Positions 1-64,000 of a DNA stretch of 64,000 bases are shown here, one piece after another (the first letter of the stretch is position 1; every line of letters starts with the position of its first letter). The stretch comes from Caulobacter henricii (GTDB taxonomy: Bacteria > Pseudomonadota > Alphaproteobacteria > Caulobacterales > Caulobacteraceae), in assembly GCF_001414055.1 (NCBI RefSeq), contig NZ_CP013002.1:2914001-2978000 (forward strand). The letters are read 5' to 3'. A program made the position numbers and the translations under genes. Below the pieces are notes generated by a model. That model did no database searches and was not told the DNA's origin. It was given only the letters and a program-made list of their open reading frames with translations.

Positions 1-13
1 GGGATTCCCGCGC

Positions 14-1318
14 ATGACCAAGACCCTTCTCCGCTCCGCCTCAATGATCGCCTTCGGCGCCGCGCTGCTCGCCGGGCCGGCGCTCGCCGCGCCCAAGAGC
101 GATCCCGCCGGCACCGTGCGCAAGATCGTCGGGTCGCCGGGCTTCAAGAAGGCGGTCGAAAAGCTCGATGCCGACTATGATCGCACCATTGCCGACGTCA
201 TCACCCTGACCGAGATCCCGGCCCCGCCGTTCAAGGAAGAGGCCCGCGCCAAAGCCTATCTGGAGATGCTGAAGGCCCATGGCCTCAGCGACGTGTCCAT
301 GGATGCCGAGGGCAATGTGATGGGCATCCGGCCCGGCACGGCGACCAGGGGCAAGGGCCCGTTCGTGGTCATGGCCGCCCACCTCGACACGGTGTTTCCG
401 GAGGGCACCGATGTGAAGGTCCGGCGTGAGGGCACCAGACTGATGGCCCCGGGCATCGGCGACGACACCCGCTCGCTCGCTACCCTGCTGGCCTATGTGC
501 GGGCCCTGGACGCGGCCGGGATCAAGACGAAGAGCGACATCCTGTTCGTGGGCAATGTCGGCGAGGAAGGTCCCGGCGACCTGCGCGGCGTGCGCTATCT
601 GTTCAACAAGAGCGCCTTCAAGGGCCGGATCACCGCCTTCTTCTCGATGGACGGCTCGGACCCGTCGCGGATCGTCGACGGCGGCACCGGTTCCAAGCGC
701 TATCACGTGACTTTCAAGGGTCCCGGCGGCCACAGCTACGGGGCCTTCGGCACGGTCAATCCGATGACCGCCATGAGCCAGGTCGTGGTCGATCTCTATG
801 CCGTCGAGGTGCCCAAGGAGCCCAAGACCACCTACTCGGCCAGCGTCACCGGCGGCGGCACCTCGGTCAATTCGATCCCGCACGAGGTGTTCATGGAGTT
901 CGACATGCGCTCGGAGAGCGCCGCCGAACTGGCCAAGCTGGACCAGACCCTGATCGGCCTGCTCGACAAGGCCACGGCGGCCGAGAATGCGGCCCGCTCC
1001 ACCCGGTTCGGCAAGATCAGCTATGAGCCCAAGGTGATCGGCGAGCGCCCGGCCGGCAAGACGGCCGGCGACCAGCCGATCGTCCAGCTGACCTCAGCCG
1101 CCATCAGCGCCTTCGGCTTCACGCCGGAGCACGGCATCTCCTCGACCGACTCCAACATCCCGATGAGCCTGGGCATCCCGGCCGTGACCATCGGCTCGGG
1201 CGGCAAGGCCGGCCGGGCCCACGCCCTGGACGAATGGATCGACATCGAAAAGGGCGAGAGCCTGAAGGGCATGCAGGTCGGCCTGGCCGCCCTGCTCGCC
1301 GTGGCAGGGGTCGACTAG
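14..1318 (+). CDS. Secreted M20-family zinc metallopeptidase
   Basis: 434 residues with an N-terminal signal peptide (hydrophobic core near residues 10-24, ending ALAAP), so export to the periplasm is expected. The di-zinc M20 layout is visible: HLDT near residue 124 (metal ligand and its neighbour), a GIGDD stretch near 148-152, and GEEGPGD near 183, which carries the catalytic and metal-binding glutamates. A dimerisation-type insert follows (GPGGHSYGAFG near 237). The family hydrolyses peptides or N-acylated amino acids; the substrate cannot be read here. The start ATG lies just inside the window, so its promoter is not visible. A palindromic repeat begins at the stop codon. Confidence 0.9.
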   Translation: MTKTLLRSASMIAFGAALLAGPALAAPKSDPAGTVRKIVGSPGFKKAVEKLDADYDRTIADVITLTEIPAPPFKEEARAKAYLEMLKAHGLSDVSMDAEGNVMGIRPGTATRGKGPFVVMAAHLDTVFPEGTDVKVRREGTRLMAPGIGDDTRSLATLLAYVRALDAAGIKTKSDILFVGNVGEEGPGDLRGVRYLFNKSAFKGRITAFFSMDGSDPSRIVDGGTGSKRYHVTFKGPGGHSYGAFGTVNPMTAMSQVVVDLYAVEVPKEPKTTYSASVTGGGTSVNSIPHEVFMEFDMRSESAAELAKLDQTLIGLLDKATAAENAARSTRFGKISYEPKVIGERPAGKTAGDQPIVQLTSAAISAFGFTPEHGISSTDSNIPMSLGIPAVTIGSGGKAGRAHALDEWIDIEKGESLKGMQVGLAALLAVAGVD

Positions 1319-1378
1319 AGCGTTTTCCGAGAAGTGTGAAACGGTTATCGGAAAACGCTCTAAACTTTTGATTTAGAG
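1317..1378. repeat. Intergenic palindromic repeat (AGAGCGTTTTCCGA type)
   Basis: AGAGCGTTTTCCGA (1317-1330) is followed 17 bases later by its exact reverse complement (1348-1361). A second, smaller inverted repeat, CTCTAAA/TTTAGAG (1358-1364/1372-1378), overlaps its right arm. The left arm includes the last two bases of the peptidase stop codon, so the hairpin probably also shapes the 3' end of that mRNA. The same core, GAGCGTTTTCCG, recurs near 3599 in the ctrA terminator region. It resembles the short dispersed palindromes common in alphaproteobacterial genomes. Confidence 0.7.
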
Positions 1379-1422
1379 CCCTTTTCGCCCGACCCTGATG
1401 AAGCCATCAGGTCGGAAAGGGC

Positions 1423-1899
1423 CTAGAGCGCCAGGATCAGGACGGGCAGGACCGCCCCGGCGGCCAGCAGGCCCCAGCCCAGCGTCTTGTCGCGACCATG
1501 GGTCAGGGCCATCCAGACCCCGATCAGGGTCGAGATCACCAGGCCGATGGCCACGACCAGGAAGACGGCTCGCAGCATGAGGACCGTCAGCTTGGTCGGC
1601 TTGGCCTTGGCCGGGGCAGGCGCAGCCTTGGCCGGGCCGGCCTCGGGTTTGGCCGGGGCGGCAGCACGGACGGGCTTGGCCTCGAAGACCTGCTTCATGT
1701 GCACCCGGCCCAGCTTCTCCGCCAGGGGCGCGGGCTTGTAGCCGGGCCCTGACTCGTGCAGGCCATAGAGCTGATAGGCCCCGGTCACCGCGAAAAACAG
1801 CACGCTGGGCGCGATGAACAGGCCCAGCCAGCTATGGATGCGGCGCAGCAGCATCAGGCGCAGGGCGGGATTGGCGCGGGGCTTGGGCGTTGCGGTCAT
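1423..1899 (-). CDS. PepSY-associated membrane protein
   Basis: 158 residues from the ATG at 1899; a longer in-frame version to 1956 is possible but adds a poor arginine-rich leader. The N-terminal part (RRIHSWLGLFIAPSVLFF, then a conserved TGAYQLY) is typical of the first transmembrane helix of PepSY-TM proteins, many of them linked to iron uptake or reduction. An Ala/Pro/Lys-rich linker follows, then two further membrane helices at the C-terminus. The periplasmic PepSY domain itself is missing or shrunk to the linker, so this is a minimal member. No partner gene is adjacent, and the function is unassigned. Confidence 0.65.
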   Translation of the reverse strand: MTATPKPRANPALRLMLLRRIHSWLGLFIAPSVLFFAVTGAYQLYGLHESGPGYKPAPLAEKLGRVHMKQVFEAKPVRAAAPAKPEAGPAKAAPAPAKAKPTKLTVLMLRAVFLVVAIGLVISTLIGVWMALTHGRDKTLGWGLLAAGAVLPVLILAL

Positions 1900-2019
1900 G
1901 GAAATGGCCTTGCAGGAAGGGAAACGGCGGCAGGTCGCGAACAGGCTGCGTCTCATGACCCTGCCGGGGGATCGCTCCGCCCGCCATGGGCTGGATCAAT
2001 TCTCGGAGCGCGACGGGCC

Positions 2020-3387
2020 TTAACGCAGCTTCGGCGCGCCTTCGCTGCGGAGGTCAGCCAGGGCCAGTTTCGGGGTCGCCTCGCCGGCCACAGCCGTTTC
2101 GCCCTCGGCCAGCATGCGGTCGATCCGCGACTTCTTGACCTTGAACGAAGCCAGTTCGCCGCCGCTGAGCACCGTGCCCTGCGGCACCTTGGCCCCGATC
2201 GGATTGACCCTCTGACCGTTCAGCCAGACCTCGTAATGCAGGTGTGGACCGGTCGACATGCCGGTCGAGCCGACATAGGCCACGACCTGGCCCTGACGCA
2301 CCTTGGTGCCGGCCCGGATGCCCGCCGCATAGCGCGAGATATGGGCATAGCCGGTGTCCCACTTGCCTGCGTGGCGGATGCGCAGCCAGTTGCCATAGCC
2401 GCTCCAGCGACGGGCCTCCAGCACGACACCGTCGCCGGCCGCCAGGATCGGTGTGCCCTGGCCCGCCCCGAAGTCCACGCCCTTGTGGGCGCGGTTGAAG
2501 CCGAGGATCGGGTGACGCCGGGCCCCGAAGGTCGAGGTGATGCGAGCCCCGTCGACCGGGGTGCGCAGCAGGAAGCCCTTGATGTTCTTGCCGGTCTCAT
2601 CGAAGAACTGGGTCTTGCCGTCGCGCTCGAAGCCGTAGAAGCGCTGGCCCTTGACCTCGGCATAGTCCAGATCGCCGGCCTCGATGGTGCGGCCGCTCTC
2701 GGTGACCTTGCGGTCGAACACCAGGCAGAACCTGTCGCCCTCGTGGATATCCCGCGAGAAATCGATCTTGTGCGAGAACAGCTTGGCCGCCTCGCTGATC
2801 ACGGCCGGCGTGCCGCCGACATTGGCGACGCTTTCATAGAACGAGCCATTCATCTCGCCACAGGCGACCTTGGTCTCGTCGCGGACCTCTTCTTCGAGCT
2901 CGCGCAGCTTCAGGGCGCCGTCAAAGGTGCGTGACACTGTCAGGGTCGATGACGGGCTCGTGCGCATCGACAGGCCGATCAGGCGGGCCGGACCACGCTG
3001 GCTGCGCCTCTGGGCGATGGCCGCCTCGAAGGCCATGCCGGCCTTGATATTGACGGTATCGATGGCCCCGTGCAGGGCAGCGACGACCTGACGGGCCTCT
3101 TCGGGGGCCACCCCGGCGCGCTCGACAGCGCCTTCGAGGGTTTCGCCCGGCCGAACCTTGACCGGTATGCTCTGCGGCCGGTCGAAGCCGGGCTGGGCCT
3201 CGGCACTGGCAAAGGCGACATGCTGCAGGGCGACCAGGGCGGCAGGATCCAGGGCCGCCTTGACCGGATTCGGCACATCGGCGGCCGTCAGCTTCCAGCC
3301 AAGGCCAAGGGCGGCCATGCCGGCAATGGCAGTGAACAGCCGGGGCGCCAGACGCAGGGTCGGGCGTCGCGGATCAAATTCTTGCAT
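2020..3387 (-). CDS. M23-family murein metallopeptidase
   Basis: 455 residues. The start at 3387 was chosen because GGGGGA lies five bases upstream; the frame is open further upstream but without a better site. One N-terminal membrane anchor or signal (LFTAIAGMAALGLGW) is followed by an OapA/LysM-like region (VRPGETLEGAVERAG) and a C-terminal lysostaphin-type domain. That domain carries HKGVDFG and GPHLHYEVW, which supply the zinc ligands, plus the usual YAHISR strand. The architecture matches MepM/YebA-type D,D-endopeptidases that cut peptidoglycan cross-links in the periplasm. All zinc-site residues appear intact, so it is likely an active enzyme rather than a LytM activator. Confidence 0.88.
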   Translation of the reverse strand: MQEFDPRRPTLRLAPRLFTAIAGMAALGLGWKLTAADVPNPVKAALDPAALVALQHVAFASAEAQPGFDRPQSIPVKVRPGETLEGAVERAGVAPEEARQVVAALHGAIDTVNIKAGMAFEAAIAQRRSQRGPARLIGLSMRTSPSSTLTVSRTFDGALKLRELEEEVRDETKVACGEMNGSFYESVANVGGTPAVISEAAKLFSHKIDFSRDIHEGDRFCLVFDRKVTESGRTIEAGDLDYAEVKGQRFYGFERDGKTQFFDETGKNIKGFLLRTPVDGARITSTFGARRHPILGFNRAHKGVDFGAGQGTPILAAGDGVVLEARRWSGYGNWLRIRHAGKWDTGYAHISRYAAGIRAGTKVRQGQVVAYVGSTGMSTGPHLHYEVWLNGQRVNPIGAKVPQGTVLSGGELASFKVKKSRIDRMLAEGETAVAGEATPKLALADLRSEGAPKLR

Positions 3388-3566
3388 CGGTCCCCCATCG
3401 GTTTCGATGCCGCGCGAGGTCAAAATGACACGGCCAGGCTTACCCCAGCAAACGCTGCGCCGGAACATGGCCATGAGCCTTTTCAGCAGCAAGCACTATT
3501 CCGTGCTTCGACCGATTTGTCACGGATCAGGTCAAAGGTCTGGCCGGCCGAGAGGCAAGCCGATGA

Positions 3567-3608
3567 TCGCAAAAGGAAAACGCCCGCCTTACCGGGCGAG
3601 CGTTTTCC
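3567..3608 (-). terminator. Rho-independent terminator of ctrA
   Basis: GGAAAACGCCCG (3575-3586) can pair with CGGGCG (3593-3598) and TTTTCC (3603-3608), with a small bulge between. On the minus strand the stem is followed by CCTTTTGCG. It lies 25-60 bases beyond the ctrA stop codon. Confidence 0.6.
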
Positions 3609-3632
3609 GTATTCAGATGAGGCTGGTGCCGA

Positions 3633-4328
3633 TCAGGCGGCGTTGACCTGCTCGTTCGGATCCCGCAGCACGTAGCCACGACCCCAGACCGTCTCGATAT
3701 GGTGCTTGCCCTGGGCCGAGGCGGCGAGCTTCTTGCGCAGCTTGCAGATGAAGACGTCGATGATCTTCAACTCCGGCTCGTCCATGCCGCCGTACAGGTG
3801 ATTGAGGAACATCTCCTTGGTCAGGGTCGTGCCCTTGCGCAGGGAGAGCAGCTCCAACATCTGGTATTCCTTGCCGGTCAGGTGAACGCGGTTGCCGTTC
3901 ACTTCGACCGTCTTGGCGTCGAGATTGACGATGATGTCGCCCGTCTTGATGACCGACTGGGCATGGCCCTTGGAACGACGGACCACCGCATGGATGCGGG
4001 CGATCATTTCGTCCTTGTGGAAGGGCTTGGTCATGTAGTCGTCGGCACCGCCCGAGAAGGTCTTCACCTTCGTGTCGATCTCCGAAGAGCCCGACAGGAT
4101 CATGATCGGCGTGTTCACCTTCGCCACCCGCAGGGTGCGCAGAACATCGAGGCCGCTCATGTCAGGCAGGTTCAGGTCCAGCAGGATCAGATCATAGTCG
4201 TAGATCTTGCCGAGATCGACGCCTTCTTCACCAAGATCCGTCGTATAGACGTTGAAGCCTTCAGACTTCAGCATCAACTCGATGGTCTGCGCTGTCGCGC
4301 TGTCATCCTCGATCAACAGTACGCGCAT
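3633..4328 (-). CDS. ctrA: Cell-cycle master response regulator CtrA
   Basis: 231 residues, the length of Caulobacter CtrA, starting [10 protein letters not shown]. OmpR-family architecture: a receiver with acidic pocket D8/D9 and phospho-acceptor D51 ([11 protein letters not shown]), then a winged-helix DNA-binding domain ([12 protein letters not shown] to [13 protein letters not shown]). The protein ends VNAA; a terminal Ala-Ala is the known ClpXP degradation signal of CtrA. CtrA controls replication silencing at the origin, division, pili, and the early flagellar genes such as fliF found downstream in this window. The upstream in-frame extension to 4400 is ignored because MRVLLIEDD is the invariant N-terminus. 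Regulation is expected through GANTC methylation and autoregulation. Confidence 0.98.
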
Positions 4329-4411
4329 GAGCCCCTCCACGCCACTCGGTGGCGTTATTCGACGTCTTGGCGGAAGCCGCCTGATTAACCCTGCCTGCAC
4401 TTTGCGGCGAG

Positions 4412-4519
4412 TTAATTTAAGACTGGTTAATGGTGAATGATCTCGTTGGACGAATGGTTAATCTGATTTGCGAATCGGGTGCAAGCGGTCGCTGAGTCGC
4501 ACGGCAAATTTGTCGAGTC
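4412..4519 (-). promoter_or_regulatory. ctrA promoter region: three GANTC sites and a CtrA-like box
   Basis: Upstream of ctrA (read on the minus strand) there are GANTC CcrM methylation sites at 4472-4476 (GAATC), 4494-4498 (GAGTC) and 4515-4519 (GAGTC). Three TTAA motifs stand at 4412-4415, 4417-4420 and 4427-4430; the last two form TTAA-N6-TTAA, one base short of the published CtrA box spacing of seven. A further TTAACC lies at 4385-4390. In Caulobacter, ctrA has a methylation-sensitive early promoter and a CtrA-activated late promoter, and this layout fits both. Transcription starts are not determined here. Confidence 0.65.
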
Positions 4520-4741
4520 CCCTTGCGAGGCCGGCCAAACCGCCCTTTTTCGTCAGGGAAAATGGCCCAAAGCCGGGCCCTGTGGGAGTTCCAGGGGCAC
4601 TGAGCCGACACCGACTTCGCCCGCCTGACTTTGGACTTCGCAACACCGTTGCGGCGTTCTGCCGCAAAGTTTTCGCCCGCTTTCAGGCTCCCGCTGCGCC
4701 GGGCTCAAATCATCCGCGACAGCCGGTCGCGGGGCCCGGGC
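4520..4741. other. Gene-free stretch behind the ctrA promoter
   Basis: The 413 bases between ctrA and the LytTR gene contain no convincing coding sequence. Beyond the GANTC cluster this part is GC-rich, with no clear stem-loop, Shine-Dalgarno or tRNA signature. It may hold further upstream regulatory sequence for ctrA and the 3' end of the LytTR transcript, which reads into it. Confidence 0.4.
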
Positions 4742-5518
4742 TCAGATATCGGTGGACAGCCAGCCGGCTTCCCGCAACCGGGCCACCGAAGCGCGCGAGA
4801 CCGGCGCAGACAGGTCGCCCTTCAATTTGAGCTTGAGGTTGCGGCCGTCTGCCTCGATCTGAAGGACAGCCGCCCGCGCCACCCACCAGGAGCGATGGAC
4901 CCGCAGGCCCTCATGGTCACCCAGGGTCGCGATCACCCGCTCAAAGGGGCCCTCGACAAGACGCGAACCGGCGGCGGTGTGGATGCGGACATAATGGTCC
5001 TCCATCCGCAGGCAGAGGACGTCACCGGCCAGGGGCGACACGGGCGGCGGCGCATCGAGGATCGCCGGCGCGACCCGGGGAAAACCCTCGCCGCGGCCTG
5101 CGGCAAGAAGACAGCGACCGATGACATAGATCGCCACGAGCGGCGCCGAGATCACCAGGCTCTGCCAGTACCAGTCGAGCGGCGGGAGCGCGATCCGGGG
5201 CCAGAACAGCCGGGCGAGCTGGGCGACCAGCAGGGACAGCGGGACGCTGGCGACAACAACACTGCCCGTCAGGGCCAGGGCGGCAGGGATTGTCCACCAT
5301 CGGGCCAGAGCAAGGCCCAGCCTGCAGATAACGCCCAGCACGAGGGTGGCGCACCACAGGGCCAGCACCCAATAGATGACCAGGGGCGCGACGCCGCCGT
5401 TGAGGAAACTGCCGAAGGGGCCAATCAGGCCCAGGAAGGTGCCCGCGACCGTCGCAATGGCGAGGTCGATCGCCCACTCGTGCGGCGTTCCGATCCAGGA
5501 TTTCTTCGGCCTGCCCAT
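4742..5518 (-). CDS. Membrane-anchored LytTR transcriptional regulator
   Basis: 258 residues. The first ~145 are hydrophobic and form about four transmembrane helices (for example AIATVAGTFLGLIG and SLVISAPLVAIYVIG). Residues ~165-255 form a LytTR DNA-binding domain: DVLCLRMEDHYVRIHT, a central LVEGPFERV stretch and VHRSWWVARAAV, the signature H-R-S-W core. There is no receiver domain, so the membrane part probably senses the signal directly or partners a kinase elsewhere. It is divergent from the secreted hydrolase at 5640, with direct repeats in between. The start is tight: GGGAGGT abuts the ATG, but no alternative start lies nearby. Confidence 0.85.
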   Translation of the reverse strand: MGRPKKSWIGTPHEWAIDLAIATVAGTFLGLIGPFGSFLNGGVAPLVIYWVLALWCATLVLGVICRLGLALARWWTIPAALALTGSVVVASVPLSLLVAQLARLFWPRIALPPLDWYWQSLVISAPLVAIYVIGRCLLAAGRGEGFPRVAPAILDAPPPVSPLAGDVLCLRMEDHYVRIHTAAGSRLVEGPFERVIATLGDHEGLRVHRSWWVARAAVLQIEADGRNLKLKLKGDLSAPVSRASVARLREAGWLSTDI

Positions 5519-5535
5519 ACCTCCCTATAAGCACA

Positions 5536-5569
5536 GTTCGCCGGTTCGCGAACCCGTTCGCCCATTCGC
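5536..5569. promoter_or_regulatory. Candidate operator: TTCGC direct repeats and a 12-bp palindrome
   Basis: Between the divergent LytTR and hydrolase genes, TTCGC occurs four times, starting at 5537, 5545, 5557 and 5565. The second copy is inside a perfect palindrome, GGTTCGCGAACC (5543-5554). LytTR domains typically bind paired direct repeats, so this is a natural target for the neighbouring regulator. This is inference only. Confidence 0.4.
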
Positions 5570-5639
5570 GCAGGCGCACTGGCAGGCCTGCGGCTGACGC
5601 GCAAAAGCCCTCTTCACATTCCACATGAGGAGGCCTTCC

Positions 5640-6662
5640 GTGCTACCCGTTTCGTCATCTCTCGCCTGCTGGCTCAAGACCGGCCTGCTGCTTCTGGCCC
5701 TGCTCCTCCTGCTGACGGCCCGACCGGTGCATGCCGAGAGCCAGATCGGCTTCCAGTTGGTCCAGGTTCCGGATCCGCAGGGCACGCCTATCGAGGTCGG
5801 CATCTGGTACCCGACAGCCACGCCCGCCACACGCCCGGTTCCGGGTCTGGGCGACACGCTGCTCGCGCCCAACAGCCCGCTTCTGGGCAAGGACCTGCCG
5901 CTGGTGGTCATGTCGCATGGCAATGGCGGCTGGTTCGGCGGCCATCATGATACCGCCGAGACCCTGGCCCGGGCTGGCTTCGTCGTCGCCGCCCTGACCC
6001 ACACCCATGACAATTTCCGCGACCAGAGCCGGTCCACTGACCTGGCCAGCCGGCCAAGGCAGCTGCATGTGCTCATCGACTACATGCTGGCCGACTGGCC
6101 CCAGCACGGGCAGCTGGATCCCGGACGCGTCGGGGCCTTTGGCTTCTCGGCAGGTGGGCTTACCGTGCTGGCTGCGGCCGGCGGCGAACTTGATCTGACC
6201 CGCGTGCCGGCCCACTGCAGCTACCATCCGACCCATTTCGACTGCCGCCTCATGACCCTGCAGCCGCCGCCTGCCGATGCGCTCGCCGCACCCTGGATCC
6301 ATGATGCGCGGATCAGGGCCGCGGTCGCGGCGGCCCCAGCACTCGGCTACGCCTTCACGGCGAAGAGTCTGGCGTCGATCACCCTCCCGGTTCAGCTTTG
6401 GCGAGCCGAGAATGACGAGATCCTGGTCGATCCCTTCCATGCCACGGCCATCCTCCATGCCCTGCCAGTAAAGCCCGACTATCGCGTCGTGCAGGGTGCC
6501 GGGCACTACGATTTCCTGACGCCCTGCCCGCCCGGCATGGCCAGGGAATTACCCCATCTCTGCACCAGCGCCCCGGGTTTCGACCGTGCGGCATTCCACC
6601 TCAGCTTCAACCGGGCGGTTGCGGCGTTTTTCACCGCCAACCTGCCTCCGAAGCAGCCCTAA
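5640..6662 (+). CDS. Secreted alpha/beta hydrolase, dienelactone-hydrolase-like
   Basis: 340 residues from a GTG start at 5640. An in-frame ATG at 5625 is rejected because its G begins the strong Shine-Dalgarno GAGGAGG (5627-5633), which sits six bases before the GTG. A signal peptide (leucine-rich core, then ARPVHA) predicts export. The core shows VVMSHGNGG (oxyanion loop), nucleophile elbow GFSAG with Ser near residue 170, an acid in the ENDEILVDPFH region and His in GAGHYDFL. It belongs to the predicted dienelactone hydrolase/PAF-acetylhydrolase-like esterases. The substrate is unknown. It is divergent from the LytTR regulator, which may control it. Confidence 0.82.
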   Translation: MLPVSSSLACWLKTGLLLLALLLLLTARPVHAESQIGFQLVQVPDPQGTPIEVGIWYPTATPATRPVPGLGDTLLAPNSPLLGKDLPLVVMSHGNGGWFGGHHDTAETLARAGFVVAALTHTHDNFRDQSRSTDLASRPRQLHVLIDYMLADWPQHGQLDPGRVGAFGFSAGGLTVLAAAGGELDLTRVPAHCSYHPTHFDCRLMTLQPPPADALAAPWIHDARIRAAVAAAPALGYAFTAKSLASITLPVQLWRAENDEILVDPFHATAILHALPVKPDYRVVQGAGHYDFLTPCPPGMARELPHLCTSAPGFDRAAFHLSFNRAVAAFFTANLPPKQP

Positions 6663-6719
6663 TTTCACAGGTGGTTAACGCTGTCGGCGGAGGATGGACC
6701 CTCATAGCCGAGAGCTGAT

Positions 6720-8057
6720 TTGCGTAGCCTGATTGCCGCCATCGAACGTATCGATCCGCTGACCATTTCCGGTCGCGTCGCTGCCGTGAATGGCCTCCTG
6801 ATCGAGGCGCGCGGCGGGCTGACGCGGCTGGCGGTCGGCGCGCGCGTCGAGATCGACCGGCTGGGCCTGCCGGTCCTGCCGGCCGAGGTCGTCGGCTTCC
6901 GGGAAACCCGCGCCCTGCTGATGCCCTTTGGTCCCGTCGAGGGCGTCGCCCCCGGTGCCGAGATCCGCATCATGCCCGAAGGCGCAACGGTGCGCCCGAC
7001 CAAGGCGTGGCTCGGCCGCATCATCAATGCCTTCGGCGAGCCCATCGACGGCCTTGGCCCCCTGCCCCAGGGCGAAGTGCCCTACCCGCTGAAAACATCA
7101 CCGCCGCCGGCCCACGCACGGGGTCGGGTCGGAGAACGTCTCGACCTCGGCGTGCGCTCGATGAACGTCTTCACCACCACTTGCCGCGGCCAGCGCCTGG
7201 GCATCTTCGCCGGCTCGGGCGTCGGCAAGTCGGTGTTGCTGTCGATGCTGGCGAAGGAAGCAACCTGCGACGCCGTCGTGGTCGGGCTGATCGGCGAGCG
7301 GGGCCGCGAGGTGCGCGAGTTCATCGAGGAGACCCTGGGCGAGGAGGGCCTCAAGCGGGCCATCGTCGTGGTCGCAACCTCGGACGAGCCGGCCCTGACC
7401 CGTCGACAGGCCGCCTATATGACCCTGGCGATCAGCGAGTATCTGCGCGATCAGGATCTGGAAGTCCTGTGCCTGATGGACTCGGTGACCCGCTTCGCCA
7501 TGGCCCAGCGCGAGATCGGCCTCGCCGCCGGTGAGCCACCGACCACCAAGGGCTATACGCCAACCGTCTTCACTGAACTGCCCAAACTGCTGGAACGTGC
7601 CGGCCCCGGCCCGATCCGGCCCGACGGCAGCACGGCGGCCCCGATCACCGCCCTGTTCACCGTTCTGGTCGACGGCGATGACCACAATGAGCCGATTGCC
7701 GACGCCACCCGCGGTATCCTCGACGGCCATATCGTGATGGAACGCGCCATCGCCGAGCGGGGCCGTTTCCCGGCAATCAATGTCCTGAAATCGATCAGCC
7801 GGACCATGCCGGGCTGCCAGTACGACCATGAACGCATGATCGTCAAAGGGGCCCGTCAGGTGATGGCCGCCTATGCCAATATGGAAGAACTGATCCGCAT
7901 CGGGGCCTATCGCGCCGGGGCTGATCCCATCGTCGACCGCGCCATCCGCCTCAATCCGGCCATCGAAGAATTCCTCAGCCAGGACAAGGACGAGGCCACC
8001 AGCCTCGATGATTCCTTCGGCCACCTGGGCAGTATCCTTGAGAGTGACCACGCATGA
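6720..8057 (+). CDS. fliI: Flagellar export ATPase FliI
   Basis: 445 residues from a TTG codon at 6720; the N-terminus [19 protein letters not shown] matches what is expected for caulobacterial FliI, and no in-frame ATG lies nearby. F1-beta-like ATPase: Walker [10 protein letters not shown] near residue 165, the [16 protein letters not shown] block that follows, and Walker [12 protein letters not shown] near 250, with the usual [11 protein letters not shown] loop after it. FliI forms the cytoplasmic hexamer that energises the flagellar type III export gate. Its stop overlaps the fliJ start by four bases (ATGA). A TTAACG half-site about 45 bases upstream might be a CtrA contact, but no full box is visible. 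Confidence 0.96.
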
Positions 8058-8473
8058 CCAAATGGGCCGCATCCCTGATCCGGATCTCGACCCACGAGGT
8101 TGAGACCCTGCAGAAGCGACTGGCCGACATCGTCGAGCGCCGTATGGCCGCCGAGCTGCGTGTCGTGATGCTGGACGCGGAAGCTGAAGCCGAGGCCAAG
8201 GAGGCTGAGGGCTCGGCTGAAGCCGGTTGGTACATGATCGGCTACCGCGAAGGCTCCAAGCGCAAGCGCGCCGACATGATGCTGCAGATCGAGCAGTGCC
8301 AGATCGAGGAACAGGGGGCTCGCGACGCCCTGTCCCTGGCCTTCGAGGCGCTGAAGAAATACGAGCACGTCGCCGAGGCGGCCAAGGTCCTTCAGCGCAA
8401 GAAGCTGGGTGTCATCGAAAACGCCCAGCTCGATGAGCTGGGTCTGCGCCGCCGCGCTGTCGCGGGCGGCTAG
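8054..8473 (+). CDS. fliJ: Flagellar export stalk protein FliJ
   Basis: 139 residues, almost entirely charged heptad-like helix ([20 protein letters not shown]; later [20 protein letters not shown]), the expected antiparallel coiled coil of FliJ. FliJ inserts into the FliI ring like the gamma subunit of F1 and couples it to the export gate protein FlhA. The four-base overlap with fliI implies translational coupling. Sequence alone would be weak because FliJ proteins diverge strongly; length, coiled-coil content and position directly after fliI make the call. Confidence 0.9.
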
Positions 8474-8489
8474 ATCCTTCTTCGCCCGT

Positions 8490-8864
8490 TCAGGCCTCGG
8501 GAGGCGGACGGGACAGGATCGAGGCGTGATCGGCGTCGCTGGTCTGGCGCAGGGCGCGCAGATCTTCACTGATCCGGAAGATCGCGACATAGAACTCGCA
8601 GAACGCCCGCCACAGCAGGACCATCGCCCCGGCGACCAGCAGGCCGGCGATCAGAACGGGAAATGCCAGCAGCAGCGAACCGATGCCGGGCTCCTTCAGG
8701 GCCAGGCCGACAGCCGCACCGACCACCGAAAAGGCAAACAGGGCGACAACGCCAAGGCCTGCCCAGTAGATCAGGTGAATCACCGGGCCCGTGACAAGGC
8801 GGTCGAAGGTCAGCAGGTCCCACAACAGGGCGCTGGTGGATTTTGTCTTCTTGACCGGAGGCAT
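8490..8864 (-). CDS. DUF4282-like membrane protein
   Basis: 124 residues from the ATG at 8864 (MPPVKKTKS); an upstream in-frame ATG at 8909 would add 15 residues and neither start has a strong ribosome site. The chain shows LLTFDRLVTGPVIHLIYWAGL, two long hydrophobic helices, then LLWRAFCEFYVAIFRISEDL. That pattern of a short cytosolic lead, two membrane helices and an R-x-x-C-E-x-x-V/I helix is the DUF4282 family. No function is established. It is convergent with fliJ, and its role in the flagellar block, if any, is unknown. Confidence 0.75.
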   Translation of the reverse strand: MPPVKKTKSTSALLWDLLTFDRLVTGPVIHLIYWAGLGVVALFAFSVVGAAVGLALKEPGIGSLLLAFPVLIAGLLVAGAMVLLWRAFCEFYVAIFRISEDLRALRQTSDADHASILSRPPPEA

Positions 8865-9028
8865 ACGAACAGACCCGAAACCGGCGGGAAAACCGCCGCC
8901 TTGACGCATCGCTAGCAGCGCAAAGCCTGCTTCGCAATGCCGAGCCGGCCACAGCCCTTGGCGGAGAAAGCCTCACTTGCGACCAGCGGCCACGAGGCTC
9001 GTCCGGATCGAGGCCCTCCCGGTTAGGA

Positions 9029-11131
9029 TCAGACCATGCCCACGGTCTTGAGGCGGGCCCGAGGATGGATCTCGTTCTGGCTCATCACCACGGTCTGGCC
9101 GCGGAAGCGCTCGATGATCGACCGCACATAGGGCCGGACCCCCGGGCTGGTCAGCAGGACGGCGGCTTCGCCTTGCAGGGCCGCACGTTCAAAGGCCTCG
9201 CGGACGCCGCGAATGAATTCCTGCAACCGCGACGGGGCGAGGGCCAATTGCTTGTCGTCGCCCGGCCCGACCAGGGATTCGGCGAAGGCCTGCTCCCACT
9301 CGGCCGACAGGGTGATGATCGGCAGGGCCCCGTCGTCGCCGCGATTGGCCCAGCACAGCTGGCGAGCCAGACGCGCGCGGACCTGTTCGACCAGCTGGGT
9401 GACCGAGCTGGTATGGGGCGCGGCCTCGCCGATCCCTTCCAGGATCTGCGGCAGGTCGCGGATCGAGACGCGCTCCTTGAGCAGGGCCTGGAGCACGCGC
9501 TGAACGGTCGTGGCCGTCGCGACGGAGGGGATCAGGTCGTCGACCAGCTTCTTCTGGCCTTCCGGCAGGTCCTTCAGCAGCTTCTGGACTTCCGAATAGG
9601 ACAGCAGGTCGGCCATGTTCTCCTTGAGGATTTCGGTCAGGTGGGTCGTCAGGACCGTGGCCGGATCGACGATGGTGTAGCCGCGGAAGGTGGCTTCTTC
9701 ACGCAGGTCGTCAGCCACCCAGGTCGCGGGAAGGCCGAAGGCCGGCTCGCGCACGTGCTCGCCCGGCAGTTCGACCTGGCCGCCGCGCGGATCCATGGCC
9801 ATCAGCATGCCCAGACGGACCTCGCCGGCCCCGGCTTCCATTTCCTTGATGCGGATGGCGTAGCCCTGATTGGCCAGGCGCATGTTGTCGAGAATGCGCA
9901 CCGGCGGCATGACGAAGCCGAACTCGGTGGCCAGGGTCTTGCGCAGGGCGCGGATCTGGTCGGTCAGGCGACGACCATCGAGATCATTGATCAGGGTCAG
10001 AAGGCCATAGCCCAGCTCGATCTTGACGTCGTCGATGGCCAGGGAGGCGCTGATCGGCTCTTCCTCAGGTTCGCTGGCGACGGCGTCGGCGAGGGCAGGG
10101 TTCAGGGGCGGCGGCTCCTTGGCCGACATCGCGCGGCGATAGGCCAGGAAGCCTGCGCCCAGCGACAGCACGGCAAACGGGATGATCGGCATGCCGGGGA
10201 TCAGTGCCATGACGCCCGAAGAGGCCGAAACCATGCCCAGGGCCACCGGGTTCATCGACAGCTGCGTGGTCAGGGCGGCATTGGCCGAGCCCTCAACCCC
10301 GGCCTTTGACACCACCAGGCCCGCCGCGATCGAGATGATCAGGGCCGGAATCTGGCTGACCAGGCCATCGCCGATAGTCATCAGGGTATAGGTGGCTGAC
10401 GCCTGGCCGATCGGAATCTTGTGCTGAAGGACACCGATCAGGATGCCGCCGATGATGTTGATCGCGGTGATGATCAGGCCGGCGACGGCGTCGCCCTTCA
10501 CGAACTTGCTGGCGCCGTCCATGGCCCCGAAGAAGGTGCTTTCCTGCTCCAGATCCTTGCGGCGCTGCTTGGCGGTTTCCTGGTCGATCAGGCCGGTCGA
10601 CAGATCGGCGTCGATGGCCATCTGCTTGCCGGGCATGGCGTCCAGGGTGAAGCGGGCGGCGACTTCGGCGATCCGGCCCGAGCCCTTGGTGACGACCATG
10701 AAGTTCACCACCACCAGGATGATGAAAATGATCACCCCGATGATGAAGTTGCCCTGCATCATCAGGTTGCCGAAAGCTTCGATCACCGCGCCGGCCCCGT
10801 GCGCACCTTCGTGGCCATGGCCCAGGATCAGCCGTGTCGAGGCGATGTTCAGGCCAAGCCGATAGAGGGTGGCCACGAGCAGGACGGTCGGGAACGACGT
10901 GAATTCCAGCGGCTTCTTGATCAGCACCGCAGTCATCAGGATCAGGACCGATCCGGTCAGCGAAATCGCCAGCAGCAGGTCCAGCAGCATTGGCGGGACC
11001 GGCAGGATCAGCAGGACAATGATGCCGACGACGCCGACCGCCAGGCCCATTTCGCCGCGCAGAATCCCCGCCCACAGCGAACTGGCGCTGGGCATTGCAC
11101 TGCTGGTCTTGGGGAGGGCCGCGTCTGCCAT
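9029..11131 (-). CDS. flhA: Flagellar export gate protein FlhA
   Basis: 700 residues, the normal FlhA length. The N-terminal half carries about eight membrane helices (GLAVGVVGIIVLLILPVPP onward) and the FHIPEP-family signature around RLGLNIASTRLIL. It also has the conserved cytoplasmic loop VVTKGSGRIAEVAARFTLDAMPGKQ in several shorter blocks. The C-terminal ~330 residues are the cytosolic ring domain that docks substrates and chaperones (VVDPATVLTTHLTEI). FlhA uses the proton-motive force with FliI and FliJ for flagellar export. The gene follows flbD after 121 bases that contain a hairpin, so it may be only partly coupled to the fliF operon. Confidence 0.97.
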   Translation of the reverse strand: MADAALPKTSSAMPSASSLWAGILRGEMGLAVGVVGIIVLLILPVPPMLLDLLLAISLTGSVLILMTAVLIKKPLEFTSFPTVLLVATLYRLGLNIASTRLILGHGHEGAHGAGAVIEAFGNLMMQGNFIIGVIIFIILVVVNFMVVTKGSGRIAEVAARFTLDAMPGKQMAIDADLSTGLIDQETAKQRRKDLEQESTFFGAMDGASKFVKGDAVAGLIITAINIIGGILIGVLQHKIPIGQASATYTLMTIGDGLVSQIPALIISIAAGLVVSKAGVEGSANAALTTQLSMNPVALGMVSASSGVMALIPGMPIIPFAVLSLGAGFLAYRRAMSAKEPPPLNPALADAVASEPEEEPISASLAIDDVKIELGYGLLTLINDLDGRRLTDQIRALRKTLATEFGFVMPPVRILDNMRLANQGYAIRIKEMEAGAGEVRLGMLMAMDPRGGQVELPGEHVREPAFGLPATWVADDLREEATFRGYTIVDPATVLTTHLTEILKENMADLLSYSEVQKLLKDLPEGQKKLVDDLIPSVATATTVQRVLQALLKERVSIRDLPQILEGIGEAAPHTSSVTQLVEQVRARLARQLCWANRGDDGALPIITLSAEWEQAFAESLVGPGDDKQLALAPSRLQEFIRGVREAFERAALQGEAAVLLTSPGVRPYVRSIIERFRGQTVVMSQNEIHPRARLKTVGMV

Positions 11132-11210
11132 TCAGTGCCTGGTTCCTGTTCCGACGTCCCCGCGCATGAAGCGATTTGGGCGGGGTCGCCAGGTCCTCAA
11201 TTCAACTCTG

Positions 11211-11248
11211 CCTGCGGTGACGTCCGACTGAGGGTCGTCACCGGCAGG
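11211..11248 (-). terminator. Stem-loop between flbD and flhA
   Basis: CCTGC plus GGTGACG (11211-11222) pairs with CGTCACC (11236-11242) and GCAGG (11244-11248), with one bulged base and a 13-base loop. It starts five bases past the flbD stop codon. No T-tract follows on the minus strand, so it is more likely a partial terminator, attenuator or mRNA 3' protector than a full stop. Confidence 0.4.
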
Positions 11249-11252
11249 GGCA

Positions 11253-12623
11253 TCAGGCGGCGGCGGAGCCCATGCCGCCCTGCGGCGGCGGCACCGAAAT
11301 CCCGGCGTCGCCGTACTCCTTGAGCTTGTTTCGCAGGGTCCGGATCGAGATGCCCAGGATGTTGGCCGCATGGGTGCGGTTGCCCAGGCAGTGCTCGAGG
11401 GTGTCGATGATCAGGTGCTGCTCAACCTCGGCCACGGTCGAACCGACAAAGGCGCGCGACACGGCATCGGCGGCCATCTGGGCGCCACGGGCCACGGCGG
11501 CGTCCGGGCTGGGAGCCATGGGCTGACCGTCCGGCAGGCGGATGGCGAACTCCTCGATCTCCGCGCCGGACGACAGCAGCACCGCACGGTGCATGGCGTT
11601 CTCCAGTTCGCGGACATTGCCCGGCCAGCGATGGCCGATCAGGCGACGCTTGGCCTCGGCCGAGATCGGCTTTTCCGCCACGCCATTGGCCGCCGAGTAC
11701 TTCTTGATGAAGAACTCGCAGAGGCTCAGCACATCGGCCGGACGTTCGCGCAGCGGCGGCAGGCGCAGGTTCACGACATTGAGGCGATAGAGCAGGTCTT
11801 CGCGGAATGTGCCGTCCTTCACGGCCTGGGTCAGGTCGCGGTTGGAGGTGGCGAGGATGCGGATGTCGACCTTGACCGGCTTCTGACCGCCAACGCGGTC
11901 GATCTCGCGCTCCTGGATGGCGCGCAGCAACTTGGCCTGCAGGCGGGTGTCCATTTCGCTGATTTCGTCCAGCAGCAGCGTGCCGCCATTGGCTTCCTCG
12001 AACTTGCCGATGCGACGAGCCATGGCCCCGGTAAAGGCACCCTTCTCGTGGCCGAACAGTTCGCTTTCCAGCAGGTTCTCGGGGATGGCAGCGCAGTTGA
12101 CCGAGATGAAGGGGGCCTTGGCACGCCGCGACTTTCCGTGGAGATAGCGGGCCATCACCTCCTTGCCCGAGCCGCTTTCGCCGGTGATCAGGATCGAGGC
12201 GTCGGACGGGGCCACCTGGTCGGCCAGGCGGATGACGCTCTCCATCGACGGATCGCGGACGATCATCGGGCGTTCGTCATCGGTGACTGCAGACAGGACC
12301 GCCGCGATCAGCTCCGCATCCGGCGGCAGGGGAATGAATTCCTTGGCCCCGGCCTTGATGGCGGCAGCGGCGCGCATCGGATCGGCGTCGACCCCGCAGG
12401 CAACGACCGGAACGCGGATGCGCTCGGACTCGTTGGCCGCGATCAGGCCCGCGATATCCAGCGAGTAGTCGACCATCAGCAGGTCGGCCCCCTGGCCCGC
12501 CCGCAGGGCATGGGTCGCCTGCTCGATCGTCTCGACGTGCGAGACCTTGGCCCCCGTGTTCATCGCCATTTTCACGGCGACCGAGAGCTGTCCGTTCAGT
12601 TTACCAACGACGAGAAGCCGCAT
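11253..12623 (-). CDS. flbD: Sigma-54-dependent flagellar regulator FlbD
   Basis: 456 residues. Residues ~1-115 are a degenerate receiver: the acidic pocket is missing (VVGKLNG instead of VDDD), although D52 (MVDYSLD) and the lysine in AGAKEFIPLP remain. The AAA+ domain has Walker A GESGSGKE, the sigma-54-contact loop GAFTGA, Walker B GTLLLDEIS and the arginine region REDLLYRLNV. A Fis-type helix-turn-helix closes the protein (NILGISIRTLRNKLKEYG). In Caulobacter FlbD activates the late sigma-54 flagellar promoters and represses fliF, with activity set by the assembly checkpoint via FliX rather than a classical kinase. FliX is not in this window. Confidence 0.97.
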   Translation of the reverse strand: MRLLVVGKLNGQLSVAVKMAMNTGAKVSHVETIEQATHALRAGQGADLLMVDYSLDIAGLIAANESERIRVPVVACGVDADPMRAAAAIKAGAKEFIPLPPDAELIAAVLSAVTDDERPMIVRDPSMESVIRLADQVAPSDASILITGESGSGKEVMARYLHGKSRRAKAPFISVNCAAIPENLLESELFGHEKGAFTGAMARRIGKFEEANGGTLLLDEISEMDTRLQAKLLRAIQEREIDRVGGQKPVKVDIRILATSNRDLTQAVKDGTFREDLLYRLNVVNLRLPPLRERPADVLSLCEFFIKKYSAANGVAEKPISAEAKRRLIGHRWPGNVRELENAMHRAVLLSSGAEIEEFAIRLPDGQPMAPSPDAAVARGAQMAADAVSRAFVGSTVAEVEQHLIIDTLEHCLGNRTHAANILGISIRTLRNKLKEYGDAGISVPPPQGGMGSAAA

Positions 12624-12650
12624 GATCCTGTCCTCCTTGACGCGTCAGGC

Positions 12651-12986
12651 TCAGCCCGCCGCGTCGCCGTCCTTGATGATTTCCGTCATGGTCACGCCCA
12701 GGCGTTCGTCGACGACGACCACCTCGCCCCGGGCCACCAGCCGGTTGTTCACATAGATATCGATGGCCTCGCCGACCTTGCGGTCCAGTTCGAGGATGCT
12801 GCCCTGGCCCAGCTGCAGCAGCTGGGCGACGGACATGTGGGCGCGGCCGAGCACCGCCGAGATATTGACCGGAACATCGAACACCGGTGCCAGGTCGGAA
12901 GCGATCTTGTCGGCGATCTCGACGGGCATTTCCGAGGCCAGCATCTGGCCTCCGAACTCGTCGAGCGTGAGATTATCTTCGGACAT
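12651..12986 (-). CDS. fliN: Flagellar motor switch protein FliN
   Basis: 111 residues: a short acidic lead, then the SpoA/FliN fold (VPVNISAVLGRAHMSVAQLLQL, then GSILELDRKVGEAIDIYVNN, then LVARGEVVVVDERLGVTMTEI). FliN lines the cytoplasmic C-ring, binds FliM and helps receive FliH-FliI export complexes. It sits five bases after flbE and 27 before flbD, so these genes are one transcript with fliG and fliF. Length and motifs are normal. Confidence 0.95.
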   Translation of the reverse strand: MSEDNLTLDEFGGQMLASEMPVEIADKIASDLAPVFDVPVNISAVLGRAHMSVAQLLQLGQGSILELDRKVGEAIDIYVNNRLVARGEVVVVDERLGVTMTEIIKDGDAAG

Positions 12987-12991
12987 GGCAG

Positions 12992-13642
12992 TCAGCTTTC
13001 GCTAGCGGGAAGCAGGGGTTCGGCGTGGAGTCCCTCAGCGGCGATAGCGGCCTCAAGGGCTTCGGCGACCCGACGGGTCGCCTCGTCTGGATCAAAGGCG
13101 GCGCGGCCGTCGCCCCAGTCGAAGGTGAAGGCAGCGGGCGGCATGCCGCTGTCGGCCCGCGCCACGATCTGGCCCGGGAAACCAATGGCATGGGCCGTTT
13201 CTTCGAGCGCAGCCTGGGTCCGTTCGACCAGGTCCTGGGACACCCGGACGGTGATCCTGGGCTGGGCCTCGACTTCACGGGCCAGAGCCACCAGGGCGGC
13301 GCTGGCCGGTGCCTCGGGGAAACGTTCGAGGGCGGCGTCAGCGATCTTGCGGCCTGCAGCAAGAGCCAGCATGGCCGATCCCGAGCGATGTTCGTGGGCC
13401 ACGGCGGCGAGGGTCGAGAACGCCTCCTGAACGGCACGGGAGATGTCTGCCAGGGCATTGGCGGCGTGCTGCTCGGCCCGGGCCACCGCCGAGCGCTCGC
13501 CCTCGGCATAGGCCAGGGCCTTGGCGGTCTCGACCTCCTCCGGCGTGAAGCTGCGCTTCACCTTCGGCGCCTGATAGGCCACACCGCCGCCGTCGTCGAA
13601 GACGGTGTCGAAGGCGAAGCGCTTGTGGGGGATGTCGGTCAT
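12992..13642 (-). CDS. flbE: FliH-like flagellar assembly protein FlbE
   Basis: 216 residues. An N-terminal disordered part with [12 protein letters not shown] precedes a helical, alanine/glutamate-rich middle ([20 protein letters not shown]), typical of FliH stalks that bind the FliI N-terminus. The C-terminal half has the V-ATPase subunit E/FliH-like domain ([15 protein letters not shown], then [17 protein letters not shown], matching the D-x-x-x-x-x-G-x-x-x-x-W-x-x-G pattern of FliH ends). In Caulobacter the gene between fliG and fliN is flbE. It probably links FliI to the C-ring. Confidence 0.88.
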
Positions 13643-13655
13643 GTCGCCATCCGCC

Positions 13656-14678
13656 TCAGTAAATCAGCTCGTCGTCGCTGCCCGAACCGGCCAGCATGAT
13701 TTCGCCCTTGGCAGCCAGGTCCTTGGCGACCTGGACCATGGCGACCTGGGCCTGGTCGACGTCCTTTAGACGCACCGGACCCATGCTCTCCATGTCCTCG
13801 CGCATGATCTTGGCGGCGCGTTCCGACATGTTGGAGAAGAACATCTCGCGCAGCTTGTCCGAGGCCCCCTTCAGGGCCAGGGCCAGTTGCTCCTTGCTGG
13901 TGGCGCGCAGCAGGGTCTGGACGCCACCCGGATCGAGCTTGGACAGGTCCTCGAACACGAACATCAGGGCCCGGATGCGCTCGGCCGCTTCGCGGTTGCG
14001 CTCTTCTAGGGCGGCGATGAAACGCGCCTCGGTCTGACGGTCGAAGTTGTTGAAGATCTCCGCCATCATCTCGTGGCTGTCGCGCTTGGACGTGCGCGCC
14101 AGGTTCGACATGAATTCGTTGCGCAGGGTCTGTTCGATCTTGTCGAGGATCTCGCGCTGCACAGGCTCCATGCGCAGCATGCGGGTGACGCATTCGAGGG
14201 CGAAATCTTCAGGCAGCGACGCCAGCACGCGAGCGGCGTGGTCGGACTTTACCTTGGACAGCACCACGGCCACGGTCTGGGGGTATTCGTTCTTCAAATA
14301 GTTGGCGAGCACCGCCTCGTTCACATTGCCCAGCTTGTCCCACATGGTGCGACCCGCCGGACCGCGGATTTCCTCCATCAGGGCATCCACCTTTTCAGGT
14401 GGCATGAAGGATTGCAGCAGGCGCTGGGTCTGTTCGTAGGAGCCCATGATCGCGCCGGTCGAGCTCATGCCCGACACGAACTCGACCAGCAGTTCTTCCA
14501 CCACGGTGGCCGAAACCGTGCCGAGGCCGGCCATGGCCTGGGAGACTTCCTTGATCTCCTCGTCGTCAAGGGCCTCCCAGATGCGGGTGTGATCTTCACC
14601 CAGCGACAGCAGCACGATCGCGGCCTTTTCCGGGCCGGCGAGCTTGCTCACGTCATTGATGGACGCCTTCATCGCCAT
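13656..14678 (-). CDS. fliG: Flagellar motor switch protein FliG
   Basis: 340 residues with the three-domain FliG plan: an N-terminal FliF-binding domain ([19 protein letters not shown]), a middle domain with EHPQ-like [14 protein letters not shown], and the C-terminal torque domain. The last carries the charged helix that meets the stator ([17 protein letters not shown], then [20 protein letters not shown], with key Arg/Asp/Glu residues present). The start codon overlaps the last base of the fliF stop, so the two are translationally coupled. This is expected for a stoichiometric rotor pair. Confidence 0.97.
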
Positions 14679-16333
14679 CAGTTCGACTCGTGCAGCCAGG
14701 TGCGCAGGATGGCCACCGACTCGTCAGGATGCTTGTCGACGAATTCGGAGACCCGCTTGATCGAGGACGCCTTCACCTGGCCCTCGATCTTGGCGATGTC
14801 GATGCGCTGATCGATGTCGGCACCCATGGGACCGGCGATGGCGATCGGCTCGCCGGCCTGGTCGATGATCACTTCCTGGGTCGAGCCGTCGGAAAGGGTG
14901 ACCATTCGGGTGACCTGGGGCGCGCTCATGACGACCTGAGTGTTGGCACCCGGGGAGGCCATGCTGTTCAGGAAGGGTCGGACCGCAAACAGCAGGATCA
15001 TGATGGCGACGATGCCCAGGACCGCCAGCTCGGCGATGCGCATGATGTCGTTCTTGCCGAAGCTCGCCAGCAGGCCGGCCTTGTCCAGGGCCTGATCCTC
15101 GGGTTGCGGGAAGCGGATATTGGTGACCTTGACCTGGTCGCCGCGGGCGGCGTCGAAGCCGATCGCCGTCTTGACCAGATCCTCCAGCTGGGCGCGCTCC
15201 TCCTCGGTCCGCGGCGTATAGGCACCGGGCTTGCCGTCCTTGCCTGCGGGCGCGGTGACGCCGTCAATCGCCACAGCCACGGCCAGCTTCTTGATAGTGC
15301 CAGGCTCGGTAACCTCAGTGCGGACCGACTTGGAGATCTCGTAGTTGGTGACGCTCTCGTTATTGCCCGAACGCGACCCAAGCTGCTGGAAACCATTGGC
15401 TCCGCCGCCGCCCGGAATGTTCTGGGCCGCAGTGGTGCCACCGTTCTCGTCGCCCTTCGTTTCCTGGCTGTTGGCCTCGTTGGTGCTCTCCGAACGGATC
15501 ACCTGGCCCTCGGGATCGAACTTTTCTTCCTGGACGGTCACCCTGTTCAGGTCGAGTTCGGCGGTGACATTGACGCGGGCCTTGCCCGGACCGAGAACGC
15601 CTTCGATCATGTCCTTGACGGTCTTGGCGATGCGGGCCTCGACCTCGGACTTCCGATCCTGCGCCATCTGACCCGCCAGGCTCTCATCGCTGGCCGCTGT
15701 CAGGGTCTTGCCGTGCTGGTCGATGACATTGACCTTCTCAGGCTTCATGCCCGCGACAGAGCCGGCGACCAGATTCTGCACAGCCCGCACCATGTCGGCC
15801 GAAGGCTCACGGCCACCCGTCCCAATGGTCACGGCGGCTGAGGGCTGCTCGGCATCCTCCTCGAAGAGCTGGCGCTTGGGCAGGACCAGGTGCACGCGCA
15901 CCGAATTGACGCCCTGCCATTCCTTGATGGTGCGCTCCAGCTCGCCCTGAAGAGCGCGCTGACGGTTCAGCTGCTGGACGAAATCGGTCTGGCCCAGGGC
16001 ATTGTTGCTGTCGAAGATTTCATAGCCAATCGAGCCGGAGGTCACGAGGCCCTTGCCGGCGACCAGCAGGCGGGCCGAGGCCACCTTGTCGCGGGCCACC
16101 ATAATGGTCGATCCGTCGCCCTTGGTTTCATACTTCACGCCGGCTTGGTCCAGGGCCTGGGTGACTTCCGACGCTTCCTTGAGGTCGAGGTTGGAATAGA
16201 GGAGCTCGGTCGGCTCCTTGCCCATGAACATGACCAGGGCGACGAGAATGGCCACGACACCGGCGCCCACGCCGATCAGAGCGGCGAGACGGCCGACGCC
16301 GAACCTCTGTATCGCGCTCAGAAAGCTATCCAC
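14678..16333 (-). CDS. fliF: Flagellar MS-ring protein FliF
   Basis: 551 residues. An N-terminal helix ([21 protein letters not shown]) and a C-terminal helix near residue 435 ([16 protein letters not shown]) bracket the periplasmic ring-building motifs ([35 protein letters not shown]). A long Ser/Gly/Asn-rich linker lies between RBM3 halves. The extreme C-terminus ([18 protein letters not shown]) is the FliG-binding tail. FliF nucleates the basal body and heads the fliF-fliG-flbE-fliN-flbD transcript. In Caulobacter the operon is activated by CtrA and later repressed by FlbD. Confidence 0.98.
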
Positions 16334-16412
16334 TCAGGCCAATCCCCCAGAAAGCCACCCCGACGGGGGACAATGGCGTTGGTGGCCCTGAAGCCGCCGT
16401 CGCTAGGCAGGA

Positions 16413-16432
16413 TTTACCCAGTCCAAGGTAAA
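16413..16432 (-). promoter_or_regulatory. Inverted repeat upstream of fliF, candidate control site
   Basis: TTTACC (16413-16418) and GGTAAA (16427-16432) form an exact inverted repeat with an eight-base spacer, 80-100 bases upstream of the fliF start. The fliF promoter of Caulobacter is controlled by CtrA (TTAA-type half-sites) and FlbD. This repeat departs from the CtrA consensus in one base per half (TTTA for TTAA), so the binding protein is not certain. Confidence 0.4.
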
Positions 16433-16484
16433 CGAGGCGTTTACATCTGAGCGCTCTTCCGGGATGCCCGGGTGCCAAAACGTC

Positions 16485-16514
16485 GCGGCCGCGCCCCGGG
16501 AGGGGCGCGGCCGC
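16485..16514 (-). terminator. Strong hairpin terminator after sciP
   Basis: A perfect 13-bp GC-only stem (16485-16497 with 16502-16514) closes a four-base loop. On the minus strand it is followed within four bases by GTTTTGG. It lies 66 bases beyond the sciP stop and upstream of the candidate fliF promoter, so it should insulate fliF from sciP transcription. Confidence 0.7.
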
Positions 16515-16580
16515 TGAACGTATCAAGCTGGCCCTCCAACCGTTAAGGGTCGGAAAAGCCATATCATTCAGGCCCGCCGG

Positions 16581-16862
16581 CTAGCGGTACTGCTGAAGCC
16601 GGGTGGTCCGCAGACCCGCCAGGCCGTGTTTGTCGATCGATTGCTGCCAATTGAGAAATTCCTCATTGGTCAACTTGTACCGATCGCACGCTTCATCAAG
16701 CGAGAGCAGGCCACCGCGAACGGCGGCGACTACCTCGGCTTTCCGCCGGATCACCCAACGCTGGGTTTCCGGAGGCGGCAAGTCGGAGAGAGTCAGAGGC
16801 GCGCCGGTCGGACCGATCACGTACTTCTCACCCCGGCTGTTCGTGCGCTGCTGCTGCAACAT
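16581..16862 (-). CDS. sciP: CtrA inhibitory protein SciP (DUF1153)
   Basis: 93 residues from the ATG at 16862 (MLQQQRTNSRG); a seven-residue upstream extension is unlikely because the family starts here. The sequence shows KYVIGPTGAPLTLSDLPPP, RWVIRRKAEVVAAVRGGLLS and NWQQSIDKHGLAGLRTTR, the DUF1153 helix-turn-helix. In Caulobacter SciP accumulates in swarmer cells and blocks CtrA-dependent transcription by binding CtrA and promoter DNA. Here it sits between fliF and flgE on the same strand, with its own terminator and a CtrA-box-like element upstream, so it probably forms a separate unit. Confidence 0.96.
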   Translation of the reverse strand: MLQQQRTNSRGEKYVIGPTGAPLTLSDLPPPETQRWVIRRKAEVVAAVRGGLLSLDEACDRYKLTNEEFLNWQQSIDKHGLAGLRTTRLQQYR

Positions 16863-17008
16863 GGCTTTACGCCTTTCCCACAACCATCACTGTTGAAGGT
16901 CACTATAGGCGCCAGCCAATAACAGCGGCTTAATTCCAATAGTAAAGAAATGCCTAAACACCAGGCTTCTCCGTAAAGTCTTTAGTGTGCCGATGTGGAA
17001 CACGGCCA

Positions 17009-17022
17009 TTAAAGCAAGTTAA
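17009..17022 (-). promoter_or_regulatory. CtrA-box-like element upstream of sciP
   Basis: TTAA (17009-17012) and TTAA (17019-17022) are separated by six bases, the same spacing as in the ctrA upstream region and one base short of the published TTAA-N7-TTAA. It is about 150 bases upstream of the sciP start, just past the flgE stop. The surrounding 16940-17031 stretch is unusually AT-rich for this genome. sciP is known to be CtrA-dependent in Caulobacter. Confidence 0.45.
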
Positions 17023-17031
17023 TACCTATAA

Positions 17032-18708
17032 TTATCGCTTAATGCTCAAGAGCTCCTCGAGCATCTGGTCAGCTGTAGTGATGATCTTCGACGAAGCGGA
17101 GTAGGCTCGCTGGGTCGTAATCAGTCCGGTGAACTCAGTGGACAGATCGACGGTCGAGGCTTCCAGTGTCGAAGGGGCGATTTGACCAGCACCGCCCTGG
17201 TTCGGGGTCTTCAGGCTGTAGGTGCCGCTTTCGTTGGTCACCCGATAAGCATTGCCGTTGACGCCCTTCAGACCGTTGGGATTGGAGAAGGTGGCGATGG
17301 CGACCTGGGCGATCCGGCGCGTGACGCCGTTGTCGAAGATCGCCGAAACATAACCGTCCTCGTCGACCTCTATATTGGTCAGGTTGCCGAAGGCCGTACC
17401 GTTGGTGTTGACCGACTGCACCACCGACTGGCTGTTGAACTGGGTCAGGCCGCCGGCGGCGTTGGCCAGATCGATCTGCAGGGTTTGGCTGTCGATGCCC
17501 AGGGCGTCCGACCAGCGCGGCGCAGCGGTGACGACTGCGGTGTCAGATGCACCGATGGTGATCGAGGTCGGGTTGGTGCCGTTGAACAGCGTGCCGACCG
17601 TGGCCAGCTTGCCGTCCGTCGTGAAGGTGATGCGACCCGAGCTGATCTGACCATTGGGGACATTATCCAGGTCACCCGGCTTGGTGCGCAGTTCAGCATA
17701 CCATTCGTTGGGGGTATTGCTCTTGAGCAGGGAGAGAATGAGGGTCCGCTGACCGCCCTTGGAATCGGAAACCGGGACCTGAATTTCGAAGTCCGGCTTC
17801 ACGCCCGTCGTGGCGTCCAGGGCGTAGGCAGACATTGAGTTGGTTGCGGCGTTGTAGAGATTGCCCGAAACAAGGTCCGCATCGGTGGCCAGGCCCAGGG
17901 AGGCGGCCGTCACGGTGGGCGTGCCTGCACCGGTGCCGCTGACGTCGATCGGTAGGGTGGCCAAGATGCCGGTGCCGGCCGTCATCGCGCCGGCGGCATA
18001 GGTCGCCGTGCCGGTACCGACTACAACGCCCGCCTTCTTGATCTCGACATCATAGACACCGGCCGTGGCTGTCGGTGAATAGGCGACGGCATAGCTGTTG
18101 GTGGCGGCGGCGGAGTCCGTGACGGTGGGCTTGGTAATGCTGAACTTGGACTGAGCCGACAGGGGCTGTTCCGAGCGCAGATTGGCGTTGATGGCCGCGC
18201 GCGTGGTCTTCTCCGCCGTACCGCCGACCGAGCCCACATTGATCGACGACAGTTGGGTGAGGTCCGACGGATCGGGAGTGATGTCGCCCGTCACCGGGTC
18301 GGCCAGCCAGCCCTGCAGATAGAGACCCGCATCGTTCTTGAGATAACCCAGGTTATCGAGCTGGAACGATCCTGCGCGGGTAAAGGAACGGGTATCCGTT
18401 GCGGTCAGGTCTTCCGGCTTTTCGGTCGCGACGAAAAAGCCGGAACCTGAGATCGACAGATCGAGGTTTGAAGTCGAAGACTGGGTCAGACCCTGCTGGC
18501 TGATGAACTGGTGGGTCAGGGCCTTCACGCCGCCGGCGCTATAGGTCGAGTTCTTGCTCTGGGCCGTGACCAGGGTCGAGAAATTGGCAGTGCTGCGCTT
18601 GTAGCCAACCGTGTTGACGTTGGCGATGTTGTCCGAGATCGCGGCCAGAGCGGACGAGTTGGCGATGAGGCCCGAGACGCCCGAAAGCATGGCGCTGTTG
18701 ATGCTCAT
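17032..18708 (-). CDS. flgE: Flagellar hook protein FlgE
   Basis: 558 residues. The N-terminus (MLSGVSGLIANSSALAAIS, then DNIANVNTVGYK) is the rod/hook D0 helix and motif. The C-terminus (STVDLSTEFTGLITTQRAYS, then ADQMLEELLSIKR) is the matching D0 helix. Between them lie a hook-specific beta domain and a long variable region rich in Ala, Gly and Thr. FlgE polymerises into the hook until FliK measures its length. It follows flgD by 129 bases on the same strand, downstream of the sigma-54 promoter at 21308. Confidence 0.97.
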   Translation of the reverse strand: MSINSAMLSGVSGLIANSSALAAISDNIANVNTVGYKRSTANFSTLVTAQSKNSTYSAGGVKALTHQFISQQGLTQSSTSNLDLSISGSGFFVATEKPEDLTATDTRSFTRAGSFQLDNLGYLKNDAGLYLQGWLADPVTGDITPDPSDLTQLSSINVGSVGGTAEKTTRAAINANLRSEQPLSAQSKFSITKPTVTDSAAATNSYAVAYSPTATAGVYDVEIKKAGVVVGTGTATYAAGAMTAGTGILATLPIDVSGTGAGTPTVTAASLGLATDADLVSGNLYNAATNSMSAYALDATTGVKPDFEIQVPVSDSKGGQRTLILSLLKSNTPNEWYAELRTKPGDLDNVPNGQISSGRITFTTDGKLATVGTLFNGTNPTSITIGASDTAVVTAAPRWSDALGIDSQTLQIDLANAAGGLTQFNSQSVVQSVNTNGTAFGNLTNIEVDEDGYVSAIFDNGVTRRIAQVAIATFSNPNGLKGVNGNAYRVTNESGTYSLKTPNQGGAGQIAPSTLEASTVDLSTEFTGLITTQRAYSASSKIITTADQMLEELLSIKR

Positions 18709-18837
18709 GACGAAGTTCCTGCGTTGACTGTCAAATGACTGAAGGGTTCAGCGCGGTTTGCGTTTGGGCCCAGCGGAAGGCATTTCCGGGGTGAGCCGCG
18801 TCGGCGTCATTCTGACGCCCGGTGCATGGGATGGGGG

Positions 18838-19521
18838 TTAGGCCGCCTTGGCCGGGGGGTTGGTGACGCCAATCACGGAATCGACCGGATATTTCGACCC
18901 GCCGATGGTCACCATGTTGACGCCGCTCTCATTGGTGATGGCGGTAACGATGCCGTCGATGCGCCCCTTGGACGTGGTGGGAATCTTGCTGCCGTCGCCA
19001 TCGAGGGCGGTGATCTTCAGGCTATAGGTTCCGCCGGCGGGCTGGGCCGTGCCGTCTGTGCTTCGGCCGTCCCATTCAAGCGTGTGACTGCCCTTGGACA
19101 TATCCTCGGGCAGCAGGGTGCGGACGGTCTTGCCGAACTTGTCGACGATCTCGATCTTTACGCCGGTGGCGCTGCGGCTCTGATTGTAGGACCAGGTCGC
19201 CGCGCCATCCTTCAGGACGGCCTTGTCGGTCTCAACCGTCACCTGCTTGTCCATCATCGTGACGGCCTGGGACATGCCGCCTTCGTTCATGCCCACCAGA
19301 GCGGCCAGCAGGTCATTGGTGACGAGCTGCTGCTCGACGCCGGTCATCTGGACGATCTGGCCGGTAAAGGCATTGGAATCCATCGGCGACAACGGATCCT
19401 GGTTCTTCATCTGGGTGGTCAGCAGCTTGAGGAAGGTCTCCTTGCTGCTGGCCAGGGTGTTGCGCGAATTGTTGATCTTATCGAGCGTCGCGTTGGAGCC
19501 CGTAACTGCGGCAGTCGCCAT
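18838..19521 (-). CDS. flgD: Flagellar hook-cap scaffold FlgD
   Basis: 227 residues. The N-terminal segment (KETFLKLLTTQMKNQDPLSP, then MDSNAFTGQIVQMTGVEQQL) is the FlgD signature required for export and hook polymerisation. The C-terminal half has an Ig/FnIII-like fold with HTLEWDGRSTDGTAQPAGGTY and a tudor-like end. FlgD caps the growing hook and is later displaced by FlgK. It lies 14 bases after fliK, so it is in the same transcript. Confidence 0.96.
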   Translation of the reverse strand: MATAAVTGSNATLDKINNSRNTLASSKETFLKLLTTQMKNQDPLSPMDSNAFTGQIVQMTGVEQQLVTNDLLAALVGMNEGGMSQAVTMMDKQVTVETDKAVLKDGAATWSYNQSRSATGVKIEIVDKFGKTVRTLLPEDMSKGSHTLEWDGRSTDGTAQPAGGTYSLKITALDGDGSKIPTTSKGRIDGIVTAITNESGVNMVTIGGSKYPVDSVIGVTNPPAKAA

Positions 19522-19535
19522 GGCGGGGTCTCTCT

Positions 19536-21242
19536 CTAAATTCTGATGTCCAGACCGCTGTCAGGCGTCACACGGAGCCCGGGGAGCAGATCTGAAACGG
19601 ATGCAAGGGGAGCGTCGTCGTTCTGGGCGGCCTGGAAGGCCTTGCCGGACCAGGCCCGGCGGCCGTCTTCACCGCCGTTGAAGCTGAAGAAGGCGTTCTG
19701 GCCCGACTGACCGCCCTGGCTCGAGACATCGAAGCGCAAGGCGTTGTCGGCGATGGTGAAGCCCGCCTGCGAGAGCGCCTGACGCAGCTCATGGGCCTTG
19801 CCGCGAAGTTCGGCGGCGGCCTGAACGGTGTCGAAGGCCATGGAGGCGGTCAGGGCACCGTGGCGGCCGATCTCGATGCGGACATCGACCTTGCCCAGGC
19901 CCTCGGGGGTAAGAGCCACGTCGAACCGGGTGGTCCGGGCGTCGAGCTTCTTGAGAATTTCAGCGGACAGCTGAGCCACTGTCTCGGGCGAACCACGGGT
20001 CTCGGCACGCTGGGCCGGTGCCGCGGCAGCAGCACTGCCCGTCGACGTCGTCGAGGTCGGGGCCAGGATCGGCGCCTCAGGCGTCGCAGCGGCGTCATTG
20101 GCAGCTGTGCCGACGACCTCGGCAGCAAGATCGCCCTGGCTGCTATTCTGACCTGTCCCGCCCTGATCGGAACCGTCTTGATCCGTAGGGGCACCGGCCT
20201 CTACGCCGGCGATCATGACGGGTTCTAGCTGTTCATGCCCCCCTGGCATGGCGTCATTCGGGCCCAACGCTGCCGTCGCGACCTTGATCGCGGGTTCGGC
20301 TGCGGATTGGGCGACGACAGGCGCGGAGTCTGCAGCTGTTGCGGTGGCGAGCTCGACGGCTGATGTGGCCTCGAGGGGCGCGGAGTCGATGTCGGCCACG
20401 GCGGCGATGACGACGGGCTCGGCCTCAAGCGTCACATCAATCTGAGCCGCCGGAACCGCCACTGCGCCCTGGGCGGACGGTGTAGCGGGGTTCGGCTTAG
20501 GCGTCGTCGGTGCCGCAAGTGCTGCGACATCGACCCCGGCATCACTCGCCGCTATCGGCGCGTCCAGCAAAGCCTCTTCGGGAATCTCGATCGCGGCCGT
20601 CGCAGTGGAGTCTGGCGCGGGAGCTTCGACCTCTGCGACAGGCAAGGCCGTAGCGGCCAGATTCAGGGTCGGCGCGCCAACCGAAACCGGCCCGACCTGG
20701 GCTGCGGCATCCGGGGCGGTATCGGAGGCCAGGACTGGAGTCTGGGTGAGGGCTGCGACAGTCTCAATACCGACTTGAGGTTCAGCGCCTTCGGCCAGGG
20801 CCAACACCAGGGACACCTGAAGCGGCGCGACCACTCCGAGGTCGGGCGGGGTTTCAGCAGCAAAGGTTTGCTCGGCGGGCGGGACCATTGCCGCGACCAG
20901 CATGGCCGCAGCCTGGGCTGCGGCATCAGCCAGGGCGGCTTCATCCGAGCTCTTGCTCCCGGCCTCGTCTCCGTCCTCGTCTGGGGCGGCGGTCCTGACC
21001 TCTTCAACACTGGCCGCCACACCTTCGGGCCGGTCAACTGTATCCCTGCGTTCAGCCCGGTCCGCGGATCGGTCTTCCGGCTTGCTCGCAGCACGATGCG
21101 GGGCCGGCTTGGCCGAGATCGGATCGTTGGTTGCCGTCACCACGGCCAGCAGCGCGTCGAAGCCCTGGTCCATAACCAGAGCACCAGCGCCCGGCCCGGG
21201 ACTGGGTGTTGGTAGAGCGGCGTTGGCGGCGATCACGGTCAT
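19536..21242 (-). CDS. fliK: Flagellar hook-length control protein FliK
   Basis: 568 residues. About 400 residues are low-complexity Ala/Pro/Glu/Val, the secreted ruler expected to be intrinsically disordered. Residues ~415-515 form the Flg_hook domain (VALTPEGLGKVDVRIEIG, then LRQALSQAGFTIADNALRFDV), which contacts FlhB to switch export from hook to filament substrates. It is the first gene after the minus-strand sigma-54 promoter and is followed closely by flgD and flgE. The ruler part is compositionally biased and will align poorly; the C-terminal domain carries the call. Confidence 0.93.
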   Translation of the reverse strand: MTVIAANAALPTPSPGPGAGALVMDQGFDALLAVVTATNDPISAKPAPHRAASKPEDRSADRAERRDTVDRPEGVAASVEEVRTAAPDEDGDEAGSKSSDEAALADAAAQAAAMLVAAMVPPAEQTFAAETPPDLGVVAPLQVSLVLALAEGAEPQVGIETVAALTQTPVLASDTAPDAAAQVGPVSVGAPTLNLAATALPVAEVEAPAPDSTATAAIEIPEEALLDAPIAASDAGVDVAALAAPTTPKPNPATPSAQGAVAVPAAQIDVTLEAEPVVIAAVADIDSAPLEATSAVELATATAADSAPVVAQSAAEPAIKVATAALGPNDAMPGGHEQLEPVMIAGVEAGAPTDQDGSDQGGTGQNSSQGDLAAEVVGTAANDAAATPEAPILAPTSTTSTGSAAAAAPAQRAETRGSPETVAQLSAEILKKLDARTTRFDVALTPEGLGKVDVRIEIGRHGALTASMAFDTVQAAAELRGKAHELRQALSQAGFTIADNALRFDVSSQGGQSGQNAFFSFNGGEDGRRAWSGKAFQAAQNDDAPLASVSDLLPGLRVTPDSGLDIRI

Positions 21243-21307
21243 TCGTGGCCTCGGTCCGATGCGATCGGCGGTTCATGACGAACACGCCTGTATCCGAAAC
21301 CCCTTCA

Positions 21308-21323
21308 GCAACCGTCGGGCCAA
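21308..21323 (-). promoter_or_regulatory. Sigma-54 promoter for fliK-flgD-flgE
   Basis: On the minus strand the sequence reads TTGGCCCGACGGTTGC: a GG doublet, ten bases, then GC, matching the -24/-12 consensus TTGGCAC-N4-TTGC at most positions. Transcription should begin about a dozen bases beyond, some 50 bases before the fliK ATG at 21242. FlbD is the expected activator. Confidence 0.8.
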
Positions 21324-21468
21324 GTGGTCATATAACCACTATCTTATTGAATTTATTGTCTTTAATTCCTTGTTTACGACTTCAATTTGTCGGCCTGCGG
21401 CGCTTTTTGCCGAGTCGAATGCGGTTGTGAGGGGCGTGGCTTGCCGCGTCGCCCGGTCGCGCCCCCAC
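21324..21468. promoter_or_regulatory. Shared enhancer region between divergent hook operons
   Basis: 145 bases separate the two sigma-54 promoters, in a 404-base gene-free stretch (21243-21646). The left part (about 21330-21390) is strongly AT-rich and would suit IHF bending. The right part (21420-21468) is GC-rich with GGGGCGTGGCTTGCCGCG and GTCGCCCGGTCGCG, plausible FlbD (ftr-type) enhancer sequence. No exact consensus match could be confirmed by eye. The arrangement mirrors the shared regulatory region of the Caulobacter hook cluster. Confidence 0.5.
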
Positions 21469-21484
21469 TTGGCATCCTCCTTGC
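21469..21484 (+). promoter_or_regulatory. Sigma-54 promoter for flgK-flgL
   Basis: TTGGCATCCTCCTTGC has GG at 21471-21472 and GC at 21483-21484 with ten bases between, and matches TTGGCAC-N4-TTGC at nearly every consensus position. It gives a 5' leader of about 150 bases before the flgK ATG at 21647, long enough for post-transcriptional control, which is known for late flagellar mRNAs in Caulobacter. Confidence 0.85.
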
Positions 21485-21646
21485 GCAACACCTCCTGCCG
21501 AACATCCGGCGCTTGGAACAAAACGCCATGAATTTCAGTGGCTTGGCATATATCGAGGGCTATGACCCCTCCCCCGCCCGGCAGTTTTCGCCGGGCAAGG
21601 GCGCGTCGCGAGGTTCGCGGATTGCCGGGCTGTCCGGAGTCTTCGC

Positions 21647-23755
21647 ATGTCTTTGAACTCGGTCATGAACACGGCGAGTTCCGGGATGATGGCAGCCCAG
21701 ACGGGTCTGCGCGTCGTCTCGGACAATATCGCCAACGTCAACACCGCAGGCTATGTCCGCAAGACGATCAGCCAGTCGAACCAGATTTCGAACGGCATGG
21801 GCGTCGGCGTCAGCATCGATGCCATCAAGCGCGCTTCAGACCGCTTCCTGCAATCGGCAAGCCTGAACGCTGTTTCGGACTCCGGCCGCGCCTCGGCCCT
21901 GGCCAGCTCCCTGAACACAGCCCAGAACCTGTTTGGCGATCCCAGCGGCGACAATAGTTACTTCGGCACGCTGGACGCAGTTTTCGCGTCCTTCTCAAAG
22001 GCTTCGGACGACCCGTCCTCGAGCCTGCTGCGGACCCAGGCCCTGACGCGGGTCGATGATTTCCTCGGCGAGTCGAGCCGGATCACGGCCGCCCTGTCCA
22101 ACCTGGGCAAGGACGCTGATAACCGGATCGTCTCCGACATCGAGCGCGTCAACGACCTGCTCAAGCAGATCAATACCCTCAATACCGACATCACCCGCGC
22201 CAAGGTGGCCGGGGCTGACGGGACGGGCTCCGAGAACGTGCAGAGCGGCCTGATCGACGAGCTGGCCCGCATGATCAACATCCAGGTCAGCCAGCGCCCC
22301 AATGGCGGCGTCATGGTGCGTTCGACCGAAGGCCTCAGCCTGGCCGGCGACGGCGTGGCGGTGATCTCCTATCAGAAGTCCAGCACGGCGACGGGCTTCC
22401 TGCAGTGCATCCAGGCCAATGGCGGCGACATTCCGGTGGCGCTCAACATTTCCAGCGGCGAATTGAAGGGCTTGCTGGACCTGCGCAACACCGAACTGCC
22501 CGGCCTGTCCGACCAGCTCGGAGAGTTCGTCACCCGCGCCTCCGAGGAACTGAACCGCGCCTCAAACGCCTCCTCGTCGGTGCCGGCACCGTCATCCCTG
22601 ACAGGTCGCAATACCGGCCTGGACGAGGCTACGGCCCTTGATCACTTCACCGGCAAGACCACCATCGCCCTGACCAGTTCCAGCGGCGTGATCCAGCGCG
22701 AGATCGAGATCGACTTCGATCTGGGCACGATGACCGTCAATGGCGCAGCGGGCCCCAGCTTCACCAATACGAACTTCATCACCCAGCTGAATACCGCCCT
22801 GGGCGGCCAGGGTACGGCCTCGTTCGGCAACGGGGCCCTCAGCCTCAGTGCGACGGGCAGTAATGGCGTGGTGGTCGCCGATGACCCGACCACGCCCTCC
22901 AGCAAGATCGGCAAGGGCTTCAGCCACTATTTCGGCCTCAATGACATCGTCCAGACCAAGGGCTTCTCGCCCTATGAGACCGGTCTGACCGCCAGCGATC
23001 CGCACGGCTACACGGCCGGCGATGTCATTACCCTGCGTCTGACGGACACCGAGGGCGGTCGCATTCGCGACGTCAACATCACGGTTCCGGCTGGCACCAC
23101 GATGCAGGACCTGATGGACACCCTGAACGTCCGCAATGGCGGCGTCGGCCTTTATGGAACCTTCGCCCTCGATGCCAAGGGCGCGATGAATTTCACATCC
23201 TATCCGGGCTCGACCGTTACCCTGTCCGTCGCGTCGGATGACACTGAGCGGGGCATGGGCGGCCCCTCGATCACCCAGCTGTTTGGCGTCGGCCCCACCG
23301 AACGCGGCACACGGGGCGAGCGCTTCATTGTCAATCCCACCATGGACCAGGATCCTGCTCGCATTCCCTTCGCCAAGCTCAACCTTTCGGCTGCCGCTGG
23401 CGTGATTGCCCTGGCCGTCGGCGATGGACGCGGTGCCATGGCCCTGGCCAAGGCCGGCGACACGACCGCCGACTTCGCCGCCGTGGGCGGGGCCTCGGCG
23501 ATCAAGACCAGCCTTTTGCGCTATGCCGCAGACTTCAGTGGTTCGATTGCCCGCAAAGCTGCCGCCGCCGAAAGCCGCAAGGACGCCGCCGAAGCGGTGG
23601 CCATCGAGGTCGGCACCCAGCGCAAGTCGGAAGAGGGGGTCAATCTCGACGAGGAGCTGATCAACCTCACCACCTATCAGCAGGCGTTCAACGCCTCCGC
23701 CCGCCTGATCCAGGCAACCAAGGACATGTACGATGTCCTGACCAATATGATCTGA
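21647..23755 (+). CDS. flgK: Hook-filament junction protein FlgK
   Basis: 702 residues. The N-terminus (SLNSVMNTASSGMMAAQTGL, then SDNIANVNTAGYVRK) and C-terminus (NLDEELINLTTYQQAFNASA, then IQATKDMYDVLTNMI) are the paired D0 helices of hook-associated proteins; the E-L-x-N-L-x-x-Y-Q-x-A-Y/F motif is the FlgK hallmark. The centre carries a large variable domain. FlgK replaces the FlgD cap and seats FlgL and the filament. A GGAG site lies eight bases before the ATG. flgL follows after nine bases. Confidence 0.97.
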   Translation: MSLNSVMNTASSGMMAAQTGLRVVSDNIANVNTAGYVRKTISQSNQISNGMGVGVSIDAIKRASDRFLQSASLNAVSDSGRASALASSLNTAQNLFGDPSGDNSYFGTLDAVFASFSKASDDPSSSLLRTQALTRVDDFLGESSRITAALSNLGKDADNRIVSDIERVNDLLKQINTLNTDITRAKVAGADGTGSENVQSGLIDELARMINIQVSQRPNGGVMVRSTEGLSLAGDGVAVISYQKSSTATGFLQCIQANGGDIPVALNISSGELKGLLDLRNTELPGLSDQLGEFVTRASEELNRASNASSSVPAPSSLTGRNTGLDEATALDHFTGKTTIALTSSSGVIQREIEIDFDLGTMTVNGAAGPSFTNTNFITQLNTALGGQGTASFGNGALSLSATGSNGVVVADDPTTPSSKIGKGFSHYFGLNDIVQTKGFSPYETGLTASDPHGYTAGDVITLRLTDTEGGRIRDVNITVPAGTTMQDLMDTLNVRNGGVGLYGTFALDAKGAMNFTSYPGSTVTLSVASDDTERGMGGPSITQLFGVGPTERGTRGERFIVNPTMDQDPARIPFAKLNLSAAAGVIALAVGDGRGAMALAKAGDTTADFAAVGGASAIKTSLLRYAADFSGSIARKAAAAESRKDAAEAVAIEVGTQRKSEEGVNLDEELINLTTYQQAFNASARLIQATKDMYDVLTNMI

Positions 23756-23764
23756 GGCTGACCG

Positions 23765-24685
23765 ATGACCCGCGTCTCAACCGGCTCCAACTACAGCGTC
23801 ATGACCAGCAACCTGATGCGCGCCCAGTTGCGCCAGAACGTGCTGGGCGAACAGGTCGCCAGCCAGAAGGTCGCCAATGACCTGAAGGGCTATGCCAAGA
23901 ACGCCGAGGTCCTGACCGCCATGCGCAGTGCCCAGGCCAAGATCGACGGCCTGATCGATCAGACCAAGCTGGTCGCCAACCGCCTGGACATGCAGGACAC
24001 CGGCATCGGCCAGGTGGCCGACGGGATTCAGAAGGGGCGTGCCGCGATCGAGAATGCCATGGCCGCCGGCGGCGCGACCTTGATGCAGCAACTGGAAGCG
24101 GCGTTCAGCAGTGTCACCCAGGGCGTGAACACCAAGTCCAATGGCCGCTATGTCTTCGCCGGTGCCCTGACCGATACGCCTCCGACCACGGCCGGATCGC
24201 TGTCTGATCTGACCGCCGCAGCGTCGACGGCCGATCTCTTCAAGAACGACGACTATATCGCCACCAACCGCATCGACCAGCAAACCACCGTCAAGACGGG
24301 TGTGCTGGGCGACGACCTGGGGACCAAGGCCTTCGACGCCTTCAAACAGGTTCAGGCCTATGTCGAAGCCAATGGGGCGTTCAGCAGCCCACTCACCAGC
24401 GCGCAGCACACCTTCCTGCAGGGCATGGTGGCCACCTTCAAGGACGCCCATTCCGACGCGCTGGGCATCCAGGGCAAGAACGGTCTGGTGCAGAAACGCT
24501 TCGAGAACGCCGGTGTCGAGCTGAAGGATCAGGCCGACACCCTGACCGGCATGGTCGGTGGCATCGTCGATGTCGACATGGCCGAGGCCGTCACCCGCCT
24601 CGAGGCCGCCCAGATGGCTGTCCAGGCCGCCGCCCAGGTGTTCTCCAGCCTGCAGGCTTCTTCCCTGCTCAATGTGCTGAAATAG
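23765..24685 (+). CDS. flgL: Hook-filament junction protein FlgL
   Basis: 306 residues, flagellin-like. The N-terminal helix ([20 protein letters not shown]) and the C-terminal helix ([20 protein letters not shown], then [16 protein letters not shown]) are the conserved ends, with a shorter variable middle than true flagellins. Position directly after flgK distinguishes it from flagellin genes. A GAGG site stands before the ATG. No terminator is obvious in the 34 bases before mnmA, so read-through into mnmA is possible. Confidence 0.95.
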
Positions 24686-24719
24686 GGCCAACCTCGCAAA
24701 ACGGCCGTCGAGGCGCTAT

Positions 24720-25922
24720 ATGGCCGCGATGGACGCCAACCTTTCAGCTCATGACCTCTCCGATCGCGCCGTCGCGACGGCCCGCGACGCGGTAGGCCTT
24801 CCCGCCGGCGCGCGCGTGGTTGTGGCCATGTCGGGCGGAGTCGACTCCACGGTAACCGCCGCCCTGCTCGCCCGCGCCGGCTATGACGTGGTCGGCGTTA
24901 CCTTGCAGCTCTATGACCATGGCGCAGCCATCGCCAAGAAGGGCGCCTGCTGCGCGGGCCAGGACATCATGGACGCCCGCATGGCCGCCGAGCGCATCGG
25001 TATCCCGCACTATGTCCTCGACTATGAGAGCCGCTTCAAGGAACAGGTCATCGAAGAGTTCGCCGACGCCTATCTGCGTGGCGAGACGCCGATCCCCTGC
25101 GTGCGCTGCAACCAGACGGTCAAGTTCCGCGATCTGCTGGACGTGGCCCGCGACCTGGGCGCCGAAGCCATGGCGACCGGCCATTATGTCCAGCGCGGCC
25201 ACCGGGAGGGCTCGAACCGACCGCAACTGCGCCGGGCCGGCGATCCGGCCAAGGACCAGAGCTATTTCCTGTTCGCCACCACCCGCGAGCAGCTGGATTT
25301 CCTGCGCTTCCCGCTGGGCGACATGCCCAAGAGCGAGGTGCGTCGCGTCGCCGCCGAACTGGGCCTGGCCATTGCCGACAAGCCGGACAGCCAGGACATC
25401 TGCTTTGTGCCCGAAGGCAAATACACCACGGTGATCGACCGCATCCGCCCGCACGGCGCGATCCCGGGCGACATCGTGCACATGGACGGCCGCGTTCTCG
25501 GCCGGCACGAGGGCGTCACCCGCTACACCATCGGCCAGCGCCGCGGCCTGAACATCGCCGTCGGTGATCCCCTGTTCGTGGTCCGCATCGACGCCGACAA
25601 GCGCCAGGTGATCGTCGGCCCGCGCGAGGCCCTGCTGACAGCCTCGCTGGTGCTCAAGGACGGCAACTGGCTGGGCGTCCAGGATAGCCTCGAAGCCGCC
25701 GCCGAAGCCGGCCAGCCCGTGCTGGCCCGGGTCCGCTCGACCCGTGAACCGGTACCGGGCCGTCTGGCCATGGTGGACGGCGACCTGCGTGTTGTGTTCG
25801 ACACCCACGAAGAGGGCGTCGCCCCGGGTCAGGCCTGCGTGCTCTATGACCCCGCCGATCCGGAGCGGGTGCTGGGCGGCGGGTTCATCGCCAGCACAGT
25901 GCGGGTCGAGCTGGCCGCTTAG
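24720..25922 (+). CDS. mnmA: tRNA 2-thiouridine(34) synthase MnmA
   Basis: 400 residues. PP-loop SGGVDST at residues ~38-44 activates tRNA with ATP. The two thiolation cysteines are in PCVRCN near residue 126 and DICFVPEG near 227. YTIGQRRGL and the C-terminal beta-barrel complete the family. It inserts sulphur at U34 of Lys, Glu and Gln tRNAs. An N-terminal extension of ~30 residues precedes the core. GAGG six bases upstream supports this ATG over the one three codons later. The end overlaps the convergent Lrp-type gene by four bases. Confidence 0.96.
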
Positions 25923-26386
25923 AGCGGCAACTGCACCGTGCTCTTGACCTCTTCCAGCACGGCATAGGTCCGCGTCTCGCGCACGCCGGGCATCTTGACC
26001 AGGATGTCGCCCAGGAAGCCGCGATAGGCCTCCATGTCGCGCACCCGGGCCTTGATCAGATAGTCAAAGCCGCCGGCCACCATGTGGCATTCCAGGATCT
26101 CGGGCGCGCGGCGAACGGCGGCGGCGAAATCGTCAAAGACCTCGCCGGTCGTACGCTCCAGCATCACCTCGACGAAGATCAGCAGGGCACGGTCGACCTT
26201 GGCCGGATCGAGAAGGGCAGCATAGCCGGTGATGAAACCGCGCTCGCGCAGGCGGCGCACGCGGTCGAAGGTGGCCGCTGGCGAAAGATGGCACTGCTTG
26301 GCCAGCTCGGCATTGGTGATGCGGCCATCGGCCTGCAGAACCTTCAACAGGCGGCGATCGGTGTCATCAAGAGCGGAACTGGCCAT
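25919..26386 (-). CDS. putR: Lrp/AsnC-family regulator, probable PutR
   Basis: 155 residues. The start ATG at 26386 has AAAGG a few bases upstream, better than the upstream in-frame ATG at 26440. An N-terminal helix-turn-helix ([20 protein letters not shown], then [17 protein letters not shown]) is joined to a C-terminal RAM/AsnC ligand-binding domain ([20 protein letters not shown]). Divergent placement next to putA is the classic arrangement of PutR, which activates putA in response to proline in alphaproteobacteria. The symbol rests on that context. Confidence 0.85.
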
Positions 26387-26747
26387 TTGCACCTTTTCTC
26401 GAAGATTGTTCGTAGAATTGTCACATAAAGCAAAGCACATTCAGAAAACATGCGGCTATACCACACACCGTCCTAGCCGGTTCCGCACCGCCGTTTCTCC
26501 AGAAGGCGCCCGGAGCCCCCGAAGACCCTGTCTCCGCCTGATTGGGGACACCAGTGGCACCTTTCCCCCAGGGTGCCGCCGAGAGCGGAAGGGACGCGCG
26601 TCTCCCCCCCCAGTCGCGTCCCTTCCCACCTCTCCCCTTCCCAACGCCCCCTGCCAGGGTCAGTCTGCCGACAGGCCCTGCACCGTCACGCCGCCACGCC
26701 GCCAGGCATCAAGTCTGGAGTAAAACTGTCATTAGGTGCTGTTGAAG
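26387..26747. other. Gene-free upstream region between putR and putA
   Basis: Only proline/arginine-rich spurious frames are present here. A C-rich stretch (26560-26660) has no clear hairpin. The part nearest putR is AT-rich (26396-26460) and probably holds the divergent regulator promoter. The putA-proximal end carries the inverted repeats listed separately. Confidence 0.4.
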
Positions 26748-26795
26748 TGAAGCTTCTACGGCTTCAATTCCCCACAAACGAAGCACATTCGCTTC
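26748..26795 (+). promoter_or_regulatory. Two inverted repeats, candidate PutR operators for putA
   Basis: TGAAGC-N7-GCTTCA (26748-26753/26761-26766) and GAAGC-N6-GCTTC (26780-26784/26791-26795) are two similar dyads about three DNA turns apart, centred 50-90 bases before the putA ATG. Lrp-family regulators bind such repeated dyads as multimers. The second is followed by TACATATACC, a possible -10-like element. Confidence 0.55.
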
Positions 26796-26842
26796 AGGCC
26801 TACATATACCGTTGATCATCATTCCACCCGAAGGGTAAGCGC

Positions 26843-29800
26843 ATGACCGACTGGGACAGCCTCGACAACGGCAAGTACCGCGGCGAAGCCGCCGTGATCA
26901 GCGATCTTCTGGCCGCCGCGCCAATGACCAGCGAGGATCGCGCCGTCGTCCGGGCCGAGGCCGAGGCTCTGGTCAGGGGTGCGCGCCGCAGCGTTCGCAA
27001 GCAGGGTGTGGTCGAAAGCTTCCTGCAGGAGTTCAGCCTCGGCACCCGCGAAGGCCTGGCCCTGATGTGTCTGGCCGAAGCCCTGCTGCGCACGCCTGAC
27101 GACGATACCCGCGACAAGCTGATCGCTGAAAAGATCGGCTCGGCCGACTGGGCCTCGCATCTCGGTGGCAGCGACAGCCTGTTCGTCAATGCCTCGACCT
27201 GGGGCCTGATGCTGACCGGCAAGATTGTCGAGCCCGACGACCAGGCCCAGAAGGACCTGCCCGGTTTCATCAAGAAGATCGCCGGCCGCCTGGGCGAGCC
27301 CGTCATCCGTGCCGCCGTCGGCCAGGCCATCCGCATCATGGGCGAGCAGTTCGTGCTCGGACGCACCATCGAGGCGGCCATCAAGCGCGCCGCCGGCGAC
27401 GGCGACATCTGCAGCTTCGACATGCTGGGCGAAGGCGCCCGCACCGCCGCCGACGCCGCCCGCTATGAGCAGTCCTATGCCGACGCCATCGAGACGGTCG
27501 GCAGGCTGTCCAACAATGCCGGTCCTGAGGCCGGTCACGGCGTGTCGGTCAAGCTGTCGGCGCTCTGCCCGCGCTATGAGGCCACCCAAGAGGCCCGGGT
27601 CTGGGACGAGCTCTATCCGCGCGTTCTGCGCCTGGCCCTGATCGCCGCCCGCTACAACATCAACTTCACCATCGACGCCGAAGAAGCCGACAGGCTGGCC
27701 CTGTCGCTGAAGCTCCTGGACCGCCTGTGCCGCGAGCCGGACCTGGGCCCATGGACCGGTCTGGGCCTCGCCGTTCAGGCCTATCAGAAGCGGTGCCCCG
27801 AGGTGATCGCCCGTCTGTCGGCCCTCTCGCAGGACACCGGCCGCCGCCTGATGGTCCGCCTCGTGAAGGGCGCCTACTGGGACAGCGAGATCAAGCGCGC
27901 CCAGGTCGCCGGCCGCCCGGACTATCCGGTCTATTCGACCAAGCCGGCAACCGACCTGTCCTATCTGGTCTGCGCCAAGGCCCTGATCGCCGCCGCGCCG
28001 CACCTCTATGCCCAGTTCGCAACCCACAACGCCCATACCCTGGCGGCCGTGGTGCGCATGGCCAAGACCGCCGGCGTCAAGATCGAGCATCAGCGCCTGC
28101 ATGGCATGGGCGAGGCACTCTACAAGGCCGCCGACGACCTCTATGACGGCATCACCCTGCGGGCCTATGCCCCGGTGGGCGGTCACGAAGACCTCTTGCC
28201 CTATCTGGTCCGCCGCTTGCTGGAGAACGGGGCCAATACCAGCTTCGTGCATGCCCTGCTCGACGAGCGGGTTCCGGTCGAGAAGGTCGTGGTCGACCCG
28301 ATCGACGCCGTTGAGGCCCATCCCGACCGCCACGCCAAGATTCCGACCCCGCCCAAGGTCTATGGCGACCGCCGTCAGAACTCTGCCGGGATCGACCTGT
28401 CCGTCCTGGCCGAGCGCGCGCGCCTGAGCGCCGCGGTGACGACCCTGGACGCCGCGCCGCTCTCGGCCGGCCCTCTGGTCGGCGGCAAGATGTCGGCCGG
28501 CGCAGCACCGCAGCCCGTGATCAGCCCCTCGGACGCCGGTCGTGTCGTCGGCGTGGTCTCGGAAGCCCAGATTCCCCAGATCGACCAGGCCTTCAAGCTG
28601 GCCCGCGCCGCGCAACCGGCCTGGGACAAGGCGGGCGGGGCCGCTCGTGCCAAGGTGCTGCGGGCCATGGCCGACGCCCTGGAAGCCAATATCGACCCCC
28701 TGATCGCCATCCTGTCGCGCGAAGCCGGCAAGACCCTGAGTGACGGCATTGCCGAGGTCCGCGAGGCCGTGGACTTCTGCCGCTACTATGCGGTGCTGGC
28801 CGAGGATCAGTTCGGCGACGGCGAGGTCCTGAAGGGCCCGGTGGGCGAGACCAACGTCCTGCGCCTGGCCGGCCGTGGCGTCTTTGTCTGTATCAGCCCC
28901 TGGAACTTCCCCCTGGCCATCTTCACCGGTCAGATCGCGGCTGCCCTGGCCGCGGGCAATGCCGTGCTGGCCAAGCCTGCCGAGCAGACCCCGCTGATCG
29001 CCATGGAAGCGGTGAAGCTCTATCACGCTGCGGGCCTCGACCCGCGCCTTCTGGCCCTGTTGCCCGGTCGCGGCGAAACCGTCGGCGCGGTGCTGACCGC
29101 CCATGACGAACTGGACGGCGTGGCCTTCACCGGCGGCACCGACACCGCCTGGCGGATCAACCAGACCCTCGCCCAGCGCCAGGGCCCGATCGTACCGTTC
29201 ATCGCCGAGACCGGCGGCCTCAACGGCATGTTCGTCGACACCACCGCCCAGCGCGAACAGGTCATCGACGACGTCATCGTCTCGGCCTTCGGCAGCGCCG
29301 GCCAGCGCTGCTCGGCCCTGCGTCTGCTGTTCCTGCCGCACGACACCGCCGACCACATCATCGACGGCCTCAAGGGGGCCATGGACGCCCTGACCCTGGG
29401 CGATCCCGCCCTGGCGACCACCGATGTGGGCCCGGTCATCGATGCCGAGGCCAGGGACGCGCTCGACAAGCACCTGGTGCGCCTGAAGCGCGAGGCCAAG
29501 GTCCTGCACGCCCTGAACGCTCCGGCGTCCGGCACCTTCTTCGCCCCGGTCATGGCCGAGATCCCCGCCGCCGACTTCCTCGAGCGCGAAGTTTTCGGCC
29601 CCGTCCTGCACGTCGTGCGCTACGCTCCGGAAGACCTGGAACAGGTGGCGGGGGCCCTGGCGGCCCGTCGCTATGGCCTGACCCTGGGCATCCATTCGCG
29701 GATCGAGAGCTTTGCAGCGGATGTCCAGCGCCTGGTCCCGGCCGGCAACACCTATGTGAACCGTTCGATGACCGGCGCAGTGGTCGGGGTCCAGCCGTTC

Positions 29801-29932
29801 GGCGGCGAAGGCCTGTCGGGCACCGGTCCCAAGGCCGGCGGACCCCACGCCCTGCTGCGCTTTGCGGTCGAGCGAGCGGTCAGCATCAACATCACAGCCC
29901 AGGGCGGCGACCCGGCGCTGCTGAACCTTTAG
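26843..29932 (+). CDS. putA: Bifunctional proline dehydrogenase / P5C dehydrogenase PutA
   Basis: 1029 residues. The N-terminal half is the FAD-dependent proline dehydrogenase barrel (MLGEGARTAADAARYEQSYA; NFTIDAEEADRLALSL; RLMVRLVKGAYWDSEIKRAQ). The second half is an aldehyde dehydrogenase with FISPWNFP-like CISPWNFPLAIFTG, general base Glu near residue 786 (FIAETGGLNGMF) and nucleophile Cys near 821 (GQRCSALRL). It oxidises proline to glutamate with channelling of the intermediate. There is no N-terminal ribbon-helix-helix, so unlike the enterobacterial protein it cannot autorepress; the divergent Lrp regulator fits that need. GAAGGG precedes the ATG. Confidence 0.97.
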   Translation: MTDWDSLDNGKYRGEAAVISDLLAAAPMTSEDRAVVRAEAEALVRGARRSVRKQGVVESFLQEFSLGTREGLALMCLAEALLRTPDDDTRDKLIAEKIGSADWASHLGGSDSLFVNASTWGLMLTGKIVEPDDQAQKDLPGFIKKIAGRLGEPVIRAAVGQAIRIMGEQFVLGRTIEAAIKRAAGDGDICSFDMLGEGARTAADAARYEQSYADAIETVGRLSNNAGPEAGHGVSVKLSALCPRYEATQEARVWDELYPRVLRLALIAARYNINFTIDAEEADRLALSLKLLDRLCREPDLGPWTGLGLAVQAYQKRCPEVIARLSALSQDTGRRLMVRLVKGAYWDSEIKRAQVAGRPDYPVYSTKPATDLSYLVCAKALIAAAPHLYAQFATHNAHTLAAVVRMAKTAGVKIEHQRLHGMGEALYKAADDLYDGITLRAYAPVGGHEDLLPYLVRRLLENGANTSFVHALLDERVPVEKVVVDPIDAVEAHPDRHAKIPTPPKVYGDRRQNSAGIDLSVLAERARLSAAVTTLDAAPLSAGPLVGGKMSAGAAPQPVISPSDAGRVVGVVSEAQIPQIDQAFKLARAAQPAWDKAGGAARAKVLRAMADALEANIDPLIAILSREAGKTLSDGIAEVREAVDFCRYYAVLAEDQFGDGEVLKGPVGETNVLRLAGRGVFVCISPWNFPLAIFTGQIAAALAAGNAVLAKPAEQTPLIAMEAVKLYHAAGLDPRLLALLPGRGETVGAVLTAHDELDGVAFTGGTDTAWRINQTLAQRQGPIVPFIAETGGLNGMFVDTTAQREQVIDDVIVSAFGSAGQRCSALRLLFLPHDTADHIIDGLKGAMDALTLGDPALATTDVGPVIDAEARDALDKHLVRLKREAKVLHALNAPASGTFFAPVMAEIPAADFLEREVFGPVLHVVRYAPEDLEQVAGALAARRYGLTLGIHSRIESFAADVQRLVPAGNTYVNRSMTGAVVGVQPFGGEGLSGTGPKAGGPHALLRFAVERAVSINITAQGGDPALLNL

Positions 29933-30024
29933 GCGCGCCGGCCCGTCCCCGGACGGTTGTTCGCGTCGTTAAGACACGGCATGGTCCTCCGGCGCGCTGG
30001 ACAGCGTGTGACGGAGGACTTGCC

Positions 30025-31410
30025 ATGACCCTTTCCCGCCGGACCCTGCTGACCGCGCTTGCGGTTGCCCCGGCCTTGGGCGCGGCAACCGCCAAGCCGA
30101 ACGGCTTCGTCGCCGTCACCGACGGCCGCCTGACCCTCGACGGCCAACCCTATCGCTTCGTGGGCGGCAATCTCTGGTACGGTGCCTGGCTGGGTGCCCC
30201 GGCCGCCTATGGCGATCGCGCGCGGCTGCGGCGCGAGCTCGACAAGCTCAAGGCCCTGGGCGTGACCAATCTGCGCGTGCTGGGTTCGGGCGAGCGCTCG
30301 CCCGCCAAGGTGGCCCTGGACCCGACCTTCCGCGGCCCTGGCGCAGACTATGACGCCAACCTGCTGAAGGGGCTGGATTTCCTGCTGGCCGAAATGGCCC
30401 TGCGCGACATGAAGGCGGTAATCTATCTGAACAATTTCTGGGACTGGTCGGGGGGCATGCCGGCCTATCTGAGATGGACCGAGAACGGCACCTGGTTCCA
30501 GCAAGGTGATCCGGCCCATCCCTGGCCCGAATATGCCGACTACGCGGCCCGCTTCTATGGTGACACCCAGGCCAATGCCCTGTTCCGCCACTTCGTGAAG
30601 AGCCTGGTCGGACGGGTTAACAGTGTCACCGGCCAGCCCTATCGCAACGATCCGACGATCATGGCCTGGCAACTGGCCAACGAGCCGCGCCCCGGCGGCA
30701 GCGAAGGCTTCGGGGTCGCCAATCTGCCGATCTACTACTGCTGGATTCGCGAGACGGCCGCCTTCATCAAGGGTCTGGATCCGCACCATCTGGTCTCGAC
30801 CGGCAGCGAGGGGAGCATGGGCTGCCTGGAGCGTGAATCCTGTGTGGTCGAAGCCCACAAGCCGGCCGAGATCGACTATGTGACCCTGCATATCTGGCCC
30901 AACAACTGGGGCTGGATCGACCCGAAGAACCAGCCTGCCACCTATGAGGCGGGTGAGGCGCGTTGTCGCGACTATGTAAAGCGCCACATCGCCCTGGCGC
31001 GGTCACTCAACAAGCCCCTGGTCATCGAGGAGTTCGGTCTGATCCGCGACCAGCGGGCCTTCGCGCCCGACGCGCCGGCCAGGTACAAGGACCGCTTCTA
31101 TACAACGATCTATGATCTGGCCCTGGCCGACATGAAGGCTGGCGGGCCGGTCTGCGGGACCAACTTCTGGGCCTGGAACGGTGAAGGTCGCGCCCAGCAG
31201 GCCGATGCCTGGTTCAAGCACGGCGACAAGAGTTTCGTGGGCGATCCGCCGCAGGAGGAGCAGGGCCTGTACGGAGTGTTTGACGCCGATGTCTCGACCC
31301 TGGCGGTGATCCGGCGGCATGCCGAGGCCGTGAACGCCCTGTCGCCCGCCAGGGCCGGTCCGCCGCCCGCGCACCTGCCGACACCGTTCTACCAGGGTGA
31401 GCGCGGCTGA
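30025..31410 (+). CDS. GH5 family mannanase-like glycoside hydrolase
   Basis: 461 residues with a twin-arginine-like leader (LSRRTLLTALAVAPALG), so periplasmic or secreted. The TIM barrel shows WQLANEPRPG with acid/base Glu near residue 220 and KPLVIEEFGL with nucleophile Glu near 336, plus TLHIWPNNWGW in between. This is the endo-beta-1,4-mannosidase type (GH5_7-like) pattern. It lies 72 bases before a carboxylesterase gene that also has a Tat-like leader; mannan deacetylation plus cleavage is a plausible joint task, but substrate is not proved. Confidence 0.85.
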   Translation: MTLSRRTLLTALAVAPALGAATAKPNGFVAVTDGRLTLDGQPYRFVGGNLWYGAWLGAPAAYGDRARLRRELDKLKALGVTNLRVLGSGERSPAKVALDPTFRGPGADYDANLLKGLDFLLAEMALRDMKAVIYLNNFWDWSGGMPAYLRWTENGTWFQQGDPAHPWPEYADYAARFYGDTQANALFRHFVKSLVGRVNSVTGQPYRNDPTIMAWQLANEPRPGGSEGFGVANLPIYYCWIRETAAFIKGLDPHHLVSTGSEGSMGCLERESCVVEAHKPAEIDYVTLHIWPNNWGWIDPKNQPATYEAGEARCRDYVKRHIALARSLNKPLVIEEFGLIRDQRAFAPDAPARYKDRFYTTIYDLALADMKAGGPVCGTNFWAWNGEGRAQQADAWFKHGDKSFVGDPPQEEQGLYGVFDADVSTLAVIRRHAEAVNALSPARAGPPPAHLPTPFYQGERG

Positions 31411-31482
31411 TTTACTGTCCACCGGTGTCATGGCCTGTGCTACCCCTTGGATCAGGCGTAGCCAGAAGCGCCGGAGGGGACC

Positions 31483-33105
31483 ATGGACCGCCAAACCCGT
31501 CTTGACCGTCGTGGCCTGCTGCTCGCGGGCGGCGCGCTGGCCCTGACGCCCGGCGCGGGCCTGGCCGCAGGCGCTCAGCGCTCACCCGTGGTGACGACCA
31601 CCAACGGCCGGGTACGCGGCGCGCGGGCTGACGGCGTTCACGTCTTCAAGGGCCTGCGCTATGGCGCAGACACCGGTGGCGCGCGACGGTTCATGCCGCC
31701 GGTCAAGCCGCAACCCTGGACGGACGTGCAGGAGGCCCTGGCCTATGGCGCGGCGAGCCCCCAGTCCGGCCGTGGCGAAGACGGTGAGACGCTGTCGGAA
31801 GACTGCCTGTTTCTCAATGTCTGGACGCCGGCAACCGCAGACCGGAAGCACGGCCTGGCCGATGGCGGCCAGCGACCCGTCATGGTCTATATCCACGGCG
31901 GGGCCTACAATACCGGCTCCGGCGGCAGCCCGCTCTATGACGGAACCGCCCTGGCCAGGCGTGGCGACGTGGTGGTGGTCACCGTCAACCACCGCCTGAA
32001 TGCCTTCGGCTATCTCTATCTGGCGCGTCTGTTCGACGATCCCGGCGTCGCTGACAGCGGCAATGTGGGTCAGCTGGACCTCGTCCTGGCCCTGCAGTGG
32101 GTGCGTGACAATATCGCGGCCTTCGGCGGCGATCCGGGTCGGGTCATGCTGTTTGGCCAGTCCGGCGGCGGGGCCAAGGTCGCCACCCTGATGGCCATGC
32201 CGGCCGCCGGCGGCCTGTTCCATCGCGCCGCCACCATGAGCGGCCAGCAGGTGACCGCCGCCGGGCCGTTCAATGCCACCCACCGGGCCCAGGCCTTCCT
32301 CGACAAGCTGGGGATCAAGGACCTGGCAGCCCTGCGCGCCCTGCCCGCTGAAGCCTTTCTGGCCGGGCTGAAGGCTATCGATCCCGTCGCCGGATCAGGC
32401 GGGGTCTATATGGGCCCGGTGCTGGACGAGCGGTCCCTGAGCCGTCACCCGTTCTTCCCTGACGCTGCGCCGCAAAGCCTGAACGTGCCGATGATGTGCG
32501 GCAACACCCATGACGAAACCCGCGGCTTCGTCGGCTTTGACCGCAAGATGCTGGACCTGACCTGGGACGAGGTGATCAGCCGCCTGCCCGGCCAGTTCAA
32601 TGCCCGGATCGACATCGATCCGGCCACCGTGGTGGCGGCCTATCGCAGGCTCTATCCGCACTATTCACCCTCAGACGTCTATTTCGCCGCCTCGACCGCC
32701 GGCCGCTCCTGGAAGGCCGCCATTATCCAGGCCGAGGAACGCGCCCGGGCCGGGGCCCCGGCCTATGTCTATCAGGTGGACTGGCGCTCGCCGCGCGACG
32801 GCGGGGTCTGGGGCGCGCCCCACACCATCGACATCGCCCTGGTGTTTGGGACCCTGACGGCGAAAGGCTCTCTGGCGGACGCCAGTCCGGAGTCCGTCGC
32901 CATGTCCAACCAGATGAGCGATGCCTTCATCGCCTTCGCGCGCACAGGCAATCCCAATGGACCGACAGTCCCGACCTGGGAGCCCTACACCCTGCCCCGC
33001 CGCCAGACGATGGTGTTCAACACGCCCTCGGCCCTGGCCGACGACCCGCGCGGCGCGGAACGGGAGCTGTTCAACAAGGTGCCGTTCACCCAGTTCGGAA
33101 CCTAG
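31483..33105 (+). CDS. Type-B carboxylesterase, exported
   Basis: 540 residues with a Tat-like leader (LDRRGLLLAGGALALTPG). Carboxylesterase B signatures are present: EDCLFLNVWTP, oxyanion HGGAYNTGSG, and FGQSGGGAK with nucleophile Ser near residue 227. The acid lies in GNTHDETRGF and the His in GAPHTIDIALVFGT. These enzymes hydrolyse carboxylic esters, including acetylated sugars. The gene follows the GH5 gene on the same strand. After it, 106 bases hold nothing coding. Confidence 0.88.
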   Translation: MDRQTRLDRRGLLLAGGALALTPGAGLAAGAQRSPVVTTTNGRVRGARADGVHVFKGLRYGADTGGARRFMPPVKPQPWTDVQEALAYGAASPQSGRGEDGETLSEDCLFLNVWTPATADRKHGLADGGQRPVMVYIHGGAYNTGSGGSPLYDGTALARRGDVVVVTVNHRLNAFGYLYLARLFDDPGVADSGNVGQLDLVLALQWVRDNIAAFGGDPGRVMLFGQSGGGAKVATLMAMPAAGGLFHRAATMSGQQVTAAGPFNATHRAQAFLDKLGIKDLAALRALPAEAFLAGLKAIDPVAGSGGVYMGPVLDERSLSRHPFFPDAAPQSLNVPMMCGNTHDETRGFVGFDRKMLDLTWDEVISRLPGQFNARIDIDPATVVAAYRRLYPHYSPSDVYFAASTAGRSWKAAIIQAEERARAGAPAYVYQVDWRSPRDGGVWGAPHTIDIALVFGTLTAKGSLADASPESVAMSNQMSDAFIAFARTGNPNGPTVPTWEPYTLPRRQTMVFNTPSALADDPRGAERELFNKVPFTQFGT

Positions 33106-33211
33106 GGCCTGTCCGAAATTAAGGACTAACCTCGAATCCTGACAGACTCCGGCTTTTAATCCTGAGCCACATTCGGAAGGTTCAGTCGCCCATACTCAAG
33201 CCCCTCGAGGC

Positions 33212-33625
33212 TTAGGCGGCGACGTCCTCGTCTTCGTCCTCGTCGTCAAAATCCTCGTCAGGGTCGATCGCCAGCGCCGCATCGCGCAGGGATTCGGCCT
33301 GGTCCGCGATCTCGGCGATGATCTCGTCGCTGACCCCGACAAGCTCGAGGGCGGCAGCCAGATGGCCAATAATCAGATCGAGTTCATCGTCACCCAGGCC
33401 GATTTCCGTCAGCCAGGCCAGGGCGGCACCGACCTCATCATGGCCGTCAGCCCGACCGGCATCCATCGACACCGCCACAAAGGCGCGGCCGCCCGCCGTG
33501 ATCACCGGACCAAAGACGTCGGCCAGGCGATCATCGGCCTGGGCCCGCTGGAAAAAGTCGTCGAGCGCCGTCCGGGCGACGGTCTCGCCGCCGACGCGCT
33601 CATAGGGAGGCAGGGGGAAGGTCAT
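33212..33625 (-). CDS. Group-I truncated-globin-like protein without proximal histidine
   Basis: 137 residues from ATG 33625, supported by GAGG six bases upstream; a longer frame to 33712 has no such site. YERVGGETVARTALDDFFQR, then ADDRLADVF, GRAFVAVS and IIGHLAAALELVGV align along their length with group-I truncated haemoglobins. The F8 proximal histidine position reads Leu (AALAWLTEIGL), and the B10 residue is Phe. The C-terminus is an acidic tail (DPDEDFDDEDEDED). Binding haem in the usual way looks unlikely; a sensor or adaptor use of the globin fold is possible. It stands alone between an esterase and carA. Confidence 0.65.
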   Translation of the reverse strand: MTFPLPPYERVGGETVARTALDDFFQRAQADDRLADVFGPVITAGGRAFVAVSMDAGRADGHDEVGAALAWLTEIGLGDDELDLIIGHLAAALELVGVSDEIIAEIADQAESLRDAALAIDPDEDFDDEDEDEDVAA

Positions 33626-33740
33626 GGGAATCCTCGCCGAAGCTTTGAGTGAACTCGGAACGGAATTCGAGGACGCTAACACGCACCCCGGCGGGGAGCG
33701 TGATGGAGCCATGACAGTGTGAAACTGGTTTTGTGACGCT

Positions 33741-33764
33741 ACCCCCGCCGCATCGGGCGGGGGT
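33741..33764 (-). terminator. Hairpin after carA
   Basis: ACCCCCGCC (33741-33749) pairs perfectly with GGCGGGGGT (33756-33764) around a six-base loop, ten bases past the carA stop. On the minus strand only a weak T content follows (AGCGTCACAAAACC), so termination may be inefficient. It could also serve the opposite direction. Confidence 0.45.
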
Positions 33765-33773
33765 GCATCGGGA

Positions 33774-34958
33774 CTATTTCGCGGCGTCCATCAGGCCGGC
33801 AAAGCGCTCAAACAGATAGAGGCTGTCGGTCGGGCCCGGCGAGGCTTCCGGGTGATGCTGCACCGAGAACACCGGCTTGCCCTCCAGGGCGATGCCGGCA
33901 TTGGTGCCGTCGAACAGTGACACGTGGGTTTCGGCCACACCGGCCGGCAGGCTGTCGCTGTCGACTGTGAAGCCGTGGTTCATCGAGACGATCTCGACCT
34001 TGTTAGTGGTCAGGTCCTTGACCGGGTGGTTGGCCCCGTGATGGCCCTGCTCCATCTTCACGGTCCTGGCCCCCAGGGCCAGGGCCAGCATCTGGTGACC
34101 CAGGCAGATGCCGAACACCGGCTTGCCGCTGGCGACCAGCTTCTGGATCTCCGGCACCGCATACTGGCCGGTCGCAGCCGGGTCGCCCGGGCCGTTCGAC
34201 AGCAGCACGCCATCGGGATTGCGGGCCAGGATGTCCTCGGCCGAGGTATTGGCCGGCACCACCGTGGCGCGGGCCCCGACATGGGCGAGCGACCGCAGGA
34301 TGTTGCGCTTGACGCCGTAGTCGAGGACCACGACTTCGTACCGGGGCTTGTCGAGCTTGGCGTAGCCTTCCGGCCAGGACCACAGGCCCTCGTCCCAAGT
34401 GAAGGTCTGGGTGGTCGAAGCGTCCTTGGCCAGGTCCAGGCCTTCCAGGCCGGACCAGGCCCGGGCCTTGGCGACCAGGGCCTCAAGGTCGAACACGCCG
34501 TCAGGCGAATGGGCGATGACGCCGTGCGGCATGCCGGTCTCGCGGATCTTGCGGGTCAGGGCGCGGGTATCGACCCCGGCCAGTCCGACCATGCCGCGAC
34601 GCTTCATCCAGCCGTCGAAATCGCTGTCGGCGCGCCAGTTGGCAGAATCGGTCGGCACTTCACGGAAGATCGCGCCCCGGGCAGCGGTTTCAGACGCCCC
34701 GGACATCTGCTCGAGGTCTTCGGCATTGGTCCCGACATTGCCGACATGGGGAAAGGTGAAGGCCACGATCTGGGCCATGTAGGACGGGTCGGTCAGGATC
34801 TCCTGATAGCCGGTCATGGCGGTGTTGAAGCACACCTCACCGACCGCATCGCCGACCGCGCCACAGCCTACGCCTTGCAGGATCGTGCCATCGGCCAGGG
34901 CCAGAATACCAGTGACGCCCTTAAGCAGGACCGGAGGGGGGAGAAGGTCTTTGGACAT
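33774..34958 (-). CDS. carA: Carbamoyl-phosphate synthase small subunit CarA
   Basis: 394 residues from ATG 34958 (GGAGG about 11 bases upstream); the in-frame extension to 35051 is arginine/proline-rich and not family-like. The N-terminal CarA domain ([33 protein letters not shown]) is followed by a class-I glutamine amidotransferase: nucleophile Cys in [10 protein letters not shown], and the catalytic His/Glu in QHHPEASPG. It supplies ammonia to CarB for arginine and pyrimidine synthesis. Unusually for bacteria that keep carAB together, carB begins 27 kb away on the other strand. Confidence 0.97.
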
Positions 34959-35217
34959 CTCGGAAAGCGCCTCCAGAACGCAGGGCCCCTGAACAGGACC
35001 GGTCATTGTCGCAAAAAGCCGGGCCGGGGTTAACCCCCACCCGCCGCGCAAACGGCGGCGTGTCTAGGAGGTGTGAAGTGGGGGGTCAACCCCTTGGATC
35101 GCGGGAGTCCTGCCGCACCGCCACATTCCCGTGATCTGTGAAAGCCCGCCCTCGCCGGATGAGGGCTCAATCCCTTATGCTGCCAGCCTTGCGACATCCG
35201 GGCGATGGAGATTGGCC

Positions 35218-35502
35218 GTGCTGGAACTGCGCCCCAATTGCGAGTGCTGCGACTGCGACCTGCCGCCCTCCAGCAACCAGGCCCGGATCTGCACCTTCGA
35301 ATGCACCTTCTGCGCCGACTGCGCTGACACGCGATTCTCCGGAACCTGCCCTAATTGCGGCGGCGATCTGGTCGCTCGCCCCATCCGTCCGGAGGACAAG
35401 CTGCACCGTTTCCCGGCCTCCCTGCGCCGGGTCGTCAAGGCTCACTCGGCCTGTGCGAGCCTGCGCTCGCCCGAACCGGGGTCGGGCTGGGCGACACCCT
35501 GA
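35218..35502 (+). CDS. DUF1272 cysteine-rich protein
   Basis: 94 residues from a GTG start at 35218 with GGAG eight bases upstream. It begins VLELRPNCECCDCDLPP, then CTFECTFCADCADTR and CPNCGGDLVARP. The eight-plus cysteines in paired C-x-x-C arrangements are the DUF1272 pattern and predict one or two zinc-ribbon-like sites. The C-terminal ~30 residues are outside the family. Function is unknown. In-frame upstream codons exist but lack similarity and a ribosome site. Confidence 0.82.
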   Translation: MLELRPNCECCDCDLPPSSNQARICTFECTFCADCADTRFSGTCPNCGGDLVARPIRPEDKLHRFPASLRRVVKAHSACASLRSPEPGSGWATP

Positions 35503-35616
35503 CCCAGGGTCGCTCGCCCTTTTTCTGAGGACAACTTGTCGCGGGGCGCGGACCTTCAAAATTATGCCGCGTTAACACCTTAGAGCTCATGCTGAGAGCC
35601 TCGAAGGAGCAGACCG

Positions 35617-35760
35617 ATGACCACCCTCAGCGTGACCCGTCTCATCACCACCGAAGGCTCGACGACCAGCCTTGTCGGTCTCGGTGAAACGGCGCTGCGT
35701 CTGATGCTTGTGGCGGCCCTGCCGATCAGCGCGACGATCTTTTTCGTCCAGACCTTCTAG
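35617..35760 (+). CDS. Small 47-residue membrane protein
   Basis: A short gene supported by AAGGAG (35604-35609) seven bases before the ATG. The peptide starts MTTLSVTRLITTEGS and has one predicted membrane helix near residues 28-46 (LRLMLVAALPISATIFFVQ), then ends TF. The reading frame ends just before the convergent oxidase gene. I do not recognise the family. Leucine/threonine content and codon choice (mostly G or C third positions) look like those of neighbouring genes. A single-helix inner-membrane peptide is the likely product. Confidence 0.6.
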   Translation: MTTLSVTRLITTEGSTTSLVGLGETALRLMLVAALPISATIFFVQTF

Positions 35761-35763
35761 GCC

Positions 35764-36927
35764 TCAGGGACGCCTGACCAGCCCCGCCGCCCGCAGGTCG
35801 GTCAGGGTGGGATAGCCGTCGACGGCCATCAGCAGATCGGCCTCGGCCAGAATGCTGCGCAGCACGTGCACGACCCCGGCCACGCCTCCCAGTGCCAGAC
35901 CATAGGCATAGGGTCGACCAATGCCCACGGCGGCTGCGCCGAGGGCCAGGGCCTTGACCACGTCACTGCCTGACCGCACCCCGGAATCGAACATCACCGG
36001 TGTCTTGCCCGAGGCCTCGACCACGCCTGGAAGCATGTCTATGGCCGCTACCCCGCCATTGGCCTGCCGGCCGCCATGGTTGGAGCAGTAGATCCCGTCC
36101 ACCCCGCCATCGATGGCCCGGCGGGCGTCGTCGGGATGACAGATGCCCTTGAGGATCAGCGGCAACTTGGTCATCGACCGCAGCCAGGGCAGATCGGCCC
36201 AGGTCAGGGTCTTGCCGAAGGTCGCCCCCCACTGGGCAACGGCCGCCTGCGGGTCTTCCTCCGGCGGCTTGGCCAACAGGGCGCGGAAGGCGGGGTCGGA
36301 CATGTAGTTGGCGAGGGCGTGCCCGCGCAGCTGCGGGAAATTGGCCTCATTCAGGTCGCGCGGTCGCCAGCCGGTCACCCAGGTATCGAGGGTCACAACA
36401 ATGGCCTTAAAGCCCGAGGCCTCGGCCCGGGCCACTAGGCTTTCGGCAACGTCCCTGTTCTTGGGCGTGTAGAGCTGGAAGAAGCCGGGGGTGTCGCCCA
36501 TCGCGGCGGCGACCTGCTCCATCGGATCATTCATCAGGGTCGAGGCCACCATCGGCACACCGGTGGCGGCGGCGGCCCTGGCGGTGGCGATATCGCCATG
36601 ACCGTCCTGGGCGCAGAGGCCGATCACCCCGATGGGGGCCATGAAGACCGGGCTGGGCAGCTTGATCCCGAACAGGTCGATCGACAGATCGCGGGTCGTG
36701 CAGTCGACCATCATCCGCGGGACCAGACCCCACGACTTGAAGGCCTCGGCATTGTGGTCCTGGGTAAACTCATCGCCGCACCCGCCCTGCACATAGGACA
36801 GGGTTGCGGGCGGCAGGGCGGCCTGGGCGCGCGCTTCCAGGGTTTTGAAGTCGACCGGCAGAGTCGGCTTCACGCCGCGCATCAGCCCGCCGAAATAGAT
36901 CTCGTTCTGATAGTCGCCGAACGCCAT
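35764..36927 (-). CDS. FMN-dependent alpha-hydroxy-acid oxidase, lactate 2-monooxygenase-like
   Basis: 387 residues. The TIM-barrel FMN family is shown by [10 protein letters not shown], the substrate/FMN region [14 protein letters not shown], and the signature [13 protein letters not shown] with the catalytic His, followed by [19 protein letters not shown]. The N-terminal [13 protein letters not shown] and a longer loop 4 ([20 protein letters not shown]) resemble lactate 2-monooxygenase more than membrane-bound LldD. Either oxidation of L-lactate or a related 2-hydroxy acid is expected. It is divergent from the HAD gene at 37059. Confidence 0.85.
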
Positions 36928-37058
36928 GGTCGCCTCCCCGGCTTATGATCTTTGCGACCAACCTGAACAGTGATCAGACGGCTTGCAAGGGCGGTGAAGG
37001 GTTGGGTCGCCACGCAAGGCGTCTTGACGCCCGCCGGCGATGCGGCGACGGGAAGGAC

Positions 37059-37775
37059 ATGCAAGTGCCCGCCCATACCGTTACGACCGTCGGCGTCGAT
37101 GCTGATGACACCCTGTGGCACTGCGAGAGCCTGTTTCGCCTGACCCACCAGAGGTTCGTCGACCTGCTCGCCGAGCATGGCGACGCCGCCCACATCGAGT
37201 CCCAGCTGGCGGCCACCGAGAAGCGCAACCTGCGGCTCTATGGCTATGGGGCCAAGGGCTTCACCCTGTCGATGATCGAGACGGCCATGGAGCTGACCCA
37301 TGGCGAGGTCTCGACCCGGGTGATCCGCGAAATCCTGGCCGCCGGCCGCGAGATGCTGACCGAGCCGGTCGAGCCCCTGCCCGGCGTGGAACACGCCCTG
37401 GCCCGGCTGTCCGAGCGCTATCGCCTGATCCTGATCACCAAGGGCGACCTGCTGCACCAGGAGCAGAAGCTGGCCTCGTCGGGGCTGGGTGACCTGTTCG
37501 CCGCGGTCGAGATCGTCTCGGAGAAGGATGCCGGTACCTATCGCCGGGTGTTTGACCGCCATGGCACAGGCGCCGACCAGGCAGTGATGGCCGGCAATTC
37601 GATGCGGTCAGACATCCTGCCGGCCCTGGAGGCCGGGTCCTGGGGCGCGCTGATCCCCTATCCGCTGGTCTGGGCCCATGAGGCCGCCCAGGCACCGGCC
37701 GATCATCCGCGCTATGTCGAGCTGGACGCGATCAGTGCGCTTCCGGACTGGATCGATCAGATTTCCGCCAGCTGA
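37059..37775 (+). CDS. HAD-superfamily hydrolase
   Basis: 238 residues from ATG 37059, preceded by GGGAAGGAC; the longer frame from 36945 lacks similarity. Motif I is VDADDTLW (nucleophile and acid Asp), motif II ITKGD, motif III K in SEKD, and motif IV GNSMRSDILPA. A helical cap between motifs I and II (RLTHQRFVDLLAEHGDAAHI) places it in subfamily I. It is a phosphatase of unknown substrate. Its 3' end overlaps the convergent acyltransferase gene by 44 bases. Confidence 0.85.
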   Translation: MQVPAHTVTTVGVDADDTLWHCESLFRLTHQRFVDLLAEHGDAAHIESQLAATEKRNLRLYGYGAKGFTLSMIETAMELTHGEVSTRVIREILAAGREMLTEPVEPLPGVEHALARLSERYRLILITKGDLLHQEQKLASSGLGDLFAAVEIVSEKDAGTYRRVFDRHGTGADQAVMAGNSMRSDILPALEAGSWGALIPYPLVWAHEAAQAPADHPRYVELDAISALPDWIDQISAS

Positions 37776-38838
37776 GCCGCGTGATCCAGTCGCGCGCCGG
37801 GCGCTCGAACAGGATCAGCGACAGATAGGCCAGCGGCACCAGGGCCACGACCCAGAACAGCACCCACAGCCGCATCAGGTCGCCGTTCAGGTTCCACATC
37901 CCCAGCCCCACCCAGGCCAGGCCCATCTTCAGGGCGATGGGGTGCAGCATGTAGAGGGTAAAGCTGAGCTGGGCCCAGGGGGCCAGGCGTCGGGTCACGG
38001 GTCCGACCGGTCCGGCGGCGTCAGCGGCGATGCCCGCCAGGCCGACGGCATAGATCACCAGCAGCAGCACATCGCGCGGAACCTTCAGCGGCGAGGCGAT
38101 CAGGAAGGCGGCCAGCAGGCCCCACATCACCAGGTTCGGATAGGGCAGTTTGGCCAGCAGCGGCCGGATCTGGAAGCCGAGCATGCCGATCAGGAAGCCC
38201 GGCACGGCCCGCAGCACGCCGTAATCCCAGGTCCACTGGTGGAACGGCCGGTCGCCGTGCGGGGTCTGTAGCAAGATCACCAGGCTCAGGATTGCCAGAC
38301 CTCCGGTGACCCAGCGCCCCCTGGCGGTGATCCAGAACAGCAGCGGCAGGGCGATATAGACCCCCATCTCGGCACTGATCGCCCAGCTGACGAAGTTCCA
38401 AGTCTGGGACTTGCACACGCCCCAGGCGTGGATGAACAGGATGTTGGGGACGATGCAGGCGACGTCATAGCGCTTGGCATCCCTGTCCTGGATCCAGCCG
38501 GCCGCCCCGGCGGCGGCCACAGCGATGAAGACCAGCATCGTCGCCCAGTGCAGCGGCCCCAGCCGCGCCACCCGCTTCTTGAGGAAGTCGCCATATTTCG
38601 CGAGCGTGGTCAGACGGCCGGTATAGATCGCCGCCATCACATAGCCGCTGATCACGAAGAACAGGTCGACGATCAGACTGAAGGTCTTGATCGTGTCATC
38701 GGCCAGCTGCCAGCGGCCGTCCAGATTGATGAAGCGGTTGAAGTGGAAGACCACGATCATCAGGGCCCCGACAATACGCAGGGCATCCAGATGCAGCATC
38801 TGGTCGGAATCGGGCTTCAGGGGCGGCAGCTTGATCAT
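37732..38838 (-). CDS. Acyltransferase family 3 membrane protein
   Basis: 368 residues from ATG 38838; the in-frame extension to 38934 has no better ribosome site, so the start is uncertain. The sequence begins HLDALRIVGALMIVVFHFNRF, the first helix of acyltransferase-3 proteins with the catalytic-region histidine. About ten membrane helices follow (FFVISGYVMAAIY; WAISAEMGVYIALPLLFWI; LSFTLYMLHPIAL). Such enzymes O-acylate sugars of lipopolysaccharide, capsule or other glycans. The R-x-x-R pattern (KKRVARLGPLHW) is present. The target is unknown. Confidence 0.86.
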   Translation of the reverse strand: MIKLPPLKPDSDQMLHLDALRIVGALMIVVFHFNRFINLDGRWQLADDTIKTFSLIVDLFFVISGYVMAAIYTGRLTTLAKYGDFLKKRVARLGPLHWATMLVFIAVAAAGAAGWIQDRDAKRYDVACIVPNILFIHAWGVCKSQTWNFVSWAISAEMGVYIALPLLFWITARGRWVTGGLAILSLVILLQTPHGDRPFHQWTWDYGVLRAVPGFLIGMLGFQIRPLLAKLPYPNLVMWGLLAAFLIASPLKVPRDVLLLVIYAVGLAGIAADAAGPVGPVTRRLAPWAQLSFTLYMLHPIALKMGLAWVGLGMWNLNGDLMRLWVLFWVVALVPLAYLSLILFERPARDWITRLSWRKSDRSSPEAH

Positions 38839-38943
38839 GGGCGAGAGGTGCGCCGGAGCGTCGAAACGGTCAAGTTGGCGAGCATACCCAATTTGATTCA
38901 TCGCATGGTTTGGCTTGCAGCCGCGCCGCACCATCTAACGCTC

Positions 38944-39333
38944 ATGACCCTGCAACCCGCGCCCTTCACTGACGCCGAGATCGACGCCCTGGTTGAGACC
39001 TTTTACGCCAAGGTCCAGCAGCACCACCGCCTGGGGCCGGTCTTTCAGAAGGCCGTGGGCGACGACGGCTGGCCCGAGCATCTGGCGACCCTGAAGCGGT
39101 TCTGGGCCGGGGTTCTGCAGGGCTCGGGCGGCTACAAGGGCTCGCCCATGGCCGTTCACCAGCGGGTCGAGGGCCTGACCGAAGGTCTGTTCACCCCGTG
39201 GCTGGGCCTGTTCCACCTGACCTGCGCCGAGCTGTTCGACGCCCCGCGCGCGGCCCTGGTCAGCGCCAAGGCCGAACGCATCGCCCAGACCCTCAAGCGG
39301 GGCCTGTCGTTCCGGCCGGGAGCGGCGGCGTGA
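38944..39333 (+). CDS. Group-III truncated haemoglobin
   Basis: 129 residues. Helix B carries TFYAKVQQH with Tyr B10. The E region reads GWPEHLATLKRFWAGVL, the F helix has proximal His in MAVHQRVEGL, and PWLGLFHLT supplies the Trp G8 typical of groups II/III. These match group-III globins, which bind oxygen or nitric oxide. The stop overlaps the next gene's start by four bases (GTGA), so the globin and a 2-oxoglutarate dioxygenase are translationally coupled. No strong ribosome site is visible before the ATG. Confidence 0.9.
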   Translation: MTLQPAPFTDAEIDALVETFYAKVQQHHRLGPVFQKAVGDDGWPEHLATLKRFWAGVLQGSGGYKGSPMAVHQRVEGLTEGLFTPWLGLFHLTCAELFDAPRAALVSAKAERIAQTLKRGLSFRPGAAA

Positions 39334-40043
39334 GCGCCGATGCCCTTCGCGAGGCCCTGACGGATCGGGGTTTTGCGCGCGTCCCGGCCGACGAGTCCCG
39401 GGACCTCTTGGGACCGGCCGCCCTGGCCGATTGGGCCGGATTCGCCGACAGCTGGAACGATCTGGGTCTGGACGGCTTCATGGCCGATGGCGGCCGGTAC
39501 CGGAAGCGCCGGTTTGCCGCCTTCGCCGCAACCCCTGAAGGCGTTCGGCGCAAGCCGCCCCAGCCGCACTATCAGAGCCGCGACTACAATGCCCTGAACG
39601 GCGGGGTACAGCGCTGGTTCGAGCCGGTGACCGACGCCATAGCCGAGCATCCGGTCACCCGCGCTGTCATCGAACAGGGCCTGGCCATCTTCCATCCGAT
39701 CACGCCGCAGCCGCCGGCCGCCTGGCATTTGGAACTGCACCAGTTTCGCATCGAGGCCCGCGCCGGCGAACTGGGCCAGCCCACGCCCGAGGGCGCGCAT
39801 CGCGACGGGGTGGACTGGGTGATCGTCATGCTGGTCGACCGGATCAATGTGCTGAGCGGCGTCACCGACATCTACGCCCCCGGCGGCAAGTCCCTGGGCA
39901 GCTTCACCCTGACCGCCCCGGCCGACATGGTGCTGCTGGACGATTTGCGGGTGCTGCACGGCGTGACCCCGATCCGCCCCGAAGACCCGGACCGCCCTGC
40001 CCTTCGCGATGTCCTGGTGGTGACGTTCCGGCAGGAGCACTAG
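39330..40043 (+). CDS. 2-oxoglutarate/Fe(II) dioxygenase (PF10014-like)
   Basis: 237 residues from a GTG at 39330 that overlaps the globin stop. The iron-binding facial triad is visible: H-x-D in GAHRDGVDWVIVML and the distal His in VLHGVTPI. The 2-oxoglutarate Arg is likely that in ALRDVLVVTFRQ. WHLELHQFRIEA and VTDIYAPGGK fit the family that includes amino-acid hydroxylases such as L-isoleucine dioxygenase. Upstream in-frame sequence overlaps the globin and is noncoding. Oxygen consumption by this enzyme suggests a link with the preceding globin. Confidence 0.85.
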   Translation: MSADALREALTDRGFARVPADESRDLLGPAALADWAGFADSWNDLGLDGFMADGGRYRKRRFAAFAATPEGVRRKPPQPHYQSRDYNALNGGVQRWFEPVTDAIAEHPVTRAVIEQGLAIFHPITPQPPAAWHLELHQFRIEARAGELGQPTPEGAHRDGVDWVIVMLVDRINVLSGVTDIYAPGGKSLGSFTLTAPADMVLLDDLRVLHGVTPIRPEDPDRPALRDVLVVTFRQEH

Positions 40044-40183
40044 CTCGCCTGACAAGTCCGGGGCCCACAGTGCGAGAGGCATAAGGTGGCTATCGGATCA
40101 GAAAAATGCTCTGAACCAGCAAGCAAAGGCCCACCCTCCAAGCCCGTGATCAAACAACAGGGCCGAAACGCGAGTTCGCCAAC

Positions 40184-40576
40184 ATGAAGACCACCGGACG
40201 GGCCTTCGCCGCCATTATGGGCCTTGTGGTCTTGTTCCAGGTCGCGCTCATTCTGGGAGCCCCCTGGGGTCACCTGACCCTCGGCGGCCAGTGGTCAGGC
40301 GCTCTTCCGCTGAAGATCCGCCTGATCCCGGCCGTCTCGATCATCCTGCTCCTGGCCATGACCCGCATCGCGCTCGGGGACAGCGGCCTGCGGCCCCAAT
40401 GGGGTCCCCGATGGCTCATCTGGCCGGTCTGCGCCTACATGGCGCTGGGGATCGCCGTCCATATCGTCACCCCCTCGGCGGCCGAGCGTATGTTGTGGCT
40501 GCCGGTCCTGACCGTCCTGTTCGGCCTGTCCTTGCGGCTCGCGCTCAGCCCGCGTCCGGTCCCCCGCGCGCCCTGA
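40184..40576 (+). CDS. Four-helix membrane protein of unknown function
   Basis: 130 residues with four predicted membrane helices (AIMGLVVLFQVALILGAP; LIPAVSIILLLAMTRIAL; LIWPVCAYMALGIAVHIV; MLWLPVLTVLFGLSLRLAL). The loop GAPWGHLTLGGQWSGALP after the first helix is a pattern I associate with an uncharacterised integral-membrane family. No catalytic motif is seen. Its last 32 bases overlap the convergent LysR gene. The 140 bases upstream contain no other feature. Confidence 0.65.
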   Translation: MKTTGRAFAAIMGLVVLFQVALILGAPWGHLTLGGQWSGALPLKIRLIPAVSIILLLAMTRIALGDSGLRPQWGPRWLIWPVCAYMALGIAVHIVTPSAAERMLWLPVLTVLFGLSLRLALSPRPVPRAP

Positions 40577-41465
40577 GTTCTGCAGCCAGCAGGTCGAAGA
40601 CGATCCGAAACCGGCGGCTCGTATTGAGCTCGCGGTGCGCCACCAGCCAGATGGGAAACATCAGAGGTTCGAGGTCTGGCAGGGCCCGGACCACCCTGGG
40701 CTCGGCGTCGCCGATGGATCCATCGAGGATGCCGATGCCCACGCCCTGTTTCACCAGTTCCCACATGACCAGATAGCTCTCGGTCAGGACAGGGAAGTTG
40801 CGCTCGGTCAGGGGCAGGCCCATCGCGACCAGCCCCTTCAGGAACATTCCCGAGCCGTCGATGCTGATGAAGTCGGCGTTGCGCAGGTCATAGGGCAGAC
40901 GTGGCGAGCCCAGGCGTTCGAGATAGGCTGGGGTGGCATAAAGACGGGCCGGTACGTCGCGGATCTTGGTGGCCACCAGGTCCGGCTCGACGGGGCGGAA
41001 ATTGCGGATGGCTATGTCGGCTTCGCGCCGCCGCAGGTCGCTGGCCCGGCTGGAAACGACGATCTCGACCTCGATCCCCGGATGGCTCTGCCGGAGTTTG
41101 GCTAGAAAGCCCGGCAGGATGAAGGCTGCATGGATCTCGCTGGCCGCCAGCACGACCTTGCCCTGCACGGACTGCGACTGCCCCGCCGCCGTCAGCGACA
41201 CCCGGCCGGCCGCCTCGCCCATGGCCCGGACATGATCCAGCAGTTCCAGGCCGCTCGGCGTCAGGGCCAGGCCGCGCCCGACCCGCTCGAACAGGACGAC
41301 GCCGAGTTCTTCCTGCAGGGCCTCAACCTGTCGCCCCAGGGTCGGCTGGGCCATGCCCAGGGCCCGGGCCGCCGCGGACAGCGAGCCTTCCTCGGCGGTG
41401 ATCAGAAAGGCCCGCGCCCGGTTCCAGTCGAATTTTACAGCCCGCCAATCCATGCAAAAACGCAT
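40545..41465 (-). CDS. LysR-family transcriptional regulator
   Basis: 306 residues. The ATG at 41465 was chosen because GGAG sits five bases upstream; the downstream ATG at 41453 and upstream start at 41495 have no such site. The N-terminal winged helix (LSAAARALGMAQPTLGRQVEAL) and LFERVGRGLALTPSG are canonical, and the rest is a substrate-binding-like co-inducer domain (SEIHAAFILPGFL; DLVATKIRDVPARLY). It is divergent from the oxidoreductase at 41551 and probably regulates it and itself from the 85-base gap. Confidence 0.92.
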   Translation of the reverse strand: MRFCMDWRAVKFDWNRARAFLITAEEGSLSAAARALGMAQPTLGRQVEALQEELGVVLFERVGRGLALTPSGLELLDHVRAMGEAAGRVSLTAAGQSQSVQGKVVLAASEIHAAFILPGFLAKLRQSHPGIEVEIVVSSRASDLRRREADIAIRNFRPVEPDLVATKIRDVPARLYATPAYLERLGSPRLPYDLRNADFISIDGSGMFLKGLVAMGLPLTERNFPVLTESYLVMWELVKQGVGIGILDGSIGDAEPRVVRALPDLEPLMFPIWLVAHRELNTSRRFRIVFDLLAAELRARGGPDAG

Positions 41466-41550
41466 AACAACTCCATCGAGAACCGCAATACCCATGCAGA
41501 AACTTAGGGCTTAAAACCTGCCGGTACCCCGACCGACAGGACCTCACCCC

Positions 41551-42531
41551 ATGAAAGCCGCTCTTTGCCGCACCTATGGACCGCCCGCCGTGGTCCGTCT
41601 CGGCGAGGTGCCGATGCCGACACCGCGTGACCACGAGGTCCTGGTCCGCATCCGGGCGACAACCGTCAGCTCGGCCGACTGGCGGGCCCGCAGCCTGGCC
41701 ATGCCGCCTGGGTTCAAGGCCCTGGCCCGTCCAGTGTTTGGTCTGATCGCCCCGCGCAACCCGATCCTGGGCACCGAATTGGCCGGCGAGGTCGTCGCCA
41801 AGGGCAAGGCGGTGACGCGGTTCCGGGCTGGGGATCTGGTCTTTGCCTTCACCGGGGCCCGCTTCGGCTGTCATGCGGAGTTCCGGGTGCTGCGGGAACA
41901 TGACCTGATCAGTCACAAGCCCGCCAATCTCGACTTTGAGACCGCCGCCGCCCTCTGTTTCGGCGGGACCACCGCCCTGGGCTTCCTGAGCGACATGGGA
42001 AAGCTGAAGCGAGGCGAGCAGGTGCTGGTCGTCGGGGCTTCAGGCTGTGTCGGCTCAGCGGCCGTCCAGCTGGCCCGCCACTTCGGAGCCGGGGTCACGG
42101 CGGTCTGCAGCGCCGCCAATGAGGGCTTGGTCCGCAGCCTCGGAGCCGAGACGGTAATCGACTACCAGACGCGGGATTTCGCCGCCTCGGGCCGCACCTA
42201 TGACATCATCCTGGACACGACGGGCACCGCCCCCTTCGCCCGCTGCGGCCACCTGCTGCGGCCCGGCGGCCGGCTTCTGGTCGTTCAGGGCAGCCTCGGT
42301 CAGGCCCTGGGCCTGGACGGCCCGTCGCGGTCCAGCGGTTTGAGCCAGATCGGCGGGGTTCCCAAGGTCACGCTGCAGGACCTGGAGCTGCTGGCCCACC
42401 TGGCCCAGGCGGGCGAGTTGAAACCCGTCATCGACAGGGTCTATCCGCTGGAGCACGCCGCTGAAGCCCATGCCTGTGTGGAGCAGGGCCACAAGCGCGG
42501 CAGCGTGGTGCTCAGCATCGACCCCAGCTGA
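41551..42531 (+). CDS. Medium-chain NAD(P)-dependent oxidoreductase, quinone-reductase-like
   Basis: 326 residues. The GroES-like N-terminus (EVLVRIRATTVSSADWRAR; GTELAGEVVAKGKAV) and nucleotide-binding fold (VLVVGASGCVGSAAVQLARH) identify the MDR superfamily. Catalytic zinc cysteines are absent in the usual positions, which favours the zeta-crystallin/quinone oxidoreductase branch. The C-terminus PVIDRVYPLEHAAEAH is typical. It is divergent from a LysR regulator, a common arrangement for stress-inducible members. Confidence 0.87.
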   Translation: MKAALCRTYGPPAVVRLGEVPMPTPRDHEVLVRIRATTVSSADWRARSLAMPPGFKALARPVFGLIAPRNPILGTELAGEVVAKGKAVTRFRAGDLVFAFTGARFGCHAEFRVLREHDLISHKPANLDFETAAALCFGGTTALGFLSDMGKLKRGEQVLVVGASGCVGSAAVQLARHFGAGVTAVCSAANEGLVRSLGAETVIDYQTRDFAASGRTYDIILDTTGTAPFARCGHLLRPGGRLLVVQGSLGQALGLDGPSRSSGLSQIGGVPKVTLQDLELLAHLAQAGELKPVIDRVYPLEHAAEAHACVEQGHKRGSVVLSIDPS

Positions 42532-42587
42532 GCGCGATCGCATGATGCGCCACGTGCGGCCATGGCCTATGGTACAGCCCACTCGCC

Positions 42588-44477
42588 ATGCGCTTCGACG
42601 ACCGCTTCCTTGAAGAACTGAAGTCCCGCCTTCGCCCCTCCGACGTGATCGGAAAGTCGGTGAAGCTGCGGCGGCAGGGGCGCGAATATGCGGGTCTGTC
42701 GCCCTTCACCAAGGAGAAGAGCCCCTCGTTCTTCGTCAATGACGACAAGGGTTTTTATCACTGCTTCTCCAGCGGCAAGCACGGCGACATCATCAGTTTC
42801 CTGCAGGAAACCGAACGCCTGACCTTCAGCGAGGCCATCGAGCGTCTGGCCTCGGAAGCCGGCATGGCCCTGCCCGAGCCCGATGCCCGCGCTGCCCAGG
42901 ACGACCGCAAGCGCCAGGGCCTGGGCGACTGGATGGCGCTGGCCGCTACCTGGTTCGAGGCCGAGCTGCGCCGCCCCGTCGGCCAGGCCGCCCGCGCCTA
43001 TCTGGAACGCCGGGGCCTGCCTGAAGGCGAGTGGAGCCGCTTCCACATCGGCTTTGCGCCCAACAATCGCACTGGCCTGAAGGACTATCTGATCGCCAAG
43101 GGGGCGCAGCCGGGCGACCTGATCGAGGCCGGGGTGCTGATCGCGCCGGAAGACGGCGGCGCGCCCTATGACCGCTTTCGCGACCGGATCATCTTTCCGA
43201 TCACCGACACGTGCGGCAAGGTCGTCTCGTTCGGCGGCCGGGCCATGGATCCCGCGGCCCGGGCCAAGTATCTGAACGGTCCCGAGACCAGCCTCTTCCA
43301 CAAGGGCCGGCTGCTGTACGGGCTCTATGAAGCCCGCAAGATCCTGCACGCCGCCCAGGCCGCCGTCCCAACCGACAACAATCCGCTGGTGGTGGTCGAG
43401 GGCTATATGGACGTCATCGCCTGCCAGAGGGCCGGCGTGGCGGCGGTGGCAGCCATGGGCACGGCCATGACCGAGGAGCAGATGGAGGTGCTGTGGCGCC
43501 TGCACCCCGAGCCCACCCTGTGTTTTGACGGCGACAAGGCCGGCCAGCGGGCCGCCAGCCGGGCCATGGACCGCGCCCTGCCCCTGCTGAAACCCGGCCG
43601 CTCGTTCCGCTTCTCGCTGGTGACCGGCGGCAAGGATCCCGACGATGTCCTGCGCGAGCAGGGCCCTGCGGCGCTCAGGTCTCAGCTGGCCGCAACCACG
43701 CCCTTTGTCGAGCAGCTGTTCAGCCGCGAACGCGATCTGGAGCCGCTCGACACGCCCGAGCGCAAGGCGGGCCTGAAGCAGCGCCTGCGGGCCGCGGCTG
43801 CAACCATCGCCGACAAGGATCTGGCCCAGGCCTATAGGGACGATCTGCTGGGCCGACTGGATGCCCTGTTCCCGCGCGCGGCCTTCACGCCCAATGATGG
43901 CGGCTATGGCGGAGGGCGTCCCTTTGTGCCCCGCGGCCAGTGGAGGGACGGCAAGCGCCTGCCGCCCGATCCCGGCATCCGCGGCGTGGCCCGGGCCCAG
44001 ATCGGCGAGCGGATCAATCCCTTCCACGCCGCCATCGCCTTGGCGGCCATCGACCATCCAGGCTGGGCCCGGCCCTATGACGAGGCCATCGAGCGGGTAG
44101 GCTTTGGCGATCCGCGCCTGCGCCCCCTGGCCCGCGAACTGTTCGAGGCTCTGGTCGACGACATGCACGACGACGCCCCGTTCCGCGACATCCTGGCGCG
44201 CAAGGGCCTGGGTCCGCAGATCGCCGAGGTCGAACGCGTGGCCCAGGCCGACGCCCCCTTCCTCAAGTCCGGCATGGAGCCACACCAGGCCAGGGCCCTG
44301 TGGTCGGCCTGTTATGAAGCGGTGATCGAGGTCGCCAATGCCGAACAGGCCCTCGAAGCCCTGCGGCACGAACCGGTCACCGCCGGCACCCTGACCGCCA
44401 CCCGCGACCTGCGCACCCGCATCACGGTGCTCCAGCGCCGGATCAGCAATCTGGAGTTCTGGCGCGGGGAGAGTTAA
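42588..44477 (+). CDS. dnaG: DNA primase DnaG
   Basis: 629 residues. The N-terminal zinc-finger region keeps its fold residues (KEKSPSFFV, SGKHGDIISFLQ), but three of four zinc ligands are replaced: LSPFT and HCFSSG appear where C-x-x-H and C-x-x-C are usual. The RNA polymerase core has FRDRIIFPI and YLNGPETSLFHK. TOPRIM metal residues are VVVEGYMDV (Glu near 270) and CFDGDKAG (near 311). The C-terminal ~200 residues are the DnaB-binding part. It synthesises replication primers. In many bacteria dnaG lies next to rpoD, as here, with the GIY-YIG cassette inserted between them. Confidence 0.96.
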   Translation: MRFDDRFLEELKSRLRPSDVIGKSVKLRRQGREYAGLSPFTKEKSPSFFVNDDKGFYHCFSSGKHGDIISFLQETERLTFSEAIERLASEAGMALPEPDARAAQDDRKRQGLGDWMALAATWFEAELRRPVGQAARAYLERRGLPEGEWSRFHIGFAPNNRTGLKDYLIAKGAQPGDLIEAGVLIAPEDGGAPYDRFRDRIIFPITDTCGKVVSFGGRAMDPAARAKYLNGPETSLFHKGRLLYGLYEARKILHAAQAAVPTDNNPLVVVEGYMDVIACQRAGVAAVAAMGTAMTEEQMEVLWRLHPEPTLCFDGDKAGQRAASRAMDRALPLLKPGRSFRFSLVTGGKDPDDVLREQGPAALRSQLAATTPFVEQLFSRERDLEPLDTPERKAGLKQRLRAAAATIADKDLAQAYRDDLLGRLDALFPRAAFTPNDGGYGGGRPFVPRGQWRDGKRLPPDPGIRGVARAQIGERINPFHAAIALAAIDHPGWARPYDEAIERVGFGDPRLRPLARELFEALVDDMHDDAPFRDILARKGLGPQIAEVERVAQADAPFLKSGMEPHQARALWSACYEAVIEVANAEQALEALRHEPVTAGTLTATRDLRTRITVLQRRISNLEFWRGES

Positions 44478-44486
44478 ATCCGCTCT

Positions 44487-44602
44487 CCCCGGCGAAGGCC
44501 GGGGCCCAGATCGAACCCAGGGTGGTTGTCGATCAGGCTAAGGCAGTAGGCGCGTCATCCCCAGCCGCTCAGGCTGAATCTAGGTCCCGGCCTTCGCCGA
44601 GA
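44487..44602. repeat. REP-like 116-bp element, copy 1
   Basis: The left unit is the perfect palindrome CCCCGGCGAAGGCCGGGG (44487-44504) followed by CCCAGATCGAACCC. The right unit (44585-44602) is an inverted, slightly decayed copy preceded by CAGGCTGAATC. The element begins ten bases after the dnaG stop. Copy 2 at 44965-45080 is its reverse complement, without gaps and with about 85% identity by eye. Confidence 0.85.
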
Positions 44603-44617
44603 AAATCGGAGGTTGGG

Positions 44618-44902
44618 TTAGCCCAGAAAGTCTTGCGCCAGATCCCGCCAGTCGGGATTACTCTCCTCGATCAGCCGCAGCTTCCACACCCGCCGCCATT
44701 CCTTCATTTGCCGTTCGCGGATCTGGGCGCTCTCCCGCGTCTCATGGAGTTCGCACCAGACCAGCATCGTGCAGCCGTACTTTGCGGTGAAGCCACGCTC
44801 TCTCGACTGATGCTCGAACACCCGCCGCGCGAGGTCGTCGGTATGGCCGATATAGAGCGTGCCGTTGCGCCGGCTGGCCATGATGTAGACATGGAAGGCC
44901 AT
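44618..44902 (-). CDS. GIY-YIG endonuclease-domain protein (UPF0213-like)
   Basis: 94 residues from ATG 44902; a TTG two codons upstream is possible. A single GIY-YIG domain: HVYIMASRRNGTLYIGHTDD holds both tyrosines (VYI and LYIG), then LARRVFEHQ with the catalytic Arg, and ETRESAQIRERQMKEWRR with the metal-binding Glu. Its members are stand-alone nuclease-like proteins. The gene is enclosed by two inverted copies of a 116-bp REP-like element and interrupts the dnaG-rpoD neighbourhood in reverse orientation. Composition is similar to its neighbours, so any insertion is not recent or came from a similar genome. Confidence 0.88.
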   Translation of the reverse strand: MAFHVYIMASRRNGTLYIGHTDDLARRVFEHQSRERGFTAKYGCTMLVWCELHETRESAQIRERQMKEWRRVWKLRLIEESNPDWRDLAQDFLG

Positions 44903-44964
44903 GGGCAAAGTTTAACGAGAGCTTTTCTTCGAATTCAACCTATGGAGCATTATAAATCCGTTTT

Positions 44965-45080
44965 CCCCGGCGAAGGCCGGGGCCCAGATTCAACCTGAGC
45001 GTCTGGGGATGATCCGCCTTCCGCCCTAGCGAAATCGACAACCTCCTCGGGTTCGATCTGGGCCCCGGCCTTCGCCGGGG
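44965..45080. repeat. REP-like 116-bp element, copy 2 (inverted)
   Basis: This copy has perfect CCCCGGCGAAGGCCGGGG (44965-44982) and CCCCGGCCTTCGCCGGGG (45063-45080) ends. Its reverse complement matches copy 1 (44487-44602) over the whole length, including GGTTGTCGAT and TCATCCCCAG in the centre. The two copies point in opposite directions around the GIY-YIG gene, like terminal inverted repeats. Confidence 0.85.
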
Positions 45081-45510
45081 AAAGCGGAAGTAGCGAACCA
45101 GAGATAACCACTACCCCTTGACACCGCCCCCTCGCCCCGCCATTTGCCGACTCAAGGATTTGCCAAGCAGCTGATTGACATCGAGCGGGCCGCCGTCACA
45201 TCGCGCGCGCCCTTACCGAAACAGGATGTCACCCTCGCCGCCGACGTTGGATCCCAGTGGTCGCGGACTCACAAGGTCGTAACGCACAAGGCCGCGCTGA
45301 AGATACCGCCGTCTCTGCCGAGAGCTTTCTCGCGGAGCGATAGTTCGTGGCGGACGTTCAGTGCTGGCGGCATGCGACACTTTGTGGCCGAGATTTTTTT
45401 GGGAAAAGACGAAACGGACGGCGCGGCCCAGGCGGGCAGGACCCTTTCGGATCTAGAATTTTTTCGGCGCGCCTCTCGCGGGGGAGGTCGCGCTGACTGC
45501 GGAGAGCTTG
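45081..45510. other. Leader and promoter region of rpoD
   Basis: 430 bases with no convincing gene. A 134-codon frame (45144-45548) overlaps the rpoD start and has no ribosome site or family features. The stretch carries the candidate promoter listed separately, a TTGACA at 45175-45180 without a clear -10 partner, and a T-rich run at 45395-45401. The start-proximal part holds the rpoD ribosome site GGAG (45501-45504). Confidence 0.45.
45117..45145 (+). promoter_or_regulatory. Candidate heat-shock-type promoter upstream of rpoD
   Basis: CTTGACA (45117-45123), eleven bases, then CCCCGCCATTT (45135-45145) resembles the sigma-32 pattern CTTGAAA-N11-16-CCCCATNT, with two extra bases in the -10 part. 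A sigma-32 promoter for a principal sigma gene is biologically reasonable. It would leave a leader of more than 300 bases. Confidence 0.3.
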
Positions 45511-47469
<1,959 letters not shown>

Positions 47470-47495
47470 ACGCCGCGACAACCCGCACAAAAGCG

Positions 47496-47530
47496 AAACG
47501 CCCCGGTCGAAAGACCGGGGCGTTTTTCTT
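47496..47530 (+). terminator. Rho-independent terminator of rpoD
   Basis: A 13-bp perfect stem (47496-47508 with 47513-47525) closes a GAAA tetraloop and runs into TTTTTCTTT. It begins 27 bases past the rpoD stop codon. Confidence 0.93.
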
Positions 47531-47596
47531 TGGGCTGCAAAGGCAGTTGCCGACTTGAGTTGCAGTGGTCTCGCAAGGCGATGATCTGGGATCAAC

Positions 47597-47635
47597 CCGC
47601 TCCCCGGGTAAGTTTGGGGGAAACCCGGGGAGCGG
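47597..47635. other. Long GC-rich hairpin of unknown role
   Basis: CCGCTCCCCGGGT (47597-47609) pairs exactly with ACCCGGGGAGCGG (47623-47635) around a purine-rich 13-base loop. It lies between the rpoD terminator and the stop of the convergent mini-rod gene (47690). No T-tract follows on either strand, so it is not a standard terminator. It could be a 3' stabiliser for the minus-strand gene or a structured RNA element. Confidence 0.5.
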
Positions 47636-47689
47636 TAATCCGGGCGCGGCCGCTTGGGGGCGAAGCGGCAGCGCCCAGTAGACGGCGCG

Positions 47690-47911
47690 CTAGATCTTGA
47701 GGTCCAGCAGGGCACCTGTCATGGCGTCGGCGGTCTTGAACACCGCGACATTGGCCTTGAAATCAGCCTTTGCGGAGATCTGCTCAACGGCCTCCTTGAC
47801 CAGATCCGTGTCGCTGTCACGCGCGCTCCAGGTCGCCGTGCGTTCGGCGCTGGCAGTCAGGCGGTGGGCGGCGGCGGTCATGCCGGCGGCGGCGATGGCG
47901 GTGGCCTGCAT
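47690..47911 (-). CDS. Miniature flagellar rod/hook-type protein
   Basis: 73 residues from ATG 47911 (GAGGAAG some eight bases before). The C-terminal part, LVKEAVEQISAKADFKANVA, then VFKTADAMTGALLDLKI, matches the C-terminal D0 helix of FlgC/FlgG-type axial proteins. The N-terminal MQATAIAAAGMTAAAHRLTA resembles their N-terminal D0 helix. Only a short linker (SERTATWSARDSDTD) joins them; the usual 60-200-residue middle is absent. Whether it enters the flagellum, acts as a chaperone-like competitor or is a relic is unknown. No flagellar gene is adjacent. Confidence 0.7.
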   Translation of the reverse strand: MQATAIAAAGMTAAAHRLTASAERTATWSARDSDTDLVKEAVEQISAKADFKANVAVFKTADAMTGALLDLKI

Positions 47912-48126
47912 GGCGGGGCTTCCTCTGCGTCCCGCCGGTTTTCCCATGCCGGGGTTAAGCCCTCGCGCAAAAGAAAGGTGAACGCCGCATCAGCCATGCT
48001 CGACGGCACAGGACCCGGGACGGGCAAAGATTACAAAACCTTCAGGTCGCTCAATCTCGACAAGCCGCCACAGTCTGGCCAAGGTTCCCGCCTTTCGCGG
48101 GCTTGGCCCGTCCTGGAGCCTGACTG

Positions 48127-49797
48127 ATGTCCCTTTCGCGCCGCGCAGCCCTCGTCAGCGCCGCCCTGCTTATGGTCGCCCAACCCGTCCTGGCCGCGCC
48201 CAAGGCCAAGACGCCCGCGTCCAGCTTTACGCCGTCGCCCGAGGCGATCCGCGCCCACATGACCTTCCTCGCCGATGACGCGATGGAGGGCCGTGAGGCC
48301 GGTACCCGTGGCTATGATATCGCGGCCAACTATGTCGCGGCGCAATATGCCCTGCTCGGCGTCAAGCCCGGTGCCGCCAATGGCTCCTATCACCAGCGCG
48401 TGCCGCTGCTGGCCTTCAAGAACGCCTCGGAAGGCAGCTTCAGCCTGAAGGGTGCCGACGGCCAGGATAGCGCCCTGAAGTTCGGCGAGGACTATCTGCC
48501 CAGCCCCCAGGCCCAGGCGACCGAGGTCTCGGTCAGCGCGCCACTCGTCTTTGTCGGCTATGGCGTGGTGGCCCCGGAGAAGGGCCGCGATGACTATGCC
48601 GGCCTCGATGTGAAGGGCAAGATCGTCGTCCTGCTGACCGGCGCGCCGACCAGCTTCCAGACCGAGGAACGGGCCCACTACGGCAATGGAACCGTCAAGC
48701 GCATCGAGGCCGCCAAGCATGGGGCCGTGGGCGTGATCACCATGGCCACCACCAGCTCGGAAAAGCGCCGCCCGTTCGAACGCGGCGTGGCCGGCTATCG
48801 TGAATGGCGGATGACCTGGCGCAACGCCCAGGACGTGGGTTATGTGCGCGGCGTCTCTGCGCCGTCCCTGGCTTCGATCGGGCTGAAGGGAGCCGCCAAG
48901 CTGTTCGCCGGTGCGCCGACCGCCCTGGACGCCGTGCTTGCCGCCGCCGAAACGCCGGACGGCGTGATCAAGGGTTTTGACCTGCCGTCCAAGGCGTCGG
49001 TGTCGCTGAAGAGCGAAATCGAGAAGCGCGAGAGCAGCAATGTTGTCGGGGTGATCGAGGGGGCCGACCCCACGCTCAAGGCCCAGACCATCGTCCTCAG
49101 CGCCCACCTGGATCACACCGGGGTGAACGACCACGGCAAGCCGGGGGCCGACAAGATCAATAACGGTGCCCTGGACAATGCCTCGGGCATCGCCACCCTG
49201 CTGGAGGTCGCTCGCGGCTTCAAGAATGCCAAGACCAAACCCAAGCGCACCATCCTGCTGGTCGCGGTGACGGCCGAAGAAAAGGGTCTGATCGGCTCCG
49301 AATACTTCGCCAACAACCCGACCGTGGCCAAGGCCGACATCGTGGCCAATGTGAACCTGGACATGCCGGTCCTGCTTTATCCGTTCACTGACGTGATCGC
49401 GTTCGGTGCCGACCGTTCGACCCTGGGTCCTGCCGTGGCAAAGGCCGCTGGCCGCGTCGGTATTGCCCTGTCCGGCGACCCAATGCCGGAAGAAGGCCTG
49501 TTCACCCGCAGCGACCACTATCGCTTCGTCGAGCAGGGTATCCCATCGGTGTTCCTGATGACCGGTTTCCAGAACGGCGGCGAGAAAGGCTTCAGGGACT
49601 TTCTGGCCACCCACTACCACAAGCCCAGCGACGACCTGAACCTGCCGATCGACTATCAGGCCGCCGCCAAGTTCGCCCTGGTCAATTACGAGATCGCCCG
49701 CGAGCTGGCCGACGCCAAGGATCGTCCGGTGTGGAAGAAGGGTGATTTCTTCGGCTCGCAGTTCGCGCCGGCCGGCCACCCCTCGGCGGCGAAATAG
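48127..49797 (+). CDS. Secreted M28-family zinc aminopeptidase
   Basis: 556 residues with a signal peptide (RRAALVSAALLMVAQPVLAAP). A protease-associated (PA) domain is visible (VVAPEKGRDDYAGLDVKGKIVVL in parts). The di-zinc catalytic site follows: SAHLDHTG, NGALDNASG, TAEEKGLIGSEYF with the Glu pair, VNLDMP and TRSDHYRF. M28 enzymes remove N-terminal residues from peptides in the periplasm or outside. Members of this type are common in Caulobacterales, which grow on peptides. It is followed by a DUF998 gene after 80 bases. Confidence 0.92.
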   Translation: MSLSRRAALVSAALLMVAQPVLAAPKAKTPASSFTPSPEAIRAHMTFLADDAMEGREAGTRGYDIAANYVAAQYALLGVKPGAANGSYHQRVPLLAFKNASEGSFSLKGADGQDSALKFGEDYLPSPQAQATEVSVSAPLVFVGYGVVAPEKGRDDYAGLDVKGKIVVLLTGAPTSFQTEERAHYGNGTVKRIEAAKHGAVGVITMATTSSEKRRPFERGVAGYREWRMTWRNAQDVGYVRGVSAPSLASIGLKGAAKLFAGAPTALDAVLAAAETPDGVIKGFDLPSKASVSLKSEIEKRESSNVVGVIEGADPTLKAQTIVLSAHLDHTGVNDHGKPGADKINNGALDNASGIATLLEVARGFKNAKTKPKRTILLVAVTAEEKGLIGSEYFANNPTVAKADIVANVNLDMPVLLYPFTDVIAFGADRSTLGPAVAKAAGRVGIALSGDPMPEEGLFTRSDHYRFVEQGIPSVFLMTGFQNGGEKGFRDFLATHYHKPSDDLNLPIDYQAAAKFALVNYEIARELADAKDRPVWKKGDFFGSQFAPAGHPSAAK

Positions 49798-49877
49798 CCA
49801 ACGGCGAAAAGCGCCATTGACCCCGGGGGCGGCGGAAGAGATTCTGCCGCCCCATCCTTTTCGAGGTTCGCCGTCCT

Positions 49878-50513
49878 GTGTCTGCCCGTACTGGCGTTTT
49901 CCTGAAGATCGGTGTTTTCACGCCGATAATGATGGTCGCCGACGTCTGGCTGGCCCAGAAGCTGTTTCCAGGCTTCGATCCCGGTGCCCAGTTCATCAGC
50001 GAACTGGGCGGCCCCGCCGCCCCGGCCCCCCTGGTGTTCAATCTGGGCATGGTGCTGGCCGGAAGCGCCGGCCTGCTGGCAGGGGCCGGCTTCACCCATG
50101 CCCTCGAGCACGCCGGCGGCCGCCGGGTGGTGTCGGCCTTCACCGGCCTTTGGGTGGCCCTGACCGGCCTGGGCGCGATCTTCGCCGGCCTGTTCCACTG
50201 GCCCGATGAAATGCACCGCGCCTGCGGTGTGGGCCTAGCCATCCAGTTCGCGCCGCTGTTCACCGCCTGGGCCCTTTGGGGCGTCCCCGAGCACAAACGC
50301 CTGGCCCAGTTCTCGCTGGGCTGGTTCTTCGGTCTGTTGCTGGTCTTCGCCCTGCTGACCGGCGTGTGGAATGTGCGGACAGGCTATGACGTCGGCTACT
50401 GGCAGCGCGGCCATGCCTTCCTGGGCCTGCTGTGGCTGGGCATCGCGGCCTGGACCCTGGAGCGCGGCTGGCGCGGACGACTGGCCGGCCAGATCGAGGC
50501 GGCTTCGGCCTAG
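49878..50513 (+). CDS. DUF998 integral membrane protein
   Basis: 211 residues from a GTG start. Six hydrophobic segments (IGVFTPIMMVADVWLAQ; LVFNLGMVLAGSAGLLAG; VALTGLGAIFAGLFHWP; IQFAPLFTAWALWGV; FFGLLLVFALLTGVW; AFLGLLWLGIAAWTL). The YPGFDPGAQFISELG-like loop (LFPGFDPGAQFISELGGP) between helices one and two is the DUF998 mark. The function is unknown. A GAGG stands about 12 bases before the GTG, so the start is moderately supported. Confidence 0.8.
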   Translation: MSARTGVFLKIGVFTPIMMVADVWLAQKLFPGFDPGAQFISELGGPAAPAPLVFNLGMVLAGSAGLLAGAGFTHALEHAGGRRVVSAFTGLWVALTGLGAIFAGLFHWPDEMHRACGVGLAIQFAPLFTAWALWGVPEHKRLAQFSLGWFFGLLLVFALLTGVWNVRTGYDVGYWQRGHAFLGLLWLGIAAWTLERGWRGRLAGQIEAASA

Positions 50514-50547
50514 GCGCAAGCCCGTCCCGGATCGGCAGGAACGGTAC

Positions 50548-50563
50548 TTTACCCTAGGGTAAA
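50548..50563. promoter_or_regulatory. Perfect 16-bp palindrome upstream of SDR gene
   Basis: TTTACCCTAGGGTAAA is its own reverse complement. It lies 78 bases before the SDR start, in the 127-base gap after the DUF998 gene. Size and symmetry suit a dimeric repressor such as a TetR-family protein, but no such regulator gene is adjacent. The half-site TTTACC also occurs in the inverted repeat upstream of fliF. Confidence 0.55.
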
Positions 50564-50640
50564 ACGTCTCTAGGTTGTTCCAGATCGTGAACCTGCGACC
50601 ACCGCATGGTCGTACAAGCCTCCAGCGGAACGACAGGGCC

Positions 50641-51477
50641 ATGGCCAAAAACCCCTTCAAAGACAAGGTCTGCATCGTCACGGGCGCCGCTTCGGGCCTG
50701 GGCCGGGCGCTGAGCGCGCAACTGGCCGAAGCCGGGGCCACCCTGATCATTGCGGACATCAATTTCCCGGCCGCCGAGGAACTGGCTCACCGCATGAGCC
50801 AGCTGGGCGTCACGGCCAGGCCGGTCCGCACCGACGTGACCCAAAGTGAATCTGTCCGCCAGCTGATCGAAGGCACGGCGGAAGAGTTCGGCCGCATCGA
50901 CTACCTGTTCAACAATGCCGGAATTGCCGTATTCGGCGAGATCCGCGACCTGAGCCTGGATCACTGGCGGCGGGTCATCGACATCAATCTGATGGGCGAG
51001 ATCTACGGGATTCACTACGCCTATCCCCTGATGATCAAGCAGGGCTTCGGGCATATCGTGAATGTGGCCTCGGGCTTCGGCATGGCCCCCGGGCCGGTGA
51101 ACAGCCCCTATGTGGCCTCGAAGTTCGCGGTTTTCGGTCTATCCCACGCGCTGGCTACCGAGGCCCGGGCCTTTGGCATCCATGTCACCGTCGCCTGCCC
51201 GGGCTTCATCAAGACCCCGCTGGTCGACAACATCCACTGCGTCAACGCGGCTCCGGCCGATGTCCTCGCCAATATTCCAGTCGCCATGGTGCCGGTGGAC
51301 CGTGCGGCGACTATCATCCTGACCGGCGTCGCCAAGCGCAAGATGGTCATCGCCTTCCCCGGCTATGTCGGCGTTCTGGCCTTCATCCATCGCTTCCTGC
51401 CGGCCCTCTGGGACAGCATGGGCAAGGGCGAAATCGCCAACTTCCGGAAGATCCGCAAAGACCCCGCGGCCAGCTGA
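50641..51477 (+). CDS. Short-chain dehydrogenase/reductase
   Basis: 278 residues from ATG 50641 (MAKNPFKDK); the in-frame extension to 50575 is not family-like. The classical SDR set is complete: cofactor loop TGAASGLGRAL, DI after beta-3 (IIADIN suggests NAD preference), NNAGIA, and the Ser/Tyr/Lys triad in NVASGFGMAPG and YVASKFAV. An extended hydrophobic C-terminus (VMPVDRAATIILTGVA-type region, then YVGVLAFIHRFLPALW) is typical of members acting on lipids or sterol-like substrates. The substrate is unknown. Confidence 0.9.
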   Translation: MAKNPFKDKVCIVTGAASGLGRALSAQLAEAGATLIIADINFPAAEELAHRMSQLGVTARPVRTDVTQSESVRQLIEGTAEEFGRIDYLFNNAGIAVFGEIRDLSLDHWRRVIDINLMGEIYGIHYAYPLMIKQGFGHIVNVASGFGMAPGPVNSPYVASKFAVFGLSHALATEARAFGIHVTVACPGFIKTPLVDNIHCVNAAPADVLANIPVAMVPVDRAATIILTGVAKRKMVIAFPGYVGVLAFIHRFLPALWDSMGKGEIANFRKIRKDPAAS

Positions 51478-51502
51478 AGGCTCAGGGATCCGGTCGGGAA
51501 GC

Positions 51503-52123
51503 CTACCGCCAGGCGTAGTTGAAGCTGATGCTGATGCGCTGCTCGTCGGCCTGGTTGGGCGTGACCTCATGGCGCAGCCAGCTCTCCCACAGCAGGATCG
51601 TGCCCGGCTCTGGCTGGACATAGACGAAGGGCTGCAGGGTTTCCGGGGCATCGGACTGACGCGTCGGGGCGGCCATCATCATCGGTAGACGCGGATCCTC
51701 GAACTTGAGGGCCGAGGCCCCCTGCGGGATGGTGACATAGACCGTACCCGAGATGACGCTGTGCGGGTGGATGTGGCCGGTATGCTGGCCGCCGGGATCC
51801 AGGATGTTGATCCAGAAACTGTCCATCACCAGCTTGCCGCCGGCCAGGTCGAAGCAAAGCTCCTTGGCGAAGACTGCGACATGCTTGTCGAGCTTCTTCT
51901 TCAGATCGGCAAACAGGCTGTCGCGCTGCGGCAGGTCGTCCAGGGAGGCGTAGGAGGTATAGCCCAGATAGGCCTTCTTCTCGGCCCAGGCCTGACCCGC
52001 CTCGTCCTCCTCCGCCACCGCGATGCAGGCATCGTGCAGGTCGTCGATGAAGGTCTCGAAGTCCTTCTCCCCGGCGAGGCTGGCTTGATAGAGCGGGGTG
52101 ACGAAGAGCGGGCGTGTGGTCAT
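51503..52123 (-). CDS. 2OG-Fe(II) oxygenase of the TIGR02466 type
   Basis: 206 residues from ATG 52123 (MTTRPLFVTPLY); an ATG four codons upstream is also possible. HTGHIHPHSVISGTVYVTIP contains the H-x-H-x-H-S-x-I-S-G-x-x-Y signature of this putative dioxygenase family, and WLRHEVTPNQADEQRISISF supplies the distal His and 2-oxoglutarate Arg. These are often adjacent to tetratricopeptide or phage genes, but here the gene stands alone. The substrate is unknown. It is convergent with the SDR gene and divergent from the toxin-antitoxin pair. Confidence 0.88.
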   Translation of the reverse strand: MTTRPLFVTPLYQASLAGEKDFETFIDDLHDACIAVAEEDEAGQAWAEKKAYLGYTSYASLDDLPQRDSLFADLKKKLDKHVAVFAKELCFDLAGGKLVMDSFWINILDPGGQHTGHIHPHSVISGTVYVTIPQGASALKFEDPRLPMMMAAPTRQSDAPETLQPFVYVQPEPGTILLWESWLRHEVTPNQADEQRISISFNYAWR

Positions 52124-52184
52124 GGGGCGGGTCATACAGGCGCGGCGCGTTGACGACAAACCATCAATGGAACATCATGGGAAC

Positions 52185-52505
52185 ATGGCCGACGACGGAT
52201 TGACCCTGAAGATCGACGCGGCGCTGGCCGAGCGGATCCGTGCCCGTGCCGAGGCGGCAGGACAGACCGTTGAGGACCATGTGCTCACAATCCTCAGCCA
52301 CGCCGTCGAAGAGCCAGGCCTCGAGGACAACGAGACTCGCTGGAACGGAGCGCCAGGTCTCATCGAGCGCTTTGGTGCCTTCAACGAAGGCTCAGAAGCC
52401 TATGATGACCAGATCGACCGCATCTGTGATGAGGCCGAGCGGACTGGCGGAGTTCCGTTCGAGGTCTTTCAGGAACGCCTCCGCAACCTTGGGCAGCGCC
52501 GCTGA
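52185..52505 (+). CDS. Antitoxin of a type II toxin-antitoxin pair
   Basis: 106 residues from ATG 52185; GGGAAC precedes it. The N-terminal LTLKIDAALAERIRARAEAA, then GQTVEDHVLTILSHAV, is a ribbon-helix-helix-like DNA-binding region as in ParD/CopG antitoxins. The longer, charged C-terminal half (ETRWNGAPGLIERFGAFNEG) would wrap the toxin. It lies three bases before the RelE/ParE-fold gene. It should neutralise the toxin and repress the operon. The upstream in-frame extension overlaps the divergent oxygenase gene and is discarded. Confidence 0.82.
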   Translation: MADDGLTLKIDAALAERIRARAEAAGQTVEDHVLTILSHAVEEPGLEDNETRWNGAPGLIERFGAFNEGSEAYDDQIDRICDEAERTGGVPFEVFQERLRNLGQRR

Positions 52506-52508
52506 TCC

Positions 52509-52790
52509 ATGTATCGCGTGATCGTCTCGCCGGCCGCCATGGCCGATGTCGACCGCTTGGAAGACTGGCTTTTCGAACACGGCGCACCTTACGGTCTCGA
52601 TCTCGGTGCGAAACTCGCCGACGCCGCAGCCACGCTCATCGACTATCCCGAACGCGCACCCTTGAGTCGGAGCGGTCGCTATCGCGAGCTCTACATCGCG
52701 TTTCATTCGAACCAGTATGTCATCCAGTATCGTGTCAGGGATCTTACGGTCGTGATCGCGCGCGTGTTCCACAGTCGCGAGGATCGCTGA
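52509..52790 (+). CDS. RelE/ParE-family toxin
   Basis: 93 residues with the RelE/ParE fold: [20 protein letters not shown], then [20 protein letters not shown], then [23 protein letters not shown]. The I/V-x-Y-R-V and R-V-x-H-x-R-E-D elements are typical of ParE-type gyrase inhibitors, with no clear RelE catalytic set. It follows the antitoxin by three bases and precedes uvrC by 19, so transcripts may read into uvrC. Confidence 0.87.
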
Positions 52791-52809
52791 TCGTGCCAGA
52801 CTCGCCTAT

Positions 52810-54720
52810 ATGTCCGTCGTGAACGACGACACCCCCTCTCCCAGCGCCGAAGACACCAACGCCCTGACCGGTGCCGCCCTGATCAAGGACGAGGCCGCGC
52901 GCCTGCCCGATGCGCCGGGCGTCTACCGGATGATCGGCGACAATGAGGAGGTCCTCTATGTCGGCAAGGCCAAGAGCCTCAAGAAGCGGGTGATCCAGTA
53001 CGCCCAGGGCCGTTTCCACACCAATCGCATCGCCCACATGGTCGACGCGACGCGGGCCATGGTGTTCGTCACCACCCGCACCGAAGCCGATGCCCTGCTG
53101 CTCGAGATCAATCTGATCAAGTCGCTGAAGCCCCGCTTCAATGTGCTGCTGCGCGACGACAAGAGCTTTCCCGAGATCATGATCCGCCGCGATCACGATG
53201 CGCCGCAGCTGCGCAAGCATCGCGGGGCCCATGCGATCAAGGGCGACTATTTCGGCCCGTTCGCCAGCGCGGGGGCCGTGAACAGCACGCTCAACACCCT
53301 GCAGAAGGCCTTCCTGCTGCGCTCGTGCAGTGACAGCGTCTATGAGAGCCGCGACCGGCCCTGCATGCTGTACCAGATCAAACGCTGCGCCGCGCCGTGC
53401 ACCGGGCTGGTCAGCATCCCCGATTATCAGGCCCTGGTCGACCAGGCCGAGGCCTTCCTGCGCGGCAAGTCCCGCGCGGTGATGGCCACCATGGCCGCCG
53501 AGATGGAAGCTGCCGCCGAGGACCTAGAGTTCGAACGCGCCGCCCGCCTGCGGGACCGCATCCGCGCCCTGTCGGCCGTGGCCCAGGCCAGCCAGATCAA
53601 CCCCGAGACCGTGGAAGAGGCCGACGTCGTGGCCCTGCACGTCGAGGGCGGCCAGGCCTGCGTGCAGGTGTTCTTCTTCCGGGCCGGCCAGAACTGGGGC
53701 AACCGCGCCTACTTCCCCCGCATCACCGGCGCGGCGGAAGAGGAAGGGGTCAGCGAGGAAGCCCAGGCGATGACCGCCTTCCTGGGCCAGTTCTATGACG
53801 ACAAGCCGATCCCGCGCCTGATCCTGGCCAATATCGAGCCGGCGGACAGTGCCCTTCTGGCCGAGGCCTTTGCCCTGAAGAGCGGCCGCAAGGTCGAGAT
53901 CAGCATCCCCAGGCGGGGCGAAAAGGCCGATCTGGTTCAGCACGCCCTGACCAATGCCCGCGAAGCCCTGGGCCGGAAAATGGCCGAGGGCTCGGCCCAG
54001 ACCAAGCTGCTGGCGGGGGTCGGCGAGGCCTTTGGTCTGGACGCCCCGCCCGAGCGGATCGAGGTCTATGACAACAGCCACATCCAGGGCACCAACGCCG
54101 TCGGCGGCATGATCGTGGCCGGGCCGGACGGCTTCATGAAGGGCCAGTACCGCAAGTTCAACATCAAGAGTACCGAGCTCACCCCCGGCGACGACTACGG
54201 CATGATGAAGGAGGTGCTGAAGCGCCGCTTCGCCCGCTTGGTCAAGGAGGAGGAAGAGGGTCAAAGCGACAATCGCCCTGACCTCGTCCTGGTCGACGGC
54301 GGCAAGGGCCAGCTGGATGCGGCTCTGGAAATCATGGCCGAACTGGGCGTCGACGACATCGCCGTGGTCGGCGTCGCCAAGGGTCCCGACCGGGATGCCG
54401 GCCTGGAACGGTTCTTCATGCCCGACAAAACGCCGTTCATGCTCGAGCCCAAGTCGCCGGTGCTCTACTACCTGCAGCGCCTGCGCGACGAGGCTCACCG
54501 GTTCGCCATCGGGGCTCACCGCACGCGGCGCAGCATGGACCTGAAGAAGAACCCGCTCGACGAGATCGAAGGCGTGGGTCCAGGTCGCAAGAAGGCCCTG
54601 CTGCACGCCTTCGGCTCGGCCAAAGGGGTCGGCCGAGCCGGGGTCGAGGACCTGCTGAAAGTCGAGGGCGTCAGCCAGGCCCTGGCCGAGCGCATCCACG
54701 CCTTCTTCCGCAAGAGCTGA
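52810..54720 (+). CDS. uvrC: Excinuclease ABC subunit C (UvrC)
   Basis: 636 residues. The N-terminal GIY-YIG nuclease ([20 protein letters not shown]) makes the 3' incision. A UvrB-binding UVR motif is near 235-260 ([18 protein letters not shown]). The RNase H-like endonuclease domain follows with [19 protein letters not shown] and [14 protein letters not shown], carrying the catalytic Asp residues. Tandem helix-hairpin-helices close the protein ([20 protein letters not shown]). About 25 residues precede the usual start. It acts with UvrAB in nucleotide excision repair. Confidence 0.97.
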
Positions 54721-54743
54721 AGCCCGCCGCCGGCCTCGGAAAA

Positions 54744-55631
54744 CTAGAGCCCGCGCATTTCGACCGGTTCTCGATCCGCGTCCAGGCGAATGGCGATGTC
54801 GGCGCGGGGCGGCAGATCGCGGGCGATCCACTCGGTCAGACGCTGGTAGTGGGCGACGAAGCGATCCAGCGCCTTTTCATCCATCGCAAGGGCAGTGTCG
54901 CGCCCCCGGGCGGCCAGGTCCTGGCGCAGGCGCTGCTCCTGCTGGCCCCGCCAGGCGCGCACGGTGGCAAAATCGGGGGCGGTCATCACCACCAGAAGAT
55001 CGATGCGGTCAAACAGGACGCGATAGGGCCCCGCCAGGGCGGCATTGGCAAAGCCTCGCCAGACGCCCGCCGCGTCCTCGTCATGCTCGAGCGCATTGAC
55101 CGGTTCGTCGAGGGCCGCCTCGGGCTGGGCCTGTCCCCCCACGCACCAGCCTTCCAGCAAGATCACCTGGGCCGGACCCTCGAAGGGCTCGAAGTCCGCG
55201 ACCGGTGCCCGGTCATCGGCAGCCTTGTCGAAACGGGGCAGCAGCACGCGGCCGGGACGGGCAAGTGCCTCCAGCACCTCCAGACCCAGCGCGATGTCAT
55301 GGGTCCCGGGTACCCCGCGCGTCCGCAGCAGGGGATGGACTGTCCGGCCCAGACCCAGACGCTCGACATGGGTCAGATAGAGGTCGTCCAGCGACAGATT
55401 GGCGGTCTTCAGGCCCCGGTGCCGCAACAGCCGGGTGACCAATGCCGTCAGGGTCGACTTGCCCGCCCCCTGCGGGGCACAGAGGCCGACCAGCAGCGGT
55501 ACATCACGCCCGGCAGCGGCCTGGGCGATCCGCGCCGCAAGCGGGACGTGGAGCCGGGCGGCCAGACCGGCAAAGCGCGGCGGCAATCCTGCCTGCGCCA
55601 TGAAGGCGGCGACCTCACTGGGATCGCTCAT
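54744..55631 (-). CDS. D-glycerate 3-kinase-like P-loop kinase
   Basis: 295 residues from ATG 55631; an in-frame start at 55655 would overlap the kinase gene upstream. P-loop GLCAPQGAGKSTLTALV, then LSLDDLYLTH and TRGVPGTHDIALGLEVL, followed by LPRFDKAADDRAP and VILLEGWCVG. This set is found in plant-type glycerate 3-kinase and the related YggC/Tda10 family of the uridine-kinase superfamily. Phosphorylation of D-glycerate is plausible but not proved. The gene follows the sensor-kinase gene by five bases and so is probably co-transcribed with it. Confidence 0.82.
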   Translation of the reverse strand: MSDPSEVAAFMAQAGLPPRFAGLAARLHVPLAARIAQAAAGRDVPLLVGLCAPQGAGKSTLTALVTRLLRHRGLKTANLSLDDLYLTHVERLGLGRTVHPLLRTRGVPGTHDIALGLEVLEALARPGRVLLPRFDKAADDRAPVADFEPFEGPAQVILLEGWCVGGQAQPEAALDEPVNALEHDEDAAGVWRGFANAALAGPYRVLFDRIDLLVVMTAPDFATVRAWRGQQEQRLRQDLAARGRDTALAMDEKALDRFVAHYQRLTEWIARDLPPRADIAIRLDADREPVEMRGL

Positions 55632-55636
55632 CGCGC

Positions 55637-57313
55637 TCAGAACCGGTTGGACCATCTCGGGGCGTCCTCGGGCGGCGGCGGTAGGGTCGCCTCGAACACG
55701 AGGCCCTCGGGCTGAAAGTCGAACGCCGCCGAGCCTTTCAGCTCTCTCCGGATCGAGATGTCGATCAGACGCGTGCCGAAGCCCGGCTTGCTCGGCGGCG
55801 TTACCGGCGGGCCGCCCGTTTCCGTCCAGCGCAGGGTGAGGGCCCGCGTCATCGGATCAATCTTCCAGTCGATGCCCACCTGAGCCGTCGGTACGGACAG
55901 CGCGCCATATTTCGCGCTGTTGGTGGCCAGTTCGTGGAACACCATCGACAGCGACACGGCGCAATTCGGATCCAGAGACACGGGCGGCCCCGTCAGCACG
56001 ACACGGTCGCCATGGGCGCGGGTGCAGGCGCGCAGGAGCTCGTCCAGTTCGGCCTTGCTCCACCCACCCCGGGTCAGAAGATCGTGGGCCGCCGACAGGG
56101 CGATCAGCCGCTCGGTGAACAGCTCGACCGGCGCGCCCTCCATCTTGCCGAAGGTCTGACGGGCCAGGGCCTGAACCGTGGCCAGGGTGTTCTTCACCCG
56201 GTGGTTCAGTTCGTTGATCATGACCTTCTGGCGCTCTTCGCGGATCTGCAGTTCGCGCGAGGCTTCGCTCAGGGCCGCATGGATGGCTCCGATCTCTTCC
56301 AGGCTGAACGCCGAGGGGCCCCTGATCGGCTGCCCATGACCGATCGCGTGCGCCGCCTCCACGAGGCCCCCGACCTCACGATTGATGCGGCGCGAAAAGA
56401 ACAGGGCCAGCCCCACCCCCAGGACCAGCAGCAGGATAAAGACGCCGGTGGTCAGGGCGACCGAACGGGTCACAGTCCTCGCCAGATCGGCACGCGGAAT
56501 GGCGACGAGAAGCGTCCAGCCCGTCTGGGGTGAGCGGCTGTAGGCGACCACGGTCGGAACGCCCTCCAGGGACGTGCTGTGGCTGACGCCCTCAGGGGCG
56601 CGGGTGATCCGGTCGGCCATGTCCGGTGTCGCGCTGTGGCCAACCCACTTCTCATGCAGCCTGGAGCGGGCAATGATCTTGTTGTTGTTGTCAAGAACCG
56701 CAGCCACCCAGCCGTCAGGCACCCGCTCCTCCCGGAAGACCGAGAGGAAAGACGCGGCCTCGACGACATAGGCCACAACATAGGCCTTGCCCTTGACCGT
56801 GACCGGCGTCCCCGCCGTGATCGCATAGCGCCGGGAGACCACGCCCATCCGCAGGTCGGAGACCTGGCTGCGACCAGCCTGAAGGGCCCGGTCCAGCTCC
56901 GGAATCCGGGGCGAGCGCGGCAGGGCCACGCCATAGTCTATCCGGGTGTTGAGGATCTGCTGTCCAGTCAGGTCGGCCACAACGACCCAGCCCGCTCGCC
57001 GGTCCGTGACGCGGAGCGCCCGGGCGTGGAATCGCGCCCAGTCACCCGCCAGCAGCGCCTGATCCGTGGCCAGGGTCTCGACGACCGCAACGCCGACGGC
57101 GGCCTGACGGTCTATGGCCCCGGACAGGGCCCGCGCCGTGGTGAGCATCTGCTCGTTCAGTTGGGCGCGGCCCTGACGATCGACGCTGGAGAGCAGGAAA
57201 CCCATGCTGAGCAGGGCCGGGATCAAAAGACTGACGGTAAGCAAGACAAGGCGTCCGCGAACCGAGTCCACGCCCGCCTTTACCCTCTCGCCATACCGGC
57301 CCAGCCGTCTCAT
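55637..57313 (-). CDS. HWE-family sensor histidine kinase
   Basis: 558 residues. Membrane helices lie near residues 21-43 and 284-306 and bracket a ~240-residue extracytoplasmic sensor of the double-Cache type (YAITAGTPVTVKGKAYVVAY; GWVAAVLDNNNKIIARS). A HAMP-like linker follows. The kinase core has phospho-acceptor His 371 in ELNHRVKNTLATVQALARQT and the HWE/HisKA_2 nucleotide-binding block (MVFHELATNSAKYGALS; RWTETGGPPV; GFGTRLI). HWE kinases often feed PhyR-type general stress or light signalling in alphaproteobacteria. No response regulator is adjacent, so it is an orphan. Confidence 0.9.
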   Translation of the reverse strand: MRRLGRYGERVKAGVDSVRGRLVLLTVSLLIPALLSMGFLLSSVDRQGRAQLNEQMLTTARALSGAIDRQAAVGVAVVETLATDQALLAGDWARFHARALRVTDRRAGWVVVADLTGQQILNTRIDYGVALPRSPRIPELDRALQAGRSQVSDLRMGVVSRRYAITAGTPVTVKGKAYVVAYVVEAASFLSVFREERVPDGWVAAVLDNNNKIIARSRLHEKWVGHSATPDMADRITRAPEGVSHSTSLEGVPTVVAYSRSPQTGWTLLVAIPRADLARTVTRSVALTTGVFILLLVLGVGLALFFSRRINREVGGLVEAAHAIGHGQPIRGPSAFSLEEIGAIHAALSEASRELQIREERQKVMINELNHRVKNTLATVQALARQTFGKMEGAPVELFTERLIALSAAHDLLTRGGWSKAELDELLRACTRAHGDRVVLTGPPVSLDPNCAVSLSMVFHELATNSAKYGALSVPTAQVGIDWKIDPMTRALTLRWTETGGPPVTPPSKPGFGTRLIDISIRRELKGSAAFDFQPEGLVFEATLPPPPEDAPRWSNRF

Positions 57314-57468
57314 GCGATTGCGGCGCCGCTACTGTCAGGAACTGATTGCGATCCTGGAACCACTATAGCCAATCTCGGCCGATCGGTGGCGCGAAAATCG
57401 TCTTCACCGGTCAAGTCCATCGAGCGAAGCCGTAGCCCTCTGACGGTTTCCCGCGTTAGAAACGCATC

Positions 57469-58086
57469 ATGAAGAATCTGCCGAACATCCTGACCGCTTC
57501 GCGCCTCGTCCTGGCGCTGTTCATGTTCGTGGCCCTGGCCACCGCCGCCGGTGCCGTGCCCTGGCTGAGCGAGCGCCTGACCGGCGAGGACCAGTTCCGC
57601 CTGGAGCGCTGGGCCTTCTGGGCCTTCGTGGTTGCCGCCGTCACGGACTTCTTCGATGGCTGGCTGGCCCGCAAGTTCGACGCCGTGACTGTATGGGGCG
57701 CGATCCTCGATCCCATCGGCGACAAGATTCTGGTCTGCGGCGCTCTGCTGGGGCTGATGGCCCTGGGCCCCAACCCGATGATCGTCCTGCCGGCCGGTCT
57801 GATCCTGTTCCGCGAGTTCGCTGTCAGCGCCCTGCGCGAGGTCGGGGCCGGCAAGGGGATCAAGCTGCCCGTCACCGTGCTGGCAAAATGGAAGACCACC
57901 CTGCAACTGGTGGCCATCGGGGCCGAAATGGTCCTGGCGTCCTGGGCGGCCTTCGGCCTGCCTGACACCCCGGACGTCGTCGGCCCTGCCACTGTGGCCA
58001 TCCATGGTCTGCTTTGGCTGGCGGCGGTCATCACCCTGATCACCGGTGCCCAATACTGGGAAGCGGCCCGCAAGGCGCTGACCTAG
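57469..58086 (+). CDS. pgsA: CDP-diacylglycerol-glycerol-3-phosphate 3-phosphatidyltransferase PgsA
   Basis: 205 residues. It begins NLPNILTASRLVLALFM, the usual PgsA N-terminus. The CDP-alcohol phosphotransferase motif is intact: D60, D63, G64, A67 and R68 in VTDFFDGWLAR, then G78, D81 and D85 in GAILDPIGDK. Four to six membrane helices are predicted. It makes phosphatidylglycerol phosphate, the committed step to phosphatidylglycerol and cardiolipin. It lies divergent from the HWE kinase with a 155-base gap that should contain both promoters. Confidence 0.94.
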   Translation: MKNLPNILTASRLVLALFMFVALATAAGAVPWLSERLTGEDQFRLERWAFWAFVVAAVTDFFDGWLARKFDAVTVWGAILDPIGDKILVCGALLGLMALGPNPMIVLPAGLILFREFAVSALREVGAGKGIKLPVTVLAKWKTTLQLVAIGAEMVLASWAAFGLPDTPDVVGPATVAIHGLLWLAAVITLITGAQYWEAARKALT

Positions 58087-58090
58087 AACA

Positions 58091-58258
58091 CTATTCCGCT
58101 GCGAGAAGATCAGGCCTATCCCCGACATCGGCGATGATGTCGGGATCTGTCGGCCCGTAGAGCAGCCAATCGCAATTGGCGATCGTCTCGCAGCGCAGCG
58201 CTCTGTCGACGCGCATCATCAAGACCAGGACATTGGGGCCTGCGGATTGAAGGACCAT
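58091..58258 (-). CDS. Small hypothetical protein (55 residues)
   Basis: 55 residues from ATG 58258, supported by GGAG six bases upstream; the frame is open to 58333 but without a better site. The sequence begins MVLQSAGPNVLVLMMRVDRA, then ETIANCDWLLYGPTDPDIIA, ending DLLAAE. One amphipathic helix-sheet pattern and two cysteines are visible. I do not recognise the family. The stop is four bases past the convergent pgsA stop. The coding call rests mainly on the ribosome site and on reasonable composition. Confidence 0.4.
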   Translation of the reverse strand: MVLQSAGPNVLVLMMRVDRALRCETIANCDWLLYGPTDPDIIADVGDRPDLLAAE

Positions 58259-58589
58259 TCTCGACTCCACGGCTTGGGATCTAAGTTGAGAATGACTATC
58301 ATTTGCGAGATTGGCAAGGCGGGTAAGGCTCACCAGAGCAGGACAGTTTCACCGGTTTGGTCACGGGCTTGCCGAGCACTCATCCGAGCGGCGAAAAGCA
58401 CAATCCCAGATTCTCCTTGCTGGCGCGCACTTATGCCCCCATCATAGGATTATCGAATTCGCTGCGTTCGGCCTGCTATTCCATGCTTCCTTCGAGGAAG
58501 CGCCGGACGCGCCTACCGATCCCCAACGAAATTTGATCGCCGAACGGAACGCTTCCGGCGGCGACTACTATCCAAAGGACTAACACACC
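58259..58589. other. Long leader region before the cold-shock gene
   Basis: 331 bases with no supported gene. The cold-shock gene is preceded by AAAGGAC about ten bases before its ATG, and the preceding part has moderately AT-rich patches (58285-58320, 58400-58460). Cold-shock genes commonly have long structured 5' leaders, so this stretch may include one; no single dominant hairpin was found by eye. Confidence 0.4.
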
Positions 58590-58796
58590 ATGGCTACCGG
58601 CACCGTTAAGTGGTTCAACGGCACCAAGGGCTTCGGCTTCATCCAACCGGATGACGGCGGCTCGGACGTTTTTGTGCACATCTCGGCCGTTGAACGCGCC
58701 GGCCTTCGCACCCTCAATGAGGGCCAGAAGATCACCTACGAACTGGAACAAGACAAGCGCAGCGGCAAGATGTCCGCTGGCCAGCTGCAAGCTTAA
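58590..58796 (+). CDS. CspA-family cold-shock protein
   Basis: 68 residues, the standard single cold-shock domain. RNP1 is KGFGFI and RNP2 is VFVHIS, in [17 protein letters not shown] and [13 protein letters not shown]; the end [17 protein letters not shown] is canonical. It binds single-stranded RNA or DNA and melts secondary structure. Caulobacter has several paralogues, so the specific symbol is left blank. Two hairpins follow the stop codon, the second a likely terminator. Confidence 0.97.
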
Positions 58797-58807
58797 TCCA
58801 GTCAGAA

Positions 58808-58829
58808 AGGTGCCGGTACGCCGGCACCT
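58808..58829 (+). other. First hairpin after the cold-shock gene
   Basis: AGGTGCCGG (58808-58816) pairs perfectly with CCGGCACCT (58821-58829) around a TACG loop. It starts 12 bases past the stop codon and has no T-tract, so it probably protects or precedes the terminator that follows. Confidence 0.55.
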
Positions 58830-58843
58830 CTCGAAAGCTTCCT

Positions 58844-58877
58844 ATAGGCCGGCGCTTGCGCCGGCCTATTTGCGTTT
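58844..58877 (+). terminator. Terminator of the cold-shock gene
   Basis: ATAGGCCGGC (58844-58853) pairs with GCCGGCCTAT (58860-58869) around a GCTTGC loop, followed by TTTGCGTTT. The remaining sequence to 59050 contains no gene or RNA that I can support. Confidence 0.7.
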
Positions 58878-59050
58878 GAGGGGCCTTTGTCCTCGCGGAC
58901 GGCTCTCAAGTCCGGGGGCACTCAGTCAGTCTTGGTGGGGCCCGCATAGCCTGGCAAAGGCGACCCAGAGTGGGGCAGCCCCCTACTCCAGCATTCGGCC
59001 TTTCACGTCGCCTTGGCGGACAGCCGGCGTCCACGTTTCCACGCGACGCC

Positions 59051-59269
59051 TTAGCCCTGACTGGACCACTGAAACACCTCTTCAAGCGGCTTGCCGAAAA
59101 CCTCGGCGATCCTGAAGGCCGCCTCGAGTGTCGGCGAGTACTTGCCGGCTTCAATGGCCGCGACGGTCTGACGGGTCAGCCCGATCCGCTTTCCGAGTTC
59201 GGCCTGAGACATTTCACCCGCCAGAAACCGCAGGGTGCGGATCTGGTTGACGATCACCCCGCCGCTCAT
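59051..59269 (-). CDS. XRE-family helix-turn-helix regulator
   Basis: 72 residues from ATG 59269 with GGAG six bases upstream. It is a single Cro/CI-type domain: MSQAELGKRIGLTRQTVAAI, then EAGKYSPTLEAAFRIAEVFG, ending PLEEVFQW. This YozG/YgzD-like small regulator is typically encoded with a small DUF2178-like membrane protein, as here: its ATG overlaps the preceding gene's stop by four bases. It probably binds the inverted repeat in front of the pair. Confidence 0.92.
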   Translation of the reverse strand: MSGGVIVNQIRTLRFLAGEMSQAELGKRIGLTRQTVAAIEAGKYSPTLEAAFRIAEVFGKPLEEVFQWSSQG

Positions 59270-59694
59270 GCCGCGCTCCGGCGATAGCTCCAGGCCGCTA
59301 GGCCGTTCTGGGTGATCTCGGCGAGCACGATCGCCAGCAGGCCGGCATTGACGAGCTCCCAGCCGCTCGTCGTGAACGGCATGACCATCCCGACGAGCAT
59401 CATGCCGACCATCATCACATAGTAGGCCACCATGCTGGAGCGCCGCTGGATGTCGCGGTCGCGCTCGTCGGCTGGCGCACGGGCGTCTTCCGGTGCCCCG
59501 ACCCGCAAGGCGATCCGGCCAAGAATGTGCAGCACGCCGTTGCCGCCCGCCGCCAGAGCCAGCAACCACAACTGCGGCAGGTTCGGCAGAACGCCGGGTG
59601 CCGGCGGCGATATCACCACATGGGCGAAATAAGGCCCGTAGGTCACTGCGATCAGCAGCAGCGTCATCCAGGCGAGCTTCTCTCTGTGCGGCAT
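59266..59694 (-). CDS. Four-helix membrane protein, partner of XRE regulator
   Basis: 142 residues, with helices at AWMTLLLIAVTYGPYFAHVV, WLLALAAGGNGVLHILG, VAYYVMMVGMMLVGMVMPF and LVNAGLLAIVLAEITQNG. The cytosolic loop ADERDRDIQRRSSMVAYYV (D-E-R-D/E-x-x-I motif before helix three) is characteristic of DUF2178-like proteins. The function is unknown. AAGGG stands about nine bases before the ATG. It forms an overlapping two-gene operon with the XRE gene. Confidence 0.8.
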   Translation of the reverse strand: MPHREKLAWMTLLLIAVTYGPYFAHVVISPPAPGVLPNLPQLWLLALAAGGNGVLHILGRIALRVGAPEDARAPADERDRDIQRRSSMVAYYVMMVGMMLVGMVMPFTTSGWELVNAGLLAIVLAEITQNGLAAWSYRRSAA

Positions 59695-59724
59695 GGCCGA
59701 AACCCTTCATGTTCACAAATGCAA

Positions 59725-59754
59725 ACTCAATGTTAAATAAAACGAACATTGAGT
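59725..59754 (-). promoter_or_regulatory. Perfect 10-bp inverted repeat upstream of membrane protein/XRE operon
   Basis: ACTCAATGTT (59725-59734) and AACATTGAGT (59745-59754) are exact reverse complements separated by ten AT-rich bases, 31-60 bases before the operon start. A related TTCATGTTCAC follows at 59706-59716. The placement overlaps a likely promoter, which fits autorepression by the XRE protein. One arm overlaps a GANTC site (GAGTC, 59751-59755). Confidence 0.65.
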
Positions 59755-59991
59755 CAAGCCAAGCGAACGTAGTGGCCGGTCCCTGCCCCCCGCTGATTAC
59801 CGCGGCACACCGGCATGGGGTTTGGAGCTTGGGGATGGGTGACCCCATGCTGACATCACGCCTCTCCCAGACCGGGGCGAGGCGCTGTTCAGGGCCAATT
59901 TGACAGTTCGGTGGCGGGCAGGGCCTGGCCCGCGCCGGAAACGCCGGTGGCGCCGCCGGGTGCCGGTGCCTCGACCGCCGCTCGATGACCT

Positions 59992-61611
59992 CTAGGCGAG
60001 ATAGTCCGCCGCAACCGCCTCGGCCACCTTGATGCCGTCGACGGCCGCCGAGAGGATCCCACCGGCATAGCCCGCCCCTTCACCGGCGGGGAACAGTCCC
60101 GCCGTGTTGAGGCTCTGGAAGTCCTTGCCGCGTGTGATCCGGATCGGTGAGGAGGTGCGGGTCTCGACCCCGGTCAGCAGCACATCGGGGTGGTCATAGC
60201 CGGCGATCTGGCGACCAAAGACCGGCAGGGCTTCACGCATGGCCTCGACCGCAAAGGCCGGCAGGCAGGCCGACAGGTCGGTCATGGTGATGCCCGGCTT
60301 GTAGGACGGGGCCACCTCGCCCAGATCGGTCGAGGGGCGGCCGGCCAGGAAGTCGCCGACCTTCTGGGCCGGGGCGGCATAGGTCGAGCCGCCGGCCACA
60401 TAGGCCAGGCTCTCCCATTTGCGCTGGAATTCGATGCCGGCCAGCGGGTGGCCCGGATAGTCGCGCTCGGGGTCGATGCCGACCACGAAGCCGGAATTGG
60501 CGTTCCGCTCGTTGCGCGAATACTGGCTCATGCCGTTTGTCACGACCCGGCCGGGCTCCGAGGTCGCCGCCACCACCGTACCGCCGGGGCACATGCAGAA
60601 GCTGTAGACCGTGCGGCCGTTGCTGCAGTGATGCGACAGGCTGTAGTCGGCAGCCCCCAGATCGGGATGGCCCGCATGACTTCCGAAGCGCGCCCGGTCC
60701 ATCCACGACTGAGGATGCTCGATCCGCACCCCGACCGAAAACGGCTTGGCTTCGATATGGACGCCCTGGTCGTACAGCCTCTGGAAGGTGTCGCGGGCGC
60801 TGTGGCCGACGGCCAGCACCACGCGGTCAGCCTCCAGATAGTCGCCGGTCGACAACTTCAGGCCCTTCACCTTGCGGGCACCGTCAGGACCGACCGCGAT
60901 GTCGAGTTCGTCGACCCGATGCTGCCAGCGATATTCGCCGCCCAGGGCCTCGATGGTCTCGCGCATCGATTCCACCATGGTCACCAGCCGGAAGGTGCCG
61001 ATGTGGGGGTGGGCCTCGGTCAGGATCTCGGGTGGGGCGCCGGCCTTAACGAACTCCTCCAGCACCTTGCGGCCCAGATGGCGGGGATCCTTGATCTGGC
61101 TGTAGAGCTTGCCGTCCGAAAAGGTGCCAGCCCCGCCCTCGCCGAACTGGACATTGGATTCCGGATTCAGTTCGGACCGCCGCCAAAGGCCCCAGGTGTC
61201 CTTGGTCCGCTCGCGCACCACCTTGCCGCGGTCCAGAATGATCGGCTTGAAGCCCATCTGGGCCAGGATCAGCCCGGCAAACAGGCCGCAGGGGCCTGCA
61301 CCGATGACCACGGGACGCAGGGCGTTCAGGGGCTCCGGCGCGCGGGCCTTGAGGCGATATTCGATGTCGGGGGTCGGGCGGACATGGGTGTCGCCGGCGA
61401 AGCGGGTCAGCACGTCGGCCTCGTCACGCACGGTCACATCGACGGAATAGACCATCAGGATCGCAGCCTTGCGGCGGGCGTCATGGGCCCGGCGCGCGAC
61501 GGTCCAGGACAGCAGGTCATCGGCCTGCAAACCCAAACGCTGGAGGATCGCGGGTGCCATGGCCTCCGGCGGATGGCCGAGCGGCAGCTTCAGTTCGGAA
61601 ATGCGCAACAT
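59992..61611 (-). CDS. FAD-dependent dehydrogenase (COG2509 type)
   Basis: 539 residues. An N-terminal ferredoxin-like domain (MLRISELKLPLGHPPEA; RRAHDARRKAAILMVYSVDV) is followed by a Rossmann FAD site, VVIGAGPCGLFAGLILAQMG, then LDRGKVVRERTKDTWGLW and FGEGGAGTFSDGKLYSQIKD. VVLAVGHSARDT and the cysteine-containing CMCPGGTVV are family marks, and LFPAGEGAGYAGGILSAAVDG closes the FAD site. These are uncharacterised flavoproteins found widely in bacteria. The gene is divergent from carB, with a 193-base gap. Confidence 0.9.
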   Translation of the reverse strand: MLRISELKLPLGHPPEAMAPAILQRLGLQADDLLSWTVARRAHDARRKAAILMVYSVDVTVRDEADVLTRFAGDTHVRPTPDIEYRLKARAPEPLNALRPVVIGAGPCGLFAGLILAQMGFKPIILDRGKVVRERTKDTWGLWRRSELNPESNVQFGEGGAGTFSDGKLYSQIKDPRHLGRKVLEEFVKAGAPPEILTEAHPHIGTFRLVTMVESMRETIEALGGEYRWQHRVDELDIAVGPDGARKVKGLKLSTGDYLEADRVVLAVGHSARDTFQRLYDQGVHIEAKPFSVGVRIEHPQSWMDRARFGSHAGHPDLGAADYSLSHHCSNGRTVYSFCMCPGGTVVAATSEPGRVVTNGMSQYSRNERNANSGFVVGIDPERDYPGHPLAGIEFQRKWESLAYVAGGSTYAAPAQKVGDFLAGRPSTDLGEVAPSYKPGITMTDLSACLPAFAVEAMREALPVFGRQIAGYDHPDVLLTGVETRTSSPIRITRGKDFQSLNTAGLFPAGEGAGYAGGILSAAVDGIKVAEAVAADYLA

Positions 61612-61804
61612 GGCGAGGGTTTAGCGGGAAGACGGGCCGCACGCCAGAATCACGCCGCGACTCGGGTTCCTGAGGTAACCCTGCTCTCTGGATCAAGGGT
61701 TGCGCGCGTCCGAGTCCGTCTCTAAACGGGCGACTTAACCTGCAAGATGGTCGGCAGCGGGCGCGCGGATGTGCGCGACCGTGTCTCTGCGCGCGAGTTT
61801 TCCG

Positions 61805-64000
61805 ATGCCCAAAAGAACAGACCTGTCCTCGATCCTGATCATTGGCGCCGGCCCCATCGTGATCGGCCAGGCTTGCGAGTTCGACTATTCGGGCGTCCAG
61901 GCCTGCAAGGCCCTGCGCGCCGAGGGCTACCGGATCATCCTGGTCAATTCCAACCCTGCCACGATCATGACCGATCCGGACGTGGCCGACGCGACCTATA
62001 TCGAGCCGATCACCCCGGACATGGTCGCCAAGATCATCGAGAAGGAGCGCCCCGACGCCCTCCTGCCGACCATGGGCGGCCAGACAGCCCTGAACACTGC
62101 CCTGGCTCTCGAAGCCAACGGCACCCTGGCCAAGTTCGGCGTCGAGATGATCGGGGCCAAGGCCGAGGTCATCGACAAGGCCGAGGACCGCCAGAAGTTC
62201 CGCGACGCCATGGACAAGCTGGGTCTCGAGAGCCCCAAGTCCAAGGCCGCCCACAACATGGACGAAGCCCGCGAGGGCCTGGCCTTCGTCGGCCTGCCTG
62301 CCATCATCCGCCCCAGCTTCACCCTGGCCGGCACCGGCGGCGGCATCGCCTACAACCTCGAGGAATTCGAGGAGATCGTGCTGCGGGGTCTGGACCTGTC
62401 GCCGACTACCGAGGTGCTGATCGAAGAAAGCGTCCTGGGCTGGAAAGAGTACGAGATGGAGGTCGTGCGCGACACGGCCGACAACTGCATCATCGTCTGC
62501 TCGATCGAGAACATCGACCCAATGGGCGTCCATACCGGTGACAGCATCACCGTCGCCCCGGCCCTGACCCTGACGGACAAGGAATACCAGTGGATGCGCG
62601 CGGCGTCGATCGCCGTGCTGCGCGAGATCGGCGTCGAGACCGGCGGCTCCAACGTCCAGTTCGCGGTCAATCCGGCCGACGGCCGCATGGTCGTGATCGA
62701 GATGAACCCGCGCGTCTCGCGCTCGTCGGCCCTGGCGTCCAAGGCGACCGGCTTCCCGATCGCCAAGGTCGCCGCCCGCCTGGCCGTCGGCTACACGCTC
62801 GATGAGCTGAAGAACGACATCACGGGCGGCGCGACCCCGGCCTCGTTCGAGCCCTCGATCGACTATGTCGTCACCAAGATCCCGCGCTTTGCCTTCGAGA
62901 AGTATCCGGGCAGCGAGCCGCATCTGACCACCGCCATGAAGTCGGTCGGCGAAGTGATGGCCATCGGCCGCACCTTCAAGGAAAGCGTCCAGAAGGCCCT
63001 GCGCGGCCTGGAAACCGGCCTGTCGGGCTTCGACGAGGTGGACATCCACGGCGCTGATGATCCGGACAACGGCAAGGCCGCCGTGATCCGCGCCCTGGGC
63101 ATGCCCACCCCCGATCGCCTGCGCGTCATCGCCCAGGCCTTCCGCCACGGCCTGACCGTGGAAGAGGTCAATGCCGCCTGTTCCTACGAGCCCTGGTTCC
63201 TGCGCCAGATCGCCGAGCTGATCCGCCAGGAAGGCTGGGTCCGGGCCGGCGGCCTGCCGACCGACGCCCAGGGCTTCCGCGCCCTCAAGGCCCAGGGTTT
63301 CTCCGACGCCCGCCTGGCCAAGCTGACCGGCTCTACAGAAACCGCCGTCCGCAAGGCCCGTCAGGCCCTGGACGTGCGGCCGGTGTTCAAGCGCATCGAC
63401 AGCTGCGCCGGCGAGTTCGCCGCCACCACCCCCTACATGTATTCGACCTACGAGACCGGTGCCCTGGGCCAGGTCCCGGAGTGCGAAAGCGCGCCCAGCA
63501 ACCGCAAAAAGGCGGTGATCCTCGGCGGCGGTCCCAACCGGATCGGCCAGGGCATCGAGTTCGACTATTGCTGCTGCCATGCAGCCTTTGCGCTCGACGC
63601 CATCGGCATCGAGTCGATCATGGTCAACTGCAACCCCGAGACCGTCTCGACCGACTACGACACCTCAGACCGCCTGTACTTCGAGCCCCTGACGGCCGAG
63701 GACGTGCTGGAGCTGCTGCATGTCGAGATGAGCAACGGGACCCTGGCCGGCGTCATCGTGCAGTTCGGCGGCCAGACCCCGCTGAAGCTGGCCCACGCCC
63801 TGGAAGAGGCCGGCGTGCCGATCCTGGGCACCAGCCCTGACGCCATCGACCTGGCCGAAGACCGCGAGCGCTTCCAGCAGCTGCTGAACGGCCTCGACAT
63901 CGCCCAGCCCGAAAACGCCATTGCCCGCACCTGGGACGAGGCCCGGGCCGAAGGCGACAAGATCGGCTTCCCGTTCGTGATGCGCCCGTCCTACGTGCTG
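61805..64000 (+). CDS. carB: Carbamoyl-phosphate synthase large subunit CarB (5' part)
   Basis: The first 732 codons from ATG 61805, open to the last base of the window; full CarB is ~1,070-1,100 residues. The first ATP-grasp half is complete ([78 protein letters not shown]). The oligomerisation domain follows. The second half begins with [20 protein letters not shown] and [20 protein letters not shown], running into the second grasp fold at FVMRPSYVL. It makes carbamoyl phosphate with CarA. The 193-base upstream gap contains no gene. Confidence 0.97.

Follow-up and report, generated by a model that had tools for sequence, protein, structure and literature searches.

We analysed a 64,000-nucleotide stretch of the Caulobacter henricii genome (hereafter the window). 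Between dnaG and rpoD lies a small GIY-YIG gene that is bracketed by two inverted repeat elements. The first-pass annotation, made from the sequence letters, had described a stand-alone gene on the strand opposite to both neighbours; the open reading frame and the Pfam match confirmed this. It had also noted two inverted elements of 116 bp. These are indeed present, and the 116-bp spans are the cores of elements of 132 bp each, which are ungapped reverse complements (86% complementary) separated by 346 bp. Each element consists of two GC-rich hairpins in opposite orientation with heads outward and tails inward, confirming the proposed palindrome pairs: three of the four hairpin cores carry a perfect CCCGGCGAAGGCCGGG, and the fourth (44586-44601) has a single mismatch. 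The coordinates are collected in Table 1.

Table 1. Features of the dnaG-rpoD locus, in window positions
Feature	Positions	Strand	Basis or remark
dnaG	42588-44477	+	upstream neighbour of cassette
Whole cassette (repeat pair, GIY-YIG gene, repeat pair)	44479..45088	.	610 bp; inverted arms; homology with second own-genome copy stops at outer tips
Left REPIN-like element, two REP hairpins, heads outward	44479..44610	+	sequence, arm alignment, pattern match
REP hairpin core CCCCGGCGAAGGCCGGGG	44487..44504	+	sequence and pattern match
REP hairpin core, 1 mismatch	44586..44601	-	pattern match
GIY-YIG nuclease gene, 96 aa, TTG start 44908, ATG alternative 44902	44618..44908	-	ORF, Pfam PF01541, predicted fold, catalytic residues
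Right REPIN-like element, inverted copy of left element	44957..45088	-	arm alignment; single-stranded DNA fold
REP hairpin core, exact	44966..44981	+	pattern match
REP hairpin core, exact	45064..45079	-	pattern match
rpoD	45508-47469	+	downstream neighbour of cassette

The window hairpins have a GAAG loop, a CCCAG tail and a CCCCGGC stem, and their heads read TCCGCTCT or TCCGTTTT. Folded as single-stranded DNA, the right element formed one long hairpin (z -8.76), and the left element folded more weakly (z -3.50). The left element begins two bases past the dnaG stop codon. A chance repeat was ruled out by two counts: the core pattern matched four times in the window versus 0.31 expected (0 of 100 shuffles reached four), and the 16-base hairpin core has 63 exact copies in the own Caulobacter genome versus none for the reversed pattern, used as control. 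Separately, relatives strongly conserve the stretch at 45110-45250 (TTGACACC and the bases that follow), which precedes rpoD. It is probably the rpoD promoter region, with the cassette just upstream.

The window protein is a small, single-domain GIY-YIG protein (Pfam PF01541, E 2.3e-14; predicted fold with pLDDT 92.7) that keeps all the catalytic residues (Y8, Y19, R29, H33, E65 and N84). The structural neighbours of the predicted fold were, in order, stand-alone UPF0213 GIY-YIG proteins, then Slx1, a nuclease acting on branched DNA, and the UvrC N-terminal domain. The nearest solved structures are UPF0213-type proteins (PDB 1zg2 and 1ywl), which have the same single-domain fold and are 27% identical to the window protein in the structural match. 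The dN/dS of the protein is 0.04-0.23, and thus it evolves under purifying selection. Catalytic residues are retained in nearly all family members, repeat-flanked or not, including about 30 homologues that have no repeat nearby. Some 25 homologues form a repeat-less branch (L097, L242, L249, L250, L252-L255, L260, L261, L264-L267 and others), in which the host possibly took the protein over for another task. We discarded a defence-system protein, as PADLOC gave no convincing match (best E 0.018), and a phage origin, as a search of phage records gave no match.

Repeats around the gene family and their dispersal

We scored inverted repeats that bracket the gene at a distance of up to 250 bp in alphaproteobacterial homologues, and used shifted windows in the same loci as controls. 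Such a repeat was found at 54 of 80 homologues versus 1 of 426 control windows. Under a strict hairpin definition, 95 of 195 loci were flanked by hairpins on both sides and a further 71 on one, versus 0 and 36 of 531 control windows; the outermost pair points its heads outward in 60 of the 95 doubly flanked loci. The clustering of repeats around GIY-YIG genes, which the first-pass annotation had proposed to look for, thus proved to be a very strong excess. Bracketed members span several alphaproteobacterial orders and make up about half to two thirds of the family (control windows, 0 to 0.2%). In the same genomes, GIY-YIG genes that are more distantly related (L304-L313) showed no bracketing by REPs of the GNNN, ACAAG or TTTAT loop classes. 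Several decayed gene copies are still bracketed. In genomes with a cognate-flanked gene, that hairpin is present in higher copy number (p 2e-4 and 2e-8). Twelve genomes are hairpin-rich although no matching gene flanked by hairpins was seen in them; repeats can therefore sometimes persist without such a gene.

The own genome holds about 26 near full-length copies of the element and many single hairpins; the scattered hairpin pairs of ∼130 bp look like a gene-less form of the cassette. It has four GIY-YIG matches, one of which is the window gene. The closest paralogue is 79% identical to the window protein and is bracketed likewise. Of the other two, one (L033) has an ACAAG-loop hairpin on one side, and the other (L034) has a TTTAT-class hairpin on both sides, with a CGTC head found around it. 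Three protein clades with three hairpin classes therefore coexist in this genome. Around two loci (L003 and L026), the ∼100 bp to the right of the repeat pair ('..GGAAAGATCACTCAAGGACGACGC..') belong to a second dispersed sequence family, with many matches in the seven relatives searched (query about 142-262).

We compared copies of the cassette with one another and with orthologous sites in relatives. Between the two own-genome cassettes, 628 bases align; the alignment stops at the outer tips of the repeats, and the flanks beyond are unrelated. The shared sequence of a copy pair in a second genome (G029) likewise stops at the outer tips; in a third (G053) it breaks off sharply on the left and continues ∼80 bp past the repeat on the right. 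Most dnaG-rpoD intervals that could be read in relatives lack the cassette; three hold a hairpin pair only, and some a single hairpin. In the two genomes closest by rpoD (G006 and G039), no dnaG was found beside rpoD in the stretch read. One relative (G018) has hairpin-gene-hairpin in this interval, with a protein 68% identical to the window protein. The proteins nearest to the window protein (86%) sit at another locus in other genomes; thus, the window protein has closer relatives than the G018 copy at the same place. Own-genome repeat pairs also vary in presence and absence at orthologous sites in relatives. A short target-site duplication, as expected of an insertion sequence or a MITE with a DDE transposase, has one ambiguous candidate: a filled/empty comparison gave CCATCA on both sides, but the same bases are the neighbours' start and stop codons. 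Copies of the cassette occupy many unrelated sites, and 43 same-genus loci have no syntenic partner. A GIY-YIG homing endonuclease, which would be copied into empty alleles of one conserved site, does not fit the many unrelated sites.

Homology that ends at the outer repeat tips, together with dnaG-rpoD intervals that are empty or repeat-only in most readable relatives, indicates that the unit disperses as a cassette. The earlier proposal of a mini-element with terminal inverted repeats is supported by the paralogues at unrelated sites; the earlier question whether relatives lack the cassette between dnaG and rpoD is answered by those intervals for most of the relatives that could be read.

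Matching of protein clade and hairpin class

We wondered whether the kind of hairpin follows the kind of protein. Hairpins were sorted into the three loop classes and further into stem subclasses. In 88 of 89 labelled genes from the genus, the loop class agreed with that of the closest protein from a different genome; when loop classes were shuffled within genomes, the match averaged 55 and reached at most 74 of 89. This within-genome shuffling rules out that the matching reflects one repeat type per genome. Removal of syntenic neighbours (those with shared outer flanks) left 86 of 89 matches, versus a maximum of 72 in 1000 within-genome shuffles, and stem subclasses treated in the same way matched in 69 of 89 (maximum 50 in shuffles). 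Vertical inheritance of whole loci is ruled out as well because the match persists without syntenic neighbours. Thus, gene and repeat stay together while changing place. From this matching, the strongest though indirect evidence, we infer that the protein recognises its repeat.

Known systems and wider distribution

The first-pass annotation had likened the unit to REP elements served by RAYT transposases. A RAYT (TnpA-REP) gene is a single gene flanked by inverted REPs, and gene-less REP pairs, or REPINs, are dispersed in the genome (PMC2817692, PMC3116915). The analogy holds for the anatomy, since a gene between inverted REPs and dispersed REP pairs are common to both, and fails for the enzyme: RAYT is a Y1 (HUH) tyrosine transposase, whereas the window protein is GIY-YIG only, by profile and by fold. 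REP heads of the RAYT systems are also of the GTAG type, unlike those of the window.

A further likeness is found in the CGTC-tagged REPs, which have loops of 4 or 5 bases and a tail of the CCA type, are common in alpha-Proteobacteria and seem, according to a 2013 survey that counted Neisseria dRS3 as CGTC-1, to have no dedicated transposase (PMC3733652). The window hairpins share such a loop and tail (GAAG, CCCAG) but lack the CGTC head. The GIY-YIG family is likely the partner of this repeat class, for which the 2013 survey gave no dedicated enzyme. A full-text literature search for GIY-YIG combined with REP or RAYT returned no paper drawing this link.

A dRS3-like core was present in 66 of 398 sampled Proteobacteria. 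A strong GIY-YIG homologue was found in 15 of 20 genomes with the core versus 3 of 20 without it (Fisher p 3e-4, a guide only, as these genomes were hand-picked). In several of the 15, dRS3 hairpins adjoin the gene. None of the 398 genomes was recognisable as Neisseria, and the Neisseria loci came from chromosome-sized records in a plasmid collection: the N. gonorrhoeae records NZ_CP119140.1 and NZ_CP119142.1 (∼2.17 Mb each) are listed as plasmids and look like chromosomes. The Neisseria gonorrhoeae homologue is 58% identical over 90 residues and lies within a dRS3 core array, with a CGTC head around the gene; its record holds 108 exact dRS3 cores.

We take this homologue to be Ssn. Ssn and NTS are site-specific single-strand nucleases and their repeats; Ssn is reported (Chenal et al., Nat Commun 2025) to cut the NTS repeat as single-stranded DNA and to affect transformation. 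The first-pass annotation was aware of no settled mechanism that joins GIY-YIG proteins to REP spread, but the idea has a precedent: a link between GIY-YIG and dispersed palindromes is reported for Ssn/NTS, and the homologous Neisseria locus sits in a dRS3 array. Both systems have a gene of the same protein family among dispersed palindromes. The Caulobacter cassette differs in its stem sequence, in the inverted pairs that flank its gene on either side and in the three protein/hairpin pairs within one genome; its protein may likewise cut site-specifically. The window cassette most likely adds one more system to the Ssn kind. The evidence that the cassette disperses as a whole, and that several protein/hairpin pairs coexist, may extend the known work on Ssn.

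A probable two-part repeat element and its alternatives

Bracketing, clade-class matching, joint dispersal, empty sites and purifying selection were all observed. They are probably best explained by a two-part repeat element, made of an Ssn-kind GIY-YIG nuclease and of REP hairpins that the nuclease recognises, with hairpin-gene-hairpin as the full form and the pairs of ∼130 bp as the gene-less form. In such an element, the window protein would cleave the repeat and the nuclease would have a role in its spread. The REP would fold when the DNA is single-stranded (on the lagging strand, during repair or DNA uptake), and the nuclease would nick the folded REP at a fixed place. GIY-YIG enzymes hydrolyse DNA without a covalent intermediate, so that the joining must come from host repair or recombination; now and then, these would place a copy of the repeat or of the cassette at a new site. 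Any mechanism must allow for repeat-rich genomes without a flanked gene and for the repeat-less branch of the family.

Those same features favour another account, in which the nuclease recognises the repeats without moving them: it would act on incoming or repair single strands, tuning uptake and recombination, the role reportedly held by Neisseria Ssn, while repeats and gene would spread by homologous recombination between repeats. Purifying selection, the intact catalytic residues of the repeat-less branch, a fold without strand-joining chemistry and the rich repeat sets of genomes without the gene all fit this account, which we regard as less probable but of real weight. However, copies found at unrelated places are homologous up to the repeat tips and no further, and the match of gene to hairpin class holds across non-syntenic sites. 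Recombination between repeats, moreover, explains how a cassette enters a repeat but not how repeats reach empty sites.

The repeats might instead be spread by an unrelated enzyme, with the GIY-YIG gene a chance passenger between two copies. The abundance of repeats in some genomes without a flanked gene would agree with this. Yet the frequency of bracketing in the family relative to control windows, the tracking of protein clade by hairpin class and the unbracketed distant GIY-YIG genes of the same genomes argue against it; control windows and clade matching led us to reject a passenger gene, which we hold to be very improbable. We give equally little credence to the idea that the hairpins here are mainly dnaG transcription terminators into which the cassette was accidentally inserted. 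The position of the left element just behind dnaG speaks for it, as does one hairpin or hairpin pair at the same place in several relatives, but many relatives have no hairpin there and the genome carries some 26 near full-length copies of the same elements. A terminator role could coexist with the two-part element, yet it leaves the link to the nuclease unexplained.

If the two-part element is taken further, REP-bracketed GIY-YIG cassettes would be self-spreading elements that use a nuclease without strand joining, the missing mobilising partner of CGTC/dRS3 REPs in Proteobacteria, with lock-and-key nuclease/hairpin pairs in one genome; we put this at slightly under an even chance. The data now tie CGTC-type REPs to a single family of small nucleases, with clade-class matching that holds across unrelated sites. 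What spreads these REPs thereby becomes a directly testable question in a well-studied bacterial genus, which offers natural sets of nucleases with presumably different hairpin specificities in one cell.

Two plasmid loci outside Caulobacter also carry the gene. On Sinorhizobium meliloti pSymB (L364, 1100-1900), a GIY-YIG gene between hflX and mazG is bracketed by GCGCCGCGTCTGCGGCGC palindromes; here, the protein family is paired with a further class of repeat. On the Azospirillum lipoferum plasmid AZO_p3 (L365), a GIY-YIG gene with CGTC-type hairpins lies inside the suf cluster, between sufB and sufC.
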